Part shown: one piece after another, positions 1 through 34,449 of the stretch | Position numbering within the stretch: the stretch's first letter is position 1 | How the letters are laid out: each line of letters starts with the position of its first letter | Source of the DNA: an uncultured Eubacteriales bacterium | Lineage (GTDB): Bacteria > Bacillota > Clostridia > Christensenellales > Aristaeellaceae | Direction of reading: 5' to 3' | Assembly (NCBI GenBank): GCA_902798105.1 | Contig: CADBVG010000004.1 | Span: 1-34,449 of the forward strand | DNA length: 34,449 bases | Notes under the pieces: generated by a model | Told to the model about the DNA's origin: nothing | What the model saw: only the letters and a program-made list of their open reading frames with translations | Database searches by the model: none | Position numbers and translations under genes: made by a program

Positions 1-91
1 TTGTCGACCGTTTCTACTCCATCAGGAATACCGTCTCCTCTGGTCTTTTGGCCTTGTAAGACGGCTTGGGCTTCATCACCCCATTTCCTGA

Positions 92-1246
92 CTAACACCT
101 TTCGTATTGGGTCGTCGCGGCGCCGCACAGGAACGCCTCGGCAAAGCCGCTGTCGACGAAGGTGACGTCCACGTGGTAGTTCCGGCCGTCCTCCATGGTG
201 ACGATGTTCCACATGTGGGGGCCGCTGCCGCCCTGGTCCTGGGCATAGCCATTGATGATGTGGCTCTGGATGCTGCCAGAGAACGCGGACAGGTCGCACA
301 GGTACTGGAAGGCCTTTGCGTAGCCCTCGCAGACGATATTGGTGCTGGAATCCCCGTCGAAGGCCCAGATCAACTGCCAGGGGTTGCCATAGGGCATATT
401 TGGGTCGGTGGCCGCGGCGTCGTAGTACGTCACGGCGTTGCAGATGTAATCCCTGTAGCCGCACAGCTTGGCATAATCGGAAACGTCGGCATAATGTTTG
501 ACGACCTTTCCGGCGTTGGCGGCAGCAGCCTGGGCCGATTTGATCTTGCTGGTATCGGTCGTGTAGGTGCCGATGGAAAACTCATCGGCCACAGGAAGGT
601 AGATATAGACGCCGCCTTTATAGCCGTACTTGGTATAGGCCGTCTTGTCGTACCAGAACAGATGGTAGGGGCAATCCACCAGCAGCGCGTCTATGATGCT
701 GGAGAGCGCGTTGAGCGCCGTTTCCGCCTCGGAATAGGGAACGACATTCTCGGGAATGAGCATCCGGGTGTCGCTGAGGGTGCCCGCCGCCACCTTCTTG
801 ATCTCCTTCTCAAGGTAGTCGTACACCTTGGCCGCCACGCCCGACAGACGATCACCGGCCCAGCCGTTGGGCTTCAGGCCGAGGGCGTCCGCCTTGCCGA
901 ACAGCATGTCCACATAGCCCGCGAACAGGGCATCGTTGTCATAGCCCCCCTGTGGCCGGTAGCTGCCGGTCAACGCTTCGGCCGATTCGCCGTTGGCCAC
1001 GAAATCCTCAAGGCCATCGTCCAGACCGTCGGACAGGTCCAGGTCATACAGGTCAAGGGACAGATCATCCCCCGCTTCGCCGACAAGCGTGAAATCATCG
1101 GTTCCAGATTCCACATCCACTTCAATTCCGTCCGGCAATTCCACCGCTGCGTTCTCGGTGAGATCCACTTCCTCGCCGATGGCGGGGCTGGTCATCGCCA
1201 GCATCGCGACGATGAGCAGCCATGCGAACAATCGCGCTTTCTTCAT
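92..1246 (-). CDS. Secreted transglutaminase-like domain protein
   Basis: The 384-residue protein begins with a typical signal peptide (Lys-Lys, then a hydrophobic core to about residue 24). An acidic Asp/Glu/Gly-rich stretch follows (about 27-85), then a globular region. Near the C-terminus are a Cys in VCEGYAKAF (C306), a His in HMWNIV (H344) and an Asp in YHVDVTF (D360), in the order and spacing of the transglutaminase/protease-like Cys-His-Asp triad. In this superfamily, secreted bacterial members are often thiol peptidases or of unknown role; the substrate cannot be read here. AGGAGG lies 9 bases before the ATG and a good promoter sits at 1353-1381. The protein ends only 24 residues after the catalytic Asp, so the C-terminus may be short for the family. 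It acts outside the cell or at its surface (inference). Confidence 0.8.
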   Translation of the reverse strand: MKKARLFAWLLIVAMLAMTSPAIGEEVDLTENAAVELPDGIEVDVESGTDDFTLVGEAGDDLSLDLYDLDLSDGLDDGLEDFVANGESAEALTGSYRPQGGYDNDALFAGYVDMLFGKADALGLKPNGWAGDRLSGVAAKVYDYLEKEIKKVAAGTLSDTRMLIPENVVPYSEAETALNALSSIIDALLVDCPYHLFWYDKTAYTKYGYKGGVYIYLPVADEFSIGTYTTDTSKIKSAQAAAANAGKVVKHYADVSDYAKLCGYRDYICNAVTYYDAAATDPNMPYGNPWQLIWAFDGDSSTNIVCEGYAKAFQYLCDLSAFSGSIQSHIINGYAQDQGGSGPHMWNIVTMEDGRNYHVDVTFVDSGFAEAFLCGAATTQYERC

Positions 1247-1352
1247 GTCCTTTTCCTCCTACTGTTTATCCTGTTTTCCATCGGCATATGGTCGGCGCTT
1301 CAGGCCATCCATATGGCGCGGCGCTTCGTTTGCCAATCCGGTTCGCGTCTCC

Positions 1353-1381
1353 ACCGTAACACATTTGTCATAAATTGTCAA
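1353..1381 (-). promoter_or_regulatory. Sigma-A promoter of the transglutaminase-like gene
   Basis: On the minus strand a perfect TTGACA (1376-1381) is followed after 17 bases by TACGGT (1353-1358), about 110 bases upstream of the start codon at 1246. Confidence 0.6.
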
Positions 1382-1439
1382 GATATTTGGGCAACATGGC
1401 GCGGCTGTCCTTTGGATTTGTACAGATGCCGATTTTCCC

Positions 1440-1468
1440 TTGCATTTCCGCTGCTTTTGTTGTACACT
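1440..1468 (+). promoter_or_regulatory. Sigma-A promoter of the DUF1858 gene
   Basis: TTGCAT (1440-1445), a 17-base spacer, then TACACT (1463-1468), about 60 bases before the start codon at 1528. This and the opposing promoter at 1353-1381 are divergent within the 281-base intergenic gap. Confidence 0.55.
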
Positions 1469-1527
1469 AATAGTTAGGAAGGAAATACTCCGACTATAAA
1501 ACCCAGATCAAATGGAGGTAGAGCGAT

Positions 1528-1737
1528 ATGGCCACGATCAACAAGCAGATGAGCATCGGCGAGGTGCTGGACATCGACCGCACCACCGCGCCGATCATGA
1601 TGGAATACGGCATGCACTGCATGGGCTGCCCCTTCTCGATGATGGAGACCCTGGAGATGGGCTGCGCTGCCCACGGCACTGACGCCGACGAGCTGGTAAG
1701 GCGTCTGAACGAGTACCTGGCAAAGAAGGAAGCGTAA
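1528..1737 (+). CDS. DUF1858 domain protein, hybrid-cluster-associated disulfide redox type
   Basis: This 69-residue protein matches the small DUF1858 / hybrid-cluster-protein-associated redox disulfide family: an N-terminal 'IGEVLDID' helix-turn start, then a central CMGC motif (C31, C34) in HCMGCPFSMMETLE and a further Cys at C46. Family members are about 65-80 residues and are common in anaerobic Firmicutes; a redox or metal-binding role is assumed from the CxxC and has not been shown in general. GGAGG stands 9 bases before the ATG. It has its own promoter (1440-1468) and is separated from the downstream phosphoglucomutase by a 100-base AT-rich inverted repeat, so co-transcription is possible but not required. 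Identification of the family is firm; the function is not. Confidence 0.85.
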   Translation: MATINKQMSIGEVLDIDRTTAPIMMEYGMHCMGCPFSMMETLEMGCAAHGTDADELVRRLNEYLAKKEA

Positions 1738-1746
1738 CTTTATTGT

Positions 1747-1818
1747 GAATTGAGAATTGAGAATGGTTTCACGATGACACAGACCCATTCTCAATTTTCA
1801 AATCTCAATTCTCAATTC
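1747..1818. repeat. AT-rich inverted repeat of GAATT-GAGAATT units
   Basis: A 15-base arm GAATTGAGAATTGAG (1747-1761) is repeated exactly in inverted orientation at 1804-1818. The left arm continues into GAATGG and the right side also holds CCATTCTCAATT (1785-1796), so two alternative hairpins are possible. It lies between the DUF1858 gene and the phosphoglucomutase, and its base composition is very unlike the flanking GC-rich genes. It could act as an attenuator or be a remnant of a dispersed intergenic repeat. Confidence 0.7.
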
Positions 1819-1837
1819 AATTAGGAGGTAATGCCCC

Positions 1838-3562
1838 ATGGATTACATGCAGCTGTTACATCAATGGTTAATGGACTTTGCCGACGATTCGGAGACCATC
1901 AAGGATCTGGAATCCATCGAAGACGATCCCAAGGAGACTGAGGACCGCTTCTACCGGGAACTGGAATTCGGCACCGCCGGTATGCGCGGCGTGCTGGGGG
2001 CCGGCACAAACCGCTTGAACAAGTACAACGTGCGCAAGGTGTCCCGGGCGCTGGCCAAGTACATCAACACCACCCCCGATGGCGCCGAAAAGGGTGTGGC
2101 CATTGCCTACGATTCCCGCCGCAAGAGCACTGAATTCGCCAAGGAGGCCGCGCTGGTGCTGTGCGCCGCGGGCGTAAAGGTATACCTTTTTGAATCGCTG
2201 CGGCCCGTGCCGGTGCTCTCCTTCACGGTGCGCCACCTGAAATGCATCGGCGGCATCGTCATCACCGCCAGCCACAACCCCGCCCAGTACAACGGCTACA
2301 AGGTCTACTGGAGCGACGGCGCCCAGATGCCGCCGGAGTCCGTCGTCGGCATCACCGAACGCCTGCCCAACACCACCTATGAGGAATCCCTGCCCATGGA
2401 TGAGCAGGAGGCGCTGGACAAGGGCCTGCTGACCTACATCGGCAAGGATGTGGACGACGCCTACATTGCCGCCGTCAAGAAGCTGGCCGTGAACCCCGAG
2501 CTGACCCGGGAGATGGGCGAAAAGCTGAAGATCGTCTACACCCCGCTGCACGGCTCCGGCAACATCCTTGTGCGCCGCATCTTCGACGAAATCGGCATGA
2601 AGAACGTGTATGTGGTCAAGGAGCAGGAGCTGCCCGACGGCAACTTTCCCACCGTGCCCGTGCCCAACCCCGAAGATCCCCGGGCCTTTGAGCTGGCCCT
2701 GAAGCTGCAGAAGGAGCTGGGCGCCGACCTGTGCGTGGGCACCGACCCCGACTGCGACCGCGTTGGCATCGCCTGCATGACCGAAAACGGCCCCAAGCTG
2801 CTCAACGGCAACCAGATCGGCTGCATACTGCTGCACTACATACTGTCCCAGAAGATGGAGCGGGGCGAGCTGCCCGCCAACGCAGCGGCGGTTTCCACCA
2901 TCGTGTCCACCGACATGGCCAAGGCCATCTGCGACAGCTTCGGCGTGAAGCTGATCAAGGTACTGACCGGCTTCAAGTACATTGCCGAGCAGATCCAGCT
3001 GTTCGAGGACACCGGCTGCAATACCTTCATGTTCGGCTTTGAGGAGAGCTTCGGCTACCTGTCCGGCACCGACGTGCGCGACAAGGACGGTGTAAACGCC
3101 TGTCTGCTGATCGCCGAAGCCGCCTGCTGGTACAAGAAGATGTACAACAAGACCCTGGTGGACGCCATCGACATGCTCTACGAGCAGTACGGCTACTACG
3201 GCGACAAGGTAGCCAGCTTCGTGCTGCCCGGCAAGGACGGCCTGGAGAAGATGAAGAACGTCATGACCGGCCTGCGCAACAACCCGCCGTGGGCCTTCGC
3301 CGGCGAAAAGGTCGTCGCCATACGGGATTACCAGAGCAGCGTGCGCATCACCTCCGACTTCCAGACTGAGATCCTCACCCTGCCCAAGAGCAATGTGCTG
3401 TTCTTCGAACTGGAAAACAAATCCTGGATCTGTGTGCGCCCCTCCGGCACCGAGCCGAAGATCAAGCTGTACGTCAACGCCGTCTCCGATGATCCCAATA
3501 AGACCGAAAAGATGCTGGAAGCCTACGCCGACGACGCCATCAGGATGCTGAAAAGCTTCTGA
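1838..3562 (+). CDS. Phosphoglucomutase/phosphomannomutase, alpha-D-phosphohexomutase superfamily
   Basis: This 574-residue cytosolic enzyme interconverts hexose 1- and 6-phosphates, feeding glycolysis, glycogen and cell-envelope sugar nucleotides. All the hallmark motifs are present: the phosphoserine loop TASHNP (Ser145), the metal-binding DPDCDR (303-308), a sugar-binding GFEES-type loop near residue 405, and the C-terminal phosphate-binding RPSGTEPK (534-541). The N-terminus (EFGTAGMRGVLGAGTNRLN) and the length match the PGM2-like group of Firmicutes (B. subtilis PgcA type). AGGAGGT at 1823-1829 is 8 bases before the ATG. The gene ends at a strong terminator. Substrate preference, glucose versus mannose or deoxyribose/ribose phosphates, cannot be settled from the motifs. 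Confidence 0.95.
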   Translation: MDYMQLLHQWLMDFADDSETIKDLESIEDDPKETEDRFYRELEFGTAGMRGVLGAGTNRLNKYNVRKVSRALAKYINTTPDGAEKGVAIAYDSRRKSTEFAKEAALVLCAAGVKVYLFESLRPVPVLSFTVRHLKCIGGIVITASHNPAQYNGYKVYWSDGAQMPPESVVGITERLPNTTYEESLPMDEQEALDKGLLTYIGKDVDDAYIAAVKKLAVNPELTREMGEKLKIVYTPLHGSGNILVRRIFDEIGMKNVYVVKEQELPDGNFPTVPVPNPEDPRAFELALKLQKELGADLCVGTDPDCDRVGIACMTENGPKLLNGNQIGCILLHYILSQKMERGELPANAAAVSTIVSTDMAKAICDSFGVKLIKVLTGFKYIAEQIQLFEDTGCNTFMFGFEESFGYLSGTDVRDKDGVNACLLIAEAACWYKKMYNKTLVDAIDMLYEQYGYYGDKVASFVLPGKDGLEKMKNVMTGLRNNPPWAFAGEKVVAIRDYQSSVRITSDFQTEILTLPKSNVLFFELENKSWICVRPSGTEPKIKLYVNAVSDDPNKTEKMLEAYADDAIRMLKSF

Positions 3563-3573
3563 GCGATAACAAC

Positions 3574-3615
3574 AAAACACATACGCCCGCGCGAATGCGC
3601 GGGCGTATGTGTTTT
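3574..3615. terminator. Bidirectional intrinsic terminator between converging pgm and topB
   Basis: A perfect 19-bp stem (arms 3574-3592 and 3597-3615) closes a GAAT loop and is flanked by AAAA on one side and TTTT on the other. It is GC-rich at the loop end and AT-rich at the base, and would therefore stop transcripts from the plus-strand phosphoglucomutase and from the minus-strand topB run. Confidence 0.9.
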
Positions 3616-3636
3616 GACATTGTTTTATGCCAACAT

Positions 3637-3669
3637 ATTCTGATTTGTCGCAACGCGACAAATCAGAAT
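3637..3669. repeat. Palindromic ATTCTGATTT element, copy 1 (topB 3' end)
   Basis: A perfect 15-bp inverted repeat, ATTCTGATTTGTCGC (3637-3651) and its complement (3655-3669), with loop AAC. The topB stop codon (3670-3672) abuts the right arm. Related copies lie at 6744, 9623, 29948 and 34333. Confidence 0.9.
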
Positions 3670-5556
3670 TTACTTTCCCTTTGCCCGCTTTGGCGCTATC
3701 CGCCTCGTTGCCGGGCGCTTCGATCCTTTTTTCGCCTTCGGCGTATCCTTCTCGAACTGTACCCGGGGGCCGTTCTGGGCAGCCTCCACCAGGAACACCG
3801 AGAAGCGCTTAATGCCGTTCATGAAGCGATCGGACTTGGCGCTGCGGGCGGCCTCGTCCTTCTGGCCAGCCATGTCGCTCAAAAACTTCTCCCATTTGCC
3901 GGTGGTCACGGCGGAGGCAATCTGCTCCGGCACCACCGAAATCAGCTGCCTGCCCTTCTCTGTAGACACGATGGTCTTGCCCTTGCGGCGGGCGTAGCCC
4001 ACGTCGATCAGGCGCTCGATGGTCGCCGCCCGGGTGGCAGGGGTGCCCAGACCCGAGGACTTCATCTGCTCCCGCAGGGTCTCGTCCTCGATGTCCCGAC
4101 CGGCGTTCTCCATCAGGTTCAGCAGGGAGGCATCGGTGTGGTAAGGCGGCGGCTCGGTCTGGCAGGTCCTGACGGTGGCCTTCTGCACCGTGCGGGTGTC
4201 CCCCACCGCCAGCTTGGGCAGCGGCGGCTCCCTGTCGTCGCTCTTATCGCCCCTGTACAGCGCCCGCCAGCCTTCCTTCAGGGGCATCGCGCCGTTGGAC
4301 TTGAAGGTGTGCTCCCCCACCTTCGTGCCCACCCGCGCGGCCTCGTACTCATAGTAGGGAAAGTGGGCCGCGATCAGCCGCCGGGCGATCATATCAAACA
4401 ACAGCGCCTCGTCCCGGGTCAGGCTGTGGGAATTGGCCGTCTTTTCCGTGGGCACGATGGCATGGTGGTCGCTGATCTTGGAATTGTCGTAGAAGCGCTT
4501 GTCCTTTAGCTTCCAGTTCAGCTCCGGCGATTCCACGAAGCCCGCGTAGGCCGGCGGCAGCTTCTTTAGCGTGGCGGCGATCTTGGGCTTCATGTCGTCC
4601 GGCAAATAGCGGCTGTCGGTGCGGGGATAGGTGATCAGCTTGTGGGTCTCGTACAGCGACTGGGCCAGCTTCAACGTCTTGTCCGCGGAGTAGCCCAGCT
4701 TCTTGTTGGCCTCCCGCTGGAGGCTGGTCAGGTCGTACAGCTGGGGCGGTGGTACACGCTTGTGGGTCAGCTTGCTCTCGGTCACCGTGCCGGTCTGGCC
4801 CGCCACCGCCTGGCGGATGGCCTCAGCCTGGTCCCGGTCCATGCAGCGGGTCTTCTTCGTCTTGGGGTTGACCCACAGGCCCTCGTAATCGCCGAAGTCG
4901 GCGCGGATCTCCCAGTAATCCTCGGGCACGAAGTGCTCGATCTCCAAATCCCGCTTCACGATCAGGTTCAGCGTGGGGGTCTGCACCCGGCCCACGGACA
5001 GGTGGGCGTCGTAGGCCAGCGAAAAGGCCCGGGAGGCGTTCATGCCCACCAGCCAGTCGGCCTCGCTGCGACATCGGGCGCTCTCATAAAGGGAATCGTA
5101 GTACGACGCAGGCTTCAATTCATCAAAACCCTGCCTGATGGCCGCGTCGGTCATCGACGATATCCACAGCCGCTCCACCGGCTTCTTGCAGCCTGCCATC
5201 TGGTAGATGTAGCGGAAGATCAGCTCGCCCTCCCGGGCGCTGTCGGTGGCGCAGATCAGGCTGGAAATTTCCCGGTTCAGCATCCATCCCTTGACCACGC
5301 CAAACTGGGCCTTGGTGTTCGGCAGCACCTTCAGCGGTATGCGCTCCGGCAGCATCGGCAAATCGGCCATGCGCCACTTCACCCAGCGCGCATCGGTCTC
5401 CCCGGGCTCGCAGAGGGAGACCAGGTGACCGATGGCCCAGGTGACGACGTACGCCTCGCCCACCAGACAGCCCTGGCCCTGGCCCTTCACGCCCAGCACC
5501 CGGGCGATGTCCCGGGCCACGGAGGGCTTCTCGGCGACGATCAGCTTCTTGGACAT
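3670..5556 (-). CDS. topB: DNA topoisomerase III (type IA)
   Basis: This 628-residue type IA topoisomerase relaxes and decatenates DNA through a transient 5'-phosphotyrosine link. The Toprim domain opens the protein (LIVAEKPSVARDIARVLG with the catalytic Glu; acidic cluster in CATDSAREGELIFR). The catalytic Tyr is Y310 in LITYPRTDSRY. SVGRVQTPTL, typical of TopB rather than TopA, lies at about residue 190. It ends in a Lys/Arg-rich tail without the zinc fingers found in TopA, and is slightly shorter than E. coli TopB (653). It is the last gene of the eleven-gene minus-strand run, 24 bases after a cyclophilin; the Shine-Dalgarno (CTGGAG) is modest. Its stop codon touches the palindromic element, with the bidirectional terminator beyond. 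A chromosomal copy is likelier than a mobile-element one, given its housekeeping neighbours. Confidence 0.95.
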   Translation of the reverse strand: MSKKLIVAEKPSVARDIARVLGVKGQGQGCLVGEAYVVTWAIGHLVSLCEPGETDARWVKWRMADLPMLPERIPLKVLPNTKAQFGVVKGWMLNREISSLICATDSAREGELIFRYIYQMAGCKKPVERLWISSMTDAAIRQGFDELKPASYYDSLYESARCRSEADWLVGMNASRAFSLAYDAHLSVGRVQTPTLNLIVKRDLEIEHFVPEDYWEIRADFGDYEGLWVNPKTKKTRCMDRDQAEAIRQAVAGQTGTVTESKLTHKRVPPPQLYDLTSLQREANKKLGYSADKTLKLAQSLYETHKLITYPRTDSRYLPDDMKPKIAATLKKLPPAYAGFVESPELNWKLKDKRFYDNSKISDHHAIVPTEKTANSHSLTRDEALLFDMIARRLIAAHFPYYEYEAARVGTKVGEHTFKSNGAMPLKEGWRALYRGDKSDDREPPLPKLAVGDTRTVQKATVRTCQTEPPPYHTDASLLNLMENAGRDIEDETLREQMKSSGLGTPATRAATIERLIDVGYARRKGKTIVSTEKGRQLISVVPEQIASAVTTGKWEKFLSDMAGQKDEAARSAKSDRFMNGIKRFSVFLVEAAQNGPRVQFEKDTPKAKKGSKRPATRRIAPKRAKGK

Positions 5557-5580
5557 ATCTATTGCTCCAGTAACACAGTT

Positions 5581-6105
5581 TTACCGGCCGTACTTCTCCA
5601 GCTTATATGTCTCCCCGAAGGTATCCACGGTGGCCTTCTTGATGCGCTGCTCCTGCACGGGACGATCCTGGAAGCCGGTGGGGGTGCCCGCGATGGCGTC
5701 CACCACGTCCATGCCCTCGGTTACCCGGCCGAAAGCGGCGTAATCGCCGTCCAAGTGGGGCGCGTCGGCGTGCATGATGAAAAACTGGCTGCCGGCGGAG
5801 TTGGGCATCATGCTGCGGGCCATGGACAGCACGCCGCGGCTGTGCTTCAGGTTGTTCTGACGGAAGCCGTTGCGGGCGAACTCGCCCTTGATGGTATAGC
5901 CCGGGCCGCCCATGCCGGTGCCCTGGGGGTCGCCGCCCTGGATCATGAAGCCGGGAATGACCCGGTGGAAGATCAGCCCGTCATAGAAGCCGGATTGCAC
6001 CAGGCTCACGAAGTTAGCCACGGTATTGGGCGCGATCTCGGGGTACAGCTCCGCCTTGATGACGCTGCCGTTTTCCATTTCGATGGTGACAATGGGATTG
6101 CTCAT
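5581..6105 (-). CDS. Cyclophilin-type peptidyl-prolyl cis-trans isomerase, cytosolic
   Basis: This 174-residue protein is a complete single-domain cyclophilin without signal peptide or membrane anchor, so it should act in the cytosol. The active-site stretch FHRVIPGFMIQGGD is intact, with the catalytic Arg at R48 and the Phe and Gln equivalents of human CypA F60/Q63 present; the second core motif GSQFFIMHAD is also intact. It catalyses proline isomerisation in folding proteins. AGGAGG stands 9 bases upstream of the ATG. It is the last of three adjacent cyclophilin genes and its closest relative in the window is the secreted copy immediately upstream, which suggests tandem duplication followed by change of location. 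Confidence 0.95.
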   Translation of the reverse strand: MSNPIVTIEMENGSVIKAELYPEIAPNTVANFVSLVQSGFYDGLIFHRVIPGFMIQGGDPQGTGMGGPGYTIKGEFARNGFRQNNLKHSRGVLSMARSMMPNSAGSQFFIMHADAPHLDGDYAAFGRVTEGMDVVDAIAGTPTGFQDRPVQEQRIKKATVDTFGETYKLEKYGR

Positions 6106-6124
6106 GGTTATTTCCTCCTGCTGA

Positions 6125-6715
6125 TTACTGAATCTTTTCGGCCTTGTATTCCACGCCGTTGGTCTCCACGCGGATGGACTTGATCACCTGGTCCTCCACG
6201 GGGCGATCGTTCTTGCCAGTCTGGACCTCCGCCACGTGGTCCACGGCCTCTATGCCCTCGATTACCCGGCCAAAGGCGGCGTAATTGCCGTCCAGGGCGG
6301 GATAGTCGGCGTGCATAATGAAGAACTGGCTGCCAGCTGAATCCGGATCTCCAGCCCGGGCCATGGAAATCACGCCGCGCTCGTGGGAAAGGTTGTTCTC
6401 AAAGCCATTGGCCGCAAACTCGCCCTTGATGACATAGCCCGGGCCACCCATGCCGGTGCCCGTAGGGTCGCCGCCCTGGATCATGAAGCCGGGAATGACG
6501 CGGTGGAAGATCAGCCCATCATAGAAGCCGGCGTTCGCCAGCTCGATGAAATTCGCCACCGTGTTGGGGGCGATGTCGGGATAAAGCTCCAGCTTCATCA
6601 CGTCTCCGTTCGCCATCTCGATGGTGGCGATGGGCAGGGCGCTTTCCTCGGACAGGGCGGTCAGTGCGCCGCAAAGCAGCATGGCGCAGAGCAACAATGT
6701 AAACAGCTTCTTCAT
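6125..6715 (-). CDS. Secreted cyclophilin-type peptidyl-prolyl cis-trans isomerase
   Basis: This 196-residue protein starts MKKLFTLLLCAMLLCGALTAL, a signal peptide, followed by a complete cyclophilin domain with intact FHRVIPGFMIQGGD (Arg72) and GSQFFIMHAD motifs. Two Cys in the hydrophobic core (C10, C15) do not form a convincing lipobox, so a cleaved secreted protein or a loosely anchored one are both possible. The start at 6715 was chosen because AAAGGAG lies 9 bases before it; an in-frame ATG nine codons upstream has no such site and would run into the palindromic element. It probably assists folding of exported proteins outside the membrane (inference). It sits between the cytosolic and the membrane-anchored paralogues. 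Confidence 0.92.
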   Translation of the reverse strand: MKKLFTLLLCAMLLCGALTALSEESALPIATIEMANGDVMKLELYPDIAPNTVANFIELANAGFYDGLIFHRVIPGFMIQGGDPTGTGMGGPGYVIKGEFAANGFENNLSHERGVISMARAGDPDSAGSQFFIMHADYPALDGNYAAFGRVIEGIEAVDHVAEVQTGKNDRPVEDQVIKSIRVETNGVEYKAEKIQ

Positions 6716-6743
6716 GATGGTAATCTCCTTTCGATTTGGCAAT

Positions 6744-6778
6744 TTCTGATTTATCGAGCCCTGCTCGATAAATCAGAA
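6744..6778. repeat. Palindromic ATTCTGATTT element, copy 2
   Basis: A perfect 16-bp inverted repeat, TTCTGATTTATCGAGC (6744-6759) with its complement at 6763-6778, loop CCT. It fills the gap between two cyclophilin genes, touches the stop codon (6780-6782) of the membrane-anchored one and lies just upstream of the Shine-Dalgarno of the secreted one. Confidence 0.9.
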
Positions 6779-6779
6779 T

Positions 6780-7451
6780 TTACCCTTCCCCCTTCACCTT
6801 CTCCGGTTCGCCATATTCCTCCCCATAGGTTTCCACATGGATACTGCGAATCACCTGGCGGGTCAGGGGCAGGTAGGTGCTGTCGGTGGGCTGGGAGGCG
6901 ATGGCGTCCAGCACGGCCAGAGTCTGTTCATCCATGGCATTGCCGAAGGCGGCATACCTGCCATCGTATTCGGGATAGCTGCCCTGCATGATGAAGAACT
7001 GGCTGCCCGCGGTGTCGTAGCCGCTCTGGCGGGCCATGGAAATCGTGCCGCGCTGGTGGGAGACATCGTTCCTGACGCCATTCTCGGAAAACTCGCCCTT
7101 GATGGCGTAGCCCGGGCCGCCGGTGCCGTTGTTCTCAGGGTCGCCCCCCTCGATGAACACGCCCGCCACGATCCGGTAAAACTGCAGGTTGCTGTAGAAC
7201 CCCTGGTTGGCCAGGCTGATGAAGTTGGCCACGGTATTTGGCGCCTGCTCGGGATACAGCTCAAAGCGCATCTGCGCGCCGTCGGACATGGTGATGGTGG
7301 CGACAGGGTGCGGGGCCGGTTCCTCCGCCTTCCGGGAATCGGCCAGCTTCAGGATCAGCAACAAAAGCCCCGCCAACAGCAGCGCCCCCGCCACGATCAC
7401 GGCGATGAGCCGCCGCCGATTGCTGAAGAAGCCCCTCTTCCGTTGTCGCAT
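6780..7451 (-). CDS. Membrane-anchored cyclophilin-like protein with altered active site
   Basis: A short Arg/Lys-rich head (MRQRKRGFFSNRRR) is followed by one membrane segment (about 15-35) and a cyclophilin domain, so the domain should face outwards. The fold motifs remain (AGSQFFIMQGSYPEYDGRYAAFG), but the active-site stretch reads FYRIVAGVFIEGGD where the two downstream paralogues have FHRVIPGFMIQGGD. The catalytic Arg (R93) is kept, whereas His becomes Tyr, Pro becomes Ala, and the CypA F60 and Q63 equivalents become Val and Glu. Weak or absent isomerase activity, or different substrate choice, is therefore plausible. ATG at 7451 has GGAGG 10 bases upstream; a GTG two codons earlier (7457) is too close to the site. 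First of the three-gene cyclophilin cluster. Confidence 0.88.
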   Translation of the reverse strand: MRQRKRGFFSNRRRLIAVIVAGALLLAGLLLLILKLADSRKAEEPAPHPVATITMSDGAQMRFELYPEQAPNTVANFISLANQGFYSNLQFYRIVAGVFIEGGDPENNGTGGPGYAIKGEFSENGVRNDVSHQRGTISMARQSGYDTAGSQFFIMQGSYPEYDGRYAAFGNAMDEQTLAVLDAIASQPTDSTYLPLTRQVIRSIHVETYGEEYGEPEKVKGEG

Positions 7452-7487
7452 GGGCACATAACCTCCAAATCAATTGCGTCTATCGGC

Positions 7488-7514
7488 TGTAGCGGCGCGG
7501 GCGCCGCCGCTACA
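7488..7514. repeat. GC-rich hairpin downstream of hemZ
   Basis: Arms TGTAGCGGCG (7488-7497) and CGCCGCTACA (7505-7514) form a 10-bp stem with a 7-base loop, just after the hemZ stop codon on the minus strand. There is no following T-tract, so it is more likely an mRNA processing or pausing structure than a full intrinsic terminator. Confidence 0.6.
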
Positions 7515-7519
7515 TATCT

Positions 7520-8983
7520 TTATTCCGTTTCCCGCAGGATCACGTCTCGCTTGCGCTGCACCATCTCGTCCACCCGCTGGATGTATGCCTCGATGTTGCG
7601 CACGTTCGGCGCGCGCTCGATCCGCAGGTCCCGGCACTTCGGGTCAAACAGCCACTTCGTGATGGCCCCCGCGCCCAGCGCCAGCACGCTGGCGGTCTCC
7701 TCCATGTTGCCAATGTTGTACAGGCACGCCTTGTCCGGCTTCGCGTAGCCCACGTTTTCCAGATTTCCCGCCATGTACTTCTGCCGGTACAGGTAGTAGG
7801 GCCGCCAACCGCCCTCCGTCAGGCGTCGTCGGGCCATGGCGATCATCTCTGCCGCGCCCTCCCGGGACACCTGGCCGTAGCCGTTGCCCGCCACGGCCAG
7901 CTGCTCATGCAGGCGGCTGGAGCGCTTGATGGCCAGGGAATGGACCGTCACGCTGTCCGGGGCGAGGTTCTGCACCACATCCAGCGTGTGGGCGAAATCC
8001 GCCACGCCCTCCCCGGGCAGGGCGGCGATGATATCCATGTTGATATCGTCGAAGCCCAGCTTCCGGGCCAGTTGATAGGCTTCGATGGTCTCCCGGCCGG
8101 TGTGGGCCCTGCCGATGCGCATGAGGGTATCATCACTAAAGGTCTGGGGGTTGACGGAGATCCGGGTCACGCCCCGTTCCCTCAGCATCCGTAGCTTGCC
8201 TTCGTCGATGGTGTCCGGCCTGCCGGCCTCCACCGTCCACTCCACGGCCCCCGGAAAGGCCGCCTGAGCCGCGGCGATGATGCGCTCCAGCGCCTCCCGC
8301 GGGATGGCCGTGGGCGTGCCGCCGCCCACGTAGCCCGCCCGCAGGCGCACCCCCGCTTCTTCCATCAGGGCCTTGCAAAGCCCGATTTCCCGCAGCAGGG
8401 CCTCCACATAAGGCGCCACCAGCTTGCCGTCGCCGATCTCGCCCGAAGAAAAGGAACAGTAGGAGCAGCGGGTCCTGCAAAAGGGAATGCCGATGTACAG
8501 GTCAAATGTATCCGGAGGCGCATCCCGCAGCCCGTCCTGCATCCGGGCAATCTCCCCCAGCAGGGCGGCCCGGTCGGGGGAAACGTCGAAGGCCCCGGTC
8601 ACGTGGGCCACCGCCGCCTCCAGGTCCATGCCCGCCTCCATGGCCTCGTAGAGCAGCCGGGTGGGCCGTATGCCCGTCAGGCTTCCCCAGGGGGGATGCA
8701 TACCCGTCAAATCCTTCAGAAGATTGTACAGCACCTGCTTGATCTGGCGCTTGCGCAGGCGCTTGACCTCCAGCGGCGCGCCGTCGCAGATGGGATGGGA
8801 TAGGGACGAACGCTTCCCCTGGGAGGTCCAGGTGTCGGTCCAGAGGCCGTCCGCGTCGGTGAAGCGGTGCTCGAATACCACGTCACCCGCCTCCATGCTG
8901 ATAGCCACGTCGCCGTAGAACAGGCGCAGCACATCCCCCAGGTCGGAGAAGAACCGGGGCTCGTCGGTGCGTATCCAAATCAT
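7520..8983 (-). CDS. hemZ: HemZ-type oxygen-independent coproporphyrinogen III oxidase-like radical SAM protein
   Basis: This 487-residue protein has an N-terminal extension of about 160 residues characteristic of Firmicutes HemZ (B. subtilis HemZ is about 500), including the conserved SLTGIRPTRLLYE stretch. A HemN-like radical SAM barrel follows, with CRTRCSYC (C169, C173, C176) to ligate the 4Fe-4S cluster, and a GGGTPT motif. HemZ proteins are assigned to anaerobic coproporphyrinogen oxidation, although some HemN-like family members have other roles (haem chaperone, methyltransferase), so activity is inferred. The start codon overlaps the stop codon of the upstream MBL hydrolase by four bases (ATGA, 8980-8983), implying translational coupling. 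It is part of the eleven-gene minus-strand run. Confidence 0.9.
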   Translation of the reverse strand: MIWIRTDEPRFFSDLGDVLRLFYGDVAISMEAGDVVFEHRFTDADGLWTDTWTSQGKRSSLSHPICDGAPLEVKRLRKRQIKQVLYNLLKDLTGMHPPWGSLTGIRPTRLLYEAMEAGMDLEAAVAHVTGAFDVSPDRAALLGEIARMQDGLRDAPPDTFDLYIGIPFCRTRCSYCSFSSGEIGDGKLVAPYVEALLREIGLCKALMEEAGVRLRAGYVGGGTPTAIPREALERIIAAAQAAFPGAVEWTVEAGRPDTIDEGKLRMLRERGVTRISVNPQTFSDDTLMRIGRAHTGRETIEAYQLARKLGFDDINMDIIAALPGEGVADFAHTLDVVQNLAPDSVTVHSLAIKRSSRLHEQLAVAGNGYGQVSREGAAEMIAMARRRLTEGGWRPYYLYRQKYMAGNLENVGYAKPDKACLYNIGNMEETASVLALGAGAITKWLFDPKCRDLRIERAPNVRNIEAYIQRVDEMVQRKRDVILRETE

Positions 8984-9600
8984 AGACGGTATCGCGCCCT
9001 TTCCTCGCCGATGGTGGTGGCGTCGCCGTGGCCAGGGTACACCTTCACGCCCTGTGGCAGGGTGAACAGCTTCTTCAGGGAACCGATCATCGAATGCATG
9101 TTGCCGCCGTACAGGTCCAGCCGACCGTAGCCCGCACGGAACAGCGTATCGCCGCTGAACAGCACCCCCTCGCCCTCAAGGTACAGGCACACCGAACCCT
9201 TGGAATGGCCGGGGGTGGGCAGGACGGTGAAATCCATGCCGCAAGCCGACACGGCGTCGCCATAGGGCGCAGCGTCGATGGGCGGCCAGTCGGCCCGGGG
9301 GTTGCCCATCATGCCCGCGTAGCCGCTCTTTTCGGCGTCGCCGAGCATTTCGACATCCGACGCCCCCACGTACACCGGCGCGTCATAGTCCGCCGCAAGC
9401 GGGCCTGCTGCCATGATGTGATCGAAGTGGCCGTGGGTCAGCAAAATGGCCCCCACGTGTCTTTCGCCAATGGCGGCCATCAGTTTGGAATACTCATCAC
9501 CAGGATCTACAACCACACAGTCGTCCCGGCCTTCGGCCTGGACGATGTAGCAGTTCTCCTGTAACAGGCCGCAGGAAATCTTCTGAATGTTGATGGGCAT
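8980..9600 (-). CDS. Metallo-beta-lactamase-fold hydrolase, glyoxalase II-like
   Basis: This 206-residue cytosolic protein carries the full set of MBL metal ligands: THGHFDH (H56, H58, D60, H61), H132 in TPGHSKGS, D151 in SGDTLF and H191 in YPGHGD. The pattern and length match the small YcbL/glyoxalase-II-like group found widely in Firmicutes; these hydrolyse thioesters or related bonds, and the natural substrate is usually unknown. AGGAGGTC stands 7 bases before the ATG. The stop codon overlaps the start of hemZ, a gene pairing often seen in Clostridia (recollection, not checked). A palindromic element separates it from dtd upstream. Confidence 0.92.
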   Translation of the reverse strand: MPINIQKISCGLLQENCYIVQAEGRDDCVVVDPGDEYSKLMAAIGERHVGAILLTHGHFDHIMAAGPLAADYDAPVYVGASDVEMLGDAEKSGYAGMMGNPRADWPPIDAAPYGDAVSACGMDFTVLPTPGHSKGSVCLYLEGEGVLFSGDTLFRAGYGRLDLYGGNMHSMIGSLKKLFTLPQGVKVYPGHGDATTIGEERARYRL

Positions 9601-9622
9601 GAATTGACCTCCTGTGAGGGGT

Positions 9623-9664
9623 AAATTCTGATTTATCAGGCATCAGCGTGATAAATCAGAATTT
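9623..9664. repeat. Palindromic ATTCTGATTT element, copy 3 (supplies the dtd stop codon)
   Basis: A perfect 16-bp inverted repeat, AAATTCTGATTTATCA (9623-9638) with its complement (9649-9664), and a 10-base loop. Read on the minus strand, the TTCTGA inside the element provides both the last codon (Phe) and the TGA stop of dtd. Confidence 0.9.
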
Positions 9665-10105
9665 CTTCCGACTATCCAATAGAATCGTCACCGGGCCGTC
9701 GTTGAGCAGGCTCACCTGCATGTGGGTACGAAACCGGCCCGTCTCCACATGGATGCCCTTTGCCTCAATGATGGCTTTGACCGTATCGCACAGGGGCTCG
9801 GCCACCTCGGGCCTGGCGGCCTGTATGAAGTCGGGCCGCCTGCCGTGGCGGGCATCCGCCAGCAGCGTAAACTGGCTGACCAGCAGCACGCTGCCGCCCA
9901 CGTCAGCCAGGGACAGGTTCATCTTGTCGTTTTCGTCCTCGAATACCCGAAGCCCCGCGATCTTCTCGGCGCAATAGCGGGCGTCGGCTTCCGTATCGCC
10001 GTTTTCCGCGCCCAGCAGCACCATGAAGCCGTCGCCGATCTTGCCGACGGTCTCGCCTTCCACCACGACCTCGGCCTGGGTCACCTTCTGTATCACTGCA
10101 CGCAT
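9656..10105 (-). CDS. dtd: D-aminoacyl-tRNA deacylase
   Basis: This 149-residue protein, normal for the family, removes D-amino acids (and glycine mischarged on tRNA-Ala) from tRNA. Both signature motifs are present: SQFTL (77-81) and the Gly-cisPro-containing NDGPVT (135-140). The start at 10105 has GGAGG 7 bases upstream; the frame stays open far upstream but that part is antisense-type read-through of rel and has no start signal. It lies 14 bases after rel, a classic Firmicutes neighbourhood (rel-dtd). Its stop codon is contributed by an inserted palindromic element, so the original C-terminus may have been slightly different. Confidence 0.96.
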
Positions 10106-10119
10106 GTCGTATCCTCCGT

Positions 10120-12324
10120 TTAACCGCTCACCCGGCTGACCTCGATGATGTCCGGCCACTTTTGCAGATCCCGGATGATCTTGGCCAGCTGCTGGGTATT
10201 CTTGATGACCAGGGAGATGTTGAACAGGAAGGTGTTGTCCTTCAGGGCCCGGGCCGATATGGCGCTGACGGGCACGTCCATCGAGGCGAACATCACCGAC
10301 AGCTCGGCCAGCAGCCCGGTTCGGTTGTAGCAGATGATGCGAATCTCCGCCTCGTATGTGCCGCTGGAGTTCTTGTCCTCCCATTCCACCTCGATCAGCC
10401 GGTCCTGCTCCATGCCGTCGTCCTTCAGGCTGGGGCAGTCCGCCCGGTGCACGGAAACGCCGCGCCCCCGGGTGATATAGCCGATGATCTTGTCCCCCGG
10501 CAGAGGTGAGCAGCACTTGGCAAAGCGCACCAGCATACCGCTCTCGCCCTTTACGATCACGCCGTTGGAGGCGGTACTGGCGGAGCGCTTGGGTTGCTGC
10601 TGGGGCTCGGCGGCCTGCTCCACAAGCTGGGCGGCGGTCTCCTCGCTCTTGTGCTGCTTCTTGTATTCGTCGATCAGCCGGTTCAGCACCTGCACGGTGC
10701 TCAGCCCGCCGAAGCCCACCATGGCGCAGACATCGTCGTAGCTCTGCACCGAATAGCGCTTGTACAGCGTCTCCACAAGCTCGGGCTTGTTGAGCTGGGA
10801 CATGGTGTAGCCCAGGCGCTTGGCCTCCCGCTCCAGCAACTCGCGGCCGTGGATGATGTTCTCGTCCCGCTGTTCCTTCTTCAGCCAGGCCCGGATCTTG
10901 GCCTTGGCTTCGCTGGTCTTGACGATATTCAGCCAGTCCCTGCTGGGGCCGTGGGAGGACGAGGAGGTCATGACCTCCACGAAATCGCCGGTTTGCAGCT
11001 GATGGGCCAGCGGCACAATCCGCCCGTTCACCTTCGCGCCGATACAGCGGTTGCCCACGGCGGAGTGGATGCGATAGGCGAAGTCCAGCGGGGTCGCGCC
11101 CCGGGGCAGCGATACCACGTCGCCCCTGGGGGTGAACACGAACACCTCATCGGCGAACAGGTCGAACTTCAACAGCTCGCTGAAATCGCCCGGGTCCTTG
11201 GCATCCGACTGCCAGTCCAGTATGCGGCGCAGCCAGCTGAGCTTGGTATCCAGCTCGTCGGCGGCCTTGCCCTCCTTGTAGCGCCAGTGGGCCGCGATGC
11301 CGTACTCGGCGGTGCGGTGCATCTCGAAGGTGCGAATCTGCACCTCGAATGGACGCCCCTGGTTCACCACCGTGGTGTGCAGCGACTGGTACATGTTGGC
11401 CTTGGGCATGGAGATATAGTCCTTGAATCGGCCCGGCACCTGGGGCCAGATCGTGTGCACGATGCCCAGGGCGAAGTAGCAATCCTGCTTGGTGTTCACC
11501 AGCACCCGCACAGCGATCAGGTCCATGATCTGGTCGAAGGACTTGTTCTGGGTCTTCATCTTCTTATAGATGGAGTAGAAGTGCTTCGGCCGGCCGTCGA
11601 TCTCGCACTTGATGCCCGCCTCGCTGAGCCGTGCCTTCAATTCCTGGGTTACCTGGGCGATCAGCTGCTCCCGCTCCTCCCGCTTCATGCCCACCAGGCG
11701 CACCAGCTCATAGTAGCCCTCGGGATCGATGTAGCGCAGGGACAGGTCCTCCAGCTCCCACTTCACGGTATACACGCCCAGCCGGTGGGCCAGCGGCGCG
11801 TAGATGTCCAACGTTTCCCGGGCGATGGGCACCTGGCGCTCCGGCTTCTGGTACTTCAGCGTGCGCATGTTGTGCAGCCGGTCAGCCAGCTTGATCAGCA
11901 CCACGCGGATATCCTTGGCCATGGCCAGGAACATCTTGCGCAGGGTCTCGGCCTGGGCCTCCTCCCGGTTGGCAAAGTTCAGCTGGCTCAGCTTGGTCAC
12001 GCCGTCCACCAGCAGGGCCACCTCGTCGCCAAACTGCTCCCGCACCACATCCAGCGTGCAGCCCTCCACGTCCTCCACGCAGTCGTGCAGCAGGCCCGCG
12101 GCAATGGTGGTAGCGTCCAGCATCAGGTCCGTGAGGATCACCGCCACCGCCACCGGATGGCTGAAATAGGGGTCGCCGGACTTGCGCACCTGGTTGGCGT
12201 GGGCCTTTTCCGCGTAGTCGTAGGCCCTTTGCACCAGGCTCATATCGTCCTCCGGGTGATACTTCCTGATGCGTCCGATCAGCTCTTCCGAACTGATATA
12301 GGGCTTCAACATGGTATCCGGCAT
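10120..12324 (-). CDS. rel: Bifunctional (p)ppGpp synthetase/hydrolase, Rel/SpoT family
   Basis: This 734-residue protein makes and degrades the alarmone (p)ppGpp in the stringent response. Domains in order: HD hydrolase (H56 in YFSHPVAV, H80-D81 in LLHDCVED), synthetase (about 240-350, with [13 protein letters not shown] and DLIAVRV), TGS (about 394-455, [21 protein letters not shown]), a zinc-finger-like region (KCCSPLPGD ... HRADC) and a C-terminal ACT/RRM domain. Hydrolase residues are intact, so both activities are expected. The start at 12324 has AAAGGAGG 7 bases before the ATG; an ATG eight codons upstream lacks a site. It sits between recJ (34 bases upstream) and dtd. Confidence 0.96.
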
Positions 12325-12357
12325 CTGTGATCCTCCTTTCCGATTCATAGGTATCTT

Positions 12358-14721
12358 TCAATCGAAGTACCCGTCCCGCCAGCGCTGGATCAACTGCCAC
12401 ACGGCGCTCTCCCCAGGGCTGGCCTTTGCCCGGTCGCTGCGGGCGATGGCGAAGGCATCGTCGGACCTATCGATGCTGAACAGGCCCATGTCGGCCATCG
12501 CCAAAATCGACACCGCGGCGGTCACATCCGCCGTACCGGCCTCCTCCGCCGTCATGTGCACCAGCTGCCACAGCGACGGGCACCAGGCGGGCCGACGCCC
12601 GACGCGCATCAGCGCCCGGTAGACCTCCCGCATGGTTTCCACGTCCGGCAGCTGTGCCGTCCAGGCCAGGGTTTCCGGCAGTCGGAAGGTCCGTTGCGCC
12701 GATTCCGACATCAGCCACCTTCCCGGCACACCTGCCAGCACAATCCGGCCATAGCCGGGGGATATCTCCCCCACCGGCGGACACACGCAGATTGCGTTGA
12801 ACGCCCTGGGATCGTCTGGCAGGCCACCCACGACCAGATCGGGCGGGCAGGCCGCCGCCAGCCGCGCGATGCGGCCCGCGCAGGCCAGGTCTGAGGTCAC
12901 CACCAGCGTGCCCTGGGGGCGCCCCGTAAGCCACCCTGCCAGCGTCGATATGTCCACCTCAGGCAGCGGCGCCAAAACGGGGGGGATTTTCTCATTATAG
13001 ATGATCTCTGTTAAGAAATCGCATTGTAACCGGGGTTCCTCCGTGACTTTTGATGCCAGCCGCGCCCCGACATTCCCATCCGACATCGCCCGCACCTCCA
13101 ACTGGGCCTCGGTGCGCCCCATCCAGGTGTTCAGCTTCGGCACGAACAGCGCATCCACATCCCCAGACAGCTCCCCTGCCCGATGGCCCGCGCGAAAGGC
13201 GATCCCCCCCAACCGATGGCCACCCTGGGCCAGCGTCAGCTTCAGGTGGGCTCCCTCCGCCCCCACAGCCCGGGCATCCACCACCGACGCCACGGTTCTG
13301 AACAGCGGCGCAGGATTGCCGAAGCCGGTGGGTTGCAGGGCTTCCAGGGACGCGATAAACAGCGGTGTGACCTCGTCAAAGCCCAGCTCGGCGTCATACT
13401 GCCGCACGGGGATAAACACCTCTGGATCGGTATTCGCCCACAGCCAGGCATCCATGGCCGCCCGGAAATCATCCAGCCGGTCGGGCAGCAGCGTCAGCCC
13501 CGCGGCCTGTTTGTGCCCGCCGAAGCGCACCAACGTGTCGGCGCAGCCCGTAAGCGCAGCATGGATGTCCACGCCCTCGATGCTGCGGCAGGAGCCGGTC
13601 ATCGCGTCACCGCCGTCCGACAGCAGCACCACGGGATAGTTGTACTTCTCCACCAGCCGGGAAGCCGCCAGCCCGATCACGCCGGGGTTCCAGTCCTTCC
13701 CGGCGAGGATGATGGCGCGGTGGGCGGCGAAATTGAAGTCCTTCAGCTGGGCTTCGGCCTCGGCGATAATCGTCGTCTCAACGGTCTTTCGGCGGGTGTT
13801 CTCCGCCTCCAGCGCCGCGGCTTCGACCTGGGCCTTTGCCGGGTCGGTCTCCATGACCAGTGCCAGCGAGCGTTGCGCCGAGCCCAGGCGTCCACCCGCG
13901 TTCAGGCGGGGGGCCAGCTGGAAGGCAATGGCCGTGGCGGTAATGGGCTTTCCCGTCATTCCCGCGGCTTCGATCAGCGCGACGATACCCGTGCGCGGAG
14001 CGGTGTTGATGGCGTCCAGGCCCAGCTTCACGATGGCCCGGTTTTCACCGGTCAGCGACACCACATCGGCCACTGTGGCCAGTGCCGCCACGTCCACCCA
14101 GGGCATGGCGGCCGACTCGCCGCCCAGCGCCCAGACGACCTTCCAGGCCACCCCCGCCCCGCAAAGATACGGGAAGGGATAGCCAGCCAGCAACGGATTC
14201 ACCACCGGACAGTCGGGCAGCGCGCCTTCCGGGGGCTGGTGATGGTCGGTGACGATCACATCCAGGCCCAGCGACTTCGCCAGCGCCACCAGCTCCACGC
14301 TGGTCACGCCGCAGTCCACCGTCACCAGCAGCTTCGCCCACCCGGCAATTTCACGTATCGCGTGCGCGTTCAAGCCGTAGCCCTCGCTGTGGCGGGAGGG
14401 CAGGTAGACCCTCGCGTCCGCGCCCCGGGATTTCAGCCAGCCCGACAGTATGGCCGACGCGCACACGCCGTCCACATCGTAATCGCCGTACACGCAGATG
14501 GGTTCCCCCGCCTCCATAGCCCGGCGGATGCGACCCGCTGCCTCGGACATGTCCGAAAGCAACATCGGGTCGTGAAGACTCCCCAAGCCGGGATTCAGAA
14601 AGGCCTCTGCCTCCGCTGCCGAGTTCACGCCCCGCCCCGCCAGCAACCGGTGCAGCGCCGGAGACATGCCTTCCGGACATGGGAAGGCGGGATCGGAACA
14701 GCGCGTTTCAAATCGCAGCAT
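12358..14721 (-). CDS. recJ: Single-stranded-DNA-specific 5'-3' exonuclease RecJ
   Basis: This 787-residue protein degrades single-stranded DNA 5' to 3' in recombination and mismatch repair. It has the DHH-family motifs: CVYGDYDVDGVCA (D80, D82, D84), VTVDCG, VTDHH (D159-H161), and the DHHA1 motif FGGHKQAAGL near residue 400, followed by an OB-fold region and a long C-terminal extension (about 565-787) as in Firmicutes RecJ. The start at 14721 was chosen for the AGAGGTG site ahead of it; an open stretch of 25 codons upstream lies inside an AT-rich inverted repeat and lacks a binding site. Order secF-recJ-rel is common in Firmicutes. Confidence 0.94.
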   Translation of the reverse strand: MLRFETRCSDPAFPCPEGMSPALHRLLAGRGVNSAAEAEAFLNPGLGSLHDPMLLSDMSEAAGRIRRAMEAGEPICVYGDYDVDGVCASAILSGWLKSRGADARVYLPSRHSEGYGLNAHAIREIAGWAKLLVTVDCGVTSVELVALAKSLGLDVIVTDHHQPPEGALPDCPVVNPLLAGYPFPYLCGAGVAWKVVWALGGESAAMPWVDVAALATVADVVSLTGENRAIVKLGLDAINTAPRTGIVALIEAAGMTGKPITATAIAFQLAPRLNAGGRLGSAQRSLALVMETDPAKAQVEAAALEAENTRRKTVETTIIAEAEAQLKDFNFAAHRAIILAGKDWNPGVIGLAASRLVEKYNYPVVLLSDGGDAMTGSCRSIEGVDIHAALTGCADTLVRFGGHKQAAGLTLLPDRLDDFRAAMDAWLWANTDPEVFIPVRQYDAELGFDEVTPLFIASLEALQPTGFGNPAPLFRTVASVVDARAVGAEGAHLKLTLAQGGHRLGGIAFRAGHRAGELSGDVDALFVPKLNTWMGRTEAQLEVRAMSDGNVGARLASKVTEEPRLQCDFLTEIIYNEKIPPVLAPLPEVDISTLAGWLTGRPQGTLVVTSDLACAGRIARLAAACPPDLVVGGLPDDPRAFNAICVCPPVGEISPGYGRIVLAGVPGRWLMSESAQRTFRLPETLAWTAQLPDVETMREVYRALMRVGRRPAWCPSLWQLVHMTAEEAGTADVTAAVSILAMADMGLFSIDRSDDAFAIARSDRAKASPGESAVWQLIQRWRDGYFD

Positions 14722-14746
14722 AGAACACCTCTGAATGAGAAAAGAA

Positions 14747-14780
14747 GAATTAGGAACCGGCTCGCGTCGATTCCTAATTC
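14747..14780. repeat. AT-rich inverted repeat GAATTAGGAA between secF and recJ
   Basis: GAATTAGGAA (14747-14756) and its exact complement (14771-14780) enclose a 14-base GC-rich loop; CAATTAG follows at the secF stop codon. It resembles, in composition and position, the repeat at 1747-1818 but differs in sequence. Confidence 0.65.
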
Positions 14781-14796
14781 GATTGGGTTTGTGCAA

Positions 14797-16449
14797 TTAG
14801 GCCTTCTTCGCCTTGTTGGCGTTCAGCTTCTTATCCCACATGGCCCAGACCTGACCGCTGAGCAGCACGGAGGAATAAGTACCGGCCAGCATACCGACCA
14901 GCAGCGGGAACGCGAACTCCTTGATGGAGGACACGCCGAAGATGTACAGGCACACCAGCGTGAACAGCGTGGTCAGCGTGGTGTTGATCGTACGGGACAG
15001 CGTGCTGCTGACGGAGACCTCGACGACATCCATCATGTCCACCTGAGTGTAGCCCGGCTTCGCGCGGGTCTCGCGAATGCGGTCGAAGATGATGATGGTG
15101 TTGTTGATGGAATAACCGACGATGGTCAGTATGGCCGCGATGAACGGGCTGTTCACCTGGAACAGCTTGCGGAAGAACACCATGAACGCGCACATGATCA
15201 GGATGTCATGCACCAGCGCGAACAGCGCCGCCGCGCCGGAGAGCGGGCTGAACCGGATCGCGATGTAGATCAGCATGCATACGAAGGCGATCAGCAGCGC
15301 CTTGATGGCGTTGGACAGCAGGTCGTGGCCGGCGATGGCGCTGACATGGTCGATGGAGACGAAGCGGAAATTCGGATACTTCGCAGTCATCTCGCGCTCC
15401 AGCTGGGCGCGAACCTGGCTGGTTACGTCGTCCATGTCGATCAGGATGCGCAATTGGAAGCCGGTCTCCTCCGCAGGTTCGGCAACCGCTTCGGTCGTCT
15501 CGGCGTTCTCAGCGGGCGCTTCGGTAGCTTCAGCCTCGGTGCTCTCCTCAGCGGGCGCTTCAGTGGCCTCGGCTTCAGCGTTCTCCTCGGCGGGCGCTTC
15601 AGTGGCCTCGGCTTCAGCGTTCTCCTCGGCAGCCTCGGCATCGGCCTGGGCCTGCTCGGCAGCGGCCTGCTCCTCGGCGATGCGCGCGGCCTCAGCCTCG
15701 GCGTCGTACTGTATGAACTCGATGTCGTTCACGCTGTAGCCGCCCTCCTCGAGGGCCTTTTTCACAGCTTCCTCCACGGCGGCCTTGTCATAGGCGCCGA
15801 CCATGTCGAACTCGATGATGTTGCCGCCGGCATAGCTCAGCGCGTAGCCCAGGGTGCTGATCTCCTGGTTGGTGGCGGTGCGGTAGCCGATCTCGTTCGC
15901 GTTGGAGACGATGCCGACGACAGCGCCCTTGATCGTATCCTCCATGCCCTCGGTGGCGTCGGCCAGCTTCAGGCGGATCTGGAGGTCGGTCAGGCCGTCA
16001 TGGGCGATGCCCGACTTGTCGGGGTTCAGCAGGCCCAGGGTGGGTGTGACAGCCTCCTCGACTGCAGCCTCGACCGCAGCCTCCTCTACGGCTTCTTCAA
16101 CGGCCTCATCGACCGCCGCGGCAGCCTCGGGGTCCTCGGCGGCAGCCTCGGCGACCTCGTCGGCGGCCTTCTCAAGCTCTGCGGCAAGCTCCGCCTGCAG
16201 GGCGACAGACGCCGCGGAAGGCGCAGCCTTGGTGATCTGGCTGTCGTTATAGCCAGAGGCCTTCAGCAGAGTCTCTACATCGTTGACATCGTAATCCTCG
16301 CCGACGGAGTAGTTCAGAATAGAACCGCCGGTGAAGTCAATGCCCAGGTTCAGGCCCGCGCCGGCAATCTGCATGACCAGCGCGATGACGATGATTGCGC
16401 CAGAGATGCAAAGGAACAGGCGCGTATTCCCGGTAAACGTCTTTTTCAT
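14797..16449 (-). CDS. secF: Protein-export membrane protein SecF with duplicated, acidic P1 region
   Basis: This RND-type subunit works with SecD and SecYEG to complete protein export using the proton or sodium gradient. The SecF core is clear: TM1 (about 10-32) followed by LGIDFTGGS, then after the extracytoplasmic region the IAGHDLLSNAI segment, five membrane helices and the signature GYSINNTIIIFDRIRE. At 550 residues it is nearly twice the usual length (about 300). The extra length lies between TM1 and TM2: the segment starting GGSILNYSVGEDYD (41) recurs as GGNIIEFDMVGAYD (208), each followed by an acidic Ala/Glu-rich insert (about 86-134 and 250-330) and a similar LQIRLKLAD / FQLRILIDM segment (156 and about 329). 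The second insert has four 13-residue repeats. AGAGGAGG precedes the ATG; secD ends 15 bases upstream. Confidence 0.93.
   Translation of the reverse strand: MKKTFTGNTRLFLCISGAIIVIALVMQIAGAGLNLGIDFTGGSILNYSVGEDYDVNDVETLLKASGYNDSQITKAAPSAASVALQAELAAELEKAADEVAEAAAEDPEAAAAVDEAVEEAVEEAAVEAAVEEAVTPTLGLLNPDKSGIAHDGLTDLQIRLKLADATEGMEDTIKGAVVGIVSNANEIGYRTATNQEISTLGYALSYAGGNIIEFDMVGAYDKAAVEEAVKKALEEGGYSVNDIEFIQYDAEAEAARIAEEQAAAEQAQADAEAAEENAEAEATEAPAEENAEAEATEAPAEESTEAEATEAPAENAETTEAVAEPAEETGFQLRILIDMDDVTSQVRAQLEREMTAKYPNFRFVSIDHVSAIAGHDLLSNAIKALLIAFVCMLIYIAIRFSPLSGAAALFALVHDILIMCAFMVFFRKLFQVNSPFIAAILTIVGYSINNTIIIFDRIRETRAKPGYTQVDMMDVVEVSVSSTLSRTINTTLTTLFTLVCLYIFGVSSIKEFAFPLLVGMLAGTYSSVLLSGQVWAMWDKKLNANKAKKA
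15475..15630 (-). repeat. Four in-frame 39-base repeats within secF
   Basis: Four consecutive 39-base units encode AEENAEAEATEAP twice, then AEESTEAEATEAP and the diverged AENAETTEAVAEP (SecF residues 274-325). The two nearest the 5' end of the gene (15553-15630) are identical in DNA, suggesting recent expansion by slippage or unequal exchange. Confidence 0.95.
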
Positions 16450-16464
16450 GCTCGTTCCCTCCTC

Positions 16465-17721
16465 TTAGCGCGTGTAGGCGCTGCGGTTATTGATGCCCAG
16501 CTTGCAGATCAGGATCAGCAGGCCACGGGTAACCACCACCGCGGTAAAGTAGGAAGCGATGATGCTGATCATCAGCGTGGTGGCGAAGCCCTTGATGGTG
16601 CCGGTGCCGAAGATCATCAGCACGACGGCAGCGATCAGCGTGGTCACGTTGGAATCCAGCACGGCGCGGCCGGCGTTGCGGAAGCCGAACTTCACCGCGT
16701 TCAGCGGCGTGCGGCCTTCCTTCAACTCCTCGCGGAAGCGCTCGAATATGACCACGTTGGCGTCGACGGCCATGCCGATGCCCAGCAGGATACCGGCGAT
16801 GCCCTGCAGCGTCAGCTGCGCGCCCGTGATGGCCAGTGCATAGAACACGATCAGCACGTAAATCAGCAGGGCCATGTCCGCCGCTACGCCGGGCAGGCGG
16901 TACATCACCAGCATGAACACCAGCACCAGGATCAGGCCCACGATGCCGGCGATGACGGCGCCGTCGATAGCCTCGATGCCCAGGGTGGCGGAAATGGCGC
17001 GGGTTTCGACCTCAGCGATATCCATCGGCAGCGCGCCGGACTGAATCAGCATCGCCAGGTTGCGGGCCCAGTTGTAGGAATCCTCGGAAGAGGAACTGCT
17101 GGAGCTGGTGATGATGCCGTTGCCGCCAGCAATCACGGCCTGCACCGTGGGCGCGGAAATCAGCTCATCGTCCAGGTAGATTGATATCGCCTGGCCCATA
17201 AACTCGCGGGTGGCATTCTCAAAGGCCTTTGCGCCGGCAGCGTCCAGCTCAAAGCCCACGCCGTACAGCGTCTTTTCATCGTTGGCGTACTGCACGCCGG
17301 CCTGTTTGATGTCCTTGCCCTCGACCACCACGTTGCCGTTGGGATCGCGGAACTCCAGGTGCGCCGGGGTGCCGATGATGCGCGCGACCTCCTCGGGGTC
17401 GTCCACGTCGGGGATCTCAACCAGTATGCGGTCGGTACCCTGCACGGCCACGTTGGCCTCGGTAAAGCCGGCGTTGGTCAGGCGCGTGCGCAGCGCGGAA
17501 ACCGTGCCCTCCAGCAGGCTTTCGTAGTTATCCATGCTGGTATCCGTGGCGATGTACTCGGTGGATACGCCGCCGCGCAAATCCAGGCCCAGGCTGATGG
17601 CTTCACCAACGGGCTTGAGGTAACTCGATTTGCCCGGAATGTGCAATCCGTTCAGCGCCAGGAACGCCGCAACGACGATCAGCACCGCGACGATCACCAG
17701 TTTGATCAAACTCTTCTTCAT
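16465..17721 (-). CDS. secD: Protein-export membrane protein SecD
   Basis: This 418-residue RND-family partner of SecF has TM1 (about 5-25), the conserved LGLDLRGGVSTEY motif (45-56), the extracytoplasmic P1 region, and a C-terminal six-helix block with the GIAGILLGIGMAVDANVVIFERFREEL signature region (about 305-330). A seven-serine run occurs in P1 near residue 205. The start at 17721 has GGGAGG 10 bases upstream; an ATG 16 codons earlier is unsupported. It heads the eleven-gene minus-strand run, with a near-consensus promoter at 17787-17815. Separate secD and secF genes of this order are typical of Clostridia, whereas Bacillus has a fused gene. Confidence 0.95.
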   Translation of the reverse strand: MKKSLIKLVIVAVLIVVAAFLALNGLHIPGKSSYLKPVGEAISLGLDLRGGVSTEYIATDTSMDNYESLLEGTVSALRTRLTNAGFTEANVAVQGTDRILVEIPDVDDPEEVARIIGTPAHLEFRDPNGNVVVEGKDIKQAGVQYANDEKTLYGVGFELDAAGAKAFENATREFMGQAISIYLDDELISAPTVQAVIAGGNGIITSSSSSSSEDSYNWARNLAMLIQSGALPMDIAEVETRAISATLGIEAIDGAVIAGIVGLILVLVFMLVMYRLPGVAADMALLIYVLIVFYALAITGAQLTLQGIAGILLGIGMAVDANVVIFERFREELKEGRTPLNAVKFGFRNAGRAVLDSNVTTLIAAVVLMIFGTGTIKGFATTLMISIIASYFTAVVVTRGLLILICKLGINNRSAYTR

Positions 17722-17786
17722 TCGGTCCGTCCTCCCTGCTCTTGACTGTAGACACAGCCATTTCAGCATATATCATACAACAGGTT

Positions 17787-17815
17787 ATTATACTCTCAAA
17801 AACGAAGCCCGTCAA
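17787..17815 (-). promoter_or_regulatory. Strong sigma-A promoter upstream of secD
   Basis: TTGACG (17810-17815), 17-base spacer, perfect TATAAT (17787-17792) on the minus strand, 66 bases before the secD start. No comparable promoter was seen further along the gene run down to 3670, so it may drive all eleven genes. Confidence 0.85.
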
Positions 17816-17930
17816 TATCCCCACCCCCCGCAAAAGGGGTAGTGTTTTGCGCAGTTTAGGTTAAAAGCGCATTTATATAGATATGGATGCGGTGGAATTG
17901 AGTGATCTGCACTCAAATATCGTACACCAC

Positions 17931-17966
17931 GAAAAGACGGCGCCATCGCATCATGCGATGGCGCCG
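17931..17966 (-). terminator. Intrinsic terminator of the opp operon
   Basis: A perfect 14-bp stem (17938-17951 with 17953-17966), read on the minus strand after the last binding-protein gene, is followed by TCTTTTC. It separates the opp operon from secD. A weaker 7-bp hairpin (17898-17916) follows before the secD promoter. Confidence 0.88.
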
Positions 17967-17998
17967 TAGGCTGTGTCAGCAGGCCTTAGCGCGGTGAA

Positions 17999-19684
17999 TC
18001 AGCGGCCGAACTGGCAATCGTTGTTGCCGGAATCGGTGGTCCACATCTCCAGCATGTTGATGGGATCGTTGAAGTCAGCCAGCCAGCCTTCGCGGGCGAA
18101 GTCGAAGTTGCCGTTCTTGCGGTCCTCGAGGAACACGTTCCAGTCCATGCTGCGGATGGTCATGTTGATGCCCACAGCCGCGAAGTCCTGCTGCATGCAC
18201 TCGGCGGCGGCAATGTGGCCGGAGTTCTCGTTGGTCAGGTACTCGATGCTGATGGGGGTGTTGGCGGACAGCATGTTGTTGTCGTCAAACTCAAAGCCGG
18301 CCTGCTTCAGCAGTTCGATGGCGCCGTCCACGTCGGGCTCCAGCTCGTAATAGCCCACCAGTTCCTCGCCATCAGAGGTGGTAGCGGTCACGGGATAGGT
18401 GTAGGCGTCGTCGTTCTGCTTGAACACGCCGCCGTTGCCATCTGCCATGCCTTCGGGGATGTAGGCGGTGGCGACCTTCTGTCCATTCTGGGCCACGGTC
18501 TCGATGATGTACTCGCGGTCGATCAGCTTGGAGAAGGCTTCGCGCATCGCGGCGGCCTGCTCCACGGTCTTGCCGTCGAACAGGTGGGACTTCACGTTGA
18601 AGGCGGCATAGTAGGTGCCCAGGTTATCGATGACCTTGTACTCGGGGTTGCCCTGCAGGTTGGCCTTCTCGTCGGTGGGCACGGAGTCGATGAAGTCCAC
18701 GTCGCCGGCCTGGTAGGCCGCATAGATGGCGGTGTCGTCAGCGGACAGCATGAACTGCAGTTTCTCCAGCTTCACGTTCTCGGCATCCCAGTAGTTGGGG
18801 TTCTTGGTGTAGGTCATGGAGGTATTGTGGGTCCACTCGGTCAGCGTGTAGGGACCAGAGGTCACAAAGCCAGCTTCCAGGGCCCACGCGCCGGGATTCT
18901 CCTGCCAGCCCTCGGCGGCCTCGACGGCGTGCTGGGGAACGGCGTAGAAGGCGGGGAAGGCCATCAGGTCGAGCATATAGGCGCAGGGCGCGTCCAGCTC
19001 GACGGTCAGGGTCTTGCCATCCTCAGAGGCGGTCACGGCCAGGTTGTCCGGATAGCCCTTGATGCCGTTGAACATATAGCTGTAGTCCGCGGCGGTCTGG
19101 GGATTGGCGGCGCGCTTCCAGCTGTACTCGAAGTCCTTGGCTGTCAGGTCGGTGCCATCGGACCACTTCAGGCCATCGCGCATGGTGAAGGTGTAGGTCA
19201 GGCCGTCCTCGCTCATCTCGTAGCCGGTGGCGAAGTCAGGCACAAGCTCCTCGTTGGCGTTGTAGGTGTACAGGCCGCCGAAGGAGGCGATGGCCAGGCA
19301 GGCGCCGTCCACGGAGCTGTTCAGGGCGGGATCCAGGTAATCCGGCTCGGAGGCCAGGTTCAGCTTCAGGGTGTCAGAGCCCTCGACAGTGGCGTACTGG
19401 AAGTACTTGAAGCCGAACAGGTTGGCATAGACGCCGTCCACGGTGGAACGCTGCATGAAATCGTCGTTGTAGTAGTAGATCGGGATGACGGCATAGGTGG
19501 ACATCAGGATGTCCTCGGCCTGGTGCATCTTGGCTTCGCGGGCAACGAAGTCGGTCTCGGCCTTGATGTCCGCGATCAGCGCGTCATACTCGGTCCAATC
19601 GGGCTCAGAGCCTTCGTCTGCCATGGCGGCGATGCAGGAGAGGAGCATCATCATGGCCAGCAGTGCTGCGAGCAGCTTCTTCAT
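17999..19684 (-). CDS. Oligopeptide ABC transporter substrate-binding protein, circularly permuted (copy 1)
   Basis: This 561-residue protein belongs to the OppA/DppA family (SBP_bac_5). It opens with a signal peptide; MMLLSC (C17) could be a lipobox, giving a lipoprotein on the outer face of the membrane. The order of parts is unusual. Residues about 28-100 (DWTEYDALIADIKAETD ... AVIPIYYYNDDFMQ ... FKYFQYA) match the segment that normally ends OppA proteins. The normal start (LKLNLASEPDYLDPA, 107-120) follows, then the usual core (EDGLTYTFTMRDGLKWSDG, 159-177). The protein stops at MWTTDSGNNDCQFGR, exactly where the relocated segment should follow. AGGAGG is 9 bases before the chosen ATG. 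Last gene of the opp operon; it should deliver peptides to OppBCDF. Confidence 0.93.
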   Translation of the reverse strand: MKKLLAALLAMMMLLSCIAAMADEGSEPDWTEYDALIADIKAETDFVAREAKMHQAEDILMSTYAVIPIYYYNDDFMQRSTVDGVYANLFGFKYFQYATVEGSDTLKLNLASEPDYLDPALNSSVDGACLAIASFGGLYTYNANEELVPDFATGYEMSEDGLTYTFTMRDGLKWSDGTDLTAKDFEYSWKRAANPQTAADYSYMFNGIKGYPDNLAVTASEDGKTLTVELDAPCAYMLDLMAFPAFYAVPQHAVEAAEGWQENPGAWALEAGFVTSGPYTLTEWTHNTSMTYTKNPNYWDAENVKLEKLQFMLSADDTAIYAAYQAGDVDFIDSVPTDEKANLQGNPEYKVIDNLGTYYAAFNVKSHLFDGKTVEQAAAMREAFSKLIDREYIIETVAQNGQKVATAYIPEGMADGNGGVFKQNDDAYTYPVTATTSDGEELVGYYELEPDVDGAIELLKQAGFEFDDNNMLSANTPISIEYLTNENSGHIAAAECMQQDFAAVGINMTIRSMDWNVFLEDRKNGNFDFAREGWLADFNDPINMLEMWTTDSGNNDCQFGR

Positions 19685-19714
19685 AGGTTGGTTCCTCCTA
19701 AAGTGTATTATCTG

Positions 19715-19733
19715 AAACGGCATATCGCCGTTT
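19715..19733. repeat. Small hairpin in the leader of binding-protein copy 1
   Basis: AAACGGC (19715-19721) and GCCGTTT (19727-19733) form a 7-bp stem with a 5-base loop, about 30 bases upstream of the start codon at 19684. It may shield or stabilise the message for this copy; it has no T-tract. Confidence 0.5.
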
Positions 19734-19761
19734 GAGACCAAGGTCGTGTTGGAAGTTAAAT

Positions 19762-19796
19762 ATCCTTCGACTCCGTTCCGCTTCGCTCAGGGTGAC
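19762..19796 (+). repeat. Dispersed ATCCTTCGAC...CTCAGGGTGAC repeat
   Basis: This stretch, in the gap between the two binding-protein genes, shares ATCCTTCGAC and GCTCAGG(A/G)TGAC with both arms of the element at 29287-29463. From memory, similar sequences are scattered in intergenic regions of many bacterial genomes. Confidence 0.7.
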
Positions 19797-19842
19797 GGCG
19801 TCGTTCCGAACGGCGTGAAGGGGGTCTGTCCGTCGAATTGTT

Positions 19843-21528
19843 TCAGCGTCCCAGGAAGCAGAAATTGTTGCCGGAGTTGGAGGTCCACATCTCAAGCATG
19901 CCGAGGGGGTCGTTGAAATCGGAAGACCAAGCGCAGGCGGCCACGTCATAGTGGCCGGAAATCAACTCGCTGATGTTCTCCTTGAAATCGACGGCGCGAA
20001 TGGTCATTTCAATGCCCACGGCGGCCAGGTCCTGCTGGATACACTCGGCGACGTTGGTCGCGCCGATGGCATTCATCGTCAGGAATTCAAAGGCGATGGG
20101 CGTCTCGTCGGAGAGCTTGTCTCCGTTGAACTTGAAGCCCGCCTGCTTCAGCAGCTCGATGGCACCCTTCACATCCACATCCAGGTCGAAATAGCCCTCC
20201 GCCTTCTCGCCGTCATCCAGGGTGGCGACCACCGGATAGGCATAATCCGGGTCGCTGGTCTTGAAGAATCCGCCCCGGCCATCGGCCATGGTGTAGGGAA
20301 CGAAGCAGTTTGCGGGCTTCTGGCCATACTGGGCCACGGTCTCGACGATGAAATCCCGGTCGATCAGCAGGGCGAAGGCCTTGCGCATGGCGGCGGCCTG
20401 CTCCACGGTCATGCCGTCGAACAGGTAGGATTTCACATTAAAGCAGAGGAACTGGGTGCCCAGCCGGTCGAATATGTGGAACTCTGGGGTCTGCTTCAGC
20501 GGGACGACCTCGTCCCTGGGAATGTTGCTGATGAGATCCAGGTTGCCCGCCAGGTAGGCCATGTAAGCGGCGGAGGAGTCGCCGCTGAGCATGAACAATA
20601 CCTTTTCAACCTTCACGTTCTCCGCGTTCCAGTAATTGGGATTCTTGATGAGAACCAGGTACTCGTCGTTCTTCCACTCGGACACCATAAAGGGACCGCT
20701 GCACACAAAGCCGGCCTGATGGGTCCAGGAGCCGGGGCTGAGCTTCGCGTTCGGCGCGGATTCCACGGCGGCGCGGGGCACGGCGAAGGTGGTGACAAAG
20801 CCCATCAGGTCCAGGAAGTAGGCGCAGGGCGCCTTCAGCTCCACGGTCAGGGTGGCGCCGTCCGCCGAGGCCGTCACGGCCAGGTCGTTCGGGTAGCCCT
20901 TGATGCCGTTGAGCATATAGCTGTAGGCCGCGCCGGTCAGGGGATCGGCGGCCCGCTTCCAGCTGTACTCAAAGTCACGGGCGTCCAGCGGCGTGCCATC
21001 GGACCACTTCAGGCCCTTGCGCATGGTGAAGGTATAGGTCAGGCCGTCCTCGCTCACTTCGCAGCCGGTGGCGTAGTTCGGCTGCGGCCTGCCCTGGGCG
21101 TCCCTGGCGTAGAGACCGCCGAAGCAGGCGTCGGCCAAAATCGCCGCGTCCATGGCCACGCAAATCGCCGGGTCTATGGTATCCGGCTCGCTGAACAGGT
21201 TGACGCGCAGCGTATCAGAGCCCTCCACGGCGGCATCCTGGAAGTAGGTGATGCCAAACGGGTCGTTGTACACGCCCGACACGGTGCCGCGCTGCAAAAA
21301 CGCCGAGTTGTCATAGTAGAGCGGCAGCACCGCGCCGGTGTCCATCAGCAACTCCTCGGCGTGATGCAGCATGTCCTCGCGCAGCGCAAGATCGGTCTCG
21401 AGCTTGGCGTCCGCAATCAGCTTATCGTATTCCGACCAGTCCGGCTCGGAGCCAGCGTCCGCCAGGGCGACGGAAAGGCAGGACAGTATCATCATCGCGG
21501 CCAGCAATACCGCAAGCAGCTTTTTCAT
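19843..21528 (-). CDS. Oligopeptide ABC transporter substrate-binding protein, circularly permuted (copy 2)
   Basis: This 561-residue paralogue of the downstream protein has the same length and the same unusual order of parts. Signal peptide with possible lipobox ILSC (C17); then DWSEYDKLIADAKLETD ... AVLPLYYDNSAFLQ ... YFQDA (about 30-100), the segment that normally closes OppA. Next comes LRVNLFSEPDTIDPA, the normal N-terminus (about 107-121), then the SBP_bac_5 core. It ends MWTSNSGNNFCFLGR. The two copies are clearly diverged, so the permutation predates their duplication. A GAGGAG site lies 10 bases before the ATG, and oppF ends 19 bases upstream. The pair may bind different peptides for one OppBCDF permease (inference). 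Confidence 0.93.
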   Translation of the reverse strand: MKKLLAVLLAAMMILSCLSVALADAGSEPDWSEYDKLIADAKLETDLALREDMLHHAEELLMDTGAVLPLYYDNSAFLQRGTVSGVYNDPFGITYFQDAAVEGSDTLRVNLFSEPDTIDPAICVAMDAAILADACFGGLYARDAQGRPQPNYATGCEVSEDGLTYTFTMRKGLKWSDGTPLDARDFEYSWKRAADPLTGAAYSYMLNGIKGYPNDLAVTASADGATLTVELKAPCAYFLDLMGFVTTFAVPRAAVESAPNAKLSPGSWTHQAGFVCSGPFMVSEWKNDEYLVLIKNPNYWNAENVKVEKVLFMLSGDSSAAYMAYLAGNLDLISNIPRDEVVPLKQTPEFHIFDRLGTQFLCFNVKSYLFDGMTVEQAAAMRKAFALLIDRDFIVETVAQYGQKPANCFVPYTMADGRGGFFKTSDPDYAYPVVATLDDGEKAEGYFDLDVDVKGAIELLKQAGFKFNGDKLSDETPIAFEFLTMNAIGATNVAECIQQDLAAVGIEMTIRAVDFKENISELISGHYDVAACAWSSDFNDPLGMLEMWTSNSGNNFCFLGR

Positions 21529-21547
21529 AGGCGTTCGCTCCTCGGTC

Positions 21548-22509
21548 CTATTCGTGGGGGTTCCAGCAGGCGATGCGATGGCCGGGGCCGATCTCCGCGA
21601 GCGTCGGGCACTCCTGGGCGCAGCGCTCGGTGGCGTAGCGGCAGCGGGTGCGGAACGCGCAGCCCGAGGGCATGTTCAGCGGGCTGGGCACGTCGCCCTC
21701 CAGCGGGATGCGCTTGCGGGCGCGGGCCGTGTTGGGGTCGGGAATCGGTATGGCCGAGATCAGCGACTGCGTGTAGGGGTGCACCGGGTGGGTAATGACC
21801 TCGTCGGCGTCGGCGATCTCCACGATGCGGCCCAAATACATCACCGCGATGCGCTGGCTGATGTGCTTCACCACCAGCAGGTCGTGGGCGATGAACAGAT
21901 AGGCGATGCCCAGCTTCTGTTGCAGGTCCTCGAAGGTGTTGATCACCTGGGCCTGTATGGACACGTCCAAGGCGGAAACCGGCTCGTCGCAGACGATGAA
22001 CTTCGGGTCCACGGCCAGAGCGCGGGCGATGCCGATGCGCTGGCGCTGGCCGCCGGAGAACTCATGGGCATAGCGGCGGGCGTGGTCGGAGTTCAGCCCA
22101 ACCAGTCTCAGCAGCTCCTTGATGCGCGCGTCCCGCTCGCCCTTGGTGCCGTACAGCTTGTGGATGTCCAGCGGCTCACCAACGATGTCGGAAACCGTCA
22201 TGCGGGGGTTCAGGCTGGAATACGGGTCCTGGAACACGATCTGCATTTCCTGGCGGAACTTGTGGATGTTCTGGGGCGTAATCTGCTGGCCGTTATAGAT
22301 GATCTCGCCCGAGGTGGGCTTGTACAGGTGTAGTATCGTACGGCCCACGGTGGTCTTGCCGCAGCCGCTCTCCCCCACCAGGCCCAGCGTCTCGCCGGGC
22401 TTGATTTCAAACGAAACGCCGTCCACGGCCTTCAGGGGCTTGCTGGAAAACCAGCCGGTGCGCACCAGAAAGTGCTGTTTCAGGTCCTTGACCTCAAGGA
22501 GGTATTCGC

Positions 22510-22513
<4 letters not shown>
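21548..22513 (-). CDS. oppF: Oligopeptide ABC transporter ATP-binding protein OppF
   Basis: This 321-residue cytosolic ATPase energises peptide import. Walker A is GESGCGKTT (47-55), the signature FSGGQ is at 152-156, and Walker B is FIVCDEP (172-178). The C-terminal oligopeptide-transporter extension contains a Cys cluster (CAFRTRCRYATERC ... ACW), as in homologues in which such Cys bind an iron-sulfur cluster; that role is not shown here. The start overlaps the oppD stop by four bases (ATGA, 22510-22513), implying coupled translation. It follows oppD and precedes the two binding-protein genes. OppF rather than DppF is chosen by position and the oligopeptide context; the families are hard to separate. 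Confidence 0.93.
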
Positions 22514-23523
<1,010 letters not shown>

Positions 23524-23528
23524 GCCCA

Positions 23529-24605
23529 TTACCTCCTCAGCTTCGGGTCGAAGGCGTCGCGCAGGCCGTCGCCCAGCAGGTTGAAGCTCAGCACGATCAG
23601 GCAGATGATCAGCGCGGGGAAGATCATCTTGTAGGGATAGCTCTGCATACCGCCGCGGGCCGCGTTGGCCAGCGAGCCCAGCGAGGGCATCGGCGCCTGC
23701 ACGCCCAGGCCGATGAACGACAGGAAACTCTCGGTGAATATGGCCGAGGGAATTTGAAGGGCCACCGAGATGATGATGACGGACATGCAGTTGGGCAGTA
23801 TGTGCTTGCGGATGATGCGGCCCGGCTTCGCGCCCATGGCCTGGGCGGCCAGCACATATTCATTGTTCTTGATGGACAGTATCTGGCCGCGCACCAGGCG
23901 GGCCATGCCCACCCAGTACAGCACGCCGAACACCACGAACAGCGAAATCATGTTCGGGCCGATCTTGCTGACGATGCTGCCCTTCATGGCGTTGCCCAGC
24001 ACCTGGTTCATCACCACGGACAGCAACACCACCATCAGCGTATCGGGCAGGGAGTAGATGATATCGACGATGCGCATCATCACCATGTCCACCTTGCCGC
24101 CGAAGTAGCCGGATATGGAGCCGTACAGCAATCCTATGACCAGCACGATCAGGCTGGCGAACAGACCCACCGCCAGGGAGACCCGCGCCCCGTAGAGCAC
24201 GCGGATGAAGTAGTCGCGGCACAGCTCGTCGGTGCCGAAGATGTGGGGGAAGATCTTCTGTCCCTCGTCGATGGCCTTTTGCTCGTTCTTGGAATAGGTG
24301 AACGGGGCCAGGTTCTTGGCCGTCTTGTCGCGCTTGCCGTTGACGGTAATCATCTGTTCGTAGCTATAGGGGTAGAACATGGGCACGACCACGATGATCA
24401 GCACCAGCGCGACCAGCACGAACAGGCTGATCATGGCCAGCGGGTTCTTGCGCAGCTTGCGCATGCCGTCGCGGAAGAAGGTGGTGGACTCCCGCATGGT
24501 CTCGTGCTGGGCCTTCTCAGCGTCGGAAGCTTTTTCAAACTTGCTCACGTCAATTTGCAGGCTGAGGAGGTTTTTCTTGGGCAGCTTGTCTGCGTTGTAT
24601 GTCAT
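23529..24605 (-). CDS. oppC: Oligopeptide ABC transporter permease OppC
   Basis: This 358-residue inner-membrane permease has a cytosolic N-terminal tail of about 55 residues, TM1 (about 56-78), a longer than usual extracytoplasmic loop (about 80-125, charged), and the BPD_transp_1 domain. The EAA-like coupling loop is AAQAMGAKPGRIIRKHILPN. It ends ALIICLIVLSFNLLGDGLRDAFDPKLR, the classic OppC/DppC C-terminus. AGGAGG lies 9 bases before the ATG and oppB ends 14 bases upstream. Confidence 0.95.
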   Translation of the reverse strand: MTYNADKLPKKNLLSLQIDVSKFEKASDAEKAQHETMRESTTFFRDGMRKLRKNPLAMISLFVLVALVLIIVVVPMFYPYSYEQMITVNGKRDKTAKNLAPFTYSKNEQKAIDEGQKIFPHIFGTDELCRDYFIRVLYGARVSLAVGLFASLIVLVIGLLYGSISGYFGGKVDMVMMRIVDIIYSLPDTLMVVLLSVVMNQVLGNAMKGSIVSKIGPNMISLFVVFGVLYWVGMARLVRGQILSIKNNEYVLAAQAMGAKPGRIIRKHILPNCMSVIIISVALQIPSAIFTESFLSFIGLGVQAPMPSLGSLANAARGGMQSYPYKMIFPALIICLIVLSFNLLGDGLRDAFDPKLRR

Positions 24606-24619
24606 GGCTTCATCCCTCC

Positions 24620-25531
24620 TCAGTCAAAGGTGATCCGCGGATCGACCAGCTTGTAAACCAGGTCGCTCAGCAGCGTGGCGATGACCATCAGCACCGCCAG
24701 GAAGATCGTGGTCGCCATGATCAGCGGGTAATCCTGGTTGTTGATGGAGCGCACGAACTCGGTGCCCAGTCCGCCGATGGTGAACACCGTCTCCACCACC
24801 ATGGAGCCGGTGAGGATGTAGGCCACCATCGGGCCGACGTAGGTGATGACCGGGATCAGCGCGTTGCGCAGCGCGTGCTTGAATATGACCAGCGAATCCC
24901 GCACGCCCTTGGCACGGGCGGTGCGGATGTAATCCTGGCCCAGCACGTCCAGCATCGACGACTTGGTCAGTCGGGTGATGTAGCTCATCGGGTACAGCAT
25001 CAGCGAAATCACCGGCAGCACGTAGTTGGGGTTGTTGGCGTCGAACACGCCCACCCACTTCAGCGTCAGCGCGAACACCAGCAGCAGTATCGTGGCCAGT
25101 ATGAAGCTGGGAACCGACACGAACAGCGTGGTCAGGAAGATGATCAGCCGATCCGGCCAGCGGTTGCGGCACAGCGCCGCGATGGAGCCCAGGATCAGCC
25201 CCAGCACCACCGCCCAGAGCGCGGCCATGCCGCCCAGCTTCGCCGAGACCGAGAACTTCTCAGCAATGATCTGGGAGATGTCGCGCCCCGTCTTCAGCGA
25301 AACGCCGAAGTCGCCGTGCAGCAGGTTTTTCAGGTAGATGACAAACTGCTGGGGCACCGGCTTGTCCAGGTTGAAGCGGGCCTCCAGCGCGGCCTGCACC
25401 GCAGGGTCGGGGGCCTTTTCCTTGGCGAAGGGGCCGCCGGGGATGGCGTTCATCGCAAAGAACGTGATCGCCGAGATGATGAACACGGTGATCACGGCCA
25501 GCAACACGCGCTTGATTGTGTACTTGAGCAT
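24620..25531 (-). CDS. oppB: Oligopeptide ABC transporter permease OppB
   Basis: This 303-residue permease is the first gene of the opp operon. It has the family N-terminus (MLKYTIKRVLLAVITVF), a periplasm-side loop with FNLDKPVPQQF and HGDFGVSL, six predicted membrane segments, and the coupling loop YIRTARAKGVRDSLVIFKHALRNALIP. It ends LLSDLVYKLVDPRI, as in OppB/DppB. The Shine-Dalgarno (AAAGG) is weaker than elsewhere in the operon. The promoter lies at 25630-25658. Confidence 0.95.
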   Translation of the reverse strand: MLKYTIKRVLLAVITVFIISAITFFAMNAIPGGPFAKEKAPDPAVQAALEARFNLDKPVPQQFVIYLKNLLHGDFGVSLKTGRDISQIIAEKFSVSAKLGGMAALWAVVLGLILGSIAALCRNRWPDRLIIFLTTLFVSVPSFILATILLLVFALTLKWVGVFDANNPNYVLPVISLMLYPMSYITRLTKSSMLDVLGQDYIRTARAKGVRDSLVIFKHALRNALIPVITYVGPMVAYILTGSMVVETVFTIGGLGTEFVRSINNQDYPLIMATTIFLAVLMVIATLLSDLVYKLVDPRITFD

Positions 25532-25629
25532 TCAAAACAACCTTTCTGGGTTCAAACGGTGTCCCGGCGCGCAACCGATGGGAAACATGGCTGCCAAGCC
25601 AAACGCCATTCTAATTTACCATGTCCATT

Positions 25630-25658
25630 ATTATAGCATATTCCATTGCTAAAGTCTA
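25630..25658 (-). promoter_or_regulatory. Promoter of the opp operon
   Basis: TAGACT (25653-25658), 17-base spacer, and perfect TATAAT (25630-25635) with an extended TGC before it, about 100 bases ahead of oppB. It diverges from the thrS promoter; a hairpin with arms TTCCCGT/ACGGGAA (25700-25706, 25718-25724) lies between them and could be a regulatory site. Confidence 0.75.
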
Positions 25659-25784
25659 CATGCTGCGTCTATTTTTTACTCACCCGCGCTCTATCGCCAT
25701 TCCCGTGCCCGCGGGTGACGGGAAATTCTGTGTAATATTCCCCCGCAGCACATCATCCCCCCTGTAAAGAATCCCGCCCCGCCA

Positions 25785-25813
25785 TTGACAACCCGACCCA
25801 AACATGCTACAAT
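25785..25813 (+). promoter_or_regulatory. Promoter of the T-box-thrS transcription unit
   Basis: Perfect TTGACA (25785-25790), 17-base spacer, TACAAT (25808-25813) preceded by TGC. Transcription should start near 25820, at the beginning of the T-box leader. Confidence 0.88.
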
Positions 25814-25819
25814 CGGAAC

Positions 25820-26031
25820 ATCCGATCAGACGACGGGGAGCATGTCCCGGGGAAACGCACGGCAAGAGAATGCGCGTCACAGGCTGGAAGCGCGCAGCGC
25901 GGCGACCACGGGGTACCGGCCCTTGATGAACGGCGTCTCGCGCGCGTTACTGCGCGGATGAGTGGTTTTACAAGCAGGGTGGAACCGCGGATGCATGGCA
26001 TTCGTCCCGGCGCAGGGGCGGGTGTTTTTTT
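25820..26031 (+). promoter_or_regulatory. T-box riboswitch (threonine) in the thrS leader
   Basis: This leader shows the conserved T-box AAGCAGGGTGGAACCGCGG (25972-25990), whose TGGA bulge pairs with the NCCA end of uncharged tRNA. It is followed by a terminator (25999-26031). Upstream, AGAGAA (25865-25870) resembles the AG-bulge of stem I. CCGATCA near the 5' end can pair with TGAT...CGG at 25924-25933, closing stem I and placing ACC (25915-25917), a Thr codon, in the expected specifier region. Uncharged tRNA-Thr should favour the antiterminator and turn on thrS. The fine fold of stem I was judged by eye. Confidence 0.9.
25999..26031 (+). terminator. T-box terminator hairpin
   Basis: CATTCGTCCC (25999-26008) pairs with GGGGCGGGTG (26015-26024, including G-T pairs) around loop GGCGCA and is followed by seven T. 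It competes with the antiterminator that contains the T-box sequence. Confidence 0.88.
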
Positions 26032-26062
26032 ATTTGCTATTATAATGAAGGGGTGTATCAAT

Positions 26063-27952
26063 ATGGATCGCGAACAGTTTCTTGAAGTCTACCGCCATTC
26101 CCTGGCCCACATACTGGCCAAGGCCGTGATGGAAATTTTCGGTCGGGAGAACGTGCAGATCGCCATCGGCCCGCAGATTGCCGACGGCATGTACTACGAC
26201 TTCCTGCTGCCCCGGGGCATCAGCACCGAGGACTTCCCCGCTATCGAGCAGAAGATGAAGGAGATCATGAAGCGCAAGGAGGCCTGGACCCGCAAGGTGG
26301 TGGGCAAGGAAGAGGCGCTTCAAATCTTCAAGGGCCAGAAGTACAAGGAAGAACTGATTAATGACCTGCCCGAGGGCGAGACCATCACCGTGTACTACAC
26401 CGGCGACGACTTCGTGGACCTGTGCCGCGGCCCCCACGTGGAAAACTCCGCCGAGCTGCTGAGCGTGGCCTACAAGATCCGCGCCGTGTCCAGCGCCTAC
26501 TGGCGCGGCGACGAAAAGCGGGATTCCCTGCAGCGCGTGTACGTGTACGCCTTCCCGGACCAGCAGCAGCTGAAGGCCCACCTCGCCATGATCAAGGAGG
26601 CCCAGGAGCGCGACCACAAGAAGATCGGCAAGGAACTGGACCTGTTCATGTTCGACGAGACCGCCCCCGGCATGCCCTACTGGCTGCCCCGGGGCTGGAA
26701 GCTGTACCAGACGCTGCTGGCCTATTCCCGCAAGCTCCAGGCCAGGCACGGCTACACCGAGATCTCCGCGCCGCTGATCAACAAGAAGAAGCTGTGGGTC
26801 ATCTCCGGCCACTGGGCCCACTACCAGAACAACATGTTCATGGTGCCGGGGCTGGAGGGCTTCGTTTCCGCCGACGCCGAAATCCCCGGCGTGCTGGACA
26901 ATCCCATGGACGGCCTGGACGAGACGGCGACCGTCAAACTGGAAAAGGGCGCGCCGTTGTTCAACCGCGACCTGGACGACACCATGGGCGCCAAGCCCAT
27001 GAACTGCCCCAACGCCATGATGACCTACAAGCGCACGCTGCACAGCTACAAGGAGCTGCCCATCCGCTACAGCGAATATGACGTGCTGCACCGCAAGGAG
27101 AAGTCCGGCCAGATGAACGGCCTGTTCCGGGTGCAGGAGTTCCGCCAGGACGACGACCACACCTTCGTCACCGAGAGCCAGATCGAGAGCGAGATCGCCG
27201 ACATCATCTCCATCGCCGACGAAATCTACTCCACCTTCGGCGTCACCTACCGCGCCGAGCTGTCCACCCGACCCGAGGACTTCATGGGCGACATCGAGGT
27301 CTGGAACCGGGCCGAGGCCGCGCTGAAGAAGATACTGGACGACAAGTACGGCGAGGGCGGCTATGAGATCAACGAGGGCGACGGCGCGTTCTACGGCCCG
27401 AAGATCGACCTGCAGATCAAGGACGCGCTGGGCCGCGAGTGGCAGTGCGGCACCATCCAGCTGGACTTCCAGCTGCCTCACAACTTCGGCCTGACCTACG
27501 TCAACGCCGAGGGCAACCAGGAGATGCCCGTGGTCATCCACCGCGCCATCTATGGCTCGCTGGAGCGCTTCATCGGCATCATCATCGAAAACTTCAAGGG
27601 CGCCTTCCCCTTCTGGCTGAACCCCTATCAGGTGGCCGTGGTGCCCATCCGCCCCGAACACAACGAATACGCCCGCAAGGTGGCCGAGCGGCTGGAGGAC
27701 GAGGGCATCCGCGTGGAGGTGGACTACGCCGACATCAACATGAACACCAAGATCAAGAACTTCAAAACCATGAAGGATCCCTACATCGTGGTGGTTGGCG
27801 ATAAGGAAGCCGCCGAGAACACCGTCGCCATCACCGTGCGCGGCCAGAAGCAGCAGCTGCACAACGTGCCGCTGGAGACCCTGGTGAAGATGTGCAACAA
27901 GATGAACGACGAGCACAGCCTCGAGCTGATCGGGGAGATTCCGCAGGAATAA
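26063..27952 (+). CDS. thrS: Threonyl-tRNA synthetase lacking the N-terminal TGS domain
   Basis: This 629-residue class II synthetase charges tRNA-Thr. It begins directly with the editing domain (HSLAH: H12, H16; DLCRGPHV: C121, H125), so the usual N-terminal TGS domain of about 60 residues is missing. The catalytic core keeps zinc ligands C315 (MNCP), H366 (DDDH) and the His of VVIHRAIYGS, and motif 2 HRKE (R344, E346). Compared with E. coli ThrRS, the stretch before MNCP is about 30 residues longer (about 261-309), and the conserved His and Arg equivalents of H337, H371 and R377 are replaced by Ala318, Asn352 and Gln358. The anticodon-binding domain is at the C-terminus. AAGGGG precedes the ATG by 9 bases; expression is under the T-box. 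Confidence 0.94.
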   Translation: MDREQFLEVYRHSLAHILAKAVMEIFGRENVQIAIGPQIADGMYYDFLLPRGISTEDFPAIEQKMKEIMKRKEAWTRKVVGKEEALQIFKGQKYKEELINDLPEGETITVYYTGDDFVDLCRGPHVENSAELLSVAYKIRAVSSAYWRGDEKRDSLQRVYVYAFPDQQQLKAHLAMIKEAQERDHKKIGKELDLFMFDETAPGMPYWLPRGWKLYQTLLAYSRKLQARHGYTEISAPLINKKKLWVISGHWAHYQNNMFMVPGLEGFVSADAEIPGVLDNPMDGLDETATVKLEKGAPLFNRDLDDTMGAKPMNCPNAMMTYKRTLHSYKELPIRYSEYDVLHRKEKSGQMNGLFRVQEFRQDDDHTFVTESQIESEIADIISIADEIYSTFGVTYRAELSTRPEDFMGDIEVWNRAEAALKKILDDKYGEGGYEINEGDGAFYGPKIDLQIKDALGREWQCGTIQLDFQLPHNFGLTYVNAEGNQEMPVVIHRAIYGSLERFIGIIIENFKGAFPFWLNPYQVAVVPIRPEHNEYARKVAERLEDEGIRVEVDYADINMNTKIKNFKTMKDPYIVVVGDKEAAENTVAITVRGQKQQLHNVPLETLVKMCNKMNDEHSLELIGEIPQE

Positions 27953-27955
27953 ACG

Positions 27956-28001
27956 ATTTATCAGGGGCAACAGACATGCATGTCTGCTGCCCCTGTCATA
28001 A
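27956..28001. repeat. Long hairpin between thrS and the GH27 gene
   Basis: TTTATCAGGGGCAACAGACAT pairs with ATGTCTGCTGCCCCTGTCATAAA with one mismatch and one bulge; the core is 27962-27995. There is no T-tract in the plus direction, so read-through into the glycosidase gene is possible, and the stem may protect or separate the two messages. Confidence 0.75.
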
Positions 28002-28016
28002 AAAGGAGTGTATGCA

Positions 28017-29273
28017 ATGCTTGCCCAAACCCCTCCCATGGGCTGGAACAGCTGGGACTGCTACGGCGGGGCGGTCAACGAGGCCCAGGTGCGTCAAAAC
28101 GCCGAATACATGGCCCGTTATATGAAGCCCCTTGGCTGGGAGTACGTGGTCATCGACATCCAGTGGTACAACCCCACCGCCAGTACCCATGAATACGAGC
28201 CCTTCTCCGAGGAATGCATGGACGGCTTCGGCCGCTTCATTCCCGCCGAAAACCGCTTTCCCAGCGCGGCGGGCGGCGTGGGCTTCAAGCCCCTGGCGGA
28301 CTACATCCACAGCCTGGGGCTGAAATTTGGCATCCACATCATGCGGGGCATGCCCCGCGTCGCCGCCCACCGCCACCTGCCCATCGAAGGCAGCGCATAC
28401 AGCTGCGCCCAGGTGGCCGACCCCAATTCCATCTGCGCCTGGAACCCGGACATGTACGGCGTGCGGCAGGATCACCCCGGCGCAAGGGACTGGTACGACA
28501 GCATCTTCCGGCTCTATGCCCAGTGGGGCGTGGACTACGTCAAGTGCGACGACATCGCCCGGGAGTACCCCCACTGCAAGCGGGAGATCGAGCTGATCGG
28601 CGAAGCCTGCCGCGATTGCGGGCGGGACATCGTACTGAGCCTCTCCCCCGGCCCCGCGCCGCTGGAGCAGGCGGAGCACCTGAAAGCATACGCCAACCTG
28701 TGGCGCATTACCGACGACTTCTGGGACGAGTGGCCGCTGTTGAAGGCCATGTTTGAGCGGGCGGAAAAGTGGTGCGTCCACGCGGGCCCGGGCCACTGGC
28801 CCGACGCGGACATGCTGCCCGTGGGCGCCCTGCGCCAGTGCTACGCCGACCATCCCCGGGGCAAGTGGACGAACTTCACCGAGGCCGAGCAGCGCACGAT
28901 GATGACCCTGTGGTGCATGATGCGCGCGCCGCTGATGGTTGGGGCGGAGCTGACGAAGAACGACGACTTCACGCTGGCCCTGCTGACCAACCGGGAGGTG
29001 CTGGCCATCGAAAGGGAGAGCTGGTGCGGCCATCCGCTGTACACCACCGCGGAGGAATGCGCCTGGATCGCCCCGCGAAAGGACGGCGCGGGCTGTTATG
29101 TGGCGGCCTTCAACCTGTCCGACAAGGCCCGCCGGGTACAGGTGGACGAGGACTGCCTCGAAGGGACGCCCTGCCGCGCCACCGAACTGTGGACCAGCCG
29201 CGCCGCCCGCAGGGGCCTGATCGCAAGGCTCGCGCCTCACGACGCCGCGGTCTGGCGGGTAGCGTTCAGATAA
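28017..29273 (+). CDS. Glycoside hydrolase family 27 protein, alpha-galactosidase-like
   Basis: This 418-residue protein has no signal peptide, so it should act on oligosaccharides already imported. The opening TPPMGWNSWDCYGG is the GH27/GH36-clan signature. The nucleophile should be D178 in DYVKCDD and the acid/base D234 in LWRITDDF; GHWPDADML is also family-typical. GH27 contains alpha-galactosidases, alpha-N-acetylgalactosaminidases and beta-L-arabinopyranosidases; the motifs cannot separate these. A C-terminal beta-sandwich domain is indicated by VAAFNLSDKARRV. The ATG at 28017 is 8 bases after AGGAG; a GTG at 28008 overlaps that site. It lies 64 bases after thrS with no evident promoter and may be expressed by read-through. 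Confidence 0.92.
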   Translation: MLAQTPPMGWNSWDCYGGAVNEAQVRQNAEYMARYMKPLGWEYVVIDIQWYNPTASTHEYEPFSEECMDGFGRFIPAENRFPSAAGGVGFKPLADYIHSLGLKFGIHIMRGMPRVAAHRHLPIEGSAYSCAQVADPNSICAWNPDMYGVRQDHPGARDWYDSIFRLYAQWGVDYVKCDDIAREYPHCKREIELIGEACRDCGRDIVLSLSPGPAPLEQAEHLKAYANLWRITDDFWDEWPLLKAMFERAEKWCVHAGPGHWPDADMLPVGALRQCYADHPRGKWTNFTEAEQRTMMTLWCMMRAPLMVGAELTKNDDFTLALLTNREVLAIERESWCGHPLYTTAEECAWIAPRKDGAGCYVAAFNLSDKARRVQVDEDCLEGTPCRATELWTSRAARRGLIARLAPHDAAVWRVAFR

Positions 29274-29286
29274 AACGTGAAATAAC

Positions 29287-29463
29287 AAAAGATCCTTCGA
29301 CCCCGCTCAGGATGACATAGGTTTGGCGGTAAATCGAAAAATCTGCAAGAGATGACTGGCGGAAAAGGCACCGCCAGATGTGCCGCCGTATTGTGCGGTA
29401 GTTCCTTAATTAGTTGTCATCCTGAGCGGAGACGCGAATGCGTCGCAGTCGAAGGATCTTTTG
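29287..29463. repeat. MITE-like element with inverted ends between convergent genes
   Basis: Outer arms AAAAGATCCTTCGAC (29287-29301) and its complement (29448-29462), and inner arms CGCTCAGGATGACA (29304-29317) and its complement (29415-29428), are exact. The 97-base centre holds a further 7-bp hairpin (CTGGCGG ... CCGCCAG). No coding capacity. The T-run after each outer arm could make it a bidirectional terminator for the GH27 gene and msrC. Confidence 0.8.
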
Positions 29464-29468
29464 CTTTG

Positions 29469-29918
29469 TCAGAATGCGATTCTCTCCTCCAACACCCTGA
29501 CAAACCCCTCCAGCCCCGTCCGGTCCGCCTCGGAAAAGCGGTTCAGGATGGAGCTGTCGATGTCCAGCACGGCGGCCACCCTGCCGCCGCTGTGAATGGG
29601 AATGACGATCTCCGAATTGGAGGCGCTGTCACAGGCGATGTGGCCGGGGAAGGTGTGCACATCCGGCACCAGTTCGGTCGCGTCCCGCTGCGCCGCCGTG
29701 CCGCAGACGCCCCTGCCCAGGGGGATGTGGATGCAGGCCACCTTGCCCTGGAAGGGCCCCAGCACCAGTTTTTCACCCCGCAGCAGGTAGAACCCTGTCC
29801 AGTTCACATCCGCCATGGCGTCGTACAACAGCGCCGCCGCGTTGGCCATCAGCGGCACATACCATCTGTCCGCCTCCGCAAGGCTGGCCAGCTGGGAGCA
29901 CAGTAATCCATAATCCAT
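29469..29918 (-). CDS. msrC: Free methionine-(R)-sulfoxide reductase, GAF domain
   Basis: This 149-residue single GAF-domain protein reduces free methionine-R-sulfoxide. The three Cys of the family are all in place: C62 in KVACIHIP, C72 in RGVCGTAA and C96 in HIACDSAS, followed by SEIVIPI. The length is normal and the protein should be cytosolic. GGAGG precedes the ATG by 5 bases. It is the last gene of the right-hand minus-strand group; a palindromic element separates it from the HD-domain gene upstream. Its 3' end adjoins the MITE-like element. The gene helps repair oxidative damage, useful to an anaerobe exposed to oxygen (inference). Confidence 0.93.
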   Translation of the reverse strand: MDYGLLCSQLASLAEADRWYVPLMANAAALLYDAMADVNWTGFYLLRGEKLVLGPFQGKVACIHIPLGRGVCGTAAQRDATELVPDVHTFPGHIACDSASNSEIVIPIHSGGRVAAVLDIDSSILNRFSEADRTGLEGFVRVLEERIAF

Positions 29919-29947
29919 CTGAGCCTCCGTATATATGGTTAGTGGAC

Positions 29948-29988
29948 AAATTCTGATTTATTGGGCCTTGCTCGACAAATCAGAATTT
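29948..29988. repeat. Palindromic ATTCTGATTT element, copy 4 (partly decayed)
   Basis: AAATTCTGATTT (29948-29959) and its complement (29977-29988) form a 12-bp stem; the inner part that is paired in the other copies (GTCGC type) no longer matches. The stop codon of the HD-domain gene (29987-29989) overlaps the right end. Confidence 0.85.
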
Positions 29989-30553
29989 ACCCCTTCGCAT
30001 CCCCGATCATCGCCTCGGTATCCTTGCGCATCTCGGCACGCAGGGCGGTCAGATAGGGGCTGAAGGCGGCCTCCTTTTCCCCATAGGTCAGGTTCAGGTC
30101 GTACTCCAGGGGCAGCCAGGTCTCCACCGCCGATTCGTTGTGGCTCTGTATCGCCTCCATGCGGTCCAGGGCCTTGTACAGCTTTGCCTCGGGGGTTTCC
30201 AGGGCCTCCATCTCGTCAAAAAGCGCGCCAAGCCATTCGGGCCAGGGCTCGGGCAGGCCGCCGATCAGCGCGTCCACCTCCCGTCCCTCCACGACTCGGT
30301 CGGCGTCAGTCTTGATGAAGGTGGGAATGTCGCCGGTGATGGCCTCGCCGATATCATGCACCAGGCACATGCGAACCACCCGGTCGATGTCCAGCTCCGG
30401 GAACTCGTCGGCCATCAGCATCGCCATCAGCGCCACCCGCCAGCTGTGTTCGGCCACGCTCTCCCGCCGCCCGCCGGTGGTCCAGCAGTGGCGCGGCGCG
30501 TCCTTCAGGCGCTCCATCACCCTCAGAAAATCGATCAGCTTCCGCGCTTCCAC
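29987..30553 (-). CDS. HD-domain phosphohydrolase, YfbR/HD_3-like
   Basis: This protein of about 188 residues has the HD metal-binding set: H36 in SVAEHSWRV and H66-D67 in CLVHDIGEAITGD. It resembles the YfbR/HDDC2 group, which includes 5'-deoxynucleotidases acting on dNMPs; the precise substrate is inferred only at family level. No signal peptide. GTG at 30553 is preferred because AGGAGG is 8 bases upstream; an ATG two codons earlier (30559) leaves only 2 bases and is the alternative. The end of the gene runs into a palindromic element. Confidence 0.88.
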   Translation of the reverse strand: MEARKLIDFLRVMERLKDAPRHCWTTGGRRESVAEHSWRVALMAMLMADEFPELDIDRVVRMCLVHDIGEAITGDIPTFIKTDADRVVEGREVDALIGGLPEPWPEWLGALFDEMEALETPEAKLYKALDRMEAIQSHNESAVETWLPLEYDLNLTYGEKEAAFSPYLTALRAEMRKDTEAMIGDAKG

Positions 30554-30592
30554 GGGCATGCCCTCCTATCGTTGTTCAGATGTCAACTGTCG

Positions 30593-32338
30593 CTATTTGA
30601 TGGTCCAGCAGCCGTAATCCACGGTGTTGTTCTCCCGGACGGTGCCGTCGCTGAATATGACCTTTTTCACGCCGCACCACACCTTGCTTATCTTGCTGCG
30701 GTTGGGCAGCACGAAATAATCGCTGAAGGCGGACTGGCCGGGCTTTACCGTCCGGGTGGTGGTGCCGTAGTAGATGGTGTCGCCGTAGATCTTGTCTCCC
30801 CACACGTCAATGGCGTACATGTAGAATTCAAAGGCCCTCACGGTGTGGGTCCGGGAGGTGTTGGTCACCTTCGCCCGGAAACTCAGCTTGTCGCCGCTGG
30901 CATTCTTCCACTGGCCCCGGGCATCGTCCAGGAAGATCAGGGGCACCCAGGGCTCCTGATAGGGCTTGGCGTTGCCGCTGTACAGCTTTTCCAGCATGGC
31001 CGCGGAGGCATAGGAATCCGAGCCCAGGCCGTTGGTCTCGCAGAATTCCCGCACGGCGGCGGCGGTACGGGGACCAAAGCTGCCGTCGGCGCTGTCAGTG
31101 AGATAGCCCAACTCGATCAGCTTGCGCTGCATTCGGCGCACGTCCTCGCCCTTGTCACCCTGAAACAGCGGCTTGTAGGTGGTTTTCGAGGGGGCCCTGG
31201 TGGCCTCGGGCTTCCGGGTAGCCCTCGGCGTCGGCGTCGGGTCGCTGGAGGGCTCGTAGATCGTGGTTTCATTGGGCAATTCGCTCAGGTCCAGCGTGAC
31301 CTTTTCCATGTACACATCTTCCCGGGCCGAGTTGTCGCGCAGCACCAGCTTCATGGACATTTTCTTGCCGTACAGCACGGCCTTCTTGATCCTGTCGGTA
31401 TTGTCCTCGGGATAGATCAGTATATTCGCCTCGGAATCCGCGCCGGTATCGGTGCCCGACCGTATGTCGTATATGCCTCCATCGGGCAGCGAAACGCCGT
31501 CCACGGTCACGTCCTCCGCCCGCAGTGACATCTCACTCTTGGCGCCGTTGACGACGCGCAGGTAGAGCCGCAGGGACAGTTGTCCGCTGGAGAACTGCCA
31601 GCGCTCGGTGCGCAGCGGGGTCAATTCGAAGCCCTTCCAGCTCAGCAGCGTACCGGCTTCGACTCGTGGCGTATGGGTGGGCTCAGGCTCCGGCGCATCG
31701 ATGATGTCCGGCCCGGAATCCGACATCGGACCGGGGATGGGATCGGATTCCGGCTTCGGCGCGGGTTCGCTTTCCGGCTGAGGCGTAGGCTCACCGCCGC
31801 CTGTTTCCGTTTCGACCGCCAGCGAGTAGATATGCCCGGCGTCGTTGCGCACGTGCAACAGCACATAGCCGTTCATGTGCAGCACCTCGCTGCCCTTGGT
31901 GGCGCCGTTCATCCAGTCCAGCACCGCATTCAGGTCCGCGGTATTGTCCGCCCGGGCGATCACGTTGGCAAAGACGTTTTTCAGCACCGGGATGTCCAGC
32001 AGATCCACGCCGTTGGCGTAGGTAAAGCCCAGCGTGGCGGGCGGCTCGGACATGCTCAGGTCGCCGTCCGGGAAGTAAGCGCTGATCTCCACCTTTCCGT
32101 CCTGGTTGCTGAACCAGAATACATTGCCCTCCGGGGAAATGCCGCTGGTCTTGTAGCGGGCCACCTTCGTCGCGGTCTCCGTAGGCTTGATGGCCAGGAA
32201 CGACTGCACCAGCTGGTCATTGTAGAGCCGGATGACCTCCTCCATTCCAAAGCAATCCGGCAGCCGCCCCTCGGCGGAGGCCGGAAGCGCCGCCAACAAC
32301 AGCAGTGTGACGATCAGCGCAATCCATCTGTACTTCAT
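30593..32338 (-). CDS. Secreted protein with peptidoglycan-binding domain and Pro-rich linkers
   Basis: This 581-residue exported protein has a signal peptide (MKYRWIALIVTLLLLAALPASAE), an unrecognised N-terminal domain (about 25-180), a Pro/Glu/Ser linker (about 183-228), a beta-rich middle domain (about 230-360), a second Pro/Thr/Arg linker (about 366-392), a PG_binding_1 domain (about 396-440: GDKGEDVRRMQRKLIELGYL ... DGSFGPRT), and a C-terminal beta-type domain ending DYGCWTIK. No catalytic domain was recognised, so it probably attaches to the wall and has a structural or sensing role. AGGAGG lies 8 bases before the ATG, and a good promoter overlapped by a dyad is at 32386-32414. It follows a two-component system, which may control it (inference). 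Confidence 0.87.
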   Translation of the reverse strand: MKYRWIALIVTLLLLAALPASAEGRLPDCFGMEEVIRLYNDQLVQSFLAIKPTETATKVARYKTSGISPEGNVFWFSNQDGKVEISAYFPDGDLSMSEPPATLGFTYANGVDLLDIPVLKNVFANVIARADNTADLNAVLDWMNGATKGSEVLHMNGYVLLHVRNDAGHIYSLAVETETGGGEPTPQPESEPAPKPESDPIPGPMSDSGPDIIDAPEPEPTHTPRVEAGTLLSWKGFELTPLRTERWQFSSGQLSLRLYLRVVNGAKSEMSLRAEDVTVDGVSLPDGGIYDIRSGTDTGADSEANILIYPEDNTDRIKKAVLYGKKMSMKLVLRDNSAREDVYMEKVTLDLSELPNETTIYEPSSDPTPTPRATRKPEATRAPSKTTYKPLFQGDKGEDVRRMQRKLIELGYLTDSADGSFGPRTAAAVREFCETNGLGSDSYASAAMLEKLYSGNAKPYQEPWVPLIFLDDARGQWKNASGDKLSFRAKVTNTSRTHTVRAFEFYMYAIDVWGDKIYGDTIYYGTTTRTVKPGQSAFSDYFVLPNRSKISKVWCGVKKVIFSDGTVRENNTVDYGCWTIK

Positions 32339-32377
32339 ACGGACAACCTCCTGTTCACATGTTTTTTAATGCATATT

Positions 32378-32414
32378 ATAACATCATTGTAACATGTTAT
32401 TTCGGAGTTGTCCA
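32378..32414 (-). promoter_or_regulatory. Promoter with overlapping dyad upstream of the secreted PG-binding protein
   Basis: TGGACA (32409-32414), 17-base spacer, TACAAT (32386-32391) with an extended TGT. The -10 box lies between the arms of ATAACAT (32378-32384) and ATGTTAT (32394-32400), a 7-base dyad that could bind a repressor or a response regulator. Confidence 0.7.
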
Positions 32415-32439
32415 TACTTTGTTTGCGCTTATCGCAAAA

Positions 32440-33540
32440 TCAACCCAGTGGCAGGTGCACGGTGAAGGTCGAGCCCACGCCGGGGGCGCTGTCCACCGAG
32501 ACACTGCCGCCGCAGAGGTCCACGATGCGCTTGACCAGCGACAGCCCCAGGCCATTGCCCTCGGTGGCGTGGGCGGTATCGCCCTGGTAGAACTTTTCAA
32601 AGATGCGCCGGCGGGTATCCCCGTCCATGCCGGGTCCCTGGTCGCCCACCGCGCAGACGGCCTCGCCGCCCTCCCGGGCCAGGCGCACGGTCAGCACGCC
32701 GCCCCGGGGGGAGAACTTGATGGCGTTGTTGAGCAGGTTTACCCACACGTGGTTCATCATCTCCTCGTTGCCGCGGTAGATGATTTCCTCCAGTTCGATG
32801 TCCGGCTCCAGGTCCTTCTCGCTCCACTGCTTTTCCAGCAGCAGCACGCAGCGGCGCAGCTGCTCGTCCAGGCGGTAATCTTCCCGGTCGGTGACGATGG
32901 TCTGGTTCTCCAGCTTTGAAAGCAGCAGTACGTTGCTGGCCATGTTGGCCAGCCGGTCGGACTCGGTGACGATGATGTCCAGGTATTCCCGGCGCTGGGC
33001 ATCGGTCAGGTCGTCCCGCTCCAGCTGTTTGGCAAAACCCCGTATGGACACAATGGGCGTCTTGAACTCATGGCTGAAGTTGTTGATGAAGTCCTTGCGA
33101 AACAGCTCCAGGCCGCCCAGCTCGCTGGCCATGTCGTTGAAGCTGCTGGCCAGCTCGCCCATGTCCCCGGGCACGTCCTCGGCGTCCACACGCACGGAAA
33201 AATCACCCCGGGACACCGCCTGCATGGCCCGCACCAGGTCGTCCATCGGGCGCAGCTTGCTGCGGCCCATGCCCGCGGCGAGGGTCAGTATGAACACCAT
33301 CAGCAGCATCGGCATGGCCAGCGTGCGGAACAGCGGATTGGCCAGCAGCCCAAAGAACACCAGGAAGCCATAGGCCGCCGCGGCCATGATGCTGGCCGCC
33401 ACGATCACGCTGAACAGAAAGGTCCACAGCGTCATGTACAGCGACTGCCGCCGCAAATCCCGCCGCCAGCCGGGCCTCAGCGCGTCCTCCTGGCGCGCGG
33501 GCAGGTCGGGACAGTCCCTGCGCCTGAACGGGTGCTTCAC
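32440..33540 (-). CDS. Sensor histidine kinase without an extracellular sensor domain
   Basis: This 366-residue membrane kinase has TM1 (about 38-60) and TM2 (about 72-92) separated by only about ten residues, so it lacks a classical extracellular sensor and may sense through the membrane or a partner. A HAMP domain (about 93-145), HisKA with the phosphoaccepting H157 in FSHEFKTPIVSIRGF, and an HATPase_c domain with N-box NLLNNAIKFS, DQGPGMDG and GNGLGLSLV follow. The GTG start overlaps the stop of the response regulator by four bases (33537-33540), so translation is coupled; the Shine-Dalgarno is inside the regulator's last codons. Histidine kinase and regulator should form a phosphorelay pair. 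Confidence 0.93.
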   Translation of the reverse strand: MKHPFRRRDCPDLPARQEDALRPGWRRDLRRQSLYMTLWTFLFSVIVAASIMAAAAYGFLVFFGLLANPLFRTLAMPMLLMVFILTLAAGMGRSKLRPMDDLVRAMQAVSRGDFSVRVDAEDVPGDMGELASSFNDMASELGGLELFRKDFINNFSHEFKTPIVSIRGFAKQLERDDLTDAQRREYLDIIVTESDRLANMASNVLLLSKLENQTIVTDREDYRLDEQLRRCVLLLEKQWSEKDLEPDIELEEIIYRGNEEMMNHVWVNLLNNAIKFSPRGGVLTVRLAREGGEAVCAVGDQGPGMDGDTRRRIFEKFYQGDTAHATEGNGLGLSLVKRIVDLCGGSVSVDSAPGVGSTFTVHLPLG

Positions 33541-34211
33541 TCCTTCTTCACCGCCTTGTAGCCGAGGCCGCGCACAGTGACGATCTCAAAATCCGGGCTC
33601 TCTCGGAAGTGATCCCTCAGGCGGTTGATGTGTACGTCCACGGTGCGCTCGTCGGTATCCGAATCCATATCCCAGATCTCATCCATCAGCTGACGCCGGG
33701 TGAATATCTTTCCCGGGTAGGACAGCAGCTTAAACAGCAGCATAAACTCCTTCCTGGGCAGGGTACGCTCACCCTGGGGCGTGGTGACGGAGAGGGCGTC
33801 GTAGTCCAGCACCGTGTCCCCCACGGTCAGCCGGTGCTCGTTGACGATGCGCGAACGGCGCAGCAGCGCCGCGATGCGCAGCACCATCTCCTCCTCATCC
33901 ACGGGCTTGACCATGTAGTCGTCGGTGCCGATCAGGAATCCCTTGTGCTTGTCAGCAGGCTTTTCCTTGGCCGTGACCATCAGGATCGGCAGCTCGCAGC
34001 CCGATTCCCGCAGCGTGCGGGTGAACTCGTAGCCGTCCATGCGGGGCATCATGATGTCCAGCACGATCAGGTCCACATGCTTGCGATCCAGCACGTCCAG
34101 AGCCTCGACGCCATCACTGGCCAGTATGGGCTGGTAGCCGTGCTGGGTCAGCACTGCCTCCATCAGCTTGCGGGTATTGGCGTTGTCCTCCACCACCAGT
34201 ATGTGAAACAT
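33537..34211 (-). CDS. OmpR/PhoB-family response regulator
   Basis: This 224-residue regulator has a receiver domain with the acidic pair E8-D9, phosphoacceptor D52, T80 and K102. It also has a C-terminal winged helix (about 125-222) with LPRKEFMLLFKLLSYPGKIFTRRQLMDEIW and VDVHINRLRDHF, then VRGLGYKAV. It binds DNA when phosphorylated by its partner kinase, encoded immediately downstream with overlapping codons. GAGGTG lies 5 bases before the ATG. A promoter stands at 34283-34311, and a perfect palindrome GCGCCTGCAGGCGC followed by TTTT (34227-34240 on the minus strand) occurs just upstream of the ribosome site, perhaps as a weak attenuator. Confidence 0.95.
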   Translation of the reverse strand: MFHILVVEDNANTRKLMEAVLTQHGYQPILASDGVEALDVLDRKHVDLIVLDIMMPRMDGYEFTRTLRESGCELPILMVTAKEKPADKHKGFLIGTDDYMVKPVDEEEMVLRIAALLRRSRIVNEHRLTVGDTVLDYDALSVTTPQGERTLPRKEFMLLFKLLSYPGKIFTRRQLMDEIWDMDSDTDERTVDVHINRLRDHFRESPDFEIVTVRGLGYKAVKKE

Positions 34212-34226
34212 GCTTTCACCTCAAAA

Positions 34227-34240
34227 GCGCCTGCAGGCGC
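34227..34240 (-). promoter_or_regulatory. Palindrome in the leader of the two-component operon
   Basis: GCGCCTGCAGGCGC is self-complementary and is followed on the minus strand by TTTT and then the ribosome binding site. It could be a short attenuator hairpin or an operator; evidence is limited to the symmetry and position. Confidence 0.4.
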
Positions 34241-34282
34241 GTCGTTTTTCTGCCTTATATTATCCTTCAACCCTGTGAACTG

Positions 34283-34311
34283 ATTATAAACCCTTGCCAA
34301 GATCGGGTCAA
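34283..34311 (-). promoter_or_regulatory. Promoter of the two-component system operon
   Basis: TTGACC (34306-34311), 17-base spacer, perfect TATAAT (34283-34288), 72 bases before the regulator start. Confidence 0.85.
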
Positions 34312-34332
34312 GATGGTAGAATGGGGGAGAAA

Positions 34333-34367
34333 AATTCTGATTTGTCGCGAGGCGACAAATCAGAATT
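34333..34367. repeat. Palindromic ATTCTGATTT element, copy 5
   Basis: A perfect 16-bp inverted repeat, AATTCTGATTTGTCGC (34333-34348) with its complement (34352-34367), loop GAG. This is the only copy not adjoining a stop codon inside the window; a gene ending beyond the right edge could supply one further away. Confidence 0.9.
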
Positions 34368-34368
34368 C

Positions 34369-34400
34369 AGGTTTTAGGTTATAGGTTTTAGGTGTTAGGG
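34369..34400 (+). repeat. Short TTTTAGGT tandem repeats
   Basis: GGTTTTAGGTTATAGGTTTTAGGTGTTAGG is built of imperfect 7- to 8-base units. It adjoins the palindromic element and is strongly AT-rich compared with the genes. A weak hairpin (GAAATCC/GGATTTC, 34407-34424) followed by TTTT comes after it and might be a terminator on the plus strand. Confidence 0.6.
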
Positions 34401-34449
34401 AAGGAGGAAATCCTTGCGGATTTCTTTTGATTAAAGGGTCCGAGAAGCG

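Follow-up and report, generated by a model that had tools for sequence, protein, structure and literature searches.

Both binding proteins encoded in the window (the whole 34,449-nucleotide stretch of DNA analysed here) carry the parts of an OppA/DppE-type protein in rotated order. We hold with considerable confidence that they are circular permutants serving as working Opp receptors, encoded by a gene that has been permuted repeatedly, probably via tandem duplication. The two proteins and their parts were placed as follows:

17999..19684, (-) strand: copy 1, permuted SBP_bac_5 protein of 561 aa counted from ATG (ORF reading, Pfam, profile mapping)
19619..19684, (-) strand: signal peptide of copy 1, MKKLLAALLAMMMLLSCIAAMA (direct reading)
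19382..19594, (-) strand: moved segment of copy 1, ~70 residues that are C-terminal in normal-order members of the family (profile 481-551) and here form the mature N-terminus (sequence matches, profile, model)
18002..19369, (-) strand: remainder of the binding protein in copy 1 (profile 27-479), with the end SGNNDCQFGR (matches, Pfam, profile)
19843..21528, (-) strand: copy 2, permuted SBP_bac_5 protein of 561 aa (ORF reading, Pfam, profile mapping)
21226..21435, (-) strand: moved C-terminal segment of copy 2 (profile 481-550; profile mapping)
19846..21228, (-) strand: remainder of copy 2 (profile 24-477), with the end SGNNFCFLGR (Pfam, profile mapping)

A gap of 19 bp separates oppF from copy 2, and copy 2 in turn precedes copy 1 by 158 bp. 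The open reading frame of copy 1 as listed spans 17999-19741 and begins with TTG; its true start is probably the ATG at 19684 (protein start MKKLLAALL), giving the 561 aa. The signal peptide of copy 1 would either be cleaved by signal peptidase I at AMA/DEG or else be lipidated at the Cys. Since A-x-A/D is kept in relatives and locus L026 is without the Cys, signal peptidase I appears the better candidate. Both copies belong to Pfam PF00496 (SBP_bac_5; 281 bits for one and 262 for the other, cut-off 32.4), and the Pfam search of the window proteins matched no other family.

The first-pass annotation had claimed that the last ~70 residues of an OppA-type protein stand behind the signal peptide, and separate alignment of the two blocks to solved OppA and DppE proteins bears this out. 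The first block of copy 1 alone (84 aa) matched C-termini: residues 451-515 of DppE 8ay0 (E = 1.1e-8), 436-488 of OppA 3zs6 (E = 3.4e-4), 455-522 of B. subtilis OppA 8are (E = 4.8e-4) and, weakly, 445-495 of the Salmonella-type OppA 1b05 (E = 0.52). The remainder matched DppE 16-444, and when the two blocks were swapped to normal order, DppE was aligned as a single stretch (query 4-530 on 26-515). On a reference profile of 551 positions, built from eight normal-order relatives, copy 1 mapped to 481-551 and then 27-479 and copy 2 to 481-550 and then 24-477; neither follows the normal N-to-C order of SBP_bac_5. The initial profile positions unmatched in both copies are the profile's signal-peptide end. 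An extra domain or a repeat in place of a permutation was rejected because every block occurs once on the profile, and the moved block, sought at both chain ends of the window copies by profile mapping, was not found at both. Block matches, profile and swapped alignment agree that the segments are exchanged, each present once and none lost, just as the annotation had proposed a permutation without duplication or loss. A short linker joins the native C-terminus to the native N-terminus (..FQYA-TVEGSD-TLKLNL..). The chain has been opened in the loop that follows SGNNDxQFG(R/K), with the signal peptide preceding the new start, and both proteins do stop, as had been noticed, at SGNN...GR.

Structure prediction, suggested as a check in the same annotation, gave a confident OppA-type fold: the AlphaFold2 model of copy 1, made with 40 aligned proteins of its cut-point class (class A, see below), had a mean pLDDT of 92.1 and a pTM of 0.90. 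In this model the moved segment forms two helices and a long strand (H9-20, H24-40, E44-56), and its pLDDT is 93-96 in the ten-residue blocks over 11-80 and 80 in the first block. The top ten Foldseek hits were OppA, DppE and MppA chains, aligned over 469-486 columns with TM scores of 0.50-0.70 by query length, as expected with ~80 residues out of order. By prediction, then, the permuted protein has the same fold as its normal-order relatives. For classes B, C and D we infer the fold from sequence, and a model of a class B permutant (pLDDT 40.2 with a three-row alignment) was left unused. Moved segment and core have nearly equal median dN/dS values, 0.34 and 0.33 respectively (66 pairs, 12 orthologues); 0.33 is below 1, yet not very low.

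Directly upstream of the window copies lie oppB, oppC, oppD and oppF (21548-25531), which place both copies in an Opp operon:

21548..22513, (-) strand: OppF-type ATPase (ABC_tran and oligo_HPY; Pfam)
22510..23529, (-) strand: OppD-type ATPase (ABC_tran and oligo_HPY; Pfam)
23529..24605, (-) strand: OppC-type permease (BPD_transp_1 and OppC_N; Pfam)
24620..25531, (-) strand: OppB-type permease (BPD_transp_1 and BPD_transp_1_N; Pfam)

The window proteins are most likely the extracytoplasmic receptors of this adjacent OppBCDF importer. By analogy with ordinary OppA they would bind ligand and support transport as a two-lobed clamp delivering to OppBC, and peptide uptake is the predicted function on account of family and gene context. 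The same setting was seen elsewhere. The next upstream transporter gene was oppF at 50 of 61 named permuted loci (L numbers denote loci), the other 11 showing a contig start, a long overlapping frame (L049), kinase fusions or a different order (L105). At each of the 61, the stored flanks (up to 4 kb) held one strong SBP_bac_5 frame only. Five normal-order genes (L097, L098, L102, L107 and L115) also follow oppF, in the position that the permuted gene takes in their sisters. At L048 we observed an additional permuted copy, cut by the contig; the window likewise has two copies.

The search for the same order in related genomes, another check named in the first-pass annotation, was successful within the genus and beyond. 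Of the 28 genomes in the genus, 18 had a junction-spanning match (the window's counted, three matches cut at an end, and some of the remaining 10 genomes incomplete). Permutants were read in at least 16 of 396 genomes of the order (two on weak scores; from 30 loci read), in at least 10 of 391 of the class and in at least 2 of 398 of the phylum (both from the loci read), and 3 of 247 Spirochaetota genomes gave a full junction match, all mapping as class A. From 569 candidates we kept 80 named loci, of which 61 had the C-terminal block first (including several partial loci, the unclear L092 and the fused L045), 18 were normal and one was a fragment; 61 of 80 is no prevalence, because loci were ranked by their likeness to the junction. 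Some of the named loci come from Treponema bryantii strain XBD1002 and from metagenome genomes under the labels Lachnospiraceae, Oscillospiraceae, Erysipelotrichaceae and Sphaerochaetaceae. Outside the genus, the permuted form occurs in other Clostridia, in T. bryantii and in two single-contig genomes of 3.1 Mb, G461 with a class B and G747 with a class C permutant. In L092 no signal peptide was seen, and the frame begins inside the moved part.

Since the same arrangement recurs across many genomes, chance or an assembly fault is excluded as the source of the rotated order. The window's contig does come from a draft assembly, one in 146 contigs, which might raise the suspicion of misassembly, a pseudogene or a wrong frame. 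However, the order is shared by 18 of the 28 congeneric genomes, by single-contig genomes and by T. bryantii XBD1002, the frames are open and carry signal peptides, and dN/dS is below 1; we put the probability of such an artefact at next to nil.

Mapping of the chains to the profile distinguished four cut points: A at ~480 (the window type), B at ~386, C at ~296 and D at ~513. The 188 filtered rows, with near copies still included, comprised 95 normal, 78 class A, 8 class B, 4 class C, 1 class D and 2 unclear; L139 and L140 were assigned to class A on weak moved-segment scores (26 and 21 bits), and in the class B rows L209, L210 and L212 the second block mapped only to profile 342-344, with the last residues unplaced. 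Of the 75 class A proteins with a stop codon, 65 fit a pattern in which the chain stops at SGNN..G(R/K), give or take a few residues, and 10 do not. The class C chain opens before the (I/V)RxAxxLxxDR helix, which we take to be the border of OppA domains I and III; the cuts of classes A, B and D presumably fall within OppA domain III or before the last strand. Pfam SBP_bac_5 matches the window copies in one uninterrupted piece, and the window-type permutation passes unnoticed because such a match looks ordinary. The annotation's expectation that family searches miss the permutation therefore holds for this cut point and fails for L096 and L101, which have other cut points and are matched in two pieces.

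Trees were built with every sequence put in normal order. Rows were dropped beforehand if they covered fewer than 380 profile positions, were exact duplicates or near copies (identity from 74 percent in class A, from 60 in normal rows and from 95 in the others), or were partial, ambiguous or long-branched (L023, L092 and L124, then L140, L006 and L007), as was the fused L045; up to five named rows, plus window copy 1, were added back. The 85-row tree required 15 changes of order, and its well-supported branches force at least 11 (normal versus permuted), while a hand-chosen 42-row subset also gave 15 changes, with at least 8 forced; these counts do not distinguish gain from loss. Normal and permuted rows were clustered on the 85-row tree (15 changes, 0 of 500 shuffles as low), and on the 42-row subset the same split was no more clustered than expected at random (13 changes, a count reached or undercut by 192 of 500 shuffles). 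One-clade hypotheses, tested on the 42 rows with groups defined by cut point and not by the tree, were rejected for class A (p = 1.5e-49), class B (p = 2.2e-73), class C (p = 5.9e-72) and all permutants (p = 2.8e-59), and classes B and C each stood at three places in the tree. In both trees normal-order rows were nested inside the large class A clade. A clade of nine class A rows excluding these normal-order rows was rejected more weakly (p = 0.0074), and as the nine were picked after the tree was seen, reversals to normal order are likely, not proven.

The trees thus indicate that permutation happened repeatedly in the OppA/DppE-type family, at four loops, with reversals likely. A single old permutation whose cut point moved afterwards, with some returns to normal order, would account for a joining linker that looks alike in several classes (compare TVEGSDTL of window copy 1 with TVDGKTDKL of L029, class B). 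It could also accommodate the nested normal-order rows, given that change counts are blind to gain versus loss. However, the all-permutant clade was rejected along with each of classes A, B and C, the latter two are scattered over three places each, and many order changes would be needed anyway; we judge a single event unlikely. Building on repeated permutation, we lean, with somewhat better than even confidence, towards regarding the receptor gene of Clostridia Opp operons as a permutation hot spot. Within one chromosomal slot the chain order would flip repeatedly between the normal arrangement and four or more permuted ones, reversals included, and the family would be a natural experiment on which chain ends a two-lobed receptor tolerates.

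As the most likely route, the receptor gene would have been duplicated in tandem, the duplicates fused in frame and both ends then trimmed to give the rotated order; the same steps run backwards could restore the normal one. Possible traces of duplication are the tandem pair in the window and L045, the sole fused frame seen, in which 1329 aa run in the order C-N-C-N and which could be what this route leaves midway. Fission-fusion, one of the two standard permutation models in the excerpted text of PMC3320104, would instead give the moved segment an origin outside the receptor gene, in a different gene or a small protein of its own. Across 630 class A pairs (36 rows), the identities of the moved segment and of the rest were correlated (r = 0.81). 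In 10 of 14 hand-chosen pairs, moved segment and rest lay within 8 points of identity to the same normal-order relative (74/70, 58/59 and 62/60 among them), whereas the other four diverged by 10-23 points (moved/rest: L111/L144, 52/75; L081/L102, 46/60; L093/L154, 76/63; L211/L191, 26/36 percent), and in the pair L081/L102 the normal-order relative takes rank 32 of 95 when the moved segment is compared and rank 6 when the rest is. With 10 of the 14 pairs similar, an origin of the moved segment within the same gene is most likely, if not certain; fission-fusion appears quite improbable, and we continue to prefer tandem duplication.

A general reason for permutation might lie in moving the anchor. 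By a loose Cys pattern, which misses some plain lipoboxes, 53 of 77 class A, 8 of 8 class B, 4 of 4 class C and 1 of 1 class D rows look like lipoproteins, the window's LLSC and ILSC being among the matches. Class A also has the longer linker between the Cys and the first conserved position (median 33, against 12 in normal-order rows), and three class A domains are borne by kinase-domain proteins. However, the anchor is not special to permutants, since 61 of 95 normal-order rows match the pattern too, and several class A proteins, L026, L042, L066 and L076 among them, lack it and read as secreted. These counts weaken the anchor as a general reason, which we find doubtful without being far-fetched.

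Among known systems, DppE and OppA of Bacillus subtilis (8ay0, 8are) and enterobacterial MppA/OppA are homologous to the window proteins over the whole chain and like them in OppBCDF-type operon and predicted fold, but they have the normal order. When a junction profile was compared with the PDB, the best stretch in the 60 of 77 matches listed never began before position 42 of that profile, the junction lying at ~48-54. No report of circular permutation in OppA, DppA or SBP_bac_5 was found among the open-licence literature matches listed (titles and abstract starts), in line with the annotation, which had known of no precedent. Circular permutation is usually treated as a rare event linking two proteins, and DNA methyltransferases have several permutation classes within one fold. 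For methyltransferases, permutations with duplicated intermediates are documented in the excerpts of PMC3320104, which also give saposin/swaposin as a classic permutation by duplication; the former are unrelated to the window receptors in fold and function, and the latter is an unrelated small helical domain.

TpMglB-2 (Tp0684) of Treponema pallidum is described in excerpts of PMC4990184 as a circularly permuted sugar-binding protein, proposed as 'Type Ic'. It is likewise a natural permutation of an ABC-importer binding protein, with ligand binding retained and relatives in Gram-positive gut bacteria. By the same excerpts (PMC4990184) it differs in belonging to another family (Type I / cluster B sugar binders), in having N-terminal strands at the C-terminus and in a permuted portion that is poorly conserved in sequence. 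The window proteins, which match only SBP_bac_5 in Pfam, fall outside this 'Type Ic' / cluster B family. Permutation of a binding protein is known already from TpMglB-2, and in SBP_bac_5 it is striking for its recurrence. One receptor family holds dozens of permutants, four cut points, close normal-order sisters (L111 and L144, for instance, share 75 percent identity across 429 positions when the moved segment is not counted) and genes in the same operon slot. The family permits direct tests of the origin of permutation, of reversion and of the effect of chain order on transport, and its cut points suggest tolerated sites for sensor design.

Three loci from other genomes encode proteins in which a protein kinase domain stands at the N-terminus and a permuted binding domain of the window's type (class A, cut near profile position 480) lies at the C-terminal end:

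L086, 1078 aa
L090, 951 aa
L091, 1064 aa

The kinase domains matched Pfam Pkinase with 97-130 bits, and a stretch that we judged by eye to be hydrophobic separates them from the binding domains. Based on this sequence layout, the three proteins are apparent receptor kinases that would carry the permuted binding protein as their outer domain. The sole paper listed in a literature search on these kinase-linked proteins was PMC6069109.

The moved C-terminal block (C) and the remainder (N) were also found fused in tandem in a single frame, with linkers rich in A, E and V:

L045, 1532-5518, 1329 aa, block order C-N-C-N

In L021 (genome G007) and L069, the permuted domain is preceded by long A- and E-rich stretches (EEAVEEAADEAEE) and begins at frame residues 259 and 293, respectively, the L069 frame being open at the contig end. 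Two class A proteins, L064 and L089, have an extra A/E- or T/E-rich tail beyond the SGNN..G end, and these tails look like one linker divided over both protein ends.

Besides the minus-strand opp operon (17999-25531), the window contains the following:

14797-17769, same strand, SecD/SecF-type genes, located after the operon
26030-28039, minus strand, long ORF of 669 aa
27996-29288, minus strand, long ORF of 430 aa

Neither long ORF had a Pfam match at E 0.001.

Spirochaetota genomes of about 3.4 Mb (G1203, G1239, G1313 and similar) each gave more than 50 first-look candidates for the profile across the joint of moved block and native N-terminus; 17 were scored per genome, and all 17 matched in each.
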